From Blastococcus sp. CT_GayMR16 (GTDB lineage: Bacteria; Actinomycetota; Actinomycetes; Mycobacteriales; Geodermatophilaceae), in assembly GCF_004570875.1 (NCBI RefSeq), contig NZ_SPQK01000002.1, positions 248,001 to 312,000 on the forward strand: 64,000 nt of DNA, given 5' to 3'. Each line of letters begins with the position of its first letter. Position 1 is the first letter of the stretch. The position numbers were made by a program, and so were the translations under genes. Shown piece by piece: positions 1 through 64,000 of the stretch. Under the pieces are notes generated by a model that was not told the origin of the DNA, searched no databases, and saw nothing but the letters and a program-made list of their open reading frames with translations.

Positions 1-8
1 GCACGTCC

Positions 9-81
9 GCCGCCTTAGCTCAGTCGGTAGAGCATCTCACTCGTAATGAGAAGGTCGTCGGTTCGATTCCGACAGGCGGCT
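9..81 (+). tRNA. tRNA-Thr (anticodon CGT)
   Basis: The sequence folds as a 73-nt cloverleaf. The acceptor arm GCCGCCT pairs with AGGCGGC, and the T arm carries GGTTCGATTCC. The anticodon stem TCTCA/TGAGA encloses the loop CTCGTAA, giving anticodon CGT, which reads ACG (Thr). The discriminator is T and no CCA is encoded. A second Thr tRNA (TGT) lies near 43819. Confidence 0.93.
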
Positions 82-147
82 CTCCTCCACCAGCGGGTTC
101 GTCCACCAGGACGGGCCCGCTGAGTCGTCTCCGGGGCCCCGTCGGGC

Positions 148-522
148 TCAACCTGCTCGCTCGGCGGCACTCCGCTCGATGCAGAACTCGTTGCCCTCGG
201 GGTCCCGCAGGGTCACCCAGCCGGTGCCGTCAGGGCGGCGGTGGTCCTCGTACAGGGTCGCGCCCAGGGCCAGGACGCGGTCGACCTCGGCGTCCCGCGT
301 GCGCTCGGTCGGCACCCAGTCGATGTGCACCCGGTTCTTGACCGCCTTGACATCAGGCACGCGGATGAAGAGCAGTCCGGGAACGGGTTCGGGCGCCTCG
401 ACGAGGACCTCGTCGTCACCCGGTGCGTCCTCGTCGGAGACCGGCCAGCCGGTGACCGAGGCCCAGAACGTGCCCAGCTCGTAGGGATCGGCGCAGTCCA
501 CGGTCACGTGGCGAAGGATCAT
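148..522 (-). CDS. VOC-superfamily (glyoxalase/bleomycin-resistance-like) protein
   Basis: This is a 124-residue single VOC module. The start ATG (complement of 520-522) opens MILRHVTVDCADPYELGTFW, the usual first strand and helix of the fold. An in-frame extension to 717 was rejected because it runs through the ppa terminator hairpin and into ppa. The second half has KNRVHIDW and, near the end, DPEGNEFCIE; VOC families place metal or substrate ligands in these positions. Substrate cannot be assigned. It resembles the broken VOC gene at 62655-63042, which shares the KNR-H-D and DPEGNEFC segments, so the two are probably paralogues. It is a single gene, head to tail behind ppa but separated from it by a strong terminator. 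Confidence 0.8.
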   Translation of the reverse strand: MILRHVTVDCADPYELGTFWASVTGWPVSDEDAPGDDEVLVEAPEPVPGLLFIRVPDVKAVKNRVHIDWVPTERTRDAEVDRVLALGATLYEDHRRPDGTGWVTLRDPEGNEFCIERSAAERAG

Positions 523-569
523 GGCGGCCGACGCTATCGGCGGCCGCGCGCGGTGGCACCCGACTAACG

Positions 570-608
570 ACGGACGGCGGCACACCTCAGTGAGGTGTGC
601 CGCCGTCC
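570..608 (-). terminator. Strong hairpin terminator of ppa
   Basis: An 18-bp perfect stem (CGGACGGCGGCACACCTC paired with its exact complement) closes a 3-nt AGT loop. It lies 30 bp beyond the ppa stop codon and 47 bp before the VOC start. No U-run follows, as is common for terminators in GC-rich actinobacteria. Being symmetrical, it could act on either strand, but ppa is the only gene ending here. Confidence 0.75.
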
Positions 609-638
609 GGGCGAGCGAGAAGACCAGGACGACCCGGA

Positions 639-1133
639 TCAGGTGTGGTAGTTCCCGTCCTTGGCGCGCTGGATCGAGGCCATGATCTCGGCCTCGGCAG
701 CCTCGCGGCCGACCCACTCGGCGCCCTCGACCGACTTGCCCGGCTCGAGGTCCTTGTAGGTCTCGAAGAAGTGCTGGATCTCCAGCCGGTCGAACTCCGA
801 CACGTCGGAGATGTCGACCAGGTGGGCCTGCCGGGGGTCCGTCGCCGGAACGGTGAGGACCTTGTCGTCCCCGCCCTTCTCATCGGTCATCCGGAACATG
901 CCGATGGCCCGGCAGGTGATGAGGCATCCGGGGAACGTCGGCTCCTCGAGCAGCACCAGGGCGTCGAGCGGGTCGCCGTCCTGCCCCAGGGTGTTCTCGA
1001 TGTAGCCGTAGTCCGCCGGATAGCGGGTGGAGGTGAACAGCATCCGGTCCAAGCGGATGCGTCCGGTGGCATGGTCCAGCTCGTACTTGTTCCGCTGGCC
1101 CTTCGGGATTTCTACCGTCACGTCGAACTGCAC
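639..1133 (-). CDS. ppa: Inorganic pyrophosphatase (soluble, family I)
   Basis: This cytoplasmic enzyme hydrolyses pyrophosphate to two phosphates and so drives biosynthetic reactions forward. The protein opens [20 protein letters not shown], carries the active-site signature [10 protein letters not shown], and has further metal-binding Asp residues in GGDDKVL and the KDLEPGK segment; the length of about 164 residues is typical. I chose the GTG at 1131-1133 because actinobacterial homologues start at MQFDVT. A GTG at 1151 would add six residues and neither has a clear Shine-Dalgarno. The gene is divergent from dacB with a 56-bp gap; ppa next to dacB is conserved in mycobacteria. Confidence 0.95.
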
Positions 1134-1189
1134 CCGCTTAGTGTGACCCACGGCGACCCCGCGTATTCGGCGGAGGTCCCTCTCAGGGG

Positions 1190-2611
1190 GTGGGCACCAT
1201 CGCGTCGAGCGGTTCGACGATCGTCACAGCGAAGACAGGGCGCTTCCGGCGACGCCTCGCGATGGGGGTCATAGGCCTCGTCCTGCTGCTCATCGCGGGC
1301 ATCGTCGGCGTGGGCGTGCTGCTGACCGGCGGAGGTGGGGACGACGGCACCGACGCCGTCGCCGTCCCCGAGGCCGTGCTGCCCGACCTCGGCGACTCGG
1401 TGCCCGTGCTCGCCGCGCTCTCCAGCGACGCACCCGCTCCCGACCCGACGGTCCTCAGCAGCCAGCTGACCCCGCTGCTCACGGCGGCCGGTCTCGGGGA
1501 CGGCGTCTCCGCCGAGGTCGTGGACGTCGCCACCAAGGACGTCCTCCTCGACCTGGACGCCGCCGATCCGGCGACCCCCGCATCGACGGCCAAGCTGCTC
1601 ACCGCCGCGGCCGCACTGACCACGCTCGAGCCGTCGGACACCCTGGAGACGACGGTCGTCGCCGGCGCGACCCCCGGTGAGGTCGTCCTGGTCGGCGGCG
1701 GCGATCTCACGCTCTCCCGCACCGCCCCGTCCCAGACGTACCCGGGGGCGCCGACGGTCGCGGACCTCGCCACCCAGGTCGTCGCTGCGATGCCGGCCGG
1801 CACGGCGGTGACCCGCGTCGTCGTCGACAGTTCGCTGTTCACCGGCCCGCTGACCGCCAGCGGCTGGGGCACGGCCGATGCGCCGTCCAGCTACGCCGCC
1901 CCGGTCACCGCCACCGCCGTCGACGGCGCCCGCGTCAGTCCGGGATCGACGGCGCGCAGCGGCCAGCCCGGTCTGGACGCCGGCTCCGCGCTGGCCGACG
2001 CCTTGGGCGCGCGCGGCGCCACGGTGGTCCTCGGCGAGGCCCCTCCGGGGGCGAAGACGCTGGCGACGGTCCGCTCCGCGCCGATCTCCCGGCTTGTGGA
2101 GCAGGCCCTCTCGATGTCGGACAACATGCTCGCCGAGGCGCTCGCCCGGCAGGTGGCCATCGCCCGCGACCTCCCGGCCAGCTTCGAGGGGGCCGCGCAG
2201 GGCGTCACCGACGCGCTCCGGGAAGCCGGGATCGACGTCACGGGGGTCACGCTCTCCGACGGCAGCGGACTCTCCCGTGAGGACCGCGTCCCCGCCTCGG
2301 TCCTCACGGCAGTGGTCGGCGGCGCCGCCGACGACAGCCTGGACGGCACGTCCGCGATCCTCTCCGGGCTCCCGGTGGCCGGCTACGACGGCACCCTGTT
2401 CGACCGGGGCGAGGCCGGCAGCGCGCCGGGCACCGTCCGCGCCAAGACCGGCACGCTGCTCGGGGTGCACGCCCTCGCCGGCACGGTGGTGACCACCGAC
2501 GGGCGGCTGCTCGCCTTCGCCGTCGTGGCCGACGGGTCGGGCAGCGATGCCGCGGCGGAAGCCGCGCTGGACGAGGTGGCGGCGGCGCTGGCGGCCTGCG
2601 GCTGTCGGTGA
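1190..2611 (+). CDS. dacB: D-alanyl-D-alanine carboxypeptidase/endopeptidase (PBP4 type, S13)
   Basis: This is a cell-wall enzyme that trims D-Ala from peptidoglycan stem peptides or cuts cross-links. An N-terminal membrane anchor (about residues 24-47, rich in Leu/Ile/Val/Gly) follows a basic stretch. All three penicillin-binding motifs are present: PASTAKLL (SxxK nucleophile), [11 protein letters not shown] (SxN), and [15 protein letters not shown] (KTG). The 473-residue length fits the S13 family. The start is GTG; a GGAGG lies 13 nt upstream, a long spacing. It is followed by the metalloprotease gene after 30 bp, the same order as in mycobacteria. Confidence 0.92.
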
Positions 2612-2641
2612 CGGGGCCCTTCCACCGGGTACCGTGAGGCG

Positions 2642-3724
2642 ATGACTAGCGCCTCCTCGATGGTCGACTGGGATCTGGCCGGCCGCACCGCCCGGCGGCT
2701 GATGAGCGCCGGACCGGCCACGACACGTGACGAGGCCGCGGACGTCGTCCGTGAGCTGCACGAGGCGGCCGCCGTCGCCGTCGCGCACGTCGAGAAGCTG
2801 ACCGGTCTGCGACCCGTTCCCGGCGGACCGGTCCCCGAGGTCGCGGTCGTCGACCGCCCCGGCTGGGTCGACGCCAACACGAGCGGCATGGCCGCGCTGC
2901 TGAACCCGCTGGTCGAGGCGCTCACGGAGAAGCAGGACTCCAAGCCCGGGGCGATCGCCACCGCCATCGGGTCGCGCGCCACGGGACTGCAGGCCGGCGG
3001 GCTGCTGGCCTTCCTCTCCTCACGCGTGCTGGGGCAGTACGAGGTCTTCGGCACGGGAGGCCGCCTGCTCCTGGTGGCCCCGAACATCGTCGCCACCGAG
3101 CGGAAGCTCGGCGTCGATCCGGCCGACTTCCGGCTCTGGGTCTGCCTCCACGAGGTCACCCACCAGTTGCAGTTCACCGCGGTCCCGTGGCTGCGCGGCC
3201 ACCTCGAGTCCGAGATCGCCGAGTTCGTGGAGGCCACCGACCTCACGTCCGACGTGCTCCGCGAGCGGCTGCAGGACGTCCTCCGCAGCGTCGGGGACGC
3301 CATCCGCGGCGGGGAGGGGGAGTCGGAGGGGCTGATGGCCCTCATCCAGGACCCCGCGCAGCGCGCCGTCCTCGACCGGGTCACCGCGGTGATGAGCCTC
3401 GTGGAGGGGCACGCCGAGTACGTCATGGACGGCGTCGGTCCGGACGTCGTCCCCACGGTGAAGACCCTGCGCAAGCGGTTCGCCCAGCGACGCAAGGGCC
3501 GGGGCCCGCTGGACCGCGTCCTGCGGCGGCTGCTGGGTCTGGAGCAGAAGATGAAGCAGTACGCCGAGGGTCGGATCTTTGTCGGCGGGGTCATCGACCT
3601 GGTCGGCATGGAGGGCTTCAACCGCGTGTGGGAGGGGCCTGCGAACCTGCCGCGGCTCGAGGAGCTCACCGCCCCCGAGCTGTGGGTGGAGCGCGTCATC
3701 GGCCGCCCGGCCATCCCCGCCTGA
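2642..3724 (+). CDS. DUF2342 zinc-dependent metalloprotease-like protein
   Basis: This 360-residue protein has an HExxH zinc motif, LHEVTHQLQF at about residues 169-178, and a downstream SLVEGHAEYVMDG segment that probably supplies a third ligand. The family (DUF2342, annotated as a putative hydrolase or F420-biosynthesis-associated protein) is widespread in actinobacteria, and its substrate is not known to me. There is no signal peptide. The gene sits between dacB and tilS as in M. tuberculosis. The ATG has no Shine-Dalgarno but TACCGT lies 6 nt upstream, so it may have its own leaderless transcript. tilS follows after 19 bp. Confidence 0.88.
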   Translation: MTSASSMVDWDLAGRTARRLMSAGPATTRDEAADVVRELHEAAAVAVAHVEKLTGLRPVPGGPVPEVAVVDRPGWVDANTSGMAALLNPLVEALTEKQDSKPGAIATAIGSRATGLQAGGLLAFLSSRVLGQYEVFGTGGRLLLVAPNIVATERKLGVDPADFRLWVCLHEVTHQLQFTAVPWLRGHLESEIAEFVEATDLTSDVLRERLQDVLRSVGDAIRGGEGESEGLMALIQDPAQRAVLDRVTAVMSLVEGHAEYVMDGVGPDVVPTVKTLRKRFAQRRKGRGPLDRVLRRLLGLEQKMKQYAEGRIFVGGVIDLVGMEGFNRVWEGPANLPRLEELTAPELWVERVIGRPAIPA

Positions 3725-3743
3725 CCCCGGCTCGCCCGACGCC

Positions 3744-4751
3744 ATGACCGGCCCTGACCCGTCGGTCGCGCGGATCCGCAGCGCCGTCCGGCCAGCGCTG
3801 ACCGCCTCCGACCAGCCGGTGCTCGTCGCCTGCAGCGGGGGCGCGGACTCCCTCGCGCTGGCCGCCGGCATCGCCTTCGAGGCGCCCCGCGCAGGGGTAC
3901 CGGCCGGCGCCGTGACGGTCGACCACGGCCTGCAGGCCGGCTCCGACGAACGGGCCGAGGCCACCGCGACCCTGCTGCGCAACCTCGGGCTCGCCCCGGT
4001 CACCGTCGTCCGGGTGGAGGTCGCCCGGCTTGGCGGCCCCGAGGCCGCGGCCCGGACGGCCCGCTACGACGCCCTGCGGACGGCGGCCGCCGAGCACGGG
4101 GCCCGTGTCGCCCTGGGGCACACCCTCGACGATCAGGCCGAGACCGTGCTGCTCGGGCTGGGCCGGGGGTCGGGTCCCCGGTCGGTGGCCGGGATGGTGG
4201 CGGAGCGGCCGCCCTTCTGGCGCCCGCTGCTCGGGATCCGGCGCGCGACCACATCGACGGCCTGTGCCGCGCTCGAGCTGCCGGTCTGGGACGACCCGTG
4301 GAACGACGACCCGGCCTACACCCGGGTGCGGCTGCGGACCGAGGCGCTGCCGCTGCTCGAAGAGGTGCTCGGCGGCGGTGTCGCGCCAGCGCTCGCCCGC
4401 ACCGCCGGACTGCTGCGCGAGGACCTCGACCTCCTCGACGGGCTCGCCCGCGCCGCACTGGAGGAACTCGCCGGCGACCGCGGCCTGCCGGCCCGGGAGA
4501 CGGCTGCGCTGCCCGCCGCGCTGCGCCGCCGGGTGCTCCGCGACTGGCTGCGCGCAGCCGCCGTGCCGGACCTGCAGGCGGTGCACCTGGCCGCCGTCGA
4601 CGCGCTGCTCACCGACTGGCGGGGGCAGGGTCGGGTCGACCTACCGGGCGGCGCGGGTGTCGTCCGGACGTCTGGCACCCTGACGCTGGTTCCCGCGCAG
4701 CACGGCGGCGGGCCGCCAGCCACCCCCGACCTCGAGGAGCCTGATCCGTGA
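3744..4751 (+). CDS. tilS: tRNA(Ile)-lysidine synthase
   Basis: TilS ligates lysine to C34 of tRNA-Ile(CAU), so that AUA rather than AUG is read; the reaction uses ATP. The PP-loop motif SGGADS lies at residues 31-36, followed by [12 protein letters not shown] and the family segment [16 protein letters not shown] substrate-binding C-terminal region follows; the protein has 335 residues, short for the family, as is usual in actinobacteria. The start ATG at 3744 was chosen over an in-frame ATG at 3579, which would sit inside the upstream gene. The stop overlaps the hpt start (GTGA), implying translational coupling. Confidence 0.93.
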
Positions 4752-5332
4752 CCGAGCCTGCGACGAAATCCGGAGCGCTGGGTCCCGACCACGGCTACGG
4801 CCCGGACATCGACCACGTCCTGCTGAGCGAGGAGCAGATCCAGGCCAAGATCGCCGAGCTCGCCGAACAGATCGCCACGGACTACGCCGGCAAGGAGGTC
4901 CTGCTGGTCGGTGTCCTCAAGGGCGCGGTGCTGTTCATGAGCGACTTCGCGCGGGCACTGCAGCTGCCGACGCAGATGGAGTTCATGGCCGTCTCCTCCT
5001 ACGGGTCGGCCACCAGCTCCTCCGGCGTCGTGCGGATCCTCAAGGACCTCGACCGCGACATCACCGACAAGCACGTGCTCGTGCTCGAGGACATCATCGA
5101 CTCCGGGCTCACGCTGTCGTGGCTGCTGAAGAACCTCGGCGGCCGCGCACCGGCGTCCCTGGAGGTCTGCGCCCTGCTGCGCAAGCCCGACGCCGTCAAG
5201 GTCGACGTCCCGGTGAAGTACATCGGGTTCGACATCCCCAACGAGTTCGTCATCGGCTACGGCCTGGACTACGCCGAGCGCTACCGCGACCTGCCCTACA
5301 TCGCCACCCTGAAGCCCGAGGTCTATCAGTGA
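4748..5332 (+). CDS. hpt: Hypoxanthine phosphoribosyltransferase
   Basis: This purine-salvage enzyme converts hypoxanthine (and usually guanine) plus PRPP to IMP/GMP. The PRPP-binding loop [13 protein letters not shown] lies at about residues 110-122. An N-terminal [11 protein letters not shown] segment and the C-terminal [18 protein letters not shown] segment are typical of bacterial Hpt. The start is GTG, overlapping the tilS stop by 4 bp. tilS-hpt-ftsH order is conserved in many bacteria. The stop codon TGA is also the first bases of the intergenic repeat described at 5330. Confidence 0.94.
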
Positions 5333-5507
5333 CATCTGTCGGCCCTCCGGGCCGACGACCGCGGCCAGGAGCCGTCCCCGGCTCGCGCTGAGCCGGTCCG
5401 TCGCACTACGTGGGGAGCCTCCGGCCCCGCCGCGCAGCACGACCCTCGCAGGGCGGCTCGCCTCGACCCGTCGTCGGGGACCCTTCGGGCCCCACTCCTC
5501 CGGGCCA
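5330..5507 (+). repeat. Dispersed intergenic element, copy A (with hairpin head)
   Basis: This fills about half of the 337-bp gap between hpt and ftsH. It starts at the hpt stop codon (TGACATCTG) and forms a hairpin at 5338-5356, GTCGGCCC-TCC-GGGCCGAC. It continues with GCGGCCAGGAGCCGTCCCC at 5361-5379, then a GCTGAGC..GGTCCGTCGC module and a tail resembling GGGACCCTTCGGGCCCCACTC (repeated in two forms, near 5413 and 5476). The same order of parts occurs at 10559 and, more degenerate, at 37912. The rest of the gap (5508-5669) holds no gene that I can support and presumably carries the ftsH promoter. Confidence 0.65.
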
Positions 5508-5669
5508 TTCCGAGCGTGCGTCCAGCGGTTGCACAGGTGCCCCGGTGTACCGTCGATCACGACGACGCTGCACCCAGCGCCGGGGTGCTCGCCCCAGTCG
5601 CAGGCGGCGTCCCCGGACGATCAGGAGGGTGGACGGGCCGGCCGGAAACCCGGCGCCCGGCATCGGTGT

Positions 5670-7670
5670 ATGGAACGTAAGAAGATCTTTCGCTCCGTGT
5701 GGTTCTGGGTCGTTCTCGTCGTCCTCGTTGCCCTCACGTTCTCCTCGCTGTTCCGCGGCAACGGTGGCTACCAGGAGGTCTCGACCTCCACGGCCCTCGA
5801 ACAGTTCGCGGACGGCAACGTCCGGTCGGCGACGATCAACGACAAGGAACAGACGCTCGACCTCGAGCTGAGGAAGGCCGTCGAGGGCAGCGACAAGGTC
5901 ACCGCGGCCTACCCGCTCGGTGCCTCCGACGACGTCTTCGGCATCGTGTCCGGGACCTCGGCCGACGGCACCTCCACGGGCAGCGACGCCGTCGACTTCG
6001 ACACCAACGTCACCCAGGACAGCCTCCTCGTCAGCCTCCTGGTCAGCTTCCTGCCGTTCCTGATCCTCCTCCTGCTGCTGTTCTGGCTGTTCAACTCCAT
6101 GCAGGGCGGTGGCCGCGGGGTCATGGCCTTCGGCAAGTCCAAGGCCAAGCAGGTCACCAAGGACACTCCCAAGACGACGTTCGCCGACGTCGCCGGCGCC
6201 GACGAGGCCGTCGAGGAGTTGTACGAGATCAAGGACTTCCTGCAGAACCCGGTCAAGTTCCAGGCCGTGGGCGCGAAGATCCCCAAGGGCGTGCTGCTGT
6301 TCGGCCCGCCCGGAACCGGCAAGACGCTCCTCGCCCGCGCCGTCGCCGGCGAGGCCGGCGTGCCGTTCTTCTCGATCTCCGGCTCGGACTTCGTCGAGAT
6401 GTTCGTGGGTGTGGGTGCCAGCCGCGTGCGCGACCTGTTCGAGCAGGCCAAGCAGAACGCCCCCGCGATCATCTTCGTCGACGAGATCGACGCCGTCGGG
6501 CGGCACCGCGGCGCCGGTATGGGCGGCGGCCACGACGAGCGGGAGCAGACGCTCAACCAGATGCTCGTCGAGATGGACGGCTTCGACGTCAAGGGCGGCG
6601 TGATCATGATCGCCGCGACGAACCGGCCCGACATCCTCGACCCCGCGTTGCTGCGCCCGGGCCGCTTCGACCGGCAGATCGCCGTCGATCGGCCGGACAT
6701 GCTGGGTCGCAAGGCGATCCTGTCGGTGCACGCCAAGGGCAAGCCGCTCGCGCCCGACGTCGACCTGGAGACCGTGGCCCGCCGCACCCCGGGCTTCACC
6801 GGCGCAGACCTGGCCAACGTGCTCAACGAGGCCGCGCTGCTGACCGCCCGCCACAACGGGTCGCTGATCACCGACGCCAGCCTCGAGGAGGCGATCGACC
6901 GCGTGCTCTCCGGTCCGGAGCGCAAGACGCGGGCGATGAGCGAGAAGGAGAAGAAGGTCACCGCCTACCACGAGGGCGGGCACGCCCTGGTGGCGCACGC
7001 ACTGCCCAACCTGGACCCGGTGCACAAGGTGACGATCCTGCCGCGCGGCCGGTCGCTCGGGCACACGCTCGTGCTGCCGACCGAGGACAAGTACACCCAG
7101 ACCCGCTCGGAGATGATCGACACGCTGGCGTACGCGCTGGGTGGCCGGGCTGCCGAGGAACTGGTCTTCCACGAGCCGACCACGGGTGCGGGGAACGACA
7201 TCGAGAAGGCCACCTCGATGGCCCGCGCGATGGTCACCCAGTACGGCATGAGCGCCAAGCTCGGTGCGGTCAAGTACGGCAGCACCGACGCCGAACCGTT
7301 CCTGGGCCGCGACATGGGCTCCCGGCCGGACTACTCCGAGGCGGTGGCCGCCGACATCGACGCCGAGATCCGGGCGCTGATCGAGGCCGCGCACGACGAG
7401 GCCTGGGAGATCCTGGTCGAGTACCGGCCGGTCCTGGACCAGCTCGTGCTCGAGCTGATGGAGAAGGAGACGCTGTCCAAGGAGGACATGGCGCGCATCT
7501 GTGCGCCGGTCGTCAAGCGGCCCTCCCTCGCCCCCTACAACGGCTTCGGCAAGCGCACGCCGTCCGACCAGCCGCCCGTGCAGACCCCGTCCGAGCGGGC
7601 CGGCCAGAACGGTCACGCCGCCAACGACACGACCCCGGTCGGTGACGTCGGAGCTCCGGCTCCCCGATGA
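5670..7670 (+). CDS. ftsH: ATP-dependent zinc metalloprotease FtsH
   Basis: This hexameric membrane-bound AAA+ protease degrades misfolded and regulatory membrane proteins. Two transmembrane helices (about residues 9-28 and 117-143) flank an extracytoplasmic domain. Then come Walker A GPPGTGKT (212-219), Walker B with DEID (271-274), the second region of homology around [19 protein letters not shown], and the protease zinc motif HEGGH (434-438). The ATG at 5670 gives [13 protein letters not shown]; an in-frame upstream start at 5529 was rejected because it lacks homology. It heads the folate cluster: folE overlaps by 4 bp (ATGA). Confidence 0.96.
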
Positions 7671-8284
7671 GCGAGGTCCCTGCCGAGCCCACCGACCCGG
7701 TAAGGCCGGGTCCGCGGAAGATCGACGAGGCGCGCGCCGCCGCGGCGGTCCGCGAGCTGCTGCTCGCCGTCGGCGAGGACCCCGACCGGCCGGGGCTGCA
7801 GGAAACCCCGCAACGGGTCGCCCGCGCCTACGCGGAGACCTTCGGCGGGCTCGGGCAGGACCCCTACGACATCCTGGCCACCACGTTCGACGAGAACCAC
7901 GACGAGATGGTCCTGGTCAAGGACATCCCGATGTACTCGACCTGCGAGCACCATCTGGTGCCCTTCCACGGGGCCGCGCACATCGGCTACATCCCGGGTG
8001 AGGACGGCCGGGTCACCGGGCTGTCGAAGCTGGCCCGGCTGGTGGACGTCTACGCCCGGCGGCCGCAGGTCCAGGAGCGGATGACCAGCCAGATCGCCGA
8101 CGCCCTCAACGACGTGCTGAAGCCGCGCGGCGTGCTGGTCGTCATCGAGGCCGAGCACCTGTGCATGGCGATGCGCGGCATCCGCAAGCCGGGCGCCACC
8201 ACGGTCACCTCCGCGGTGCGCGGCATCTTCCGCGACAATCCGGCGACCCGGAGCGAGGCGATGAGCCTCGTGCTCCGTCGATGA
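7667..8284 (+). CDS. folE: GTP cyclohydrolase I
   Basis: FolE catalyses the first step of folate synthesis, GTP to 7,8-dihydroneopterin triphosphate. The Zn-binding [10 protein letters not shown] segment (C93, H96) is followed by [10 protein letters not shown] and the [20 protein letters not shown] block. A later Cys in [10 protein letters not shown] completes the metal site. The length of 205 residues is typical. The start overlaps the ftsH stop (ATGA) and the stop overlaps the folP start (ATGA), so the genes are probably cotranscribed and translationally coupled. Confidence 0.96.
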
Positions 8285-9129
8285 TCCCGCTGCCGCGCCC
8301 CGGTCGGTGCGTGGTGATGGGCGTCCTCAACGTCACCCCGGACTCCTTCAGCGACGGCGGCTGCTTCGCCGACACCCCCTCTGCGGTCGCGCACGGCCTG
8401 CTGATGCACGCCGCGGGCGCCGACTACGTGGACGTCGGTGGCGAGTCCACCCGTCCCGGGGCCGACCGGGTCGACGCCGAGGAGGAGTGCCGCCGCGTGC
8501 TCCCCGTCATCCGTGAGCTGAGCGCCGCGGGGGTGCGCACCAGCGTCGACACCACCCGGTCGGAGGTCGCCGAGGCCGCCATCGAGTCCGGCGCGACCCT
8601 CGTCAACGACGTCAGCGGCGGTCTCGCCGACGACGGCATGGCCAAGCTGGTCGCCGACGCCGGCGTCCCGTGGGTGCTCATGCACTGGCGTGGTCACAGC
8701 CGGGAGATGTACGCGGCCGCCCGCTACGGCGACGTCGTCACCGAGGTGTGTGCCGAGCTCACGGCCCGGGTCGAGGACGTCGTCGCCGCGGGGGTCGCGC
8801 CCGAGCAGCTGGTGCTCGACCCCGGGCTCGGCTTCGCCAAGCGCGCCGAGCACAACTGGGCCCTGCTGGCCGGGCTCGACCGGCTCGTGGGGCTGGGGCT
8901 GCCGGTGCTCGTCGGCGCCTCCCGCAAGACCTTCCTCGGCCGCCTGCTGGCCGGCGACGACGGTGCGGTGCGGCCGGCCGAGCTCCGCGACGACGCGACG
9001 CTGGCCACCACCGTCCTGGCCGCGCAGGCCGGCGCGTGGGGGGTGCGCGTGCACGACGCGGGCGCCTCGGTGGACGCCGTCCGCACCGTCGAGGCCGTGC
9101 GTGCCGCCCGGAGCGCCGTCCGTGGCTGA
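8281..9129 (+). CDS. folP: Dihydropteroate synthase
   Basis: FolP condenses 6-hydroxymethyl-dihydropterin pyrophosphate with p-aminobenzoate; it is the sulfonamide target. The signature [11 protein letters not shown] lies at residues 17-27, and [11 protein letters not shown] and a [12 protein letters not shown] phosphate-binding segment follow in family order. The start at 8281 (ATG overlapping the folE stop) gives 282 residues. The stop lies 8 bp inside folB. Confidence 0.96.
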
Positions 9130-9511
9130 TCCCCGCCCCGCCTCCCCGACGCCCGACCGCATCACGCTGCGCGGGGTGCGCGCCCACGCCCATCACGGCG
9201 TCTACGCCTTCGAGCGGGAGCGCGGGCAGATGTTCCGCGTCGACGCCGTCCTGGAGCTCGACACGCGCGCGGCGGCGGCGGGGGACGACCTCGACAAGAC
9301 CGTCAACTACGCCGAGCTGGCGCAGAAGCTGTACGCCGTCCTGACCGGCGAGCCGGTCAACCTGCTGGAGACGCTCGCCCAGCGCCTCGCGATGGTCTGC
9401 CTGGCCGACGCCCTGGTGGACGCCGTCGAGATCACCGTGCACAAGCCGCAGGCCGAGCTCGGGGTGCCGTTCGACGACGTCACCGTCACCATCCGCCGGG
9501 AACGCCCGTGA
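9122..9511 (+). CDS. folB: Dihydroneopterin aldolase
   Basis: FolB cleaves dihydroneopterin to 6-hydroxymethyl-dihydropterin and glycolaldehyde. The protein contains ITLRGVRAHAHHGVYAFERE (the conserved HHGV-E substrate site), DLDKTVNYAEL, and the C-terminal VEITVHKPQAEL with the catalytic Lys-Pro. The GTG at 9122 gives 129 residues and overlaps folP by 8 bp; no better-placed start was seen. The stop overlaps the folK start by 4 bp. Confidence 0.93.
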   Translation: MADPRPASPTPDRITLRGVRAHAHHGVYAFERERGQMFRVDAVLELDTRAAAAGDDLDKTVNYAELAQKLYAVLTGEPVNLLETLAQRLAMVCLADALVDAVEITVHKPQAELGVPFDDVTVTIRRERP

Positions 9512-10011
9512 GTCGTGCGGTGCTCTCGCTGGGCGCGAATCTCGGTGACCGGGCCGGCGCGATCCGGGCGGCGATCAAGGCCCTCAAGGACGACGGGCTG
9601 GTCGCCCGCTCGACCCTCTACGAGACCCCGCCGTGGGGTCCGGTCGAGCAGCCGCCGTACCTGAACGCCATCGTCGTGGTCTCCGGTCCGCGGGACGCCT
9701 CCGGGTGGCTGGTCCGGGCCCACGAGCTGGAGCAGGCGGCCGGCCGCACCCGCGAGCAGCGCTGGGGCCCGCGCACCCTCGACGTCGACATCGTCACGGT
9801 CACCGCGGACGACGGGACGCCGGTGCTGTCCGACGACCCGAGGCTGACGCTGCCGCATCCCCACGCGCACGAGCGGGCGTTCGTCCTGCTGCCGTGGGCG
9901 ACGCTGGAACCGGGCGCGGTGCTGCCCGGCAGGGGACGGGTCGCCGACCTGCTCGCCGCGCTGCCCGCCGACGACCTGCTGGCGGTCACCCGCTGGGACC
10001 ACCTGCATTGA
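9508..10011 (+). CDS. folK: 2-amino-4-hydroxy-6-hydroxymethyldihydropteridine diphosphokinase
   Basis: FolK (HPPK) transfers pyrophosphate from ATP to 6-hydroxymethyl-dihydropterin, making the FolP substrate. Residues include LSLGANLGDR near the N terminus, TLYETPPWGPVEQPPYLNA, and the hallmark RWGPRTLDVDI with metal-binding Asp residues, then LPHPHAHERAFVL. The GTG start overlaps the folB stop. The next gene begins with TTG, overlapping the folK stop (TTGA). Confidence 0.96.
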   Translation: MSRAVLSLGANLGDRAGAIRAAIKALKDDGLVARSTLYETPPWGPVEQPPYLNAIVVVSGPRDASGWLVRAHELEQAAGRTREQRWGPRTLDVDIVTVTADDGTPVLSDDPRLTLPHPHAHERAFVLLPWATLEPGAVLPGRGRVADLLAALPADDLLAVTRWDHLH

Positions 10012-10523
10012 CCCCCATCCGCCGGCGCGACCTCGTCGTCCTGACCGCCGGTCTCGCCGTCGCGTCCTGGCTGCTGGTGCGCGCCTACTACGGGGAGCTC
10101 CCTCGGCTGGACTGGTGGCTGCCCCTCCCGCTGGCGGTGCTCGCCGTCGCGGAGGCGTTCGGTGCCCGGACGCTCCGCATCCGGCTCACTGCGCTCCGCG
10201 AAGCCCGGGCCGCCCACATCCGTGGCGGTGCCAAGCCGCCGACCGGACCGGTGCGGCCGGTGGAGCCGATGCTGGTTGCCCGCCTGGCCGTGCTCGCCCA
10301 GGCCAGCGCCTACGTGGGCGCGGTCTTCACCGGCATCTGGATCGGGGTGCTGATCCACGTCGCGCCGGCGCTCCGGCGCCTCCAGGCCGCGGGGTCGGAC
10401 ACCGTCACCGCCTCGGTGGGCATCGTCTGCTCCGCCGCGCTGGTGGCTGCCGCCCTGTGGCTGGAGTCGGTCTGCCGCGTTCCACCCGAGGACAGCGATC
10501 CCACCGAGGGCGTCTCCGCCTGA
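10008..10523 (+). CDS. DUF3180 membrane protein
   Basis: This 171-residue protein of unknown function has about four hydrophobic helices: LVVLTAGLAVASWLLV, WWLPLPLAVLAVAEAF, LAVLAQASAYVGAVFTGIWI and VTASVGIVCSAALVAAALWL. The predicted start is TTG, overlapping the folK stop by 4 bp; no ATG or GTG gives a full first helix. The family sits at the end of the folate operon in mycobacteria (position of Rv3605c), so an envelope or operon-linked role is likely, but no activity is known to me. The last gene before the operon-end repeat copy at 10559. Confidence 0.85.
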   Translation: MTPIRRRDLVVLTAGLAVASWLLVRAYYGELPRLDWWLPLPLAVLAVAEAFGARTLRIRLTALREARAAHIRGGAKPPTGPVRPVEPMLVARLAVLAQASAYVGAVFTGIWIGVLIHVAPALRRLQAAGSDTVTASVGIVCSAALVAAALWLESVCRVPPEDSDPTEGVSA

Positions 10524-10558
10524 AGTTCGCCGTGGACCCGGTGCGGGGCCGGAGGCTA

Positions 10559-10660
10559 TGACACTGTCGTCCTCCGGACGACACCGCGGCCAGGAGCCGT
10601 CCCCCTGCTGCGCTGAGCGTGTCCGTCGCGCCTTCGCGGGACCCTCCGGGCCCCACTCGG
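10559..10660 (+). repeat. Dispersed intergenic element, copy B
   Basis: This element lies between DUF3180 and the convergent ATPase gene. It begins TGACACTGTCG, forms a hairpin at 10566-10582 (GTCGTCC-TCC-GGACGAC), has GCGGCCAGGAGCCGTCCCC at 10586-10604 identical to copy A, then CGCTGAGC, GTCCGTCGC and GGGACCCTCCGGGCCCCACTC. Compared with copy A, the hairpin stem bases change in pairs while the TCC loop is kept, which supports a conserved RNA or DNA structure. The hairpin head is also a plausible terminator for the folate operon. Confidence 0.65.
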
Positions 10661-10669
10661 CGCGACAGA

Positions 10670-11863
10670 TCACACCGAGCCGGCGGTCTCGGGGACGGTG
10701 CCTTCCACGGATCGGCGAAGTGCTGCGTGCAGGGAGTCCGGGGTGAGGACGCCGAGGAACCGGTCCCCGTCGAGCACCGCGACCCAGCCCGCCTCCTCCT
10801 GGAGCATCACGGCCATCGCCGTCTTCAGCGACGCGTCCACCGGCACCCAGGCCTCCATGCGCCGGGCGGCGGAGCCGACGGTGCCGCCCCCGGTGGCCCG
10901 ATCGGCCGACAGCCACCCGTGCAGGTTCTCCGCATCGTCGAGGACGACGGCCCAGCGGGCGCCCGACCGCTCCATCGCCGCCCGCGCGTCGGCAACGCCG
11001 TCGCGGACGTGCACGACGGGCGGCCGCTCCAGGTCGGCGGTGTCGATGCCGGTCACCGCCAGCCGCTTGAGCCCGCGGTCGGAGCCGACGAAGTCGGCGA
11101 CGAAGGCGTTGGCCGGCCGGCCCAGGAGGTCGGCAGGCGTGGCGAACTGCTCCACGTGCCCGCCCTGGCTCATCACGGCGATGCGATCGCCGATCCGCAC
11201 GGCCTCCTCGATGTCGTGGGTGACGAAGACGATGGTCTTGCGCACGGTCTCCTGCAGCCGCAGGAACTCCGACTGCAGGCGCTCACGGACGACGGGGTCG
11301 ACGGCGGAGAACGGTTCGTCCATCAGGAGCACCGCGGGGTCGGCGGCGAGTGCGCGCGCGACGCCGGCGCGCTGGCGCTGACCGCCCGACAGCTGCGCGG
11401 GATAGCGGTCGGCATGCAGCGCCGGGTCGAGGCCGACGATGTCCATGAGCTCGTCGACCCGGCTCTGGATCCGCGACTTGCTCCACCCGAGGAGTCTCGG
11501 GACCGTGCCGATGTTGGTGCGCACCGTCTGGTGCGGGAACAGCCCGATGCTCTGGATGACGTAGCCGATGCGGCGGCGCAGCTGATCGGGATCCACGCGG
11601 GTGACGTCCTCGCCGTCGAGCAGGATCCGCCCGGTGGAGGGCTCGATCAGCCGGTTGATCATCTTCATCGTCGTCGTCTTGCCGCACCCGGACGGGCCGA
11701 CCAGGACGGTGAGCTCCCCGGCGGCGAAGGTGAGGTCGAGCTCGGCGACGCCCACGGTCCCGTCGGCGTAGACCTTGCTGACGCCCTCCAGGCGGATCTC
11801 GGCGGCCCCGCCCGTGCCGATCGGTGCGCTGGCTGATCCGGTCGACTGCGCAGTAGCGTCCAC
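10670..11863 (-). CDS. Glycine betaine/choline-type ABC transporter ATP-binding protein (OpuCA/ProV family)
   Basis: This is the ATPase of a quaternary-amine importer. It has Walker A VGPSGCGKTTT, Q-loop YVIQSIGLFPHQTV (a family hallmark), signature AQLSGGQRQRAGVARAL, Walker B VLLMDEPFSAVD and H-loop VTHD. After about residue 240 come CBS-like segments (ARWAVVLDD..., AGWVAVLDGDRFLGVLTPDSL); CBS modules in OpuA/OpuC ATPases sense ionic strength. The GTG start has AGGAGG 8 nt upstream. The gene is divergent from the two permease genes with only 26 bp between the start codons, unlike the usual co-directional order. Confidence 0.92.
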   Translation of the reverse strand: MDATAQSTGSASAPIGTGGAAEIRLEGVSKVYADGTVGVAELDLTFAAGELTVLVGPSGCGKTTTMKMINRLIEPSTGRILLDGEDVTRVDPDQLRRRIGYVIQSIGLFPHQTVRTNIGTVPRLLGWSKSRIQSRVDELMDIVGLDPALHADRYPAQLSGGQRQRAGVARALAADPAVLLMDEPFSAVDPVVRERLQSEFLRLQETVRKTIVFVTHDIEEAVRIGDRIAVMSQGGHVEQFATPADLLGRPANAFVADFVGSDRGLKRLAVTGIDTADLERPPVVHVRDGVADARAAMERSGARWAVVLDDAENLHGWLSADRATGGGTVGSAARRMEAWVPVDASLKTAMAVMLQEEAGWVAVLDGDRFLGVLTPDSLHAALRRSVEGTVPETAGSV

Positions 11864-11889
11864 GGGGTGGCCCTCCTGGAAAGCGCCCG

Positions 11890-12597
11890 GTGAGCGCGGG
11901 TTCGAGTCCGTCCGGCGGCGTGACGCTCGCGGTGGACGCGGCGCCGAACCCCTGGTTCGACCCTTCCTACGTGATCGACAACTGGGACACCATTCTGCGT
12001 TACCTCACTGAGCACGTGCGGCTCACCGTCTCCGCCGTCGTCCTCGGTGCCCTGATCGCATTGCCGCTGGCGCTCCTGGCCCGCCGCAGCCGCTTCCTCG
12101 CCGGCCCCGTCCTCGGCCTGTCGACGGTGATCTACACGATCCCGTCGCTGGCCATGTTCGCCTTCATCTTCCCGTTCACGGGGCTGTCGTCGAACACCGT
12201 GCTCATCGGGCTGGTGGCGTACTCGCTGGTCATCCTCGTGCGGAACTTCCTCGCCGGGCTGCAGGGCGTCCCCGACGACGTCCGTGAGGCCGGCCGGGCC
12301 ATGGGCTACGGGAACCTGCGCCTGTTCTGGCAGATCGACCTGCCGCTCGCGCTGCCCGCCTTCATGGCCGGGCTGCGGATCGCGACCGTCTCCACCGTCG
12401 CCCTCACGACCGTCGGCGTCCTCGTCGGGCACGGCGGCCTCGGCCAGCTGATCACCGGCGGCTTCAACGCGAACTTCTACCGCGCCGAGATCGTCACCGG
12501 CGCCCTCGGCTGCGTGCTCCTGGCGCTGGTGGCCGATGTGCTGCTGGCCGGCGTCGAGCGGCTGCTCACCCCCTGGGCGCGGCTGGTGCGGGCATGA
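11890..12597 (+). CDS. ABC transporter permease, betaine type (ProW/OpuCB family)
   Basis: This 235-residue permease has about five to six helices and the binding-protein-dependent inner-membrane signature, REAGRAMGYGNLRLFWQIDLPLALP (EAA loop, which contacts the ATPase). IYTIPSLAMFAFIFP is typical of this subfamily. The GTG start at 11890 has a weak GGAAAG upstream. It overlaps the next permease gene by 4 bp, so the two probably form a heterodimeric channel. The ATPase lies divergently upstream and the binding protein 147 bp downstream of the second permease. Confidence 0.9.
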   Translation: MSAGSSPSGGVTLAVDAAPNPWFDPSYVIDNWDTILRYLTEHVRLTVSAVVLGALIALPLALLARRSRFLAGPVLGLSTVIYTIPSLAMFAFIFPFTGLSSNTVLIGLVAYSLVILVRNFLAGLQGVPDDVREAGRAMGYGNLRLFWQIDLPLALPAFMAGLRIATVSTVALTTVGVLVGHGGLGQLITGGFNANFYRAEIVTGALGCVLLALVADVLLAGVERLLTPWARLVRA

Positions 12598-13328
12598 ACG
12601 CATTCGGGGACGCGTGGATCTACCTCAACGATCCGTTCAACTGGACCCGCGACAACGGGATCCTGGACCTCCTGGTCCAGCACCTCACGATCTCCGCGGT
12701 CGCGGTCCTCGCCGCCCTGCTGTTCGCCCTCCCGCTCGGCATCGCGCTGGGCACCTCCGGCCGCGGGGGCGGCGTCGTCGTCGTCCTGTCCAACGTGAGT
12801 CGCGCCATCCCGACGCTGGCGCTGCTCACCCTGTTCGCCGTCAGCCCGATCGGCTTCGGCCCACGGGCCACCACGATCGCGCTGGCCGTCTTCGCGTTCC
12901 CGCCGATCCTCACCAACACGTTCGTCGGCTTCCGCGGGGTCGACGCCGACGTCCGCGAGGCAGCCCGCGCCATGGGCCTGAGCCGGGGGCAGGTGATCCG
13001 CCGGGTCGACCTGCCGCTCGCGCTGCCGCTGGTCATGACCGGGGTGCGCACCTCGGCGGTCCAGGTCGTGGCGACGGCGTCCCTGGCCGCACTCGTCGCA
13101 GGAGGGGGGCTCGGCCGGATCGTGGCCCTCGGCTTCGGCCAGCAGGACTACGGCCAGATGATCGCCGGAGCGATCCTCATCGCCGCCCTCGCCCTGCTCA
13201 CCGAGCTGGCCCTCGTGCTCGTCACCTGGGCCGTCACGCCGGGGCCTCGCGTCTTCCCCTTCCTGCGGCCCCGCACCCGTCCCGTGGGAACCGAGCCCGA
13301 GCCGGTGGCCGCCGGGATGCCGCTGTGA
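12594..13328 (+). CDS. ABC transporter permease, betaine type (second subunit)
   Basis: This 244-residue protein is homologous to the preceding permease. The EAA loop is REAARAMGLSRGQVIRRVDL, and SRAIPTLALLTLFAV corresponds to the first permease's IPSLAMF region. Multiple hydrophobic helices span residues 25-220; the C-terminal 25 residues are Pro-rich and hydrophilic. The ATG overlaps the first permease stop (ATGA). Two non-identical permeases plus one ATPase and one lipoprotein match the OpuC layout. Substrate (betaine, choline, carnitine, ectoine or similar) is not decided by sequence. Confidence 0.9.
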   Translation: MNAFGDAWIYLNDPFNWTRDNGILDLLVQHLTISAVAVLAALLFALPLGIALGTSGRGGGVVVVLSNVSRAIPTLALLTLFAVSPIGFGPRATTIALAVFAFPPILTNTFVGFRGVDADVREAARAMGLSRGQVIRRVDLPLALPLVMTGVRTSAVQVVATASLAALVAGGGLGRIVALGFGQQDYGQMIAGAILIAALALLTELALVLVTWAVTPGPRVFPFLRPRTRPVGTEPEPVAAGMPL

Positions 13329-13372
13329 GCGCCGTCCTCCGGTAACGAAAGCGCAACCCCTGCCCAACTGGA

Positions 13373-13387
13373 TTGCATTGCGTGCAA
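13373..13387. promoter_or_regulatory. Possible operator, TTGCA-N5-TGCAA dyad
   Basis: A perfect 5-bp inverted repeat, TTGCATTGCGTGCAA, lies in the 147-bp gap before the binding-protein gene, in a locally less GC-rich stretch. Its size is typical of a dimeric repressor site. No regulator gene is adjacent, and only one copy was noticed. Confidence 0.3.
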
Positions 13388-13475
13388 CGGAGGGGTTCGA
13401 TCAAGGCGCGGGAGTCCTCTCGCCAGACACGCGTCGCGGCCGCACGGCCGCACGGGACACAGAAGGCGGGCAGTC

Positions 13476-14471
13476 ATGCGCGCGCGATTCCGGTTCATTG
13501 CTCCACTTGCGATCGCAGTCGCGCTGACCGCGGCGTGCGGGGAGTCGGGCTCCTCGGGCACCGGGGGTGACAGCGACAGCAGCGCGGCGTCCGGTGAGAC
13601 CTGCGCGCCGGTCGCCGGCGACCAGCTCGTCGTCCTCGAGGACGACAAGCACCTGCAGAACGCCGACAACGTCATCCCGGCCGTGAACGCCCAGACCGCG
13701 AACAGCCAGCCTGCGCTGCTCCCGGCCCTCAACGCCGTATCGGGGGCACTCACCACCGACGACCTCGTCGAGATGAACGCGGCCGTGGACGTCGACCGGC
13801 AGAGCGCCGAGGACGTCGCCGCCGCCTGGGTCGAGGAGAGCGGCGTCGCCGACGGGCTGGAGCAGGGCAGCGGAGCGATCGCCGTCGGCGGCGCGGGCTT
13901 CACCGAGTCCACCGTCCTGGCCAACGTCTACGCCGACGTCCTGACGGCGGCCGGCTTCGACGCCTCGGTCCGCGAGGTGGGCAGCCGCGAGCTCTACCTC
14001 GAGGCGCTCAAGGGCGGCACGGAGATCCAGGCCTTCCCGGAGTACCTCGCCACCGTCACCGAGTTCCTCGAGGGTGACGACGCCACGCAGGTCGCCAGCG
14101 GGGACGTCGACGAGACCCTCACCGCGCTCGAGCCGCTGGCACAGGCCGCGGGGCTGGCCTTCGGTGAGCCGTCCGACGCCGTCGACCAGAACGCCTTCGC
14201 CGTCACCACGGCCTTCGCAGACAAGGTGGGCGTCGAGACGCTCTCGGAGCTGGCCGAGGCCTGCAGCGACGGGTCGCTGGTCCTGGGCGGTCCGGCCGAG
14301 TGCCCCGAGCGCCCGTTCTGCCAGCCGGGTCTCGAGGAGACCTACGGCCTGAAGTTCGCCGACTTCCAGGAGTACGGCGACACCGGCGGCCCGCTCACCA
14401 AGGCCGCCATCCAGCAGGGCGAGGTCTCGATGGGGCTGGTCTTCAGCTCCGACGGCGCGCTCGCGCAGTAG
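13476..14471 (+). CDS. Quaternary-amine ABC transporter substrate-binding lipoprotein, circularly permuted OpuAC domain
   Basis: A signal peptide ends in lipobox LTAAC (lipidated Cys21), followed by a Gly/Ser linker. Residues 49-124 (LVVLEDDKHL, VIPAVN, LLPALNAVSGALTTDDLVEMN) match the part that is normally the C-terminal end of OpuCC/ProX proteins. The normal N-terminal part (IAVGGAGFTEST, then REVGSRELYLEALKGG and FPEYLATVTEFL) starts only at residue 135. The protein ends at GLVFSSDGALAQ, exactly where the canonical order would continue into LVVLEDDK. This looks like a clean circular permutation. It is exported, membrane-tethered and presumably feeds the permeases upstream. Confidence 0.88.
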   Translation: MRARFRFIAPLAIAVALTAACGESGSSGTGGDSDSSAASGETCAPVAGDQLVVLEDDKHLQNADNVIPAVNAQTANSQPALLPALNAVSGALTTDDLVEMNAAVDVDRQSAEDVAAAWVEESGVADGLEQGSGAIAVGGAGFTESTVLANVYADVLTAAGFDASVREVGSRELYLEALKGGTEIQAFPEYLATVTEFLEGDDATQVASGDVDETLTALEPLAQAAGLAFGEPSDAVDQNAFAVTTAFADKVGVETLSELAEACSDGSLVLGGPAECPERPFCQPGLEETYGLKFADFQEYGDTGGPLTKAAIQQGEVSMGLVFSSDGALAQ

Positions 14472-14476
14472 GAGGA

Positions 14477-14509
14477 CCACCCCTCCCGAGCTCGGCGCGG
14501 GAGGGGTGG
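14477..14509. terminator. Bidirectional terminator
   Basis: An 11-bp perfect stem (CCACCCCTCCC with GGGAGGGGTGG) and an 11-nt loop lie between the binding-protein gene and the convergent DUF1684 gene, 5 bp past the binding-protein stop. It can serve both genes. Confidence 0.75.
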
Positions 14510-14519
14510 AGGGTGGCCG

Positions 14520-15125
14520 TCAGTAGTAGCCGCCGGGGGGCAATTGCTCCCCGGCGGCTACCTGCGTCGCCAGCCGGTTGCCCTCCGGGGCCAACGGGCA
14601 CGACCAGCGCGGGTCGTAGGTGCACGACGGGTGGTAGGCGAAGTTCAGGTCCACGACCAGCCGGCCACCGGTCCCGCCCAGGTCGGCGCCCTTGACCGTG
14701 TCCAGCAGGTAGCGGCCGCCGCCGTACGTCGTTCCGCCCGCACTGCCGTCGCGCAACGGGAGGAAGACGCCGCCGCCGTAGCTGCCCAGCCACCACACGT
14801 CCAGCCGCCCCACATCGCCGAGCTGTACCGCGCCGATCCGGTCGAAGGGCACCACGCCGTCGGTGGCGGTGGGCACCTCGAGCCGCTGGGCTTCGGCCGG
14901 CTCCACGACGACGTCGAACCGCAGGGCAGGGTCGTACGGCGCGAACGGCAGACCGCGGAAGGCCTCCCGGGCCGCCTCGTCCAACGGCGAGTGTGGGTGT
15001 GTGGCGAACAACTCGTCGCGACCGTCGCGCCAGGTGCGCCAGCCGGACTCCGGGTCGCTCGCGCGCCGTGCGCCGGCGTAGAGGGCGCTCACCCGGCGGC
15101 GCCAGTCGAGCAGCGTCAGCGTCAT
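14520..15125 (-). CDS. DUF1684 protein
   Basis: This 201-residue soluble protein has the family's C-terminal signature, DLNFAYHPSCTYDPRWSCPLA with AP-GNRL after it; the Cys, His and Asp residues are conserved but the activity is unknown to me. An upstream YGGGRYLLDTVKG segment is also typical. There is no signal peptide. ATG 15125 follows a weak CAGAGT box 6 nt away, perhaps leaderless. The gene is convergent with the transporter and divergent from the DUF6779 gene. Confidence 0.85.
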   Translation of the reverse strand: MTLTLLDWRRRVSALYAGARRASDPESGWRTWRDGRDELFATHPHSPLDEAAREAFRGLPFAPYDPALRFDVVVEPAEAQRLEVPTATDGVVPFDRIGAVQLGDVGRLDVWWLGSYGGGVFLPLRDGSAGGTTYGGGRYLLDTVKGADLGGTGGRLVVDLNFAYHPSCTYDPRWSCPLAPEGNRLATQVAAGEQLPPGGYY

Positions 15126-15216
15126 GCGGCCACTCTGGCAGCAGTCCGGTCACGACGCGGCTGCGACCTCGGTGATCGACCGCGCACGGAGAGCTTCCGC
15201 CGCTAGGCTGGGGTCC

Positions 15217-16842
15217 ATGCCCCGCCGTGAGGACGACGACGTCGCCCCCCGGCCCGGCGGCTTCAGCACCCCGGCGCTGACCCTCGTCGGCGGGTTCGCC
15301 CTCGCCGCCGCAGCCACCCTCGCGGTCTTCCTGACCGACAACCCCCAGTACCTCCGGATCGCCGTCGTGGCGGTGGCCTGGGCCTTCGTTCTGGCCGCCT
15401 TCGCCGCAGGTCGCCGCGGCACCGACCGGGCGGCCGCCGCGGCCCGGGAGCTGGAGCTGCGCCGCGCCTACGAACTCGAGCTCGAGCGGGAGGTCGCCGC
15501 CCGGCACGAGTACGAGCTGGAGCTGGAGAACGAGCTCCGCCGCGAGACCGAGGACTCGATGCGCTACGAGCTCGACGCGCTGCGCGGGGACATCGCCGCG
15601 CTGGCGAGCCTGCGTGACGAGGTCGCCCGGGTGTCCGAGCTGCGCGGTGACCTCGCGGCGCTGACCTCGCTGCGCGACGAGGTGGCGCGGGTCGCCGCGC
15701 TGCGGGACGACGTCGCCTCGCTGAACTCGCTGCACGAGGAACTGGGCCAGCTGGCCGATCTGCGCGCCGACATGGGCCGCCTCCGCGCCGAGCTCACCGA
15801 GCAGCTCTCCAGCGAGATGCTGGTCGAGCGCATCGTCATGCGGACCCAGGCCAGCCGGATGCCGGTCGACCAGGGCCGGCTCGACGCCCCGTCCCGCGCC
15901 CTGGAGGGGACGTCGAGCTGGGCCGACGACGTCCCGCCCCGTGAGCTCACCGGGGGATGGCCGGCGGTCCGCCTCGACGAGCCCCGCGGGACCCAGCAGT
16001 TCGAGCAGGTACGGGTCGAGCGCGCCGGACCGCCCCCGCCGGTGCCGGTCCCGACCTCCGCCGGCTCCTGGCGTACCCCGGACCGGGAGGCCGAGCATCG
16101 CCCGTGGGATGCCCCGCTGCCGGTCCCGCCGTGGGAGACCCCCGTCGTCCCGCCCACGGCGACGTTCCCGGCCGCGGCCCCGCCGTGGGAGACGCCTGTC
16201 GTCCCGCCCACGGCGACGTTCGCCGCTGCCGCCCCGGCGTTCACCCCGCCGCCGGTTCGGGACGAGCCCGTCGGCCCGCACCTCTGGACCACGATCGCCC
16301 GGCACGAGGAGGGCGCGCACGCCGGCCGGCACGGTGCGCACGAGAGCCCCGCGGCGCCGCCGACGTCGGCCTTCCCGATGTCGCCCTCGTACCGGGCCGC
16401 CGACGTCGCCCCCGCTCGTCCGGCCGTCCCGCCGCCGACCACGCTCACGCCGCCGCCGGTCGAGCCGCTGCCGTCGCCCCTGGAGTGGCTGGCCGCGCGT
16501 TCGCAGCTGGACCCGCAGACGTCGCCGTCGCAGCGGCCGGTGCCGCACCGCCGCCGCCGGGACGACGGCCTCTCCGCGGACCCGGTCGATCCCGCGGCCG
16601 CCCCGACCATGCAGCGGCCCGCCGTCCCTCGCGCGAAGCCTGGCCTGCGGATCGACGACCGCGGGGGATACCGCGTCGCCGTCCGCGAGGAACCGGACGA
16701 GCCCACGACGCAGGACACCCGGCTGGCCGAGATCCTGGCCGAGAACGGCGTCACCCCGGCCCCCGGTGGGCGCCGGCGCCGCCGCTACCGCGACGAGGAC
16801 GAGCCCGACGACGTCCTGGCCCGGGTGCTCGGCCGGAACTGA
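15217..16842 (+). CDS. DUF6779-type membrane protein with coiled coil and Pro-rich tail
   Basis: The 541 residues show three regions. Residues 1-70 hold two hydrophobic helices (LTLVGGFALAAAATLAVFL and IAVVAVAWAFVLAAFAAG), which resemble the DUF6779 domain. Residues about 75-215 are a charged coiled coil with an approximate repeat of L-SLRDEVARV/ALRDDVASL units. The remainder is Pro/Ala-rich and low complexity, including a near-perfect duplication of PPWETPVVPPTATF. The ATG at 15217 has TAGGCT 7 nt upstream, so the transcript is probably leaderless. Possibly a cell-envelope or division-associated scaffold, but this is a guess. Confidence 0.8.
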   Translation: MPRREDDDVAPRPGGFSTPALTLVGGFALAAAATLAVFLTDNPQYLRIAVVAVAWAFVLAAFAAGRRGTDRAAAAARELELRRAYELELEREVAARHEYELELENELRRETEDSMRYELDALRGDIAALASLRDEVARVSELRGDLAALTSLRDEVARVAALRDDVASLNSLHEELGQLADLRADMGRLRAELTEQLSSEMLVERIVMRTQASRMPVDQGRLDAPSRALEGTSSWADDVPPRELTGGWPAVRLDEPRGTQQFEQVRVERAGPPPPVPVPTSAGSWRTPDREAEHRPWDAPLPVPPWETPVVPPTATFPAAAPPWETPVVPPTATFAAAAPAFTPPPVRDEPVGPHLWTTIARHEEGAHAGRHGAHESPAAPPTSAFPMSPSYRAADVAPARPAVPPPTTLTPPPVEPLPSPLEWLAARSQLDPQTSPSQRPVPHRRRRDDGLSADPVDPAAAPTMQRPAVPRAKPGLRIDDRGGYRVAVREEPDEPTTQDTRLAEILAENGVTPAPGGRRRRRYRDEDEPDDVLARVLGRN

Positions 16843-16844
16843 GC

Positions 16845-17594
16845 TCAGCGACCGACGGAGAGCCGTCCGCCGTCGAGCACCAGCGTCTGACCGGTGACCC
16901 AGCCGGCGCCATCGCCGAGCAGGTAGGCCGCGGCCTCGCCGATGTCCTCCGGCACCCCCAGCCGGCCGGCCGGGTAGCCGGCAGCCACCTCCTCCTCGCG
17001 GCCCTCGTACAGCGCCTCGGCGAACCGGGTCTTCACCACGGCCGGTGCAACCGCGTTGACGCGCACCCTCGGTCCGAGTTCGACGGCGAGCTGGGTGGTG
17101 AGATTGATGACGGCGGCCTTGCTCACCCCGTACGCGCCGATGTTCTCCGACGAGCGCAGACCGGCCACCGAGGCGACGAACAGGACCGACCCGCCGTGCT
17201 CGGCCATCCAGGCCCGCCACGCCTCCTGCACCAGACCGAGGGAGGAGACGACGTTGGTGTCGAGGATCTTGCGGAAGGCGCCGAGGTCCAGGTCGACCAT
17301 CGGTCCGTAGACGGGGTTCACGCCGACGTTGCCCACCAGCATGTCCAGGCTGCCGAAGGTGTCGACCGCCGTCCGGACCGCCTCGGCCCGGTGCGCGGCG
17401 TCGCCCGCGTTGCCCGCGACCGCGACCGCCGCCGACGGTCCGCCCAGCGACTCGACCGCCGCCGCCAGCGCCTCGGGCTTGCGCGCGGTCAGGACGACCC
17501 GCGCCCCCCGGTCCACCAGGCTCTGCGCGATCGCCAGCCCGATGCCACGGCTGCCGCCGGTCACCAGGGCGGTCCGCCCATCCATCGTCCCCAC
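16845..17594 (-). CDS. SDR-family oxidoreductase
   Basis: This is a classical short-chain dehydrogenase/reductase: TGGSRGIGLAIA (cofactor loop), NVGVNPVYG (NNAG-like motif), catalytic Ser in VASVAGL, then YGVSKAA giving the Y-x3-K pair, and the C-terminal GDGAGWVTGQTLVLDGG. NAD(P)-dependent; the substrate is unknown. The GTG at 17594 was chosen because AGGAG lies 6 nt upstream; an ATG three codons later has poor spacing. The stop is 3 bp from the convergent DUF6779 stop. Confidence 0.9.
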   Translation of the reverse strand: MGTMDGRTALVTGGSRGIGLAIAQSLVDRGARVVLTARKPEALAAAVESLGGPSAAVAVAGNAGDAAHRAEAVRTAVDTFGSLDMLVGNVGVNPVYGPMVDLDLGAFRKILDTNVVSSLGLVQEAWRAWMAEHGGSVLFVASVAGLRSSENIGAYGVSKAAVINLTTQLAVELGPRVRVNAVAPAVVKTRFAEALYEGREEEVAAGYPAGRLGVPEDIGEAAAYLLGDGAGWVTGQTLVLDGGRLSVGR

Positions 17595-17899
17595 GCTGTG
17601 CTCCTGTCCTCGCCCGATGCGTCACGTCCACGGTAGGGGCGGCGCGACCACCCCGATCGGGGGGTTTCCCGAGGTCGGGTGAGCGACGCCACAGGCGTCA
17701 GACGTTGCGGGGCGCCCGGAGCGGTCACACACTCGCCTTCGGCGGTCAACCTGCGCGACACATCCGGTTGCAGCGGGACGGCGCCATCGCAACACAGCTC
17801 TACCGCGCGACCGCACCACCAGCACGACAGTGACCCACGACGGCGTGGGCCACTCCCGACGTCCGGTACCCGACAGGGACTGGAACGAGAGGTGCATCG
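17595..17899. other. Intergenic region, no gene seen
   Basis: This 305-bp divergent gap lies between the SDR gene and the DUF2520 gene. It contains small palindromes, CCCCGATCGGGG at 17651-17662 and GACGCC-ACA-GGCGTC at 17685-17699, which could be regulatory. No ORF here has a recognisable product, Shine-Dalgarno or homologue known to me. It presumably holds the promoters of both flanking operons. Confidence 0.4.
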
Positions 17900-18859
17900 A
17901 TGCCTGCTTCCCGCAGGACGCTCCGCGCTGCCGGTCTACCGCCCGCTGCCGCCGCTCCCGCCCGCCTGCGCGTGGGCATCGTGGGCGCCGGACGGGTCGG
18001 CGCCGTCCTGGGCGCGGCGCTCGCCGCAGCCGGACACGAGGTCGTCGCCGCCGCGGGCCTGTCCGCCGCCTCCGCCGAGCGGGCCGCCCGCCTGCTGCCC
18101 GGCGTCCCCTTGCTGCACACCGACGAGGTCGTCGCCGCCTCCGACCTGGTCGTCCTCGCCGTCCCCGACGACACCCTGCCCGGTCTCGTCGCCGGCCTGG
18201 CCGAGACCGGGGTCTGGCGCGCGGGTCAGATGACCTTCCACACCTCCGGCGCGCACGGCCTGGCCGTGCTCGCCGCCGCGGAGCTGGCCGGCGTCCTCCC
18301 GCTGGCGCTGCACCCGGCCATGACGTTCACCGGCACCCCCGAGGACGCCGACCGCCTCGTCGGCGCTCCGTTCGGCGTGACCAGCCACCCCGCCCACCGG
18401 GCGGTCGCCGAGACCCTGGTCCTGGAGATGGGCGGGGAGCCCTTCTTCGTCGCGGAGGCCGACCGTCGGCTCTACCACGCGGCCCTGGTCACCGGTGCCA
18501 ACCACCTGGTCACCCTGGTCGCCGAGGCCGCCGACATGCTCCGGGCCGCCGGCGTGACCGACGCCGCCCGCGTGCTCGGGCCCCTCCTGACCGCGGCCCT
18601 GGACAACGGGCTGCGCCGCGGGGACCGGGCGCTCACCGGGCCGGTCAGCCGGGGCGACGTCGGCACCGTCCGCGACCACCTCGAGACGCTCACCGAGCAG
18701 GCGCCCGACTCCGTCGACGCCTACGTCGCCATGGCCCGGCGCACCACCGAACGCGCGCTGGCCGCCGGCCGGCTCAAGCGGCACGAGGGCGCCCCGCTGC
18801 TGGATCTTTTCGACGGCCACGTTCCGGGTTCCCTCGCGAGCGAGCGAGCGGAGGGGTGA
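17900..18859 (+). CDS. Rossmann-like and DUF2520 domain protein
   Basis: This 319-residue protein has a dinucleotide-binding fold at about residues 28-150, [21 protein letters not shown], then LVVLAVPDD and HTSGAHGL. A helical DUF2520 C-terminal domain has [15 protein letters not shown]. The architecture resembles ketopantoate/6-phosphogluconate-type dehydrogenases. Its place immediately before panC-panD-coaX (as Rv3603c in M. tuberculosis) suggests a pantothenate-related reductase, but no such activity is shown here. Start ATG with GAGAGG 7 nt upstream. Confidence 0.87.
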
Positions 18860-18887
18860 ACGTGGTCCTGCTACCGGTGGGCTCGCT

Positions 18888-19745
18888 GTGAGCGCCGTCG
18901 TGCACCGCCCCGCCGTCGCCGAGTCGGTCGGCGAGCTCCGCCGGCTCCGCGACGCGCTGCCCGGCCCGGTGGCGCTGGTGCCGACCATGGGCGCGCTGCA
19001 CGAGGGGCACCGGACGCTCGTCCGGGCCGCGCGCGAGCGGGCGTCGAGCGTCGTCGTCTCGGTCTTCGTCAACCCGACCCAGTTCGCGCCCGGTGAGGAC
19101 TACGACCGGTATCCGCGCACCTGGGACGCCGACCTCGCCGCCCTCGCCGACGAGGGCACCGACCTGGTCTTCCACCCCGACGTGGACGACGTCTACCCCC
19201 CGGGTGCGCTCGGCGTCACCGTGGATCCCGGTCCGCTGGGCTCGGTGCTGGAGGGCGCCGTCCGTCCCGGTCACTTCGCCGGCGTCCTGACCGTCGTCGC
19301 CAAGCTGTTCGGACTGGTGCGCCCCGACTTCGCGCTCTTCGGCGAGAAGGACTACCAGCAGCTCACCCTCATCCGCGCCATGGCGGCCGAACTCGCCCTC
19401 GGTGTCGAGGTCGTCGGGGTGCCCACGGTCCGCGAGGACGACGGCATGGCCCTGTCCAGCCGCAACCGCTACCTGGCCCCCGAGCAGCGGTCCGCGGCCG
19501 CGACGATCTCGGCGGCGCTGCGCGCCGGGGCTGCCGCCGGCCCCGAGGGTCCCGATGCGGTGCTGGCGGCCGCGCGGACGGTGCTGGCCGCCGAGCCGTC
19601 GCTCCTTCAGGACTACCTCGAACTCACCGATACCCACCTCGGACCGGCGCCCGCCTCCGGCCCCGCCCGCCTGCTGGTCGCTGCCCGCGCCGGCACCACC
19701 CGACTTCTCGACAACGTCCCCGTCGACCTGGGAGCAACCCGATGA
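18888..19745 (+). CDS. panC: Pantoate-beta-alanine ligase (pantothenate synthetase)
   Basis: PanC joins pantoate and beta-alanine with ATP to make pantothenate. The nucleotidyltransferase motif [10 protein letters not shown], the [18 protein letters not shown] segment, [10 protein letters not shown] and the KMSKS-like [10 protein letters not shown] are all present. The length of 285 residues is normal. Start GTG; stop overlaps the panD ATG by 4 bp, so beta-alanine producer and consumer are translationally coupled. Confidence 0.96.
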
Positions 19746-20161
19746 TGCGCACCATGCTCAAGTCCAAGATCCACCGCGCCACGGTGACCCAGGCCGACCT
19801 GCACTACGTGGGCTCGGTGACCATCGACGAGGACCTCCTCGACGCCGCCGACCTGCTGCCCGGCGAGCAGGTGGCCATCGTCGACGTCACCAACGGCGCC
19901 CGCCTCGAGACCTACGTGATCCCGGGCGAGCGGGGGACCGGCGTCATCGGCATCAACGGGGCGGCCGCGCACCTCGTGCACCCGGGCGACCTGGTGATCA
20001 TGATCAGCTACGGCGTCATGGACGAGACCGAGGCGAAGAGCTACATCCCGCGCGTCGTCCACGTCGACGGCGCCAACCGCATCGTCGAGCTCGGCGGCGA
20101 CCCGGCCGCGCCGTCCCCGGGCGTGCAGGGCCAGCGGCGCGGCGACGTCGTCGAACGCTGA
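19742..20161 (+). CDS. panD: Aspartate 1-decarboxylase
   Basis: PanD makes beta-alanine from aspartate using a pyruvoyl group formed by self-cleavage. The cleavage site is Gly24-Ser25 in [10 protein letters not shown], with upstream catalytic K9 in MLKSKIHRA and downstream [13 protein letters not shown]. The length of 139 residues is typical of the proenzyme. The ATG overlaps panC. coaX follows after 3 bp. Confidence 0.96.
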
Positions 20162-20164
20162 GCC

Positions 20165-20959
20165 GTGCTGCTCACGGTCGACGTCGGTAACAGCCAGACC
20201 GTCCTCGCCACGTTCGACGGCGAGAAGCGGATCGGCTGCTGGCGGGTCACGACCGCACCCCGGGCCACCGCCGACGAGCTGCGGTTCCTGTGGCGCGGGC
20301 TGCTGCGCGACGCCGAGGTCACCGGGGTCTCGGCCTGCTCGACCGTGCCCGCGCTGCTGCCCGCGATGCGCGAGCTGCTGGACTCCCTCGAGGTGCCGGT
20401 GGTCCTGATCGGCCCCGGCGTCCGGACCGGCGTCCCGCTGCACGTGGACAACCCGCGGGAGGTCGGCTCGGACCGCGTGGTCACGGCCCTGGCCGCGCAC
20501 GAGTTCTACGGCGTCCGGCCGGACGGCCGCGGCCGCCCGGTGGTGGTGGTCGACTTCGGCACATCGACCAACGTCGACGCCGTCGGGCCGGAGGGACAGT
20601 TCCTCGGCGGCGCGCTCGCCCCGGGGGTCGAGGTGAGCCTGGAGGCGCTCGCCACCCGGGCGGCCCAGCTGCGCTCGGTCGAGCTCACGGTGCCGACCCA
20701 GGCGATCGGGAAGAACACCGTGGCCGCGCTGCAGTCCGGGCTGGTGCTCGGGTTCGCGGGCCTCGTGGACGGCCTGGTCGGCCGGATCGCCGCCGAGCTG
20801 GTGGCCCAGTTCGGCGCCGCACCCGTGGTGGTGGCCACCGGCGGACTCGCCCCGCTGGTGGTGGACAGCTGCCGCTCGATCACCGAGCGCGAGCCGGACC
20901 TGACCGTCCACGGCCTCCGGCTGGCCTTCGAACGCCAGCAGGCAACCGGACGGCGATAG
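20165..20959 (+). CDS. coaX: Type III pantothenate kinase
   Basis: CoaX phosphorylates pantothenate, the first step of CoA synthesis, and belongs to the ASKHA fold. Residues show [13 protein letters not shown] (phosphate 1), [28 protein letters not shown] (phosphate 2) and [18 protein letters not shown] start 3 bp after panD, so panC, panD and coaX form a contiguous pantothenate-to-CoA cluster. lysS starts 23 bp downstream and has its own TAGTCT box. Confidence 0.94.
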
Positions 20960-20982
20960 CGCCCCCCGTAGTCTTCCCGTCC

Positions 20983-22488
20983 GTGACTGATGAACCGCCC
21001 GGTCCGCCGGACGACGAACTTCCCGAACAACTCCGGGTCCGCCGGGCCAAGCTGGACCGCCTGCGCGAGAGCGGCATCGACCCGTACCCGGTGACCGTCG
21101 AGCGGACGACGACCCTGGGCGAGGTCCGCGCCACCCACCCGGACCTGCCCCCGGACACGATGACGGGGGACAAGGCGGGCGTGACCGGCCGGGTCATCTT
21201 CTTCCGCAACACCGGGAAGCTCTGCTTCGCGACGCTGCGCGAGGGCGACGCCGAACTGCAGGTGATGCTCTCCCGCGACCGCGTCGGTGAGGACTCGCTC
21301 GCAGCCTGGAAGGCCGACATCGACCTGGGTGACCACGTGCTCGTGACCGGGGAGGTGGGGACGTCACGTCGCGGCGAGCTCTCCGTCTTCGCCGATTCCT
21401 GGCAACTCACGGCCAAGGCTCTGCGTCCGCTGCCGGTGGCGCACAAGCCGATGAGCGAAGAACTGCGGGTCCGTCGCCGGTACGTCGACCTCATCGTGCG
21501 TGACGAGGCGCGGCGCACCGTCCGTCAGCGGGCGGCCGTGATGTCCACACTGCGCGACAGCCTGAATTCACGGGGTTTTCTCGAGGTCGAGACCCCGATG
21601 TTGCAGACCGTTCACGGTGGGGCCACCGCGCGGCCGTTCCGCACGCACATGAACGCGTTCGACCTCGATCTGTACCTGCGTATCGCGCCCGAACTGTTCC
21701 TCAAGCGGTGCATCGTCGGCGGGCTCGACCGGGTGTTCGAGATCAACCGGAACTTCCGCAACGAGGGCGCCGACAGCTCCCACTCGCCGGAATTCGCGAT
21801 GCTCGAGATGTATCAGGCCTATGCGGACTACCAGGAGATGGCGACGCTCACACGCGAGCTGATCCAGGAGTGCTGCCAGGCGTTGTACGGCGACCACGTG
21901 GCGCGCCATCACGACGGCAGCGAGGTCGACCTGGGCGGTGTCTGGCCCCAGATCCCGCTGTACACCGCGGTGTCGGAGGCGGTCGGCGAGACGATCACCC
22001 CCGCGACGCCGATCGAGACGCTGCGCGAGATCGCCGAGCGGCACGAGGTCGGCGTGGATCCGGCCTGGATCGCGGGCAAGGTGGTCGAGGAGCTGTTCGA
22101 GGCGCTGGTCCAGCACACGCTCCAGGCGCCGACGTTCGTCATCGACTACCCCTTGGACACCTCACCGCTCACCCGCGCGCACCGCTCCGGGCCCGGACTC
22201 GCCGAGAAGTGGGACCTCTACATCGGGGGGATCGAGCGGGCCACCGCCTACTCCGAGCTCGTCGACCCGGTGGCGCAGCGCGAGCGGTTCACCGCCCAGG
22301 CGGCGCTGGCGGCGGCCGGCGACCCCGAGGCCATGGCGCTGGACGAGGACTTCCTCGAGGCGCTGGAATACGGGATGCCACCGACCGGTGGGATGGGGAT
22401 GGGTATGGATCGGCTGATGATGACTCTCACCGGTCTCGGAATCCGGGAGACCATCCTGTTCCCGCTGGTCAGGCCAATTTCCTCTTAG
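20983..22488 (+). CDS. lysS: Lysine-tRNA ligase (class II)
   Basis: This enzyme charges tRNA-Lys. An N-terminal OB-fold ([20 protein letters not shown]) is followed by the class II core: motif 1 around [10 protein letters not shown], motif 2 [11 protein letters not shown] with [15 protein letters not shown] after it, and motif 3 [16 protein letters not shown] at 20983 gives 501 residues. TAGTCT lies 8 nt upstream, so the transcript may be leaderless. lysS-lsr2-clpC order is conserved in mycobacteria. Confidence 0.95.
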
Positions 22489-22536
22489 GAACCGGGCCGA
22501 GCCGTTTCACTATAAAGGATCGCCGTCCGCAGAGGA

Positions 22537-22567
22537 TTGACGGAATGGTGCGCCACTGTGATGTAAT
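22537..22567 (+). promoter_or_regulatory. Candidate lsr2 promoter
   Basis: TTGACG at 22537-22542 and TGTAAT at 22562-22567 are separated by 19 bp, in a distinctly AT-richer leader between lysS and lsr2. The spacing is a little long; the -10 choice is uncertain. AT-rich upstream DNA is also a preferred Lsr2 target, so autoregulation is possible. Confidence 0.35.
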
Positions 22568-22637
22568 GGCGTCGTCGCTCTTACTGGGCGGCAATTCCGT
22601 TCGGCTCCCGGGCCGCTGCGACAAGTGAGGGTACTAA

Positions 22638-22982
22638 ATGGCGCGCAAGGTTCAGGTCATCCTGAGCGACGACCTCGACGAGAACCTCTCGGCTGACGAG
22701 ACGGTGAGTTTTTCCCTCGACGGGACCTCGTACGAGATCGACCTGGCAGACAAGAACGCCAAGGAGATGCGTGACGCCTTCTCCCGGTACGTCTCGGCCG
22801 CCCGCAAGGTGGGCCGCGGCAACCGCGCCTCCGGTGGTGGACGTTCCCGTGCGACCGGCGGCCGCATGGACCGCGAGCAGGCCGGCGCCATTCGCGACTG
22901 GGCCCGCAAGAACGGCCACGCCGTCAGCGACCGTGGGCGCATCCCGGCCAGCGTCGTCGAGGCCTACGAGGCCGCGCACTGA
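22638..22982 (+). CDS. lsr2: Lsr2-type nucleoid-associated protein
   Basis: Lsr2 bridges and silences AT-rich DNA in actinobacteria. The N-terminal dimerisation domain starts [14 protein letters not shown], followed by [18 protein letters not shown]; a Gly/Arg-rich linker follows. The C-terminal DNA-binding domain has [20 protein letters not shown], whose RGR acts as an AT-hook-like minor-groove clamp. 114 residues. The ATG has GAGGGT upstream. A strong terminator follows at 23078. Confidence 0.96.
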
Positions 22983-23383
22983 CGGTGTCACTGTGACGGA
23001 CCCGTACGCACGGTGTCGTTCGGACGCCGTCGTACTGCTGGTGTCCGTGTGACGTCCGCGCGTGTCAACGCGCGAACCGGCCCGGCTCCCCGTACGGGGG
23101 GCCGGGCCGTCGTCGTCCTCGGGACGCTCTGCGGGCACCCACCTGCGCCGACGACGCGCGTCGACGGCGTCCGCTGACGGCGTAACGGCGCCGGAAACAC
23201 TGCCCTCCCCGCCACAGTTGGAACGGACAGCAACCCATCGCCCCGCCGACCGGCGACGGGACGTCGTGGTCCGCGACTACAGTGGAATGACCGGTGCCCC
23301 CCAGCGCCGACGGATGTCGGGTGCTCCTTCCCATCACCAGGGAAGGGCAGTGCCGGACCAGCCGGTCGAAGGAGAATGAGCAG
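22983..23383. other. lsr2-clpC intergenic region
   Basis: This 401-bp gap holds the lsr2 terminator (23078-23109) and, nearer clpC, the box TACAGT at 23278-23283, which could be a -10 element. A GGAG lies 10 nt before the clpC ATG. I found no convincing ClgR, HspR or CIRCE site and no small gene. Confidence 0.4.
23078..23109 (+). terminator. lsr2 terminator
   Basis: CGGCCCGGC (23078-23086) pairs with GCCGGGCCG (23101-23109), and inner CCCC/GGGG extends the stem to about 14 bp with a GTAC loop. It lies about 95 bp past the lsr2 stop. Confidence 0.7.
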
Positions 23384-25936
<2,553 letters not shown>

Positions 25937-25951
25937 CCGACCGCACGCCGC

Positions 25952-25987
25952 CAGGGCCGCCCCCACCGCACGGTGGGGGCGGCCCTG
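25952..25987 (+). terminator. clpC terminator
   Basis: A 16-bp perfect stem, CAGGGCCGCCCCCACC paired with its complement, closes the loop GCAC. It begins 15 bp after the clpC stop. Confidence 0.85.
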
Positions 25988-26012
25988 TCGTCTGTCGTTC
26001 GCCCGCTGCGGA

Positions 26013-26094
26013 TGATCAGGTCACCTGATCACGTGGGGTCCTGGCTCACCGTCGACAGTGAGTCAGGACCCTTAACGATCAGGTGACCTGATCA
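26013..26094. repeat. 82-bp nested palindrome between clpC and mutY
   Basis: The outer arms are TGATCAGGTCACCTGATCA (26013-26031, itself a perfect 9-bp dyad about a central C) and its near-exact reverse complement at 26076-26094 (again a dyad, about a central G). Between them, 26036-26071 forms a 14-bp stem, GGGTCCTGGCTCAC with GTGAGTCAGGACCC (one G-T pair), around an 8-nt loop. It could form a large hairpin or cruciform, terminate mutY from the other strand, or provide two operator sites. The clpC terminator is separate and lies 25 bp before it. Confidence 0.8.
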
Positions 26095-26098
26095 ACTT

Positions 26099-26989
26099 CT
26101 AGGCGGGGAGGGTGAAGAGACCGTCGTCGGTCTGCTCGACCAGGCCGTCGGTCAGCAAGGAGCCCAGGCAGCGCGACCGCTGGACGGCGTCGTCCCAGAC
26201 GGCGTCGAGTGCCACGGCCGGCACGGGCGCATGGGCGGCGCGCAGGACGTCGAGCAGCCGCCCGCGCACCTGCCGGTCGGTGCCCGCGAACTTCTGCACC
26301 CGGCGCGGCGGTCCGTCGTGCGGCGGGGACCCGGCCAGGACCCACGCGCAGCGGTCACGGACCGGGCACGCACCGCAGCGCGGCGGCCCCGCGACGCAGA
26401 CGAGCGCGCCGAGCTCCATGGCCGCCACCGAGAACCTCGCCGCCCGCACCGGATCCGGCGGGGTGAGTGCGGCGATGTCGGCCAGATCGGCGGCGCGGGC
26501 GTTCCCGGCTTCGGCCCGCCCGTGCACCAGCCGGGCCACCACCCGCCGGACGTTGGTGTCGACGACCGGCTGCGGGTGCCCGTAGCCGAAGCAGGCGACC
26601 GCCCGCGCGGTGTACGTGCCGACGCCGGGCAGGGCCTCCAGCGCGGCGACGTCGTCGGGCACCACACCGGCGTGCCGGTCGACGACGGCCACCGCAGCCT
26701 CCCGCAGCCGCAGGGCCCGCCGCGGGTAGCCGAGCTTGCCCCAGGCGCGGATGACCTCGGCCGGTGAGACCCCGGCCAGCGCAGCGGGCGTGGGCCAGCG
26801 GTCCATCCACTCCCGCCAGACCGGCTCCACCCGGGCCACGGGCGTCTGCTGGAGCATCACCTCGCTGACCAGAACGGCCCAGGCGTCCACACCGGGCCGC
26901 CGCCAGGGCAGATCGCGGGCAGCACCGGCGTACCAGTCGACGATGACCTCACCCGGGCTGTCGTCCGCACGGGAAGGGGAGCTGCTCAC
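26099..26989 (-). CDS. mutY: A/G-specific adenine glycosylase
   Basis: MutY removes adenine mispaired with 8-oxoguanine. The HhH-GPD core has LPWRRPGVDAWAVLVSEVML, catalytic helix-hairpin-helix LPGVGTYTARAVACFGYG with the Asp in VVDTNVRRVVARL. The iron-sulfur cluster loop has Cys spacing 6, 2 and 5 in CVAGPPRCGACPVRDRC. 296 residues, with only a short C-terminal region, as in mycobacterial MutY. Start GTG 26989 is preceded by CAGACT, perhaps a leaderless promoter. Convergent with clpC. Confidence 0.94.
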   Translation of the reverse strand: MSSSPSRADDSPGEVIVDWYAGAARDLPWRRPGVDAWAVLVSEVMLQQTPVARVEPVWREWMDRWPTPAALAGVSPAEVIRAWGKLGYPRRALRLREAAVAVVDRHAGVVPDDVAALEALPGVGTYTARAVACFGYGHPQPVVDTNVRRVVARLVHGRAEAGNARAADLADIAALTPPDPVRAARFSVAAMELGALVCVAGPPRCGACPVRDRCAWVLAGSPPHDGPPRRVQKFAGTDRQVRGRLLDVLRAAHAPVPAVALDAVWDDAVQRSRCLGSLLTDGLVEQTDDGLFTLPA

Positions 26990-27066
26990 GGGATCCCAGT
27001 CTGCCGTGCCGCCGCAGCGGCGTGCCGAGCCGTACCGGCCCGGAGCCGCCCGATAGCGTTCCCCGG

Positions 27067-27747
27067 GTGTTGCACCCGGTCGGCAAGTTGCCTGCCGCCG
27101 TCTACTGGCGGCGCCGGTTGCTCCTGCTGACCCTGCTGCTCGCCGTCCTCGGCGGCGCCGCCTGGCTCGGGGTCACCCTGCTGGCCGGCCGGGACGGTGC
27201 CAGCGGAGCCTCGTCGACGGCCGGCTCCTCCCGCCCGGTGCCTGCCCTGGAGCGCGTGGTGCCCTCGCTGAGCGCCGTCGCGACGCCGACCCCGCCACTC
27301 GTGGCGCCGCCGGCCGACGCCGTCGTCACGGCCGCCGCCGTGCCGGACCCCGTTGCGGGCGGACCGTGCACCGACGACATGCTCGGTCTCGAGGTCCGTA
27401 GCCCGGGCACCGCCGCGGTCGGCAGCAAGCCCACCTTCGAGCTGCTGGTCTCCAACGTCTCGGCCGTGCCGTGTGTCCGCGCCCTGGACAAGGGCCTGCA
27501 GGAGCTGCTGCTCTTCGACCTCTCGGGCAACCGGATCTGGGGCAGCAACGACTGCTTCCCCGAGACGAGCAGCGACCCGCGCACGCTGGCGCCGGGTGAG
27601 GTCGTCGCCATTCCGCTCGTCTGGGGTGGGCTCACCAGCGAGCCGACCTGCACGGCCGCGCGCGCGAACCCCGGGCCCGGCGACTACGTGGTGCGCGGCC
27701 GCCTGGACACCAAGGTCTCGCCGGACGCGCCGCTCACCCTGGGCTGA
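27067..27747 (+). CDS. Membrane-anchored secreted protein of unknown function
   Basis: These 226 residues contain one N-terminal helix (LLLLTLLLAVLGGAAWLGVTLLA), a Ser/Pro/Ala linker and an extracytoplasmic domain, GGPCTDDMLGLEVRSPGTAA, with KPTFELLVSNVSAVPCVRAL and NRIWGSNDCFPE. Four Cys residues (in PCTDD, PCVRA, DCFPE and TCTAA) could form two disulfides. The domain looks like an immunoglobulin-like envelope domain. It occupies the same place, between mutY and disA, as M. tuberculosis Rv3587c, and may be its counterpart (inference). GTG start; TAGCGT lies 7 nt upstream. Confidence 0.78.
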   Translation: MLHPVGKLPAAVYWRRRLLLLTLLLAVLGGAAWLGVTLLAGRDGASGASSTAGSSRPVPALERVVPSLSAVATPTPPLVAPPADAVVTAAAVPDPVAGGPCTDDMLGLEVRSPGTAAVGSKPTFELLVSNVSAVPCVRALDKGLQELLLFDLSGNRIWGSNDCFPETSSDPRTLAPGEVVAIPLVWGGLTSEPTCTAARANPGPGDYVVRGRLDTKVSPDAPLTLG

Positions 27748-27985
27748 GCGTCGAACGGTCCGGCTGGCGGCGGCCGAAGAGGAAGTACGCGAGCGGGGCG
27801 CCGCCCACCGAGTTGACGAGGACGACCACGGTGGCCCAGACCCACTTCGAGCCCCGGATCTGCACGGCCGGCCGGCGTCTGAGATCGGCCAGCGCCGCGA
27901 TCTTGAGGAGACCCTCGACGACGCTGCCGAGCACGATCAGCCTGCGGTTGCGCTCGCTGAGATCACGCCAGCGTCGTGTGGGCAT
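27734..27985 (-). CDS. PLDc_N-type small membrane protein
   Basis: This 83-residue protein has two hydrophobic helices (RLIVLGSVVEGLLKIAALADL and KWVWATVVVLVNSVGGAPLAYFLFG). The second helix and the Gly-Gly-Pro-Leu-Tyr-Phe-x-Phe-Gly-Arg ending match the phospholipase D N-terminal-like (PLDc_N) family of small membrane proteins. It overlaps the convergent upstream gene's 3' end by 14 bp. Function unknown. Confidence 0.8.
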   Translation of the reverse strand: MPTRRWRDLSERNRRLIVLGSVVEGLLKIAALADLRRRPAVQIRGSKWVWATVVVLVNSVGGAPLAYFLFGRRQPDRSTLSPG

Positions 27986-28014
27986 CCTGAGTCCTCCGGC
28001 TCGTGCCGCTCGCT

Positions 28015-29100
28015 TCAGCTGTAGCGGTCGAGGATCGAGGTCTCGGCCAGCCGGGACAGCCCCTCGCGGATACCGCGGGCCCGTGCCTCCCCGACACCTT
28101 CGACGGCCAGCAGGTCCTCGATGGTCGCGGCCAGGAGCTTCTGCAGGCCGCCGAAGTGGTCCACCAGCCGGTCGATGATGCCCGACGGCAGCCGCGGCAC
28201 CCGGTTGAGCAGGCGGTACCCGCGGGGGCTGACGGGGGAGTCGAGAGCGTCCGGTGACGTCGGCAGCCCGTAGCAGCGGGCGACGGCGGACAGGTCGAGC
28301 AGCTCGGTGGCCGTCAGCGCGCGCAGGTCGGTGAGGACCTGGTCGATGGTGCGCGGACGCCGCCCACCGCCCGGCAGGTAGTCACGGACGAGGAGACCGC
28401 GGTCCTCCTCGACCCCGGCCAGCATCTCGTCGAGCTGGAGGGCCAGCAGCCGGCCGTCGGTACCCAGTTCGACGACGAAGCCTTCGATCTCGTCTGCGAT
28501 GCGCCGCACCATCTCCAGGCGCTGGCTGACGCTCATCGCGTCGCGGACGGTGACCAGGTCCTCGATCTCGAGCGCCGACAGGGTGCTCGCCACCTCGTCG
28601 AGGCGCAGCTTGTAGCGCTCCAGGGCGGCCAGGGCCTGGTTGGCCCGCGCCAGGATCGTCGTGGGGTGCTCGAGGGTGTACCGGCGCCCGGCCACGTAGA
28701 CGCTGATGATGTGCATCGACTGGCTGACCGAGATCACCGGGAAGCCGGTCTGGATGGCGACCCGCTCGGCCGTCCGGTGCCGGGTGCCCGACTCCTCGGT
28801 CGGGATCGTCGGGTCGGGCATCAGGTGCACCCCGGCCCGGACGATGCGGGTGCCGTCGTAGGAGACGATCACCGCGCCGTCCATCTTGGCCAGCTCGCGC
28901 AGCCGGGTCGCCGAGAGGGCGACGTCCAGGGCGAACCCGCCGGTGCAGAGGGACTCCACGACGCGGTCGTAGCCCAGGACGATCAGGGCTCCGGTCCGGC
29001 CGGCGAGGATGCGCTCCAGACCGTCGCGCAGCGCGGTCCCGGGGGCGATGCGGCCGAGGAGTTCGCGCAGGGCGACCTCGGGGTCCACGTCGGCGGGCAC
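28015..29100 (-). CDS. disA: DNA integrity scanning protein / diadenylate cyclase DisA
   Basis: DisA makes c-di-AMP from two ATP and is inhibited at branched DNA. The DAC domain has [10 protein letters not shown] (DGA at 74-76) and [12 protein letters not shown] (RHR at 107-109). A linker helix domain follows, and the C-terminal HhH DNA-binding domain has [22 protein letters not shown] 29100 was chosen (361 residues) because AGGAG lies 6 nt upstream; an 80-residue longer frame is unrelated to the family. Downstream of radA, as in many actinobacteria, though 97 bp apart. Confidence 0.96.
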
Positions 29101-29197
29101 GCGCGCTCCTGACGGTCGAGTGGTACGGCGGCCGAGTCTACGTGTCCCGGGCGACCGGTAGCGCCGTGGTCGCGACGCGTAACGAGACTCTAGAGAG

Positions 29198-30562
29198 CTA
29201 GAACAAGCGCTGGAAGGCGGTACCCAGGTCGGGCACCTCGACCAGCCGCATCCCGGGCGGGGCGGCGCCGGCGTCCGGGGGGACGAGGGCCACCTTGTAG
29301 CCCTGCCGGGCGGCCTCGGCGAGGCGCCGTCCGGTGCCACCCACGCGGCGGATCTCGCCGGAGAGCCCGACCTCGCCCAGCGCCACCATCCCCTCCGGCA
29401 GGGCGCGGTCCTTCGACGCCGACGCGATCGCGAGCGCGAGTGCGAGATCCGCGGCGGGCTCGGCGATGCGCACCCCGCCGACGGAGGCGGCGAAGACGTC
29501 GGCCTCGGCGAGCTTCACCCCGCCGCGGCGCTCGACCACGGCGTTGATCATGGCCACCCGCTGGGCGTCCAGGCCGCTGACCGCCCGCCGCGGCGAGCCG
29601 CCACCTCCGGTGCTCGCGACCAGGGCCTGCACCTCGGCCAGCAGCGGCCGGCTGCCCTCGAGGGTCACGGTCACGCAGCTGCCCGGCACCGGCGCGGTCC
29701 GCCGGGAGACGAAGAGCGCCGAGGGGTCGGACACGCCCACCACCCCGGCGTCCCCGATCTCGAAGCAGCCGATCTCGTCGGCCGGACCGAAACGGTTCTT
29801 GATGGCCCGCACGAGGCGCAGCGACGAGTGCCGCTCCCCGTCGAAGGAGATGACGACGTCGACCAGGTGCTCCAGCGTGCGAGGTCCGGCGATGGCGCCG
29901 TCCTTGGTGACGTGGCCGACCAGGATCGTCGTCATCCCGCGGCTCTTCGAGACGGCGGTCAGCGCACTGGCCACCGCGCGGACCTGGGTCGCTCCGCCGT
30001 CGGTGCCGTCGCCGGGGGAGCGGACGGTCTGGACGCTGTCGAGGACCAGCAGCGTGGGGTTGACCTGCTCGATGTGGCTCAGGACGGCGGCCAGATCGGT
30101 CTCGGCGGCCAGGTAGAGCCGCTCGTGCAGCGCGCCGATCCGCTCGGCCCGGAGCCGGACCTGCCCGGCCGACTCCTCCCCGGACACGACCAGCGCGGGC
30201 CCGTTCGAGGCGGCGACCCGGTGGGCGACCTCGAGCAGGAGCGTGGACTTCCCGACTCCCGGCTCGCCGGCCACGAGCAGGACGGCGCCAGGCACGAGAC
30301 CGCCGCCGAGGACGCGGTCGAACTCCTCGATGCCGGTGGGTACGGCGCGGGCGCCGGCCAGTTCCACCTCGGCGATCGGCCGGGCGGGTGCGGTCACCGG
30401 GCCGGCGGACACCGCGCGCAGGGACGCCGCCGTGGCGCCGAACTCCTGGATGCTGCCCCACGCCTGGCACTCCGGGCAGCGGCCGACCCACTTGGCGGAG
30501 GCGTAGCCGCATTCGGAACAGCGGTGGGCGGGACGGGCGGTCTTCACTCCGGCGGGCGGCAC
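29198..30562 (-). CDS. radA: DNA repair protein RadA (Sms)
   Basis: RadA is a RecA-like helicase promoting branch migration in recombination and repair. The N-terminal C4 zinc finger uses C15, C18, C29 and C32. Walker A is GEPGVGKST, and the RadA-specific KNRFG motif is present in [17 protein letters not shown]. The C-terminal Lon-like domain includes [20 protein letters not shown]. 454 residues. GTG start with TAGCGT 7 nt upstream, so leaderless. It probably shares a transcript with disA. Confidence 0.95.
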
Positions 30563-30621
30563 GACATCGACGCTAACCCCGGGGTCGGACAGTTCCGGGG
30601 AGGACGCGGATCGCGGCCGGC

Positions 30622-31197
30622 TCAGCCCTCTTCTGCGGTGCGCTCTTCCTCGTGGAAGTCGAAGGCCTCGCCGCGCGTCCCGTCCTCGCTCGACGTGGCG
30701 ACGGTGAGCGGGAGGGTGATCTCGCCGGCGTTCTCGAAGGTGAAGGTCACCTCGATGTACTGCCCGCTGGTGAGGTCCTCGTCGAGGTCGGTGAGCGTCA
30801 CGGTGAACTCGTCACTGCCCACGAAGACCGACGTGCCGGCCGGGATCTCGATCTCCCCGTCGGAGCCGCGGGACCCGGTGCTCGTGCCGGTGCCCGAGCT
30901 CTCGATCTCCGCGGAGCCGAAGCCCTCGCCGTCGACCCCGACCAGGGTGTCGGCCTCGGTACCGCCGTTCACCAGCGCCACCTGCAGCTCGGCGTCGTCG
31001 CCCCGCTCGTAGCTGCCGCTCCGGGGGTTCACCAGTTCGGCCTGGCGCACGGAGATCTCCCCGACCTGGCCCTGGGCCCCGGTCTTGTCGCGCTCCTGGG
31101 AGGCCGTCTGCGTCACCTGCCCCGCGCTGCAGGCGGACAGCACAACGGGGGAGAGGAACAGCACGCCCATGGTGGCGGCGCGCAGCGCGCGGTTCAC
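30622..31197 (-). CDS. lpqE: Lipoprotein, LpqE-like
   Basis: An N-terminal signal peptide, from GTG (31197), has the lipobox LSAC (Cys23) after MGVLFLSPVV; then AGQVTQTASQERD and an extracytoplasmic beta-rich domain with SYERGDDAELQVALVNGG. The C terminus is Glu-rich. The domain and the location upstream of radA match M. tuberculosis Rv3584 (LpqE), a cell-envelope lipoprotein of unclear role; I assign the name by position and sequence resemblance. GGAGG lies 9 nt before the GTG. The region from 31198 to 31305 in the same frame is not needed. Confidence 0.72.
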   Translation of the reverse strand: MNRALRAATMGVLFLSPVVLSACSAGQVTQTASQERDKTGAQGQVGEISVRQAELVNPRSGSYERGDDAELQVALVNGGTEADTLVGVDGEGFGSAEIESSGTGTSTGSRGSDGEIEIPAGTSVFVGSDEFTVTLTDLDEDLTSGQYIEVTFTFENAGEITLPLTVATSSEDGTRGEAFDFHEEERTAEEG

Positions 31198-31390
31198 AGC
31201 CGTCGACCTCCAGCAGGAAACATCGGGCCACCGCGGGATCGGCGGCACGGGGTCGAGCGGAGCGTAACGGGCGGGCCGGGCGGTCTGCCCGGAGGGAACC
31301 CTCATCGTCGGCGAGTCCGCCCATCAGGTCCGGTCCGCGCGTCGCCCTGCCGATCCAGAAGGGGATCAGGTTTCGGGCGAAGGAGGGCAC

Positions 31391-31981
31391 GTGCGAACGG
31401 GACTGCCCTTCGACGACGTCCTGGCGGCGGCTCAGGCCGGCGCGGCGTGGGCCTTCGAGGTGCTCTACCGCAGCCTGTCGCCGTCGGTCACCGGCTACCT
31501 CCGGCTGCACGGGGCGGTCGAACCCGACGACCTGGCCAGCGAGACCTTCATCGGCGTCTTCACCGGGCTGCCGGGATTCTCCGGGGACGAGGACGCGCTG
31601 CGCGCCTGGGTGTTCACCATCGCCCACCGCCGGCTCATCGACGACTGGCGGCGCCGCAGCCGCCGTCCTCAGGTCGCCGACGACCCGGGCGACCTCACCG
31701 AACTTCTCGGGGGCGACGTCGAGGACGACGCCCTGGTCGGTGTCGGCACCGAGACCGTCCACCGGTTGTGCGCCGCACTCCCGGACGACCAGCGCTCGGT
31801 CCTCCTCCTGCGGATCCTCGCGGACCTGACCATGGAGCAGGTGGCCTCCGCGATGGGCCGCTCGGTCGCATCGGTGAAGGCACTCCAGCGCCGCGGGCTC
31901 CGGGCGCTGCGCACCCAGGTGGAGAACGCCGAGGAAAGAGTCGGCGCGAACGCGCACCCCTACGAGTCACTCCGGCGATGA
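31391..31981 (+). CDS. ECF-type RNA polymerase sigma factor
   Basis: The 196-residue protein has sigma-70 region 2, DDLASETFIGVFTGL, with RAWVFTIAHRRLIDDWRRRSR, and region 4, LPDDQRSVLLLRILADLTMEQVASAMGRSVASVKALQRRGLRAL. No zinc-binding or extra C-terminal domain is seen. GTG start with AAGGAGG 5 nt upstream. Its 3' end lies 10 bp before a gene for a single-pass membrane protein, a layout expected for a sigma/anti-sigma pair, although that protein has no known anti-sigma motif. No obvious autoregulatory promoter was found. Confidence 0.88.
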   Translation: MRTGLPFDDVLAAAQAGAAWAFEVLYRSLSPSVTGYLRLHGAVEPDDLASETFIGVFTGLPGFSGDEDALRAWVFTIAHRRLIDDWRRRSRRPQVADDPGDLTELLGGDVEDDALVGVGTETVHRLCAALPDDQRSVLLLRILADLTMEQVASAMGRSVASVKALQRRGLRALRTQVENAEERVGANAHPYESLRR

Positions 31982-31991
31982 CAGGAGTGAG

Positions 31992-32870
31992 ATGACCACA
32001 GCAGCCGACGACACCACCGACGAGGCCGCCTTCGAGGCGTTCCTCGCCGGACGGCCCCTGCCCGAGGAGGCGGACGGCGGAACTTCCGCCGTCGCGGCCT
32101 TCGCCGGTGCGGTCCGGGCGACGGCGACCCTGCCGGGACGGCCGAACGCCGCTCTCGCCGACCTGCTGGCCAGCGGTCTTCTCACCGACCAGTCGAGCCC
32201 GTCCACCCGGACGGCCCCATCGGCCGGGAGTTCGCCGCGGCGCTCCCGGGTCCGGAGACGGAGACGCTTCGCCATGTTCTTCCCCGCCCTGCTCGCCAAG
32301 TTGCTGTCCGCCGGTGCCGTCGCGCAGGCGGCCACCGGCGCGGGCGTCGTCCTCGTCGCCTTCACCGGAGCCGGTGCCACCGGGGTCCTGGGCGACAACG
32401 TCCAGGACACCCTCTCCACCGTCGTGGGCGCCGCCGACGAGACGACCGACGACGTGACGACGCCGGACGAGACGCTCACCGCCGACGAGACGACGACCGA
32501 CCCCGGAGAGGTCGAGGTGCCGGAGGTCGTGACCGAGGTGACGGTCGAGGCCGAGTTCACGCCAGAGGAGTGGGCGGCGAACGGACCCGTCGAGGGCCAG
32601 AAGTTCAGCGACTGGGTGCACGCGGCATTCCCGGACGGCAAGGCCGACGGCCAGGTCGTCAGCCACTGGGCGCGCCTGAAGCACGTGGACCTCGAGGAGG
32701 TCGACGGGATCGAGGACGTCGAGGGCATCGACGACTCGGACACCAACCAGCCGACCGCCGAGGTCGAGGCGGAGACCGAGGACGCCGGGGAGGACTCCCG
32801 CGGCAACGGAAACGGTCACGGCGGGCACGGGAACGGCAATGGCAACGGGAACGGCCGCGGGCACAACTGA
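31992..32870 (+). CDS. Membrane protein paired with ECF sigma; possible anti-sigma regulator
   Basis: The 292 residues begin with a cytoplasmic part (about 1-98) with FEAFLAGRPLPEEADGG and LPGRPNAALADLLASGLL. A basic stretch (RRSRVRRRRRF) precedes a hydrophobic helix near residues 100-130. Outside, an acidic region is followed by KFSDWVHAAFPDGKADGQVV and a tail of Gly-Asn and Gly-His repeats ending GRGHN. The position 10 bp after an ECF sigma gene suggests an anti-sigma role, but there is no ZAS-type zinc motif. ATG with AGGAGTGAG upstream. Confidence 0.7.
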   Translation: MTTAADDTTDEAAFEAFLAGRPLPEEADGGTSAVAAFAGAVRATATLPGRPNAALADLLASGLLTDQSSPSTRTAPSAGSSPRRSRVRRRRRFAMFFPALLAKLLSAGAVAQAATGAGVVLVAFTGAGATGVLGDNVQDTLSTVVGAADETTDDVTTPDETLTADETTTDPGEVEVPEVVTEVTVEAEFTPEEWAANGPVEGQKFSDWVHAAFPDGKADGQVVSHWARLKHVDLEEVDGIEDVEGIDDSDTNQPTAEVEAETEDAGEDSRGNGNGHGGHGNGNGNGNGRGHN

Positions 32871-32873
32871 CCC

Positions 32874-32909
32874 CGGCGGGGCTGCGGTCAGCTGATCGCA
32901 GCCCCGCCG
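32874..32909. terminator. Bidirectional terminator overlapping the UbiA stop
   Basis: A 13-bp stem, CGGCGGGGCTGCG with CGCAGCCCCGCCG, and a 10-nt loop. The UbiA stop codon (complement of 32888-32890) lies in the loop. It serves the sigma-operon from the plus strand. Confidence 0.75.
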
Positions 32910-33745
32910 AGCAGCAGCAGCACGACGTCCTGGACCGTCAGCAGCATGACGGCGGGAAAGGCCAGGCGGCGGAAGCGAAGAGTCCCGGCCAGCGCGGCGA
33001 TGGCGACCGCGGGCACCGCGAGACCGAGGCCGATCCAGCCCGCGACCGTGGGAGGGCCGTCCGGGCCGACCACGAGCACGACCGACGCAGCCCCCAGCAG
33101 CAGCGCGGCGGTCAACGCCGAGACGCGCGCACCGAGCCGGTGCGGGAGGCCGCGCACGCCGGTCGCCAGGTCGTCCTCCAGGTCGGGCGCGACGTTGGCC
33201 AGGTGCGCCGCCGCGCCCAGCGCCCCGCCTGCGGTGACGAGCCACCAGGGCGCGATCGGCGTCCCGGGCGCGGCCGCGACGACGCCGGCGGGCAGGGCGC
33301 CGAACCCGGTGACGTAGGGCAGCAGGGACGCCGCGGTCCGCTTCAGACCCGCGTTGTAGGCCCAGCCGCTCGCCACCAGGACGAGCAGCAGCAGCCCCGG
33401 GAGGACGCCGAGCAGGAGCGACAGGACGACGGCCACCGCGGCCGCGACGAGGGCCGCCGAGCGCAGTCGTGTCGGCTCCACCGCTCCCTGGACGACGGGC
33501 TTGTCGGCCCGTGCGACAGCCCGGTCGCGGTCGGCGTCGAGCCAGTCGTTGCTCCAGCCGATGGACGCCTGACCTGCGAGGACGGCGACGCAGACCAGTG
33601 CCACCCGCGCGCCGGGAAGTCCCGCGGCGACCGCCAGGAGGGTCGCGACGGTCGTGACGGCGAGCGCCGGCCCCAGGTGGGTCGCGAGGGCCAGTGCGCG
33701 CAGGGTGCGGAGCGGCCCACCCGCCGTCCGAGGCACATCGGTCAC
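32888..33745 (-). CDS. UbiA-family prenyltransferase
   Basis: This membrane-embedded enzyme joins a prenyl diphosphate to an aromatic or other acceptor. The first aspartate-rich motif is NDWLDADRDRAVARADKP, and a second, shorter DLEDDLATGVRGLP lies about 110 residues later. About seven to nine hydrophobic helices fill the 285 residues. Substrate cannot be chosen (menaquinone, lipid or other). GTG start. It lies between the sigma operon and carD, facing away from carD. Confidence 0.88.
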   Translation of the reverse strand: MTDVPRTAGGPLRTLRALALATHLGPALAVTTVATLLAVAAGLPGARVALVCVAVLAGQASIGWSNDWLDADRDRAVARADKPVVQGAVEPTRLRSAALVAAAVAVVLSLLLGVLPGLLLLVLVASGWAYNAGLKRTAASLLPYVTGFGALPAGVVAAAPGTPIAPWWLVTAGGALGAAAHLANVAPDLEDDLATGVRGLPHRLGARVSALTAALLLGAASVVLVVGPDGPPTVAGWIGLGLAVPAVAIAALAGTLRFRRLAFPAVMLLTVQDVVLLLLGGAAIS

Positions 33746-33866
33746 GCTGTGTCAACCCCTCCGACGTCCCACATCAAGGCCCTGACCTGCAGATTTACGG
33801 CCCGGGGCAGATCCGTTCGTCAGTCTGCCGTGGTAACCTAGGGACAGCGAAAGGGGTCACATCCAC

Positions 33867-34349
33867 ATGGGCTTCACTGTCGGCGAGACCGTCGTTTACC
33901 CGCATCACGGTGCCGCACTGATCGAGGCGATCGAGCAGCGCACCATCAAGGGCGTCGAGAAGGCCTACCTCGTGCTGAAGGTCGCTCAGGGCGACCTCAC
34001 TGTGCGCGTTCCGGCTGACAACGCAGAGATCGTCGGCGTGCGTGACGTCGTCGGCCAGGAGGGCCTGGACAAGGTCTTCGAGGTCCTGCGCGCTCCGCAC
34101 ACCGAAGAGCCGACCAACTGGTCGCGTCGCTACAAGGCCAACCTCGAGAAGCTGGCCTCCGGTGACGTGAACAAGGTCGCCGAGGTCGTCCGCGACCTCT
34201 GGCGCCGTGACAAGGACCGTGGGCTGTCGGCCGGCGAGAAGCGCATGCTCTCGAAGGCCCGCCAGATCCTGGTCAGCGAGCTCGCGCTCGCCGAGGGCAC
34301 CAACGAGGACAAGGCCGAGATCCTTCTCGACGAGGTCCTCGCCTCCTGA
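33867..34349 (+). CDS. carD: RNA polymerase-binding transcription factor CarD
   Basis: CarD binds the RNA polymerase beta subunit and stabilises open complexes, mainly at rRNA promoters. The N-terminal RNAP-interacting Tudor-like domain opens [20 protein letters not shown]. The C-terminal helical DNA-binding domain has [20 protein letters not shown] and [19 protein letters not shown]. 160 residues. ATG with AAAGGGG 10 nt upstream. It heads carD-ispD-ispF; ispD follows 38 bp downstream. Confidence 0.97.
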
Positions 34350-34387
34350 GCACGCTGCACCACCCCAGAGACACCCAGACCACTCCC

Positions 34388-35044
34388 GTGCACGCTGTCG
34401 GCATCGTCGCAGCGGCCGGGAGTGGTCTGCGTCTGGGGGCAGAACTGCCGAAGGCGCTCGTGCCGCTGGCCGGCCGCCCACTCGTGTGCTGGGCCGTCGA
34501 CACCCTCCGCGCCGGCGGCGTGGCGCAGGTCGTGGTCGTCGTCCCGGCCGACGAGCGGGCCGCGTTCGCGGCGGTCCTGGCCGCCGACGTCGTCGTGGTC
34601 GACGGCGGCGCGACCCGCACCGCGTCCGTCCGTGCCGGCCTCGTGGCTGCCGCCGAGGACGCCGACGTCGTCCTCGTCCACGACGCAGCCCGCCCGCTCA
34701 CCCCGCCGGACGTCGTCGGCCGGGTCCTGACCGCACTGGCCGACGGCGCCCGCGCCGTCGTGCCCGTCCTGCCGGTCGCCGACACCGTCGTCGTCGTCGA
34801 CGAGGGCGGCGTGGTGACCGACGCCGTTCCCCGGGCGCCGCTGCGCCGTGTGCAGACCCCCCAGGGCTTCGACCGCGCCACGCTCGTCGCCGCCTACGCC
34901 GCGCTCGAGGACGACGCCGAGCACACCGACGACGCGTCCGTCCTCCGCGCGGCGGGCGTTCCGGTGCATACCGTCGACGGCGACGAGCGGGCCGCCAAGG
35001 TGACCGTCGCGCACGACCTGTTTCTCGCGGAGCTGCAGACATGA
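34388..35044 (+). CDS. ispD: 2-C-methyl-D-erythritol 4-phosphate cytidylyltransferase
   Basis: IspD is the third MEP-pathway step (MEP + CTP). The N-terminal nucleotide loop [20 protein letters not shown], the Arg/Lys-containing [22 protein letters not shown] and the C-terminal [11 protein letters not shown] are as in the family. 218 residues, GTG start. The stop overlaps the ispF ATG by 4 bp, the classical ispDF arrangement. Confidence 0.95.
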
Positions 35045-35538
35045 CCGATCTTCCCCGCGTCGGCATCGGCACCGACGTCCACCCGATAGAGCCTGGGCGC
35101 GCCTGCCGGCTGGCCGGCCTGGAATGGCCCGGCGTCGACGGCTGCGCCGGGCACTCCGACGGAGACATCGTGGCCCACGCGATCACCGACGCGGTCCTCT
35201 CCGCTGCCGGGCTGGGGGACATCGGGGGGCTGCTCGGCACCGACGACCCGCGCTGGGCCGGCGCACACGGCAATGCCGTGCTGGAGCACGTCCGGGAGGT
35301 GCTCGCCCAGGCCGGGTGGCGGGTGGGCAACGTGGCGGTCCAGATGATCGCGACCACCCCGAAGCTGGGTCCTCGGCGGACCGAGGCGGAGTCCGTGCTC
35401 TCTGCGGCGCTCGGCGCTCCGGTCAGCATCAGCGCCACCACCAGCGACGGGCTGGGGCTCACCGGTCGCGGCGAGGGCCGGGCGGCGGTAGCGACAGCGC
35501 TGGTGCTCCGGGAAAGAAGAGCGCGCCGACGCCCGTAG
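35041..35538 (+). CDS. ispF: 2-C-methyl-D-erythritol 2,4-cyclodiphosphate synthase
   Basis: IspF cyclises CDP-ME2P in the MEP pathway. The [12 protein letters not shown] segment with metal-binding Asp/His, [21 protein letters not shown], and the C-terminal [17 protein letters not shown] are family hallmarks. ATG 35041 overlaps ispD; 165 residues. The longer overlapping frame from 34207 is antisense-like noise and was ignored. Confidence 0.95.
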
Positions 35539-35548
35539 ACTCCCCCCA

Positions 35549-36952
35549 GTGAGCCTCCGCCTGTACGACACGGCCGCCCGTGCGGTCCGCGACTTCACGC
35601 CGCTGCGTGCCGGCCAGGCCTCCGTCTACGTCTGCGGGCTCACCGTCCAGGGACGGCCGCACGTCGGCCACGTCCGGGCCGCCCTCGCCTTCGACGTGCT
35701 GCGCCGTTGGCTGATGGTCGGCGGGCTCGACGTCACCTACATCCGCAACGTCACCGACATCGACGACAAGATCCTCGCGAAGGCGGCGGCTCACGACGTC
35801 CCGTGGTGGGCCTGGGCGTACGAGAACGAGCGGGCCTGCACCCGCGCCTACGACGTCCTCGGGATCCTGCCGCCCACCTACGAGCCGCGCGCCACCGGCC
35901 ACATCCCCGAGATGGTCGCGCTCATGCGTCGGCTGATCGACCGCGGGCACGCCTACGCCGTCGACGGCGACGTGTACTTCGACGTCCGGTCGTTCCCGGC
36001 CTACGGGGAGCTGACCGGGCAGAAGCTCGAGGACCTGCAGTCGGCTGCGGACACCGAGACCGACGAGCGCAAGCGCGACCCCCGCGACTTCGCCCTGTGG
36101 AAGGCGCACAAGGACGGCGAGCCGGAGACGGCGTCGTGGGACACCCCCTGGGGCCGCGGCCGGCCGGGCTGGCACCTGGAGTGCTCGGCCATGGTCGGGC
36201 GCTACCTCGGCAGCGACTTCGACATCCACGGCGGCGGGCTGGACCTGCGCTTCCCCCACCACGAGAACGAGCAGGCGCAGTCGCGCGCCGCCGGTGACGG
36301 GTTCGCCCGATACTGGCTGCACAACGGCTGGGTCACCCTCGGCGGCGAGAAGATGAGCAAGTCCATGGGCAACACCGCCCTGGTCGACGAGGTCGTGCAG
36401 CGGGTCCGCCCCGTCGAGCTGCGCTACTACCTCGCCACCCCGCACTACCGCTCCACCATCGAGTTCACCGACACCGCGCTGGACGAGGCGGGCGTCGCGT
36501 ACCGACGGCTGGAGTCCTTCGTCCGCCGGGCCGCGGAGCGGGTGGGCGCGGACGCCGGATCTCCCGTGCTCTGCGCCGAGTTCACCGCGGCGCTCGACGA
36601 CGACCTCGGCACCCCGGCCGCCGTCGCGGCGATCCACGAGACCGTCCACCAGGGCAACACCGCACTGGCGGACGGCGACGACGCCGCGGTCGCCGGCGCG
36701 CTCGGCTCGGTGCGCGCGATGCTCGGTGTCCTCGGCCTGGACCCGCTCGACCCCCAGTGGGCCACCGGCGGCAGCGACGAGCAGCTGACGCACGTGACCG
36801 ACGGACTCGTCTCGCTGGCCCTGGAGCAGCGGCAGGCGGCGCGGGCCCGCAAGGACTTCGCCGCCGCCGACGCGATCCGCGACCAGCTCACCACCCTCGG
36901 CGTCTCCGTCGAGGACACCCCCCAGGGACCCCGATGGGAGCTGACCCGCTGA
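35549..36952 (+). CDS. cysS: Cysteine-tRNA ligase
   Basis: This class I synthetase charges tRNA-Cys. It has the zinc-binding and HIGH region [20 protein letters not shown] (Cys in the first strand; HVGH is the HIGH motif), the WHLECSAM and [15 protein letters not shown] metal-site segments, and KMSKSMGN. 467 residues. GTG 35549, with TAGACT 7 nt upstream, so its own leaderless promoter may exist although ispF ends 10 bp before. rlmB overlaps by 1 bp. Confidence 0.95.
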
Positions 36953-37914
36953 TGGCCGGCAACAGCCAGCGCCGCGGCCGCACGACCGGTGCCGGCAAGA
37001 AGACCGCGACCGCAGGGACCGGCGGCAAGAACCGCCGCTCGCTCGCCGGACGCGGCGCGACCCCGCCGGCGGAGGCCCGTCCCGGGCATCCGGCGCAGCG
37101 CCGCGCGACGGCCGAGGCCAATTCGCGCGCCGAGCGTGCCCGTGCCCGGGCGCGCTCCGAGGAGACCCCGGAGCTGCTGCTCGGGCGCAATCCGGTCGTC
37201 GAGGCCCTGCGGGCGAGGATCCCCGCGAACGCGCTCTACGTCGTCACCGGCGACACCAGCCGGGGTGGCACCGACGAGCGGATCACCGAGGCGATCGCGC
37301 TGGCCGGCGACCGTGGGCTGCCGCTGCTGGAGGTCGGCAAGGCCGAGTTCGACCGGATGTCCCAGGGCGCCCTGCACCAGGGCATCGGCCTCCAGGTGCC
37401 GCCGTACGACTACGCGCACCCCGACGACCTGATCGACCTGGCCCACAACTCGGGGCGCCCGCCGCTGATCGTGGCGTTGGACGGCGTCACCGACCCCCGC
37501 AACCTCGGTGCCGTCGTCCGCTCCGCTGCCGCGTTCGACGCGCACGGCGTCGTCGTGCCGCAGCGTCGCGCCGTCGGCATGACGGCATCGGCCTGGCGGA
37601 CCAGCGCCGGCGCGGCCGCCCGGATCCCGGTGGCCCGCGCGGTCAACCTGGGCCGCGCGCTCGCCTCCTACCAGGAGGCCGGGTTGCAGACCGTGGGTCT
37701 GGCCGCCGACGGCGACACCGACCTCGACCGCTACGACGGCTTCGCCGACCCGGTCGCCCTGGTCGTCGGCGCCGAGGGCACGGGGCTCTCGCGCCTGGTG
37801 CGGGAGCGCTGCGACGTCGTCGTCCGCATCCCGATCGACCGCGACACCGAGTCGCTCAACGTCAGCGTCGCCGCCGGCATCGCGCTCTACGCCGCCGGTA
37901 TGGCGCGGCGATGA
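36952..37914 (+). CDS. rlmB: 23S rRNA (guanosine-2'-O-)-methyltransferase RlmB
   Basis: This SPOUT-class enzyme methylates G2251-type sites of 23S rRNA. The basic N-terminal tail (about 60 residues rich in Arg/Lys/Ala) precedes the core: [34 protein letters not shown] and [18 protein letters not shown], which form the knotted SAM site. 320 residues from ATG 36952. The stop codon TGA is the first part of repeat copy C. Confidence 0.92.
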
Positions 37915-37977
37915 CATCGCGGTCGGACCGCACCGCGCCCAGCGGCCGTCCCCTGATCCGCTGAGCCCCACGTCCGA
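37912..37977 (+). repeat. Dispersed intergenic element, copy C (degenerate)
   Basis: Directly on the rlmB stop codon: TGACATCGCGGTCGG, a hairpin GCGGT-CGG-ACCGC at 37919-37931, then CCGCGCCCAGCGGCCGTCCCC, GATCCGCTGAGC and a shortened tail. It has the same order of parts as copies A and B but several substitutions. It occupies most of the gap between rlmB and the cupin gene. Confidence 0.5.
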
Positions 37978-38002
37978 CTCCTCGCGGCGGCCGCCCACGG
38001 CG

Positions 38003-38353
38003 GTGCGGCTCGATCTGCAGCCGCATCCCGAAGGTGGCTGGTACCGCCGTACCTGGACCGCCCCTGTCACGGTCGACGGCGGGCGGCCGGCCGCCAGCGC
38101 GATCCACTTCCTGCTGATGCCGGGGGAGCAGTCGGCGCCGCACGTCGTGGACGCCGACGAGCTCTGGTTCTGGCACGGCCCGGGAACCCTCACGCTGCTG
38201 GTCGGGGAGGAGCGGCGGGTGCTGGGGCCGGAGAGCCCGCAGGTCCTGGTCCCGGCCGGGACCAGGCAGGCGACCGAGCCCGCCACCGACGAGGTGCTGG
38301 TCAGCTGCGTCGTGTCGCCCGGCTTCACCTGGGACGGGTTCCACCTGGCCTGA
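38003..38353 (+). CDS. Cupin-fold protein, DUF985 type
   Basis: The 116-residue protein has LQPHPEGGWYRRTW, then SAIHFLLMPGEQSAPHVVDADELWFWHGPG and the C-terminal LVSCVVSPGFTWDGF, which match the DUF985 cupin family. The His and Glu pairs are candidate metal ligands. Function is unclear. Start GTG 38003; there is no clear Shine-Dalgarno and the N terminus could be a few codons longer. Its stop lies 3 bp from that of the convergent DUF445 gene. Confidence 0.82.
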   Translation: MRLDLQPHPEGGWYRRTWTAPVTVDGGRPAASAIHFLLMPGEQSAPHVVDADELWFWHGPGTLTLLVGEERRVLGPESPQVLVPAGTRQATEPATDEVLVSCVVSPGFTWDGFHLA

Positions 38354-38356
38354 GGC

Positions 38357-39637
38357 TCAGCCGAGCAGTTGGGCGACCGTGTAGATGACCAGCCCGGCCA
38401 GCCCGCCGACCACGGTGCCGTTGACCCGGATCCACTGCAGGTCCCGGCCCACCTGCAGCTCGATCCGCCGGCTGGTCTCCTCGGTGTCCCAGCGGGCGAC
38501 CGTGCTGCTGACGAGGTCGGCGATGTCGGCGGAGAACCGCTCGACCAGATAACCGGCGATCGTGTGCGAGTGCCGCTGCACCAGCTCGCGGACCGTCGGG
38601 TCGGTCTGCAGCAGCCGGGCGCCGTCGCCGATGAGCCCGGCGAGCCGCGACCGCAGCTCGGAGTCCGGGTCGGCGGCCGCGCTCAGGACGGCGTTCTTGG
38701 CGTTGGTCCACAGCGATCCGGACCAGGCGCGGACGGCGGGATGCTCGAGCAGCTCCTTCTTCAGCTCCTCGATCCGTGCGGCGGTGTCGGGGTCGGTCCG
38801 CAGCGCGTGCACGTAGGCCCGCAGCCGGGCGTCGTAGGAGCGCCGCAGCTCGTGCCGCGGATCGGTTCCGACCTCCTCGAGGAAGGCCTCGAGACCGGCG
38901 AAGACGCGGTCGAACACGCGGTCGTCCACCCAGTCCGGCACCCACGACGGCGAGGCGTCGCCCAGCTGGGCCCGGAAGACCAGCCGGTTCTCCTGCAGGA
39001 AGCGGGCCAGTCCGCGCAGGGCGGCCGACATGACCTCCTGGTGCCGGTCGCCCTCGACGACGAGCTCCAGCACACGCGCCACCACAGGTGCGGCGGGCGT
39101 GGCGTGCAGCTTGCGGTCCACCAGGTCGGCGACCGCCGGCTCGAGGTCCTCGTCGCGCAGCAGCTCCGAGAGCGCGGAGACCGCAGCCGCGGCGTCCCCG
39201 GCGAGCCGTTCCGCGCGACCCGGCGACGCCAGGAACCCGCCGAGCCGGCCGGGCACGTCGATCGTGGTCAGCTTCGCCTCGACCACGCTGCGGGTCAGGA
39301 AGTTCTCCTGGACGAAGGTGCCGAGCGATGCGCCGATCTGGTCCTTCTTGCGCGGGATGATCGCGGTGTGCGGGATCGGCAGCCCGAGCGGGTGCCGGAA
39401 CAGCGCGGTGACCGCGAACCAGTCGGCGAGCGCACCCACCATCGAGGCCTCGGCGGTGGCGCGGACGTAGCCGACCCAGCTGCCGGCGTCCCGGCCGAAC
39501 AGCACGCACGCGAGGAAGACGACGGCGGCCAGCAGGAACAGGCCGGTCGCCAGCCGCTTCATGCGGGTCAGATCGCTGGCGCGCTCCGGGTCGTCGAGCG
39601 AGCCCGCGAGGGGGACGGACGGTCGGGGTTCCGGCAC
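38357..39637 (-). CDS. DUF445 membrane protein
   Basis: This protein (about 426 residues) has an N-terminal helix (FLLAAVVFLACVLFG), then VRATAEASMVGALADWFAVTALFRHPLGLPIPHTAIIP, a DUF445 signature. A long helical region follows and a C-terminal hydrophobic segment (NGTVVGGLAGLVIYTVAQLLG). Function unknown. I placed the start at GTG 39637 because TACGCT lies 7 nt upstream (leaderless type); a GTG at 39643 would add two residues. The gene is downstream of and convergent with the cupin gene. Confidence 0.87.
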   Translation of the reverse strand: MPEPRPSVPLAGSLDDPERASDLTRMKRLATGLFLLAAVVFLACVLFGRDAGSWVGYVRATAEASMVGALADWFAVTALFRHPLGLPIPHTAIIPRKKDQIGASLGTFVQENFLTRSVVEAKLTTIDVPGRLGGFLASPGRAERLAGDAAAAVSALSELLRDEDLEPAVADLVDRKLHATPAAPVVARVLELVVEGDRHQEVMSAALRGLARFLQENRLVFRAQLGDASPSWVPDWVDDRVFDRVFAGLEAFLEEVGTDPRHELRRSYDARLRAYVHALRTDPDTAARIEELKKELLEHPAVRAWSGSLWTNAKNAVLSAAADPDSELRSRLAGLIGDGARLLQTDPTVRELVQRHSHTIAGYLVERFSADIADLVSSTVARWDTEETSRRIELQVGRDLQWIRVNGTVVGGLAGLVIYTVAQLLG

Positions 39638-39675
39638 TTGCACCAGCGTAGGGACCCCGCCGTCCGCCGTCCCAC

Positions 39676-41016
39676 TCAGCTGGCCGAACCCAGGGTGACG
39701 TCAGCGGTCCGGGTGTCGTTCCCGCGGCGCACGGTCAGGGTGACGGTGTCGCCGGGGGCCTTGCTCCGGACCGCCGCGGTCAGCTCGGTCGAGGTGGTGA
39801 CGGGCCGGTTGCCGACCGCGGTCACGACGTCGCCGCCCTGCAGCCCTGCCGCCGCCGCCGCGCTGTCCGGCTCCACCGAGACGATCTCCGCGCCGGTCCC
39901 GACGCCGGAGTTCTGGTCGTCTGCGGCGGTCTGGGTGCTCACGCCGAGGAAGGCGCGCGTCGCCGTGCCGTTCGCGATGAGCTCCTTGGCGATCCGCTGT
40001 GCGGTGTTGGACGGGATGGCGAACCCGACGCCGATGTTCCCGCTCTGCGACTGCGACCCCGGGGCGCCGGAGGCGACGGTCGCGATCGCGCTGTTGATGC
40101 CGACGACCTCGCCGGCGCCGTTCACCAGCGCCCCGCCGGAGTTGCCGGGGTTGATGGCCGCGTCGGTCTGCAGCGCGTCGATGACGGTGGCGTCGTCCTG
40201 CGTCGAGCCGGTGGCGACCGCCCGGCCGGTGGCGCTGATGATGCCGTCGGTGACGGTGTTCGACAGGCCCAGGGGAGCGCCGATGGCCACGGCCACGTCG
40301 CCGACCTGCACCTTGTCGGAGTTCGCGAAGGTGGCCGGGGTGAGCCCGCTCGCGCCGTCGAGACGGACGACGGCGAGGTCTGAGGCCGGGTCGGTGCCGA
40401 CGACGGTGGCGTCGTAGAGCGTGCCGTCGGCGGTGCGCACCTGCACGGCGCCCGTGCCGGCGCCCTCGAGGGTGACGACGTGGTTGTTGGTCAGCACGTA
40501 GCCGTCGTCGGTGAGGACGACGCCCGAGCCGCTGCCGGAGTTCGAACCGCTCGAGACGTAGATGGTCACCACGCTGGGGGCGGCCTTCGCCGCCGCGGCG
40601 GTCGCGGTCGTCGCCGTCTCGGGGTTCTTGATGGTGACGTTCTGGGCCGAGGCGCTCGTGCTCGACGTGGCCGCAGGGTCGTCGATCAGCCCGGCGACGC
40701 CGGCCCCGGCGCCGCCACCGATGAGTGCGCCCGCGACGAGCCCGGCGATGCCGATGCGGAGGCGGCCGGCCCGGCGGGACGGCGCGACCTGGGCCGGAGG
40801 CCCTGCTGCGGGCTCCGGAGCGGGAAGGGGGTGTCCGCCGTAGCCCGGGTAGTTCGGCGGGGCCGGCGGCTGCTGGGCCTGCGGCGGCGCCCAGGGGGCG
40901 TGCCCGCCGTAGACCGGCTGGGCAGGTGTGGTGGCGGCTGCCTGCTGGGGCGGCGTCCCCGGCGAGCCCGCCTGGGCGTCGCGGTCCGCGCCGGGCTCGG
41001 TTCCGTGTTCGCTCAC
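39676..41016 (-). CDS. Membrane-anchored trypsin-like serine protease with PDZ domain (HtrA family)
   Basis: The 446-residue protein has a long Pro/Ala/Gln-rich cytoplasmic part, a helix near residues 85-105 (RIGIAGLVAGALIGGGAGAGVAGL), then an extracytoplasmic S1C protease: LTNNHVV (His), SDLAVVRLD (Asp) and NPGNSGGALV (Ser). A C-terminal PDZ domain has GAEIVSVEPDSAAAAAGLQGGDVVTAVGN. It is an envelope stress protease. GTG 41016 was chosen because GGAGG lies 9 nt upstream; the frame's upstream part overlaps the UPF0014 gene. Substrates unknown. Confidence 0.92.
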   Translation of the reverse strand: MSEHGTEPGADRDAQAGSPGTPPQQAAATTPAQPVYGGHAPWAPPQAQQPPAPPNYPGYGGHPLPAPEPAAGPPAQVAPSRRAGRLRIGIAGLVAGALIGGGAGAGVAGLIDDPAATSSTSASAQNVTIKNPETATTATAAAAKAAPSVVTIYVSSGSNSGSGSGVVLTDDGYVLTNNHVVTLEGAGTGAVQVRTADGTLYDATVVGTDPASDLAVVRLDGASGLTPATFANSDKVQVGDVAVAIGAPLGLSNTVTDGIISATGRAVATGSTQDDATVIDALQTDAAINPGNSGGALVNGAGEVVGINSAIATVASGAPGSQSQSGNIGVGFAIPSNTAQRIAKELIANGTATRAFLGVSTQTAADDQNSGVGTGAEIVSVEPDSAAAAAGLQGGDVVTAVGNRPVTTSTELTAAVRSKAPGDTVTLTVRRGNDTRTADVTLGSAS

Positions 41017-41119
41017 TTCTGTGGTCCTCCCTCCGCGCGGTCGAGTGACCGCCGCGAGGCCCCACTCTGCGTGCCGCCGCTGGCCCGCTGCTGGAGGTGG
41101 CCTGTGAGATTCCTGGAAG

Positions 41120-41896
41120 TCAGCGTGGGACGTCGTCGAGGATCGAGCCGCGGGCGACGAGCTCGGTGACCGCCCAGACCGCCAGGACCTGGGCGGCCAG
41201 CAGCCCGACCAGGACCAGCAGCTGGGCCGCTCCGGCGTCCAGCGGACTCCCACCGCCGAGCAGGACACCGACGAAGGCGCCGGGGAGGGTCACCAGGCCC
41301 ACGGTCCGCGTCTGGTCCAGTCCGGGCACGAGCGCGGTCGCGACGACCGGACGGCCCACGAGCAGCACGGCGTCCCGGGGGAGGAGACCCAGGGCCAGGG
41401 CGGCCTCCAGTTCACCGCGTCGGTCGTGGAGCTCGTCGCGCAGCCGCCGCCCGGCGAGCGACGTCGCCGTCATGGCGCCGCCGATCAGGATGCCGGCGAT
41501 GGGGATGACGGCGATGCCGCGCAGCGGGACCGCGCCGCTCGCGAGCACCAGCGCCACCACCGGTGCCGCCCCGCCGGCGATCGGCAGGGCGGTGGGCAGC
41601 ACGCGGCCGAGCACTCCGGGGTGCCGGACGGTGTGCCCGGTGACGCGGCCGGCCGAGGTCAGGGTGGCGACGGTGAGCATCAGGACGACGAAGACGGCCG
41701 ACAGCAGCAGCGACCGGACGACGACGAGGAGCACCGCCGACACCGCGGCGAGCTGCACCGTGGCGCGGACGACGGCGATCACCACCGGACGGTCCTGGCC
41801 CAGGCCGGACAGGCGCCCGGCGACCGCCGCCAGCACCGTCAGGGCGATCAGGACGGCGGCCAGCCGCGGGCCGACGTCGACGACGGAGGAACTCAC
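41120..41896 (-). CDS. UPF0014-family ABC permease-like protein (FetB/YbbM type)
   Basis: The 258 residues hold about seven hydrophobic helices. TVLAAVAGRLSGLGQDRP, RATVQLAAVSAVLLVVVRS, then SLAGRRLRDELHDRRGELEAALALG and GLVTLPGAFVGVLLGGGSPLDAGAAQL match UPF0014 proteins (E. coli FetB, an iron-export-linked permease). There is no partner ATPase here. GTG 41896 gives the family-like N terminus. A possible metal or lipid role is unproven. Confidence 0.8.
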   Translation of the reverse strand: MSSSVVDVGPRLAAVLIALTVLAAVAGRLSGLGQDRPVVIAVVRATVQLAAVSAVLLVVVRSLLLSAVFVVLMLTVATLTSAGRVTGHTVRHPGVLGRVLPTALPIAGGAAPVVALVLASGAVPLRGIAVIPIAGILIGGAMTATSLAGRRLRDELHDRRGELEAALALGLLPRDAVLLVGRPVVATALVPGLDQTRTVGLVTLPGAFVGVLLGGGSPLDAGAAQLLVLVGLLAAQVLAVWAVTELVARGSILDDVPR

Positions 41897-41945
41897 GGAC
41901 GCCGATCCTGCCCGGGGGTAGGAACCGGCGTCGGCCGATGCGGCG

Positions 41946-42866
41946 TCAGCCCGGCGGTGCGGCCTCCCCACGGGCGTGCCGGTCCGTCGGCGGGATCAGC
42001 GCCATCGGTGACGTGCAGTGCCGGAGCAACCAGAGGTGCGGCCCGTCGAGCGAGCGGTGCAGCAGGGTGCCGTGGCCGGCGCTGATCATGATCAGCGGCG
42101 ACGGGCAGGTGGCGCGGAGCACCTGGTTGGCGCGCGCTGCGGGTAGCTCGGAGTGCTGGACCGTCAGGTCAGGGAACCGCTGGGCCCACTCGTCGAGGTC
42201 GTCGACCCAACTGGCGGGGACGGTCCGTCCGGACGACCGGGTCTGCAGGACCGACAGCGGGACGCCGGACCGTTGCGCGGTGGCCGCGGCGAACAGGGCG
42301 ACCGCCTCGTCGTCGGCCCGGTCCCCGACGCCGAGGACCGCGACTGCGGGCCGTCCCTCCGGCTCGGCACCCCGGCGACGGGGCACGATGACGACCGGTG
42401 CGGGGGACCGGGCCGCCACCTTGGCTGCCATGGTGGCCAGGACCATCTCGTCGGCCGCACCCGTCGTCGAGCTGCCGAGGACCACGAGCTGACCGGCGGC
42501 AGCCGCCCGCAGCAGTGCGGTGACGGGGTCACCCGGCACGACCTCGGTCGAGGACTGCACGCCCGGTTCGGTGTGCCGCGCGACGGTGTAGGCCACAGCG
42601 GTGATCCCCCGGGCGCGGGGGAGTTCCGGCGGGGGCCCGCCGGTCGCAGCGGGATGTCCCAGGTAGGGCGCGGCGTGCAGGATCCGCAGCGGTGCGCTGC
42701 GGCGGGCCGCCTCCTGGGCCGCCCACCGGACCGCGCCCAGCCCGACCTCGGTCCCGTCGACGCCGACGACCACCTCGCGGCCCGGTGGATCCTCGCCGTC
42801 CTTGGCCGACGCCGCGTTGGCGTCCTCCTCGCGGCTGGTCGGGGCGAGCGGGGCTGACATCGACAC
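41946..42866 (-). CDS. Universal stress protein, tandem Usp domains
   Basis: 306 residues with two Usp modules: the first begins EVVVGVDGTEVGLGAVRWA and ends LVVLGSSTTGAADEMVLATM; the second begins PAVAVLGVGDRADDEAVAL and ends PLIMISAGHGTLLH. The first nucleotide-loop region resembles the G-2x-G-9x-S pattern, while the second is degenerate. GTG 42866 has GGAGG 6 nt upstream; an in-frame ATG two codons on is 12 nt away. Divergent from the hypothetical membrane-protein gene at 43054. Confidence 0.85.
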   Translation of the reverse strand: MSMSAPLAPTSREEDANAASAKDGEDPPGREVVVGVDGTEVGLGAVRWAAQEAARRSAPLRILHAAPYLGHPAATGGPPPELPRARGITAVAYTVARHTEPGVQSSTEVVPGDPVTALLRAAAAGQLVVLGSSTTGAADEMVLATMAAKVAARSPAPVVIVPRRRGAEPEGRPAVAVLGVGDRADDEAVALFAAATAQRSGVPLSVLQTRSSGRTVPASWVDDLDEWAQRFPDLTVQHSELPAARANQVLRATCPSPLIMISAGHGTLLHRSLDGPHLWLLRHCTSPMALIPPTDRHARGEAAPPG

Positions 42867-43053
42867 GGTGCACCTCCGGGAGCAGTGGGTCCGTCCCTGG
42901 GTCGAGCGTCCTCGCCGCGATGCCGTGAGGGAAGACCCCACCGCATCCAGTGCATCAGCCACCGCCGAAGGGGTAGTGCAGAGCGAGCGCGTGGGTTCCG
43001 AACGCCCGCGGGCCGCTCGCATCGGCTTGTCCGAGCGAACCTGGAGGCCGCCT

Positions 43054-43770
43054 GTGTCCATCGCCCGACCGCTCTCCCGGGTGCTGCTGGGCGGCGCGCT
43101 GCTCGGCGGTGCTGCGTTCGCCGTCGCCGGAGGACTGGCCCTGGGCGGTCCGGGACTGATCGGCGTGGGCCTCGCGGCGACGCTCGCCGGCTGCACCGCC
43201 GCCGGGATCGCCCGGGAGTCGCCGGCCGCCGGCCGCGGCTCGGCCGTCGAGTCCGCCGTGTGGGCAGCGGGCTGGACCGCTGCGGCGGTGCTGGTCGTCG
43301 CCGGCGTCGCCACGGTCGCCGGCGGGACGGTGGCCGCGCTCGCCGTCGCAGCGGGGGTGATCGTGTTCCTCGGTCTCCGCCTGAACCGGGCGCGCCGGGC
43401 CACTGCCGGCACCGGCTCGAGGAGGGGACGGCAGCGGCCGGTCCATGGTGGGCCCACGCAGCGGCCGGTGCATCGGGGCGGCACGACCGGGCTCGCCCGC
43501 TATCTCCAGCCGGTGGGAGCACTGACGACGCGCGCACTCGGCGACGAGTGGCTGCGGACGACGGCGGCGCTGGCCGGCCGATTGGACCCAGCGGCCCGGC
43601 AGTCGCTGGTGGCCCGTCGCGAGGAAGCGCTCGACGAACTCGAACGGCGCGACCCCGACGGCTTCGCCCGCTGGTTGGCCGCGGGACCGACACCGGCGAG
43701 CGACCCGGCCGAGTTCGTGCGGGGAGGACCGGTGCAGCACGGTCCCGTGGCGGACACCGACGCCGCCTGA
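43054..43770 (+). CDS. Hypothetical membrane protein
   Basis: The 238 residues hold several hydrophobic helices over residues 5-110 (VLLGGALLGGAAFAVAGGLAL; WAAGWTAAAVLVVAGVATVAG; TVAALAVAAGVIVFLGL). An Arg-rich hinge follows. The C-terminal soluble part has LGDEWLRTTAALAGRLDPAARQSLVARREEALDELERRDPDGFARWLAAG. I do not recognise the family, but the C-terminal unit may be actinobacterial. GTG start has GGAGG 6 nt upstream. A tRNA-Thr gene follows 48 bp later. Confidence 0.65.
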   Translation: MSIARPLSRVLLGGALLGGAAFAVAGGLALGGPGLIGVGLAATLAGCTAAGIARESPAAGRGSAVESAVWAAGWTAAAVLVVAGVATVAGGTVAALAVAAGVIVFLGLRLNRARRATAGTGSRRGRQRPVHGGPTQRPVHRGGTTGLARYLQPVGALTTRALGDEWLRTTAALAGRLDPAARQSLVARREEALDELERRDPDGFARWLAAGPTPASDPAEFVRGGPVQHGPVADTDAA

Positions 43771-43818
43771 GCGTCGAGTCGCCCCCTACGATCGACGCGG
43801 TCACCTTGGTGGCCGTCC

Positions 43819-43894
43819 GCCGACGTGGCGCAATTGGTAGCGCACCCGACTTGTAATCGGGCGGTTAGGGGTTCAAGTCCCCTCGTCGGCTCCA
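43819..43894 (+). tRNA. tRNA-Thr (anticodon TGT)
   Basis: A 76-nt cloverleaf with encoded CCA end (TCCA). Acceptor GCCGACG pairs with CGTCGGC. Anticodon stem CCCGA/TCGGG encloses CTTGTAA, so the anticodon is TGT, reading ACA. The T arm is GGGGTTCAAGTCCCC. Unlike the CGT tRNA at the window start, the CCA is encoded. Confidence 0.93.
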
Positions 43895-44075
43895 GACCCC
43901 CTCCCGGCGGGTCGCCCAGGGCGGCGGAACATTCTTCCCGAGTTTTTCGGAATAGGTCTTTACGACGCCTGAGGTGTGCAGTAGTTTCCTCCGCGCCGAC
44001 AGGTCGTAGTCCCCGATCAATGGCCCGCAGAGGGCCCGCCGGCTTCCTTTCCCATTCTCTTGCGGAGGTTCCGCC

Positions 44076-44324
44076 ATGCCTTTCAAGCTCTCCGAGATCA
44101 GCGGCCTCGCCGATGGCATCTCCAGTGGTCTGCAGTCCACCGTCGACACCGGTGCAGGCACCTCTCTGCACGATGGCCTCCCCGGCCAGCTCCTGACCTC
44201 CGGCCTCGACGGATCGGCCACCCCGCTGGTCTCGGCAGCACTGCTGCTGGCCGCCGGTGGGATCTTCGCCGTCCGCAACCGCCTCGCGAGCGTCACTTCC
44301 CTCTCCGGCGCGCTGCCGGTCTGA
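44076..44324 (+). CDS. Small hypothetical protein with one membrane helix
   Basis: An 82-residue protein, MPFKLSEISGLADGISSGLQ at the start, then a Gly/Ser/Thr-rich part and one helix (LVSAALLLAAGGIFAVRNR). A good GCGGAGG lies 7 nt before the ATG. The preceding 180 bp are unusually AT-rich and include runs of T, which suggests a strongly controlled promoter or leader. No homologue is recognised. TTCCGGA..TCCGGAA (44347-44377) may end its transcript. Confidence 0.6.
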   Translation: MPFKLSEISGLADGISSGLQSTVDTGAGTSLHDGLPGQLLTSGLDGSATPLVSAALLLAAGGIFAVRNRLASVTSLSGALPV

Positions 44325-44397
44325 GCCCCCTCTCGGCGGGCGCCATTTCCGGACGCATCCGGTCTCTTTCTCCGGAACCTTTCGGCCACGCGCAGTA

Positions 44398-44425
44398 ATT
44401 GCTTCTGCGACGCATCGCAGGCAAT
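44398..44425. promoter_or_regulatory. Inverted repeat upstream of the LuxR-family gene
   Basis: CTGCGA-CGCA-TCGCAG (6-bp arms), with an outer ATTGC/GCAAT, spans 28 bp. It sits 133 bp before the regulator's start codon and 73 bp after the small gene's stop. It could be an operator or a transcript hairpin; no experimental or comparative support. Confidence 0.3.
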
Positions 44426-44557
44426 GGCGCGTACCGGTCCCCGCGCACCCAGGAATGGCGGAAGCCCGTATTCCGGCCGCGGCTCTCGGGCGAGGACGCA
44501 GCACCGGGCGCGCCCGGGAGTCTGGACGCCGGGGGGTGCTCGCGGCAGGATGACCCG

Positions 44558-47335
44558 GTGATCGGGACGGCGGGGGTCCCCTACATCGGGCGGACGCACC
44601 ACCGGGCGACCGTGGCTGCCGCGTTCGCCGAACCCGGTCACGTCGTCCTCGTCTGCGGCGAGGCCGGTGTCGGCAAGTCCTCGCTCGTCGCGGCCGAGCG
44701 TGCGGGCGCATCGACCGACGTCATCGAGGGGTCCTGCCTGCAGGTGGCGGGTCAGTCGCTGCCGCTGGCGGCACTGGAGCAGATCTTCGACGCCCGGGGT
44801 GGCTGGCCGGCCGCCGCCGACGGTGCGGAGCAGCAGTCCGCCGAGGAGCGCCTCAAGGCGATCCGGTTGTGGGCCGACGCGCTGGCCCCCAGCGGGTCGC
44901 CGACGGCGACGACCATCGTCATCGACGACCTGCAGTGGGCCGACGAGACCACCTGCGACTTCCTCGTCTACCTGGCCTGCACCGCGACCCGTCGCGGGCT
45001 GAGCCTCGTCCTCACCCTCCGGGACGACGAGACACCGCGGATCGGCCGGGTCGAACAGGCGGTCTCCGAACTGACCCGCCTGCCGGGCGCGAGCTGCGTG
45101 GAGCTCCAGCGCCTCGACCGGTCGGAGACGCGGGAGCTCGTCTCGGCTCTGACCGGGGACGTCGATGTCGACGTCGACGCCTGGTACGAGCAGACCCAGG
45201 GCAATCCCTATCTCCTGGGCGAGCTGGTGAAGGACCCGGGCTCGCGCCGCGTCAAGGACGTGCTGCTCGCCCGGGTGCGCCGGCTCGGTCCCGACGCCGC
45301 CGAGCTGGTCGGCCTGGCGGCCATCTTCGGGTTGTGGGTTCCGGATCAGCAGCTCTGCCAGGCGTCCGGCTTCGCCCCGTCGCGCTACGGAGCCGCTGTC
45401 CGGGAGGCCGTGGCTGCCGGCGTGCTGGTCGTCGAGGGCGGCGACTACGCCTTCCGGCACAGCCTGATGTGCGAGGCCGTGCTGGCCCAGCTGCTGCCGT
45501 TCGAGCGTCGCGACCTGCACCAGCGGGCGGCGGAGGCGCTGGGCGGGTCCGCTCCGGACGACGTCGTCACGGCGGCGGCCGTGAGCATGCACTGGACCGC
45601 GGCGGGGATGACCGAGCAGGCCGCCGAGTGGAGCCTGCGTGCGGCCCGGAAGGCGCGATCCCGGAGCGCGTTCGCGGAGTCCTGGGGCTACTACCAGCGG
45701 GTCCTGGAGTCGGCACGTCGCCCCGGGGACGCGGGCGGCCGGCTCGAGCTGGCGCTGGAGGCGGCGGGGACCGCGCGGCTCGCCGGTGACCCTGCCGCTG
45801 CCGCCGCCACGCTGGACGAGGCCCTGAAGTCCGAACCGGCCCCCGCGGCCGCCCGGGCCGGAGCCCTCGAGCGGCTGGGGTGCTTCCTGTGGGAGGCCGG
45901 GCAGACGGCGCGCAGCAGGACGGCCTACCTGGAGGCGGCGCGGGCGCTCGGGCCGGACGTCACCGCCGTGCACGCGCAGGTGTGGGGCGCGCTGGCCCGT
46001 GCGGCGTTCATCATGGCCGACTTCGAGGAGGCCGTCCGCCTCGCGGAGCGCGCGGTCGCGGCTGCGCGGGAACACGGCACACCGGGCGTCCTGGCCGACG
46101 CCCTCACCACCCGGGGGACTGCCGGAGCGATCGTCCGCGAGCCCGGCGCCCTCGACCTGCTGCGCGAGGGGGTGCGACTGGCGCGCGACGTCGAGGACCG
46201 CGCCGTGCTGTGCCGTGCCTACGCCAACCTGGTCGTCGCCTACGAGTTCACCGGCCTGCCCAGCGAGGCGTGCGAGGCGGCCCTGGAGGGGCTCGAGCTC
46301 CTGCCCGAGTACGGGCTGGAGCTGGCCGTGGGTGCCGCGCTCGCGTGCAATGCCGCGAACATGCTCGTCCGGCGCGGGCAGTACGAACGCTGCGCTGCCG
46401 TGCTCGAGGACCTGCTCGAGGGGCGGGTCGTCACCGGTCAGGCCCTGCACCTGCACCTCGAGCGCGCCGAGCTGCGCCTGCGGATGGGCGACCCGGCCGG
46501 TGCGCGGGCGAGTCTGGAGGCCGCGGCACCCCTCCGGGAGGCCGACGAGCCAGCCGTCGTCGCGGCCCTCGCCACGGCGACCGCCGAACTGCTCGCCCAG
46601 GAGGGCGACCGGGAGGGCTGCCGGCGCACCGTCGAGGAGGCCCTGTCGCGGCTGGCCGGTACCCCGGACCGGCGGTTCCGGACGGAGCTGCTGGTGATCG
46701 GACTGCGGAACGAGGCCGAGCGTCCCGGGCCGATGCCGGCACGCATCGATTCGGCCGCCACCGCCCGGCTGGACGAGCTGGGGGCCGCTCTGGACGGGCT
46801 GGCGCCGGAGGCGGACGACGACATCGACCACGCCGCCCACCACCGGACGGCCCGGAACGAACTCGCCCGCGCGCGCGGTACGGCGACCGCGGAGGACTGG
46901 GCGGAGGCCGTCCGGCTGTGGCAGGCGGCGGTGCGACCGCGCGAGGAGGCGTACTGCCTGCTGCGGGAGGCGGAGTGCCACGCCGACGCCAGGCGCCGGG
47001 ACAAGGCCGCCGCCGCGGCGTCGGCAGCACGCGCGCTGGCCGAGCGCCTGGGCGCGGCGCCGATCGTCGTCGAGGTGGACGCGTTGCTCACTCGCACCCG
47101 GCTGTCGGTGGCCCCTGCACCGCGGGCGGCGGCCGACGACCGGCCGTTCGGACTGACCGAGCGCGAGTACGAGGTCCTCGCCCTGCTCGGGACCGGTGCG
47201 ACCAACCGCCAGATCGCCCGAAAACTGTTCATCAGCGATCGCACAGTGGGTGTTCACGTGTCCCGCGTGCTGCATAAGCTCCAGGTCACGAACCGGGCAC
47301 AGGCCGCGGCCGTCGCCGTCAAGGTCGCCCGGTAA
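44558..47335 (+). CDS. LAL-type transcriptional regulator (ATPase + TPR + LuxR HTH)
   Basis: A 925-residue large ATP-binding LuxR regulator: Walker A GEAGVGKS (34-41), Walker B TIVIDDLQWADETT, a long helical repeat region (TPR-like), and a C-terminal HTH, FGLTEREYEVLALLGTGATN with NRQIARKLFISDRTVGVHV. LAL proteins act as inducer-responsive activators. GTG 44558 was chosen over an ATG 53 codons earlier because AGGA lies 7 nt before it and the homology starts at YIGR. A 62-residue gene follows 29 bp later. Target genes unknown. Confidence 0.9.
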   Translation: MIGTAGVPYIGRTHHRATVAAAFAEPGHVVLVCGEAGVGKSSLVAAERAGASTDVIEGSCLQVAGQSLPLAALEQIFDARGGWPAAADGAEQQSAEERLKAIRLWADALAPSGSPTATTIVIDDLQWADETTCDFLVYLACTATRRGLSLVLTLRDDETPRIGRVEQAVSELTRLPGASCVELQRLDRSETRELVSALTGDVDVDVDAWYEQTQGNPYLLGELVKDPGSRRVKDVLLARVRRLGPDAAELVGLAAIFGLWVPDQQLCQASGFAPSRYGAAVREAVAAGVLVVEGGDYAFRHSLMCEAVLAQLLPFERRDLHQRAAEALGGSAPDDVVTAAAVSMHWTAAGMTEQAAEWSLRAARKARSRSAFAESWGYYQRVLESARRPGDAGGRLELALEAAGTARLAGDPAAAAATLDEALKSEPAPAAARAGALERLGCFLWEAGQTARSRTAYLEAARALGPDVTAVHAQVWGALARAAFIMADFEEAVRLAERAVAAAREHGTPGVLADALTTRGTAGAIVREPGALDLLREGVRLARDVEDRAVLCRAYANLVVAYEFTGLPSEACEAALEGLELLPEYGLELAVGAALACNAANMLVRRGQYERCAAVLEDLLEGRVVTGQALHLHLERAELRLRMGDPAGARASLEAAAPLREADEPAVVAALATATAELLAQEGDREGCRRTVEEALSRLAGTPDRRFRTELLVIGLRNEAERPGPMPARIDSAATARLDELGAALDGLAPEADDDIDHAAHHRTARNELARARGTATAEDWAEAVRLWQAAVRPREEAYCLLREAECHADARRRDKAAAAASAARALAERLGAAPIVVEVDALLTRTRLSVAPAPRAAADDRPFGLTEREYEVLALLGTGATNRQIARKLFISDRTVGVHVSRVLHKLQVTNRAQAAAVAVKVAR

Positions 47336-47364
47336 CCGTCGACCGGTCTGCGGGAAGGACACCC

Positions 47365-47553
47365 ATGTCGCCGTTGAAGCTGTCGCTGTTCGGTGGGGGA
47401 GATGACAGGGAGGAGACGGTGGAGCTGGACGACGACGAGTTGGTCGGCAAGCTCCGCGAGGTGGTCGACGCCCACCCCGACCTCACCCTGACCGAGGCGC
47501 TCCGGCAGGGCCTCCAGCACGTCGTCGACAACGGTCCGACGACGAAGGGCTGA
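47365..47553 (+). CDS. Small hypothetical protein following the LAL regulator
   Basis: 62 residues, MSPLKLSLFGGGDDREETVE, acidic first half, then LVGKLREVVDAHPDLTLTEALRQGLQHVV, likely two helices. ATG with AAGGA 5 nt upstream; 29 bp after the LAL regulator, so probably cotranscribed. It ends 9 bp before the convergent sigma gene's stop. No homologue recognised; coding is plausible but not certain. Confidence 0.6.
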   Translation: MSPLKLSLFGGGDDREETVELDDDELVGKLREVVDAHPDLTLTEALRQGLQHVVDNGPTTKG

Positions 47554-47562
47554 TCCCGGCGC

Positions 47563-48138
47563 TCAACGGAGGCTGGGCTCGAGCTGAGCGCGCAGGGCGC
47601 GGACGGCACGCCCGCGAAGCGGGCCCAGGCTGCCCCGCGGGATGCCCAGTTCCTGGCTGACCGCGTCGTAGGACGCCGGCTCGCGGAGCAGGGCCTGCAC
47701 GATCAGGCGCTGGCTCAGCGGCAGCTTCTCGACCGCCTCGTCCAGCGCCCGGCGCAGCTCCTCGTCCATGAGCGCCGTCGCCATGTCGGTGTCGTCCGGG
47801 GCGACGCGGTCGGCCACGTCCTCGCTCGGGATCGCGCGCTGCTGACCCCGCAGGATGGACAGGGCCTCGCGGCGTGCGGTGGTGGACAGCCAGCCGGGCA
47901 GGCACTGCGGGTCGTTGATGCGGTCCGCGTTGCGCAGCAGCAGCACCCAGGTGCGCTGCACGGCCTCGTCGACGTCGGCGTCGCTGCGGAGGACCACGCG
48001 GGCGGCGGAGCGCAGCAGCGCCTCGTAGCGCCGCACCGTCGTGTGCCAGGTCGCCTCGTCGCCGGCGGCGAGGGCCGTCAGCAGCTCCCGGTCGACAGGA
48101 CCGCTGGTGGGGGCTTCGGCGAGAGTCAGAACGGACAT
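47563..48138 (-). CDS. ECF-type RNA polymerase sigma factor
   Basis: 191 residues: region 2 in DADVDEAVQRTWVLLLRNADRI and LPGWLSTTARREALSILRGQQR, region 4 in LPLSQRLIVQALLREPASYDAVSQELGIPRGSLGPLRGRAVRAL. No anti-sigma gene adjoins. ATG 48138 has AAGGAG 8 nt upstream. Facing away from it, 231 bp distant, is dodecin; a GGGAAC near 48163 could be part of an ECF-type promoter, but the matching -10 is not obvious. Confidence 0.87.
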   Translation of the reverse strand: MSVLTLAEAPTSGPVDRELLTALAAGDEATWHTTVRRYEALLRSAARVVLRSDADVDEAVQRTWVLLLRNADRINDPQCLPGWLSTTARREALSILRGQQRAIPSEDVADRVAPDDTDMATALMDEELRRALDEAVEKLPLSQRLIVQALLREPASYDAVSQELGIPRGSLGPLRGRAVRALRAQLEPSLR

Positions 48139-48236
48139 GGGCTGGGCTCCTTCGAGGACGTTTGGGAACGCCTGCGAAGTCTTCGGAGGGAGCCGGTGGC
48201 CAACATCCGTCGGACGACGTATTCAGGGGCCCCGGA

Positions 48237-48278
48237 AGTACGTACGCCGGGTGCCCGGGGTCACCCGTACGACGTACT
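48237..48278. promoter_or_regulatory. Composite dyad upstream of dodecin
   Basis: AGTACGT / ACGTACT outer arms, then GGGTG / CACCC inner arms (with 5-bp interruptions), around CCCGGGGT. This is a 42-bp symmetrical structure between the divergent sigma and dodecin genes, about 90 bp before the dodecin start. It may be an operator. Confidence 0.35.
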
Positions 48279-48369
48279 CCGTCGCCCGCCGGGAGAGCGC
48301 GCGAGGGCCCGGACGGGGCGGCGACGTGCCAGGGTCGAGGGCCACGTCCGGCACCTAGGAGGAGACCCC

Positions 48370-48576
48370 GTGAGCGAGCACGTGTACAGGCTGAGCGAGA
48401 TCGTCGGCACCAGTCCGACGAGCATCGACGACGCGATCCGGACGGGGCTGAAGAAGGCCGCCCAGACGGTCCGGAACATCGAGTGGTTCCAGACCGGGGA
48501 GATCCGCGGTCAGGTCGTGGACGGCGAGGTCGCCCACTTCCAGGTCACGATGAAGGTCGGCTTCCGCGTCGACTGA
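48370..48576 (+). CDS. Dodecin (flavin-binding)
   Basis: A 68-residue dodecin: VYRLSEIVGTSPTSIDDAIR, then TVRNIEWFQTGEIRGQVVDG and the C-terminal VAHFQVTMKVGFRVD. Dodecins form 12-subunit shells that store or buffer FMN or riboflavin; the conserved Trp (IEWF) stacks on the flavin. GTG with AGGAGGAG 5 nt upstream. The gene starts at 48370 rather than at an upstream in-frame start at 48043, which would run through the intergenic dyad. Confidence 0.9.
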   Translation: MSEHVYRLSEIVGTSPTSIDDAIRTGLKKAAQTVRNIEWFQTGEIRGQVVDGEVAHFQVTMKVGFRVD

Positions 48577-48592
48577 CGGACGGGGTCCCTCG

Positions 48593-48991
48593 TCAGTCGA
48601 AGCTGCCCGCACCGCCCCGGCGGTAGGGCGATCGGCGCTCGATGCGGTCGCGCTCGGCGCGTTCGGCGCGGATCCGGGCCGCTGTGCCCGCCGGGTACCC
48701 CGCCTTGGCGACCCGGTGCTCGATGGTCTCGGTCATGAACGCGATCGAGAACATCAACCCCAGGACGAGGCCGCCGACGGCTGCCGAGAGCCGGTAGGAC
48801 AGGGGCACCGGGACGGCGACGATGCACACGACCAGCACGGGCGACATCTGGACGACGGCCCGCAGCAGGTGCCGGACGATCCACGTGCGCCCGGTCGTGT
48901 CGGCGAGCACCCAGGGGGAGAGGTGGCGGGGGAGCCCACCCCCGAGGGCGTACCAGATCCACTGGACCGGATTCGGTCGCTGGGCGGACAC
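48593..48991 (-). CDS. DUF5313 membrane protein
   Basis: 132 residues: RPNPVQWIWYALGGGLPRHLSPWVLADTTGRTWIVRHLLRA, then one or two hydrophobic helices (VVQMSPVLVVCIVAVPVPL; GGLVLGLMFSIAFM) and an Arg-rich tail. The RPNP-WYA-GG-LP start matches DUF5313. GTG 48991 was chosen because TACCGT lies exactly 7 nt upstream, the leaderless pattern; a longer frame to 49048 is not needed. Function unknown. Confidence 0.82.
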   Translation of the reverse strand: MSAQRPNPVQWIWYALGGGLPRHLSPWVLADTTGRTWIVRHLLRAVVQMSPVLVVCIVAVPVPLSYRLSAAVGGLVLGLMFSIAFMTETIEHRVAKAGYPAGTAARIRAERAERDRIERRSPYRRGGAGSFD

Positions 48992-49079
48992 ACCCGTCAC
49001 GGTATGCCTGGTCGGGGCCCCGTTGCCGTCCGCCGCGGACGGGTGCACACTCCCCGCACCGTTCCGCGAGGAGGTCGCA

Positions 49080-49511
49080 GTGCAGATCAGCCAACTGCTC
49101 CGTCACAAGGGCCGCGAGGTCGCCACGATCGACGGGTCCGAGAGCGTCCGCACCGCTCTCGGTGTGCTCGCCGACAAGGGGATCGGCGCCCTGGTGGTGT
49201 CCTCCGACGGGCGGACCATCGACGGGATCGTCTCCGAGCGGGACGTCGCCCGCGGACTGCACAGCCACGGCGCCGGTCTGCTGGCCGAACCGGTGTCCAG
49301 CGTGATGACGGCGCAGGTGCACACCTGCTCACCGAACATGAGCGTGCACGACCTCGCCCGCACGATGACCGACCACCGCGTACGGCACGTCCCCGTGGTG
49401 GACGACGGAGCCCTGATCGGGATCGTCTCGATCGGCGACGTCGTCAAGGCCCGGTTGGACGAGCTCGAGGAGGAGCGCAAGCAGCTGGTGGACTACATCC
49501 AGACCGCCTAG
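49080..49511 (+). CDS. CBS-domain pair protein
   Basis: 143 residues made of two CBS motifs: VRTALGVLADKGIGALVVSSDGRTIDGIVSERDVARGL and VHDLARTMTDHRVRHVPVVDDGALIGIVSIGDVVKARL. Tandem CBS pairs bind adenine nucleotides and regulate partners. GTG has GAGGAGG 5 nt upstream. Standalone gene; 73 bp before rarD. Confidence 0.9.
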   Translation: MQISQLLRHKGREVATIDGSESVRTALGVLADKGIGALVVSSDGRTIDGIVSERDVARGLHSHGAGLLAEPVSSVMTAQVHTCSPNMSVHDLARTMTDHRVRHVPVVDDGALIGIVSIGDVVKARLDELEEERKQLVDYIQTA

Positions 49512-49584
49512 CGCCTCGGCCCCGTCCAGGGCACCGCTGCGAGCTTGCGAGTGGCGGGGAGGACGGGCCGCGTACGGTGCGGCC

Positions 49585-50502
49585 GTGGACGACCGTCGCC
49601 TGGGAGTGCTGTCCGGGCTGGCGGCCTATTCGCTGTGGGGACTGTTCCCCCTCTACTTCCCGTTGCTCGAGCCGGCCGGTGGGCTCGAGATCGTGGCGCA
49701 CCGGGTGCTCTGGTCGCTGGTGTTCGTGGGCCTGCTGCTCACCGTCCGGCGCCACTGGTCGCAGGTGCGGGCGCTGGTCACCGACCGGCGACGGCTGCTC
49801 GTCCTCGCCGGTGCAGCGGTGCTCATCGCCGTCAACTGGCTGGTCTTCGTCTACGGCGTGAACTCCGGCCAGGTCGTCGAGACCTCGCTGGGCTACTTCA
49901 TCAATCCGCTCGTGAGCGTGCTGCTCGGGGTCGTGGTGTTCAGCGAGCGGCTGCGGGTCCTGCAGTGGGTGGCCGTGGGCATCGCCGCCGTCGCGGTCGC
50001 CGTCCTCACGATCGACTACGGGCGCCCGCCGTGGATCGCGCTCGCGCTCGCCGCCAGCTTCGGCCTGTACGGCGTGATGAAGAAGCTGGTCCGGGTCGAG
50101 GCAGCTCCCGGCCTCTTCGTCGAGACGGCGCTGGTCGCGGTCCCGGCCGCGGTCGTGCTGGCGGTCCTGCACTCGGGCGGGAACGGCACCTTCGGCAACG
50201 CCGGGGCGGGGCACGCCCTGCTCCTCGTCACCTCCGGGATCGCCACCGCCATCCCGCTCCTGCTGTTCGCCGCCGCTGCGCGGCGCATCCCGCTGTCGAC
50301 GGTGGGGCTGCTGCAGTACCTGACCCCGTTGATGCAGCTGGCGATCGGGGTCTTCGTCTACGACGAGCCGATGCCGCCCGCGCGCCTGGCCGGTTTCGTG
50401 ATCGTCTGGGTGGCCCTGGCGGTGTTCACCGCGGACAGCCTGCGACACGCCCGGGCCGGGAGTCGTCGTCCGGCTGCGGAGATCGTTCCCGCAGGTCTCT
50501 GA
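49585..50502 (+). CDS. rarD: RarD/EamA-family transporter
   Basis: 305 residues with about ten helices in two EamA repeats; RarD-type segments include AAYSLWGLFPLYFPLL, VNWLVFVYGVNSGQVVETSLGYFINPLVSVLLG and PLSTVGLLQYLTPLMQLAIGVFVY. Substrate unknown. GTG start with TACGGT 6 nt upstream (leaderless type). The next gene is DUF3263, 130 bp away. Confidence 0.9.
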   Translation: MDDRRLGVLSGLAAYSLWGLFPLYFPLLEPAGGLEIVAHRVLWSLVFVGLLLTVRRHWSQVRALVTDRRRLLVLAGAAVLIAVNWLVFVYGVNSGQVVETSLGYFINPLVSVLLGVVVFSERLRVLQWVAVGIAAVAVAVLTIDYGRPPWIALALAASFGLYGVMKKLVRVEAAPGLFVETALVAVPAAVVLAVLHSGGNGTFGNAGAGHALLLVTSGIATAIPLLLFAAAARRIPLSTVGLLQYLTPLMQLAIGVFVYDEPMPPARLAGFVIVWVALAVFTADSLRHARAGSRRPAAEIVPAGL

Positions 50503-50631
50503 GGCCTCTTCCGACCCATGGCCGGGGAGCGATCCCCTGCGCGCCGGGAACTGTCGGTACCCGGCGCTACGGTCGTTCCCGAGTCGCTCCCACGCCGGGG
50601 GCGAACGGGTACGGCAGGAGTTCGACGACCG

Positions 50632-50955
50632 ATGACCGACGACCCGACCGTGGTGGTCTCCCCGCCCCCGGCCGAGGGCCTCGACGAGGCTTTCGTGCAG
50701 GTCGCGCCCATGGGCCTGTCCCGTCGGGAGCACGAGATGCTCACCTTCGAGCGGCAGTGGTGGCGGCAGGCGGGGGCGAAGGAGACGGCGATCCGAGACC
50801 GTTTCGGAGTTCCGCCGACTCGCTACTACCAGGTGCTCAACGCCCTGGTCGACCGACCCGATGCGTTGGCCGCCGACCCGCTGCTGGTCCGGCGGCTGCG
50901 GCGGTTGCGACGCGCGCGGGCACGGACACGTTCGTCTCAGGGTTCTAGTCAATGA
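50632..50955 (+). CDS. DUF3263 protein
   Basis: 107 residues: LSRREHEMLTFERQWWRQAGAKETAIRDRFGVPPTRYYQVLNALVDRPDAL and a basic C terminus. It resembles DUF3263, which looks like a small winged-helix or HTH domain. Start ATG 50632; AGGAG lies 11 nt before. An ORF start at 50518 is less likely. Directly upstream of the LytR_C gene, the order also found in other actinobacteria (as I recall). Confidence 0.82.
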   Translation: MTDDPTVVVSPPPAEGLDEAFVQVAPMGLSRREHEMLTFERQWWRQAGAKETAIRDRFGVPPTRYYQVLNALVDRPDALAADPLLVRRLRRLRRARARTRSSQGSSQ

Positions 50956-50982
50956 GAGTTACAACGATTAGATTTCCTCACT

Positions 50983-52443
50983 GTGGGCAGGCACGGCGGG
51001 TCAGAGAGTGACGGGCGGGACTGGGGTAATCCCCCGGTCGCCGCGAATCGTCGACGTACGGACGCCCCCGATGGTTTGTGGCGGGGCTCCTCGGCGGGGG
51101 TGAGCGATCATCCGACCGCGCGCAGTCATGACCGGTCCGGCGACTCGGGCCGGTCCGCCGGACGCCCTGCGCCGTCCGGTGGGACCCGTGCCCCCGACGG
51201 CCAGCGCCAGGTCTCGCGCTCCCGGCTGCCGCTCCCTCCTGTGCCGGCCGCCTCCCGGGCCGCTGCACCCCGCCCGCCGGCCGGCCCGCGCACGACGGCC
51301 GCTCCGTTCTCCGCGGTGCCGTCTCCCGAGCCGCGCATGGAGCTCACCCTCGACGGCGACTTCCCGGGTGCCGCAGCGATCGAGCGCAGCGGTGGCTGCG
51401 CCCCCGCCATCTCGCGCCCCAGCCGCACCTGGGTCGACGCCGAGGCAGAGCTGGTCTCCACCGGCCCCAGCAACTCCGGCGGCTTCCGCTCCTCCGTCCC
51501 CTCCCCGCGGGTGCCCCGGCAGACCACGGCGGCCGGATCCCCGTCGCCTGCCTACGGCGACTGGACCAAGCCCTCCCGGTCCGAGGACGTCGACCTCGCT
51601 GTCGACGACGACCAGCAGGCCCGCGCCTTCCGCGCCCCGGCGCCCGGCACGACCGCCATCCCCGAGCGCCGCATGTCGGGACGCCGTCGCCAGCAGGTCG
51701 CTCCGATCCGTGACTCGATCGATCACGAGGTCGACCACGACACCGAGCACTCGTTCGACGAGGACCTCGCACCCGCTCCGGTCCGCGGTCCGGGCACCGG
51801 TTCCGTCGTCGGCGGCCGCGCCGCCATGCGCGCCGAGCGTCAGGCGGCCGACATGGTCCGTCGCAAGGCCGAGAAGCGCACCGGCTCGGCCGTGGCCGTC
51901 CTGGACGAGCTCGACGCCGAGGGCGAGGTCCGCAAGCCGCGGCGCGTCGTCAAGGGCCTGCTCGCGATGACCGTCGTCGCCCTCGGGGTCCTCGGCGTCT
52001 ACTCCTTCGTCTCGCCCGAGACGCAGGAGGCGGCGTCCTTGTCGGCGGAGAACTCCCCGGCTCCGTTCGTCCCCGACGCCTCCGCGCCGCTGCCGTCCCT
52101 GCCGAGCCCCCCGGTCGAGGTCGCGCCGACGCCCACGGCGCCGGTACGGGTCCCGGTCACCGTCCTCAACGCCACCGAGACCAACGGCCTGGCCGCCAAG
52201 GCGGCCGAGGCGTTCGGTACCGGCGGGTGGGAGACCCCCGGCATCGGTGGCTACACCGCCGGTGACGTCGCCGCGAGCACGGTGTTCTTCACCGAGGGCG
52301 ACGAGACGCAGCGACAGGCCGCCGTCCAGCTGGTCGACGCGTTCCCGCAGCTGACCGGTCCCGCGGTGCGGTTCTTCGAGCTCCCGGCCGATGTCACCGC
52401 ACCCGGCCTGGTCGTCGTCCTGACCGGCGACTGGCAGCCCTGA
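50983..52443 (+). CDS. LytR C-terminal domain protein with long disordered cytoplasmic part
   Basis: 486 residues. Residues 1-325 are low complexity (Arg, Ser, Pro, Ala and Asp/Glu clusters). One helix follows (VVKGLLAMTVVALGVLGVYSF), then a Pro linker and a LytR_C domain (VPVTVLNATETNGLAAKAAEAF, then GWETPGIGGYTAG and VVVLTGDW). Role in wall polymer attachment is inferred from related domains. GTG 50983 with TAGATT 8 nt upstream, so leaderless. The upstream region is unusually AT-rich. Confidence 0.85.
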   Translation: MGRHGGSESDGRDWGNPPVAANRRRTDAPDGLWRGSSAGVSDHPTARSHDRSGDSGRSAGRPAPSGGTRAPDGQRQVSRSRLPLPPVPAASRAAAPRPPAGPRTTAAPFSAVPSPEPRMELTLDGDFPGAAAIERSGGCAPAISRPSRTWVDAEAELVSTGPSNSGGFRSSVPSPRVPRQTTAAGSPSPAYGDWTKPSRSEDVDLAVDDDQQARAFRAPAPGTTAIPERRMSGRRRQQVAPIRDSIDHEVDHDTEHSFDEDLAPAPVRGPGTGSVVGGRAAMRAERQAADMVRRKAEKRTGSAVAVLDELDAEGEVRKPRRVVKGLLAMTVVALGVLGVYSFVSPETQEAASLSAENSPAPFVPDASAPLPSLPSPPVEVAPTPTAPVRVPVTVLNATETNGLAAKAAEAFGTGGWETPGIGGYTAGDVAASTVFFTEGDETQRQAAVQLVDAFPQLTGPAVRFFELPADVTAPGLVVVLTGDWQP

Positions 52444-52520
52444 TCCGTCGCACCACCTCGGTTCCACCGTCTGCCCGCCACGGGCGGAACACGGCGCGGC
52501 TGCCGTCCGTTGGCCGCAGC

Positions 52521-55382
52521 GTGCGCTCCCTCCGCGGGCTCGTGCGTCCCCGCCCGCGCCCCGGCGCACGTGCGACGCTCGCCGCCCTGCTCGCCGTCCC
52601 GCTGCTCGCCGGCGCCGTCCTGCTCGCGCCCGGCGCCACCGCTGCCGACGACACCCGCACCGAGGACGCCCGGGTGCCCTCCGGGTCCGGCGCGGACGCG
52701 GTGGAGCTCGACACGACCACCTACCTGCCCGCGGGGGACGGTCCCTCCCCGGCCGTGGTCCTCGCTCACGGCTTCGGCGGGAGCAAGGACTCCGTGGCCG
52801 ACGACGCGCGCGACCTGGCCGGCCGCGGCTACGTCGTCCTGACCTACTCGGCCCGCGGCTTCGGCCGCAGCACGGGTCAGATCGGGCTCGACGACCCGCG
52901 GTTCGAGATCGTGGACCTCTCCACGCTGATCGACCGGCTCGCCGAGCGGGACGACGTCGAACTGGACGGCGACGGCGACCCGCGCGTCGGCGTGGCCGGC
53001 GGCTCCTACGGCGGTGCGCTGGCCCTGCTCGGTGCCGCCTACGACGACCGCATCGACGCCATCGCCCCGCAGATCACCTGGAACTCGCTGACCTCGGCAC
53101 TCTTCCCCTCGCAGACCGGCGAGGTGGACGCGCAGACCGTCGCGGCCACCCCCGAGGACGGCGACACCGGCGTCTACAAGCGGCTGTGGTCCGGGCTGTT
53201 CTTCGGGGTGGGGTCCTCGCCCTCCGGCGGCCTGCTGGACGCGCTCGGCGGGGGTGGCGGGGACGGCGCAGCGCCCGACCTCTCCGAGCTCGATACGTCC
53301 TCGCTGGACCCCACCGCTGTCGAGCAGGCCCTCACCTGCGGTCGGTTCCGCGCCGACATCTGCGCCGCCTACCAGACGGCGGCCGCCACCGGCACGCTGA
53401 CGCCGGAGATCGCGGCGGTGCTGGACCGCAGCAGCCCGGCGGGTGTGCTCGACCGGATCGAGGCACCCACCCTGCTCATCCAGGGCACCCAGGACTCCTT
53501 GTTCGGACTCGGGCAGGCCGACGCCAATGCTCGCGGGATCGCGGCGAACGGCACCGCGGTGAAGGTGGTCTGGTACTCGGGCGGCCACGACTCGCAGGCG
53601 TCGGAGGGCGTCACCGCCGACCTGCGCGACCAGGTGGCCGGGTGGTTCGACTTCCACCTGCGCGGACAGGGCGGTGACCCGGGCACCGGCTTCCAGTACC
53701 CCGCACCCACCGGGCTGGGCAGCACCGCCGGCGTGGGCCGCGTGCAGGGCGGCAACCAGACCGTCGTGGCCGACGCGTACCCCGGGCTCGACGGCGGGGA
53801 GCCGGCCGAGCGCGCCGACGTACCGCTCAGCGGCCGCACCCAGCCGATCGTCACCCCGGCAGGCGGAACCCCGGCAGCTCTGACCACGGTGCCCGGACTG
53901 GGCGCGCTCACCGCGGCACTGGGCGGGACGACGCTGGAGATCCCCGGCCAGTTCGCGAGGTTCGACAGCGAGCCCCTGGACGGCGCGGTCGAGGTCGTGG
54001 GCGCACCCACCACCGAGATCGCCGTCGCCGCCCCCGGAGGCACCGCGACCCTCTTCGCCAAGCTCTACGACGTCGCCCCCGGCGGCGGCACCACCCTTCC
54101 GGGCGGGCTGGTCGCGCCGCTGGCGCTCACCGGGCTTTCGGCCGACCCGGCCCAGCCGACCCGGGTGTCGATCACGCTGCCGGGCATCGTGCACCGCTTC
54201 GAGGCCGGCCACACGATGCGGCTCGTCGTGTCGTCCACCGACCAGGGGTTCGCGCTGCCCGCCGAGCCGGGGGTGTACTCCGTCGCGCTCGCCGGCGACT
54301 CCGTCGGGCTGGCGGTCCCCGAGGTCGGCGGCCGGACGGAGGCCGATGCGGGCACCTCGCGCTGGTGGGTGCTGCTCGGCGTGCTCGCCGGGCTCGGGCT
54401 GCTGGCCTGGGGCGTCGCCGAGCTGTGGGGCCGCCACCGTCGCCGGAGCGTCTCGGCCGTCGAGCCCGACGGGGAGGACGTGCCGCTGCGCTTCGAGGGC
54501 GTGAGCAAGGCCTACAAGGACGGGTTCGTGGCGGTGCGCGACCTGTCGTTCGAAGTGCGCCGCGGCCAGGTGCTGGGCCTGCTCGGGCCCAACGGGGCGG
54601 GCAAGACGACGTCCCTGCGGATGCTCATGGGGCTGATCCGGCCGACCGAGGGACGGATCAGCATCTTCGGCCATGCCGCCGGCCCGGGCGCCCCCGTGCT
54701 CTCCCGGCTCGGCTCCTTCGTCGAGGGCACCGGCCTGCAGCCGCACCTGTCCGGCCGCGACAACCTGACCCTCTACTGGGCGGCGACCGGCCGCCCGGCC
54801 GAGGACGCCCACATGGCCGAGGCGATCGAGGTCGCAGGGCTCGGGACGGCGATCGACAAGCGGGTGCGCAGCTACAGCCAGGGCATGCGCCAGCGGGTCG
54901 CCATCGCCCAGGCGATGCTGGGTCTCCCGGACCTGCTCGTGCTCGACGAGCCGACGAACGGCCTGGACCCGCCGCAGATCCACGCGATGCGGGAGGTGCT
55001 GCGGTCCTACGCCGCGACCGGGCGCACCGTGATCGTCTCCAGCCACCTGCTCAGCGAGATCGAACAGACCTGCAGCCATGTCGTCGTCATGGCCAAGGGG
55101 CAGAAGATCGCGCAGGGCACGGTCGAGGAGATCGTGGGCACCGGCGGTGCGGTGTCGATCGGACTGGTCGACGACGCGGACACCGGGCGCGCGATCGCCG
55201 TCCTGGAGGGCCTGCCCGGAGTCAGCGCGGAGCTGACCGACGAGGGCCTGGTCGCCGACCTGGACGGGTACGGCCGGGCCGCGGCGCTGCAGGCGCTGAT
55301 CGGGGCCGGCATCGAGGTCGACGAGTTCACGCCGCGCCGCCGGCTCGAGGACGCGTTCCTGGCACTGGTGGGGGAGTCATGA
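52521..55382 (+). CDS. Fusion: secreted X-Pro-dipeptidyl-peptidase-like hydrolase + ABC ATPase
   Basis: 953 residues: signal-like segment (residues 17-42), alpha/beta hydrolase (about 60-390) with nucleophile GGSYGG (S162), likely D325 (GTQDSLFG) and H356 (SGGHDS). Then an XPD C-terminal-like beta domain (about 400-600) with HRFEAGHTMRLVVSSTDQGF. One helix (about 614-634) is followed by an ABC domain: Walker A GPNGAGKTT (689-697), SYSQGMRQRVAIAQ, Walker B LLVLDEPTNGLD, SSH (840-842). So hydrolase outside, ATPase inside. The ABC-2-like permease follows with an ATGA overlap. GTG start; no clear Shine-Dalgarno. Confidence 0.9.
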   Translation: MRSLRGLVRPRPRPGARATLAALLAVPLLAGAVLLAPGATAADDTRTEDARVPSGSGADAVELDTTTYLPAGDGPSPAVVLAHGFGGSKDSVADDARDLAGRGYVVLTYSARGFGRSTGQIGLDDPRFEIVDLSTLIDRLAERDDVELDGDGDPRVGVAGGSYGGALALLGAAYDDRIDAIAPQITWNSLTSALFPSQTGEVDAQTVAATPEDGDTGVYKRLWSGLFFGVGSSPSGGLLDALGGGGGDGAAPDLSELDTSSLDPTAVEQALTCGRFRADICAAYQTAAATGTLTPEIAAVLDRSSPAGVLDRIEAPTLLIQGTQDSLFGLGQADANARGIAANGTAVKVVWYSGGHDSQASEGVTADLRDQVAGWFDFHLRGQGGDPGTGFQYPAPTGLGSTAGVGRVQGGNQTVVADAYPGLDGGEPAERADVPLSGRTQPIVTPAGGTPAALTTVPGLGALTAALGGTTLEIPGQFARFDSEPLDGAVEVVGAPTTEIAVAAPGGTATLFAKLYDVAPGGGTTLPGGLVAPLALTGLSADPAQPTRVSITLPGIVHRFEAGHTMRLVVSSTDQGFALPAEPGVYSVALAGDSVGLAVPEVGGRTEADAGTSRWWVLLGVLAGLGLLAWGVAELWGRHRRRSVSAVEPDGEDVPLRFEGVSKAYKDGFVAVRDLSFEVRRGQVLGLLGPNGAGKTTSLRMLMGLIRPTEGRISIFGHAAGPGAPVLSRLGSFVEGTGLQPHLSGRDNLTLYWAATGRPAEDAHMAEAIEVAGLGTAIDKRVRSYSQGMRQRVAIAQAMLGLPDLLVLDEPTNGLDPPQIHAMREVLRSYAATGRTVIVSSHLLSEIEQTCSHVVVMAKGQKIAQGTVEEIVGTGGAVSIGLVDDADTGRAIAVLEGLPGVSAELTDEGLVADLDGYGRAAALQALIGAGIEVDEFTPRRRLEDAFLALVGES

Positions 55383-56254
55383 GTTCGGTGACCGAGCACG
55401 TGCAGCCGACGGGTGCGGTCGCGGGCTACCGGCCCAACCGCACCCTGCGGCTGTCCGTCGAGCTCCGCCGGCAGTTCAAGCGCCGGCGCACGATCGGCGT
55501 CTTCGCGTTGATGATCGCGCTCCCGCTGATCCTCATCGCCGCCCTGCAGCTGGGGGCGAGCGAGGAGGCGGCGGAGAACAACCGGCTGAACCTGGTCGAC
55601 GTCGCCACGTCCAGCGGGCTGAACTTCACGCTGTTCGTGCTCTTCGCAACCACCGGCTTCTTCCTGGTCGTCGTGTACGCGCTGTGCTTCGGCGACACCG
55701 TCGCCAGCGAGGCGCAGTGGGGGTCGCTGCGCTACACGCTCGCCACCCCCGTGCCGCGGATGCGGCTGCTCCGGCAGAAGTTCTACGCGGCCCTGGTGCT
55801 GTCGGTGGGTGCGCTGCTCACCCTCGCCGCGGTGGCCGTGGTGGCCGGAGGCATCGCGTTCGGCTTCGAGGACATCCAGACCCCGGTCGGGATCACCCTC
55901 GGCCAGGGCGAGGGCATGCTGCGGCTGGCCGGCATGCTCGGCTACCTCGCCGTCCACCTGCTCGTCGTCGGCTCACTGGCGTTCTGGTTCTCGACCATCA
56001 CCGACGCGCCGCTGGCCGCCGTCGGCGGCGCGGTGTTCACGATGTTCGTGTTCGCGATCCTCGACCAGGTCGAGCAGCTCGGCGCGATCCGCGACTGGTT
56101 CCCGACCGCCGGCGAGTTCGCCTGGACCGACCTGTTGCAGACCCCGGTCGACTCCGCCGACCTGTACCGCGGCGTCATCCAGTCGCTGGTCTACGCGGCC
56201 GTGTTCATCGCGCTTTCCTTCCGGCACTTCGCCCGGCGCGACGTGACCTCGTAG
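55379..56254 (+). CDS. ABC-2-type permease partner of the hydrolase-ATPase fusion
   Basis: 291 residues with about six helices (TIGVFALMIALPLILIAAL; LNFTLFVLFATTGFFLVVVYALCF; VLSVGALLTLAAVAVVAGGIAF; LGYLAVHLLVVGSLAFWF; AVGGAVFTMFVFAIL; SLVYAAVFIALSF). It has EAQWGSLRYTLATPVPRMRLLRQKFYAAL, the ABC-2 cytoplasmic loop. ATG overlaps the preceding stop by 4 bp, so it is translationally coupled. Substrate unknown. Confidence 0.88.
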   Translation: MSSVTEHVQPTGAVAGYRPNRTLRLSVELRRQFKRRRTIGVFALMIALPLILIAALQLGASEEAAENNRLNLVDVATSSGLNFTLFVLFATTGFFLVVVYALCFGDTVASEAQWGSLRYTLATPVPRMRLLRQKFYAALVLSVGALLTLAAVAVVAGGIAFGFEDIQTPVGITLGQGEGMLRLAGMLGYLAVHLLVVGSLAFWFSTITDAPLAAVGGAVFTMFVFAILDQVEQLGAIRDWFPTAGEFAWTDLLQTPVDSADLYRGVIQSLVYAAVFIALSFRHFARRDVTS

Positions 56255-56306
56255 GACGCACTTGGTCACGCTGGCTCCGGCCCCCGACTCGATCGTGGGG
56301 CTCTCA

Positions 56307-56322
56307 ACACCCGCGCGGGTGT
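56307..56322 (+). terminator. Possible terminator after the ABC operon
   Basis: ACACCC-GCGC-GGGTGT is a 6-bp stem with a 4-nt loop, about 52 bp past the permease stop, followed by CTCTTAAA. Short, so confidence is low. Confidence 0.4.
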
Positions 56323-56424
56323 CTCTTAAAGTGGCCTGTGGGACAGTCGTCGCCTTGCCTGAGCGCGAACGTCGGTGCAAGCCGGGCTCGACCAGTCGGA
56401 GCGACCCGTGATTCCGCGCGAGGC

Positions 56425-56706
56425 TTAGGCCTCCTCGGCGCCCCAGCGTCCGAGCGCGACGATCGCCTCGCGTAAGGCAAGGCCGCGATCGGTCAGCGCG
56501 TAGGCCCGGGTGTTGTGCCGGAGCGGCAGACGGGTCAGTACGCCGGCCGCTTCGAGCTCGCGCAGGCGGGTCGCGAGCATGTTCGTCGGCACTCCGAGGT
56601 CGCGCTGCAGATCGCCGTAGCGCTGCGGCCCGTCGAGCAGCCGCTCCACGACGAGCAGGGCCCACCGTGCTCCGACGATGTCGAGGGCCGCGGCGAGGTC
56701 GCTCAT
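56425..56706 (-). CDS. HxlR-family transcriptional regulator
   Basis: 93 residues of winged helix: LDIVGARWALLVVERLLDGPQRYGDLQRDLGVPTNMLATRLRELEAAGVL and the wing LPLRHNTRAYALTDRG. It has no Cys in its N-terminal helix of the type used by redox sensors. ATG overlaps the upstream VOC stop (ATGA), so it is the second gene of a VOC-HxlR operon whose promoter carries a perfect dyad at 57115-57135. Autorepression is likely. Confidence 0.9.
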   Translation of the reverse strand: MSDLAAALDIVGARWALLVVERLLDGPQRYGDLQRDLGVPTNMLATRLRELEAAGVLTRLPLRHNTRAYALTDRGLALREAIVALGRWGAEEA

Positions 56707-57107
56707 GCGGTCGGATCGGCGTCCGGCTTCATCCAGAACGGCGAGTAGTGGTAGCCGTCGGGGTCGTCGAACTGGCGCTGGTACATGAAGGGGTAGTCGT
56801 CGGTGTCACCGATTCGCCCGCCGGCGACGCCGGCGCGCTCGGCGAGCTCGTCGACCGCCTCGCGGCTGCCGAGGTCGAACGAGACCGTGACTTTCGAGGG
56901 CGTGTGGGGTCCACCGACCAGCTCCTCAGCGCCGCCGACGCTCGCGTACATCTCGCGGCTGCCGAGCATGACGTACTGCTCGGGCGCGATCGCGAAGCAC
57001 GACACGTTGTGGTCGGACATCTCGGCGTTGAGGGTCCAGCCGAGGGCTGTGTAGAAGGCGGTCGCGCGCTCGACGCTCTCGACGGGGCAGGTGATGAAGA
57101 GGCTCAT
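56703..57107 (-). CDS. VOC-superfamily protein paired with HxlR regulator
   Basis: 134 residues beginning MSLFITCPVESVERATAFYT, a typical VOC start, with NVSCFAIAPEQYVMLGSREM and the C-terminal DDPDGYHYSPFWM. The family of glyoxalase-like proteins often lies beside a regulator. ATG at 57107; a longer frame reaches 57206 but runs through the operator. The substrate is unknown. HxlR is co-transcribed downstream. Confidence 0.85.
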   Translation of the reverse strand: MSLFITCPVESVERATAFYTALGWTLNAEMSDHNVSCFAIAPEQYVMLGSREMYASVGGAEELVGGPHTPSKVTVSFDLGSREAVDELAERAGVAGGRIGDTDDYPFMYQRQFDDPDGYHYSPFWMKPDADPTA

Positions 57108-57114
57108 GCGGCCA

Positions 57115-57135
57115 ACACTTGCAAAATGCAAGTGT
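57115..57135. promoter_or_regulatory. HxlR-type operator
   Basis: ACACTTGCA-AAA-TGCAAGTGT: perfect 9-bp arms and a 3-bp AAA spacer, beginning 8 bp from the VOC start codon. The core ACTTGCA-TGCAAGT type dyad is familiar from HxlR-family sites (recollection). It would overlap the promoter of the VOC-HxlR operon. Confidence 0.65.
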
Positions 57136-57310
57136 GACGTCAAGGCCCGAGCCCGCATCACCGGCCGCCTCGACGCGCTGCAGTTCGACCGTGTCCTGAG
57201 TTCCACCGGGCCAAGGAGGTGTCCCTAGGTGGGCCGCTACGGGACACCCCGCCTGGGCGATGTGCCCTGCCCCGCGGCCGGGCTGGATGCTGTTCGCCGG
57301 TCGTGACGCC

Positions 57311-57676
57311 CTAGGCGGGGACCGCCTGGAAGGCGCGGACTTCTATCCGGGCGCCGAGCGCCTTGGATGCCTTCGCGGCCCCGGCGACGGCCGCCTCCTG
57401 GTCCGGTGCCTCGACCACCCACAGGCCGCCGAGGTACTCCGGCGCCTGCCTGTACGGGCCGTCGGCGAGGGCGAGCACGTCGCCTGTGTGGTCGACGGTG
57501 ACCGCAGTCGACGGCGGGTGCAGTCCACCCGCGAAGACCAGGGCGCCGGACGCCGCCAGCTCTTCGAGGAAAGCGCCGGCCACGGCCATCACGGCCGCCA
57601 GTTCGGCCGGATCCATCGACGCCATCGTTGGCTCCTCGGCCGCGTCGTGCGGCATGGATAGCAGGTAGTGCGTCAC
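57311..57676 (-). CDS. YciI-like (YCII/DGPF) protein
   Basis: 121 residues: VTHYLLSMPHD, then MDPAELAAVMAVAGAFLEELAASGALVFAGGLHPP, and DGPYRQAPEYLGGLWVVEAPDQEAAV. The DGPY and LGG-WVVEA segments match YCII-related proteins, often adjacent to sigma factors, but no sigma gene adjoins here. I chose GTG 57676 with GGAGG 6 nt before; an ATG at 57682 sits directly on the GGAGG. Function uncertain. Confidence 0.8.
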   Translation of the reverse strand: MTHYLLSMPHDAAEEPTMASMDPAELAAVMAVAGAFLEELAASGALVFAGGLHPPSTAVTVDHTGDVLALADGPYRQAPEYLGGLWVVEAPDQEAAVAGAAKASKALGARIEVRAFQAVPA

Positions 57677-57750
57677 GGTCATCCTCCGAGGTGGTCACGG
57701 CGTACCGTCCGGCCGCGCTCACGAGCAACGACGCAGGGCGCTGCCGGATC

Positions 57751-58653
57751 TCATCGGTCGGGGCCGGTCGGTGACAGGTGTTCGTCGTGCGGTGGGTGTC
57801 CCGCGGTCAGCTGCGGCGTAGTCAGCGATGCGCGGACCGCCTGCGCCCAGCCCTCGCCCATCGCGGCGTCGGTGATGCTCGCGTTCGGGATTGCCTCGAT
57901 GAGGCCGAGCATGCCGTCGACGGCGGCGCCGTTGGCGGTGATCCACAGCCTGCCGACGGCCGGCGCCATCTCGAGGTCGCTGACGCTGTCGCCGATGGCG
58001 ACGGCGTCGGCCGGGGTGAGGCCGCGCCGTTCGAGGTCCCAGGCGATCGCCGCGCCCTTGGTGATGCCGCGCGGCATCAGATGGAAGACGTGCGGCGGCA
58101 GGGGGTCGTCGTCCAGGCTCATGCGGGACGTCGCCGGGATCGCGCCGTTGTCCTTCAGCGTCAGCCAGCCCAGATCGTGATCCGCCAGCCATGCGTCCAC
58201 CGCGATCGGGTCGACGCGGCCGCGGAGCAGTGCGTCCGTGTCGTGGGTGGTGTGCCAGGGCGCGTGCCATTCCAGCCGGCCGGGGTACTCGGCGATGAGC
58301 TCCTCGACGACGCCCAGCTCGGCCATTGCCGCCATCGGTGTCTGATCGCCGAAGCCTTCGGGGAACTCGCCGCGGAGGCGGTGCACGCCGCGACCGGCGT
58401 CCCAGGCCACCGTGGCGCCGAGTTCGGCGATGGCGCCGTCCGCGGCGAAGATCCGCGCGGCCTCGATCACCTGCTCGAACGTCCGGCCGCTGACCAGCAC
58501 CAACGGCACGCCCGCCCGGTGCAGCTCGAGCAGTGCCGTGGCCGGACCGGCCGTCAGTTCCCGCCCCGCGGTGTGCCAGAACGAGCCCCGTGGGCCGACC
58601 ATCGTGCCGTCGAGGTCGGTGTAGACGATGCGCGCCGGGGGCAGGGAGGTCAC
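57751..58653 (-). CDS. HAD-superfamily hydrolase (Cof/MPGP-like phosphatase)
   Basis: 300 residues: motif 1 VYTDLDGTMVG (nucleophile Asp), motif 2 LVLVSGRTFEQ, Lys in ITKGAAIAWDLERRGL, motif 4 AVAIGDSVSDLEMA. A cap domain lies between. GTG start. Substrate (phosphosugar or phosphonucleotide) unknown. Faces away from the riboswitch-controlled thrC, leaving 62 bp between the start and the riboswitch. Confidence 0.88.
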   Translation of the reverse strand: MTSLPPARIVYTDLDGTMVGPRGSFWHTAGRELTAGPATALLELHRAGVPLVLVSGRTFEQVIEAARIFAADGAIAELGATVAWDAGRGVHRLRGEFPEGFGDQTPMAAMAELGVVEELIAEYPGRLEWHAPWHTTHDTDALLRGRVDPIAVDAWLADHDLGWLTLKDNGAIPATSRMSLDDDPLPPHVFHLMPRGITKGAAIAWDLERRGLTPADAVAIGDSVSDLEMAPAVGRLWITANGAAVDGMLGLIEAIPNASITDAAMGEGWAQAVRASLTTPQLTAGHPPHDEHLSPTGPDR

Positions 58654-58715
58654 GGATCACATCCTGGCCATGCACCGGGAGGCATCGCGGACTGGGTACA
58701 GTCAGACCCGTTCCA

Positions 58716-58838
58716 CTCATCCAGAGGGGCAGAGGGACACGGCCCGATGAAGCCCCGGCAACCGCCGCACGCGCATGCGCGTCGGAAGGTGCCAATTCCG
58801 TCCCGCGCGGCTCGACGGCCCGGTGCGGGAAAGATGAG
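58716..58838 (+). promoter_or_regulatory. SAM-I (S-box) riboswitch
   Basis: Conserved S-box parts occur in order: P1 CTCATC (58716-58721) with GATGAG (58833-58838); CAGAGGGGCAGAGGGA; GGCCCGATGAAGCCCCGGC with GCAACC; AAGGTGCCAATTCC; GGGAAAGATGAG. A TACAGT box at 58697-58702 is a possible promoter -10. The P1 3' strand overlaps the AGGAGG (58837-58842) of thrC, so SAM binding could mask the ribosome site. There is no obvious intrinsic terminator, which suggests translational control. Confidence 0.88.
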
Positions 58839-58852
58839 GAGGTAGTCGTCGC

Positions 58853-60154
58853 ATGACTCTGACCGCTCCCGGATCTGCCCAGGCTGATTCCACGTCCGGT
58901 GGTCCCGTTCCGCCGTGTCCCGCGCGCGGGCTGGTGTGCCGCAACTGCGGTGCCACCTTCGGACTGGTGGCCGAGCACGCCTGCGCGGAGTGCTTCGGTC
59001 CCCTCGAGGTCGACTACGACCCCGAGCTGATGCGCGCGGTGACCCGCGAGCAGATCGAGGCCGGCCCGCAGAACATCTGGCGCTACGCGGCCCTGCTGCC
59101 GGTGGGCCAGAACCCGGCCGACCGCGTCACCCTGGACCCCGGCATGACCCCGCTGGTGCGGGCCGACCGGCTGGCCGAGGAGCTGGGACTCACCGGCGGC
59201 CTGTGGGTGAAGGACGACTCGGCTAATCCGACGCACTCGTTCAAGGACCGCGTCGTCAGCCTCGCCGCCACCGCCGCGAAGGGCCTCGGCTACCACAAGA
59301 TCGCCGCCGCCTCGACGGGCAACCTGGCGAACTCCGTCGCCGCGCACGCCGCCCGCGCGGGCCTGCCCTCCTTCGTGTTCATCCCGTCCGACCTCGAGCC
59401 GGGCAAGGTCGTGCAGTCGGCGGTCTACGGCCAGACGCTGGTCGCCGTCGACGGGTCCTACGACGACGTCAACCGGCTGACCAGCGAGCTCGCGGAGACC
59501 GACGAGTTCGAGGACACCGCCTTCGTCAACCAGAACGTGCGGCCCTACTACGCCGAGGGCTCCAAGACGATGGGCTACGAGATCGCCGAGCAGCTCGGCT
59601 GGCGGATCCCGGCGCAGGTCGTCATCCCGATGGCGTCCGGGTCGCTGCTCACCAAGGTGGACAAGGCGTTCCGCGAGCTCACCGCGGCCGGCATCGTCGA
59701 GGCCACCGAGTGGACGATCTTCGGCGCCCAGTCCGCCGGGTGCGACCCCATCGCCACTGCGTTCGACAACGGCTGGGACGTCATCAAGCCGGTCAAGCCG
59801 ACCGGCATCGCCAAGTCGCTCAACATCGGCAACCCCGCCGACGGCCCCTACGCGCTGGACGCGATCCGGCGCACCGGCGGTTCGGTCGGCCGGGTCGGCG
59901 ACGACGAGATCGTGCAGGGCATCCGCGACCTCGCCCGCACGACCGGTGTCTTCGCCGAGACCGCCGGCGGCGTGACGGTCGCGGTGCTGCGCCAGCTGGT
60001 CGACAACGGCCGGCTGGACAGGGCCAAGGAGACCGTCGTCCTCAACACCGGCGAGGGACTGAAGACCCTCGACCCGCTGGAGCCGGTCGTCGGTCCCACG
60101 CACCACGTCGAGCCGTCCCTGAAGTCGGCGCGGGCGGCCGGGCTCATCGGCTGA
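58853..60154 (+). CDS. thrC: Threonine synthase (zinc-ribbon type)
   Basis: A PLP enzyme making threonine from O-phosphohomoserine. Cys29, Cys32, Cys44 and Cys47 form an N-terminal zinc ribbon; the PLP lysine is K131 in THSFKDRVV; GPLEVDYD and QNIWRYAALLPV are typical. The C-terminal SGS-L and AETAGGVTVAVLRQL segments bind PLP phosphate. 433 residues. The SAM riboswitch upstream is unusual logic for a threonine enzyme, so a methionine-related role for this paralogue is possible. csp and groEL follow. Confidence 0.87.
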   Translation: MTLTAPGSAQADSTSGGPVPPCPARGLVCRNCGATFGLVAEHACAECFGPLEVDYDPELMRAVTREQIEAGPQNIWRYAALLPVGQNPADRVTLDPGMTPLVRADRLAEELGLTGGLWVKDDSANPTHSFKDRVVSLAATAAKGLGYHKIAAASTGNLANSVAAHAARAGLPSFVFIPSDLEPGKVVQSAVYGQTLVAVDGSYDDVNRLTSELAETDEFEDTAFVNQNVRPYYAEGSKTMGYEIAEQLGWRIPAQVVIPMASGSLLTKVDKAFRELTAAGIVEATEWTIFGAQSAGCDPIATAFDNGWDVIKPVKPTGIAKSLNIGNPADGPYALDAIRRTGGSVGRVGDDEIVQGIRDLARTTGVFAETAGGVTVAVLRQLVDNGRLDRAKETVVLNTGEGLKTLDPLEPVVGPTHHVEPSLKSARAAGLIG

Positions 60155-60158
60155 AAGA

Positions 60159-60184
60159 CGCCCCGCCCCCGCACGCTCGGGGCG
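60159..60184 (+). terminator. Possible thrC terminator
   Basis: CGCCCCG (60159-60165) pairs with CGGGGCG (60178-60184); 12-nt loop, 5 bp after the thrC stop. Moderate stability. Confidence 0.5.
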
Positions 60185-60349
60185 GTGCCCTGGACGGCGT
60201 CATCCCGCGTGGATTGCCCGTTTTCCGGGCTTTCCTGATGTACCTTTCCGCGCGGTTCGAGTTCCACGTTCGTGATCGACGGGCGGAAGAGCGAGATCCC
60301 GGCCCCCCGATCGAGAGGGGTCGTCCGACACGCGTTCGTGGGAGCACAC

Positions 60350-60550
60350 GTGGCAGAGGGCACCGTGAAGTGGTTCAACTCCGAGAAGGGCTTCGGATTC
60401 ATCGCCGTCGACGGCGGTCAGGACGTCTTCGTCCACTACTCGGCCATCCAGATGGACGGGTACAAGAGCCTCGAAGAGGGCCAGCGGGTCAGCTTCGAGG
60501 TCGTCCAGGGCGCCAAGGGCCCCCAGGCGGACGCCGTCACCGCCGCCTGA
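60350..60550 (+). CDS. Cold-shock protein (CspA family)
   Basis: 66 residues: [15 protein letters not shown] (RNP1), then DVFVHYSAI (RNP2), and [13 protein letters not shown]. Binds single-stranded RNA/DNA as a chaperone. GTG at 60350 with GGGAG 5 nt upstream. A roughly 195-bp leader between thrC and this gene is AT-richer in places, a common csp feature. Followed by a strong terminator. Confidence 0.94.
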
Positions 60551-60560
60551 ACCGAAGCCG

Positions 60561-60597
60561 CGAAGGCCCGGTTCCCCGCTCGGGGACCGGGCCTTCG
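60561..60597 (+). terminator. Cold-shock gene terminator
   Basis: CGAAGGCCCGG paired with CCGGGCCTTCG, with the inner TTCCCC/GGGGA extending it, forms a stem of about 16 bp, 10 bp after the csp stop. Confidence 0.8.
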
Positions 60598-60643
60598 TCG
60601 TTCCGGAAGCCGCGGGAACAGCGGGCGCTCACCCCCCGTTCTT

Positions 60644-60664
60644 GCACTCACAAGGGTCGAGTGC
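60644..60664 (+). promoter_or_regulatory. CIRCE element 1
   Basis: GCACTC-N9-GAGTGC, matching the core of the HrcA operator (GCACTC-N9-GAGTGC). Together with the next dyad it puts groEL under HrcA repression. Confidence 0.8.
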
Positions 60665-60676
60665 CAGACTCGTTTC

Positions 60677-60701
60677 TGGCACTCGGGACACCCGAGTGCC
60701 A
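60677..60701 (+). promoter_or_regulatory. CIRCE element 2
   Basis: TGGCACTC-N9-GAGTGCCA, perfect 8-bp arms. It lies 33 bp from the first CIRCE and 121 bp before the groEL ATG. Confidence 0.85.
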
Positions 60702-60719
60702 ATCAGGTCGGAACGGTGA

Positions 60720-62447
<1,728 letters not shown>

Positions 62448-62528
62448 CGAAGGACCCCTCTACCCCCCACGCCTCGCACGCTCGGCGCGGGACCCTGTAG
62501 AGGAGCCGCACTGCACTACAGCACTGCC

Positions 62529-62566
62529 CGTCAGGGGCGGTCCGCTTCGGCGGGCCGCCCCTGACG
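62529..62566 (+). terminator. groEL terminator
   Basis: 17-bp stem (CGTCAGGGGCGG, T-G wobble, CCGC) with a TTCG tetraloop. 81 bp past the stop; a 7-bp CCTCTAC/GTAGAGG inverted repeat lies in between. Very stable. Confidence 0.85.
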
Positions 62567-62577
62567 GCGTTCGTGGC

Positions 62578-62596
62578 CCGACTTCGGGGAAGTCGG
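62578..62596. repeat. Short hairpin repeat, copy 1
   Basis: CCGACTTC-GGG-GAAGTCGG, an 8-bp stem with a GGG loop. Identical to the copy 41 bp on. Confidence 0.6.
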
Positions 62597-62618
62597 TCCC
62601 CGGGAGCCGCCGCGGCGC

Positions 62619-62637
62619 CCGACTTCGGGGAAGTCGG
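62619..62637. repeat. Short hairpin repeat, copy 2
   Basis: Same 19-nt hairpin, exact repeat. Between the groEL terminator and the convergent VOC gene's 3' end. Confidence 0.6.
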
Positions 62638-62654
62638 GGTCCAGCCGACCACCG

Positions 62655-63042
62655 TCACTCCGGGGAGAAGACGCAGAACTCGTTGCCCTCGGGGTCTGCG
62701 AGGACGTCCCACTCGATCGCCCCGTCCGCTTCGGTGTCGAGGTCGCGGGGGCGGACCAGCGTCGCGCCCGCCGCCTGCAGTGCCGCGGTGTCACCCAGGA
62801 CGTCGAAGTGCATCCGGTTCTTGACGATCTTCGGTTCGGGCACCGGCACGATCCACATCAGCGGGCCGGCGCCGTCCCGGTCGACGATGGGCACCGGCCA
62901 CTCGGCGGGTCCAGCCCACCTCCGGCGGCGCGACCTCGTCGCGGCGGACGTAGCCGAGGGCGGCGCACCACCAGTCGGCGAGCCCCTGGTGGTCGCCGGC
63001 GTCGAGGCAGAGGTCCTTGAACCGGGCGGGTGCGTCAGCCAT
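62655..63042 (-). pseudogene. VOC-superfamily gene with frameshift
   Basis: From ATG 63042 the frame gives MADAPARFKDLCLDAGDHQG, then LADWWCAALGYVRRDE and EVGWTR; the reading then continues one frame over as EWPVPIVDRDGAGPLMWIV, KNRMHFDVLG and DPEGNEFCVFSPE to a TGA at 62655. Removing one base from the GGCGGG near 62904-62909 joins the two parts into a single VOC protein. So it is either a recent pseudogene or a sequencing error. It is similar to the intact VOC gene at 148-522. Confidence 0.75.
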
Positions 63043-63067
63043 GACGGGAGAGGGTAGGCGGCCTCCC

Positions 63068-63850
63068 GTGACCGTGATCATCGGGACCTCGGGCTGGCAG
63101 TACCGCGACTGGCGCGGCCGCTTCTATCCGCAGAAGCTGCCGCAGCGGTTGTGGCTGGAGCACTACGTCGCCCACTTCGCCACGGTCGAGAGCAACAACG
63201 CCTTCTACCGGCTGCCCGAGCTCACCACCTTCGTGTCGTGGCGCGAGCGCACGCCCGCGGACTTCCGGTGGGCGGTCAAGGCCAGCCGCTTCCTCACCCA
63301 CATCAAGCGGCTGCGGGAGCCAGAGGAGCCGGTCGGGCGGCTGATGGAGCGGGCGGCCGGGCTGGAGCACAAGCTCGACACGATCCTGCTGCAGCTGCCG
63401 CCCACGCTGAGGGCCGACGCCGACCTCCTCCGCGAGTGCCTCGCCCAGTTTCCGGCCGGCACCCGGGTGGCCGTCGAGCCGCGGCACGAGAGCTGGTGGA
63501 CCGACGAGATCCGCGCCCTGCTCGAGCGCTACGGGGCGGCGCTGTGCTGGGCGGACCGCGACGAGAAGCCGATCGCGCCGCTGTGGCGGACCACCGACTG
63601 GGGCTACCTGCGCTTCCACCACGGCGCCGACGGCTGGGCCTACCGACCGGAGACGCTGCAGCTCTGGGCCGACCGGCTCGTGGCGGCCTACGGCCAGGGC
63701 GATGTACTCGTCTACTTCAACAACGACCCCGGTTGTGCGGCGGTCGCCGACTCGGTCGTCTTCGCCGAGGCCGTCCGCCGGGCCGGTGGGGTGCCGACCC
63801 GCGTGCCGACAGCCGAGCAGGCGGCCGGCCTCGCCTGGATCGCGACCTAG
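63068..63850 (+). CDS. DUF72 protein
   Basis: 260 residues: IIGTSGWQYRDWRGRFYPQKLPQRLWLEHYVAHFATVESNNAFYRLP, the family's N-terminal signature, then FRWAVKASRFLTHIKRL, VAVEPRHESWW and VYFNNDPGCAAV. It looks like a TIM barrel of unknown activity. GTG 63068 was chosen because the frame upstream lies within the VOC start. Its stop overlaps the convergent gene's stop by 2 bp. Confidence 0.85.
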   Translation: MTVIIGTSGWQYRDWRGRFYPQKLPQRLWLEHYVAHFATVESNNAFYRLPELTTFVSWRERTPADFRWAVKASRFLTHIKRLREPEEPVGRLMERAAGLEHKLDTILLQLPPTLRADADLLRECLAQFPAGTRVAVEPRHESWWTDEIRALLERYGAALCWADRDEKPIAPLWRTTDWGYLRFHHGADGWAYRPETLQLWADRLVAAYGQGDVLVYFNNDPGCAAVADSVVFAEAVRRAGGVPTRVPTAEQAAGLAWIAT

Positions 63851-64000
63851 TCGTCCCCGCCGCCGTGCCCGGAGTTGTCGTCTCCGCCGCCGGAGTCGTG
63901 GCCGGAGTCGTCGTCCCCCCCGTGGCCGGAGCGGTCCTCGTTGTCGTCCGACTGGTTCTCGGAGTGGTGTGTCTCTACTTCGGGCGTGTCGTCGGCCTCG
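63847..64000 (-). CDS. 3' end of Asp/Gly/His-rich protein (cut by window edge)
   Basis: The last 51 codons are seen, ending TAG at 63847-63849 and overlapping the DUF72 stop. The peptide has EADDTPEVETHHSENQSDD and then SGHGGDDD, SGHDSGGGDD and SGHGGGDD repeats. Low-complexity acidic/His-rich tails can bind metals. The tail recalls the Gly/Asn/His tail of the protein at 31992-32870, suggesting the same kind of exported tail. The rest of the gene lies outside the window. Confidence 0.6.
   Translation of the reverse strand, partial: EADDTPEVETHHSENQSDDNEDRSGHGGDDDSGHDSGGGDDNSGHGGGDD

Follow-up and report, generated by a model that had tools for sequence, protein, structure and literature searches.

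Circular permutation of an OpuCC/ProX-type binding protein in Actinomycetes, with further chain orders among its relatives

The gene at 13476..14471 of the 64,000-nucleotide stretch of DNA analysed here from the soil actinobacterium Blastococcus sp. CT_GayMR16 (contig NZ_SPQK01000002.1, positions 248,001 to 312,000; hereafter the window) encodes an OpuCC/ProX-type binding protein that is circularly permuted. A short Gly-rich joint links what used to be its C- and N-terminus, and the chain is cut where lobe D2 ends, just ahead of the second interlobe crossover. This order is called P1; two others, P2 and P3, occur in Actinomycetota relatives. Taken as a whole, and judged from sequence, the protein is quite probably a working lipid-anchored binding protein of the OpuC type that was permuted once in Actinomycetes by way of tandem duplication and carries a Cys43-Cys263 staple, the other orders having arisen separately. 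The features of the gene and its operon are the following.

13476..14471, + strand: permuted OpuCC/ProX-type substrate-binding protein and putative lipoprotein, 331 aa, ATG start (ORF, Pfam, ProX/EgtUC alignment, rotation scoring)
13476..13538, + strand: signal peptide with lipobox-like LTAAC and putative lipid-bearing Cys21 (sequence; Cys21 invariant in 15/15 orthologues)
13539..13601, + strand: variable Ser/Gly tether, residues 22-42 (pLDDT <50 at residues 16-39; lipid Cys to Cys43 15-47 residues in 92 proteins)
13602..13604, + strand: Cys43, class-specific, proposed disulfide partner of Cys263 (Cys in 93/93 P1 proteins; 8 residues to the first strand in 92/92)
13623..13847, + strand: canonical C-terminal block (crossover 2 and the C-terminal part of lobe D1), now N-terminal, residues 50-124 (ProX/EgtUC alignment)
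13848..13877, + strand: new joint between former C-terminus and former N-terminus, residues 125-134 (rotation scoring, rotated alignment)
13878..14162, + strand: canonical N-terminal block, the N-terminal part of lobe D1, residues 135-229 (Pfam, rotated alignment, EgtUC mapping)
14163..14189, + strand: crossover 1, residues about 230-238, the sole crossover that is still continuous chain (mapping to EgtUC linker 332-340)
14190..14471, + strand: lobe D2, residues 239-331, which has become the C-terminal part and stops at the cut (EgtUC mapping, model)
14262..14264, + strand: Cys263, class-specific, in the D2 helix-to-strand loop where the P2 class opens (93/93 P1; 0/53 canonical, 0/13 P2, 0/2 P3)
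14301..14321, + strand: Cys276 and Cys282 (ECPERPFC), a pair common to most relatives (Cys counts across classes)
11890..12597, + strand: permease 1 of an ABC importer, BPD_transp_1 (Pfam; neighbourhood comparison)
12594..13328, + strand: permease 2 of the importer, BPD_transp_1 (Pfam; neighbourhood comparison)
10670..11863, - strand: divergent ProV-like ATPase with a CBS domain (Pfam; neighbourhood comparison)
14477..14509, no strand assigned: terminator-like 12-bp perfect inverted repeat with a 9-base loop and no T run, 5 bases past the stop codon (read from the sequence)

The Pfam family OpuAC (PF04069) matches the window protein at 7.8e-38 (131 bits against a cut-off of 21.2), and this match is split in two stretches, the better of which lays residues 135-330 on profile positions 3-184 of 257. 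Alignment with A. fulgidus ProX (1sw2) swaps the order, query residues 130-302 corresponding to chain residues 3-172 and residues 50-124 to 200-273; once the query is rotated, its residues 2-285 match 3-273 of 1sw1 and its residues 9-285 match 10-274 of EgtUC, both uninterrupted. Each of the 289 rotations that the mature chain (residues 43-331) allows was compared with a profile built from 51 canonical proteins. The native order reached 234 bits over profile positions 2-196 of 271 and the best rotation 326 bits over positions 2-270, with 15 rotations, all at residues 121-135, lying within 5 bits of the best. Four canonical controls, themselves part of the profile, scored best unrotated (within 0.3 bits), and shuffled sequences, scored as a check on chance resemblance, gave at most 4.2 bits (176 of 200 gave a score). 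The gap between native and rotated scores likewise rules out a standard colinear full-length match, and the presence of the same order in 93 distinct proteins rules out a frameshift or assembly error.

A sequence-only reading of this DNA had proposed a permuted OpuCC/ProX-type lipoprotein and had named a good colinear full-length alignment and a frameshift or assembly error as the findings that would speak against it; both were looked for and neither was found, and the single continuous match it expected, near full length, was obtained from the rotated sequence. The block order that it gave also stands, residues 50-124 being the former C-terminal block and the canonical start lying at 135, with one refinement: the tail C43-D49 at the new N-terminus aligns with nothing in canonical chains, and the protein therefore does not begin directly with the residue that would follow its last one in canonical order.

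The two-lobed type II fold is supported by an AF2 model, confident from about residue 41, and by PDB matches in two overlapping parts, the whole fold not being superposed at once; Foldseek, which is bound to chain order, covers the model in part (TM-scores by query length of 0.22-0.49 in the 50 matches listed). Reading LTAAC as a lipidation site follows the lipobox consensus, and makes Cys21 the putative lipid-bearing residue. A sigma-70 and terminator scan returned no site, and did not report the inverted repeat at 14477-14509. Further downstream, an ORF at 15124-16842 encodes 572 aa that include two hydrophobic stretches, a lengthy Pro-rich tail and repeats of the type RDEVARV/RDDVASL that resemble a coiled coil.

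When GTDB representative genomes were scanned with an orthologue alignment, at least 585 related stretches came up, from which the best 80 were retained. Among these best 80 of at least 585 the P1 order was found in every locus, and 78 were Actinomycetes by record name, with Geodermatophilaceae (45), Demequinaceae and Promicromonosporaceae (11 each), Cellulomonadaceae (5), Micromonosporaceae (4), Sporichthyaceae (1) and Motilibacteraceae (1) as families; a restriction of P1 to one genus is thereby ruled out. P1 operons L058 and L118 come from records labelled 'Bacillus sp. AZ43' (UNVERIFIED) and 'Spirochaetaceae' bin, which are probably mislabelled or mixed. A protein colinear with that of the window over its full length was present in 15 of 16 Blastococcus genomes, the sixteenth being 84% complete, and, in wider samples, in at least 17 of 394 genomes of the class and at least 2 of 296 of the phylum, the class and phylum counts being lower bounds with 5-7 candidates scored per genome. 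The earlier suggestion that the order might be lineage-wide rather than unique is thus borne out by the scan and by the genus, class and phylum surveys. In a plasmid collection, 335 records had a match, with a best identity below 60%, and all 30 matches listed came in two pieces, as the canonical order would give.

For a wider comparison of chain orders, the protein was divided into four segments (C, A1, A2a and A2b) with one profile each, and the segment order was read in the ORFs of 190 loci. These contained 105 ORFs of order P1 (C-A1-A2a-A2b; 93 distinct sequences), 64 of canonical order (A2a not found in 2 of them), 20 of order P2 (A2b-C-A1-A2a; 13 distinct) and 2 of order P3, which begins mid-A2b. 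A lipobox-like Cys precedes the new start in 5 P2 proteins in one reading, in 5 P2 and both P3 in a second, and in 4 further P2 and 4 further P3 in a third; the lipobox reading of 13 P2 proteins excludes L151 and L159, cut by contig ends, and L147. With 5-7 candidates scored per genome, P2 turned up in at least 12 of the 396 genomes surveyed from the phylum; it was also present in 6 of the 16 from one family, and among 99 genomes of one taxonomic order P3 occurred in 6 and P2 in 4; a further P2-like match (G836) and an apparent P3 fragment at a contig end (L249, G783) stand outside these counts. At least six P2 genomes also have a canonical gene (G052, G077, G083, G200, G211 and G286). The one further relative in the window genome is of canonical order and 299 aa long (L189 4803-5702; G000 contig C17, 22302-23201), and the 11 kb read around it held no match to the permease or ATPase genes of the window.

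The three orders differ in where the chain is opened. In EgtUC, lobe D1 comprises residues 232-331 and 445-503 and lobe D2 residues 341-432, with two linkers (PMC9732360); these boundaries were transferred by alignment at about 25% identity. On EgtU numbering, P1 is opened at 426 in 15/15 rows (the tail blurs this to 426-430), P2 at 364-367 in 16/16 rows (cut-off row L159 excluded) and P3 at 395-398 in 6/6 rows. Placed on the window model, the P1 cut lies between the C-terminal helix 327-330 and the first strand 51-53, the P2 cut in the loop from helix 256-262 to strand 268-272, and the P3 cut in the loop from helix 283-290 to strand 294-299. All three are thus helix-to-strand loops of D2, so that each class would carry its lipidated N-terminus on D2 and not on D1. 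The proposal that the anchored end had moved to a different lobe agrees with this mapping, in which the canonical start belongs to D1 and the new start to the end of D2. In P1, the two pieces of lobe D1 that lay at opposite chain ends would have come together in an unbroken segment, with an unbroken D2 after it; one crossover alone would remain continuous chain, and the lipid tether would emerge on the D2 side and no longer from D1.

How often such a change occurred was addressed with trees of the binding proteins, for which all sequences were first put in canonical order, and with a tree of the two permeases adjoining each gene, whose sequences are independent of that order. The binding-protein tree recovered P1 as one group (94/90), P3 as one and P2 as four. 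By AU test on this tree, one clade of all 13 P2 rows was rejected (delta lnL 163, p 1e-30), which rules out a single origin for all P2 proteins; one clade of the 11 P2 rows that remain without L150 and L186 (those of f17, f58 and f25) was not rejected (p 0.10). In the permease tree P1 formed a single clade (100/99) and P2 was split among four; a union of the f17 and f58 P2 operons was marginally rejected (p 0.047), and one clade of f17, f58 and f41 was rejected (delta lnL 80, p 1e-19). Of 157 loci in which both permeases were found, 93 of them P1, this tree covers 76, with 17 of the P1 loci among them; one P3 locus of the two is absent, as are several P2 and canonical ones in which the distance rule did not pick up the permeases, and exact duplicate rows of some loci leave the group count unchanged. 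The binding-protein trees sample P1 with 25 of its 93 distinct sequences in the first two, the second of which has 92 rows, and with 15 in a larger tree of 99 rows; the very long branch L180_canb, a tandem neighbour in L180, is in the first tree and was dropped from the later ones. The 99-row tree needs eight changes, five of them for P2 and two for P3, and its well-supported branches force four P2 changes and one P3. The separation of the f15 P2 row (L186) comes from starred branches in both trees and from the test of all 13 rows. Counted cautiously, there were at least five permutation events: P1, P3 and three for P2 (f17 with f58 and f25; f41; f15).

The P1 class is also marked by its cysteines. 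In the counted stretch, all 105 P1 ORFs have four of them, no more and no fewer, and the 62 canonical ORFs counted have two (38), three (16), four (5) or none (3). Cys276 and Cys282 are both present in 93/93 P1 proteins and, at each position, in 48/53 canonical and 11/13 P2 proteins. Cys263 is found in every one of the 93 P1 proteins and in 0/68 others, and Cys43 is equally constant; the tail ahead of Cys43 is variable, and the spacing from it to the first strand is fixed. A candidate Cys43-Cys263 disulfide would tie the cut end to D2 at the loop where P2 starts, stapling the new N-terminal tail to that lobe and restoring a second link between the lobes. The appearance of the cysteine pair and the permutation on the same branch is a single coincidence, not repeated, and the P2 and P3 orders are without extra cysteines.

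The window gene lies 147 bp downstream of the two overlapping permease genes, and the locus has the adjacent ATPase and two permeases of an OpuC-type importer. The same ATPase/permease/permease neighbourhood occurs in 77 of 80 named P1 loci (best 80 of at least 585) and around canonical relatives, so the permuted protein replaces the canonical one in the same type of importer. In the pocket, P1 rows keep the commonest canonical residue (Tyr190, Thr193, Asp237, Asn239, Glu275, Arg279, Phe323 and an Asp at 64), and predicted binding and docking should therefore resemble those of canonical relatives. P2 and P3 agree at most of these positions, with Ser in place of Thr193 in 11/17 P2 and 4/6 P3 rows; P2 departs at Arg279, with Arg in 9/17. 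Thr193, Glu275 and Arg279 of the window protein are T296, E375 and R379 of EgtUC, and the aromatic residues F293 and Y419 are retained as Tyr190 and Phe323, whereas Y341 is replaced by Asn239, Y443 by Asp64, N339 by Asp237, K242 by Ala and G244 by Phe. Only F293 and Y419 of the quaternary-ammonium cage (Y341, Y419, Y443, F293 and N339) thus stay aromatic in the window protein, and in most rows of every class Y341 has become Asn, Y443 Asp or Glu, and N339 Asp. With the cage half lost, the ligand of the actinobacterial group is probably not betaine, choline or ergothioneine; the acidic residues beside the aromatic pair suggest a different cation, and an OpuCC-like ligand or a 'glycine betaine' annotation is doubtful for the whole group.

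OpuCC, AfProX and EgtUC (PF04069, type II, subcluster F-III) are homologous to the window protein over its full length once it is rotated and have the same operon parts, but their chains start and end elsewhere. B. subtilis OpuAC resembles the window protein in being a glycine-betaine-type binding protein with another chain order. Residues 43-261 of the model align in sequence order with OpuAC 63-272 (2b4l), ranges that are a rough guide, as row 2b4m_A begins at chain residue 12; the sequence searches gave no match to OpuAC. The OpuAC chain end falls where P2 ends, and the aligned ranges suggest that P2 invented the OpuAC order anew, whereas the window protein is opened at the D2 end, about EgtU 426-430, and not before the first long D2 strand as in an OpuAC-like permutant. 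Horn's work of 2006 is said to concern the permuted OpuAC of B. subtilis. Permutation among the glycine-betaine-binding proteins OpuAC, E. coli ProX and A. fulgidus ProX is known from structures, as stated in the report on CPSARST (PMC2395249). In another family, TpMglB-2 of Treponema pallidum is a natural circular permutant and a membrane-tethered sugar-binding protein, for which the authors raise a link between permutation and anchoring; it is described as type I and cluster B, with an N-lobe permutation and an extra fourth crossover (PMC4990184), and the window protein differs in matching PF04069 and OpuAC/ProX-type chains. Searches of the literature, limited to open-licence papers, showed no report of the P1 or P3 order, which is a weak negative. 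Natural permutants are thus already known, and what is unusual here is the number of events and the lobe that they share.

Circular permutants usually arise when a gene is duplicated in tandem and the outer ends are then lost. P1 would have arisen once in Actinomycetes in this way, the operon gene being duplicated in tandem and the outer ends lost, and P2 and P3 would have arisen separately in related operons, at other helix-to-strand loops of D2. That the duplication step does occur in this operon type is shown by a canonical operon with two OpuCC-like genes in tandem, 21 bp apart, the second strongly diverged (L180 2556-3512 and 3534-4520; G670). This pair, found in that one operon, lies outside the P1 lineage and is not a P1 ancestor; it may represent a stage on the way to permutation, or else one permease served by two binding proteins.

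Tentatively, at somewhat less than an even chance, the Actinomycetota family would have been opened and re-closed repeatedly (at least five events at three D2 loops) with selection on the position of the anchor, the tether moving from D1 to D2 and the P1 disulfide replacing the cut link. The disulfide would then hold the tether at precisely that loop of D2 from which the chain of another lineage starts. A neutral history is a serious possibility too, if short of even odds: duplication and end loss would occasionally give a tolerated permutant, the D2 loops would simply tolerate opening, and neither anchor nor cysteines would be selected. The pocket residues that P1 shares with most canonical rows fit such a history, as does TpMglB-2, which retains ligand binding and ligand-induced closing (PMC4990184), and with a flexible tether some 23 residues long it might not matter where the anchor sits. 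It sits less well with an invariant, class-specific Cys pair, with P2 lineages that the trees keep apart and that open at the same loop within a few residues, and with the confinement of all cuts to D2; as D2 makes up 34% of the mature chain, the chance is about 0.04 for three of three sites and about 0.004 for five of five events, rough figures that assume an equal tolerance of all positions, which does not hold.

An improbable alternative is that the permuted order was inherited once and the canonical order regained several times, the event count being overestimated. Parsimony counts and trees alone cannot separate gain from loss, and the P2 groupings left standing or marginal (f17/f58/f25 in the binding-protein tree, f17/f58 in the permease tree) leave room for fewer events; the rejection of one-clade P2 in both trees argues against it, and so does the occurrence of the canonical order in distant archaeal, Bacillota and Pseudomonadota relatives, on the strength of which that order is regarded as ancestral. 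A degraded or chimeric product without function, whether from gene fusion, frameshift or mis-assembly, has nothing but the odd order in its favour and next to no chance, given 93 distinct proteins, invariant pocket residues and a conserved operon.

Earlier natural permutants among binding proteins, OpuAC and TpMglB-2, are single cases, and here several events fall in one family. Annotation that depends on chain order, such as profiles and domain diagrams, sees proteins of the P1 type as split matches. With canonical sister genes in the same operon type, this family allows a direct comparison of how permutants originate, which loops tolerate opening and how the tether affects delivery to the permease.
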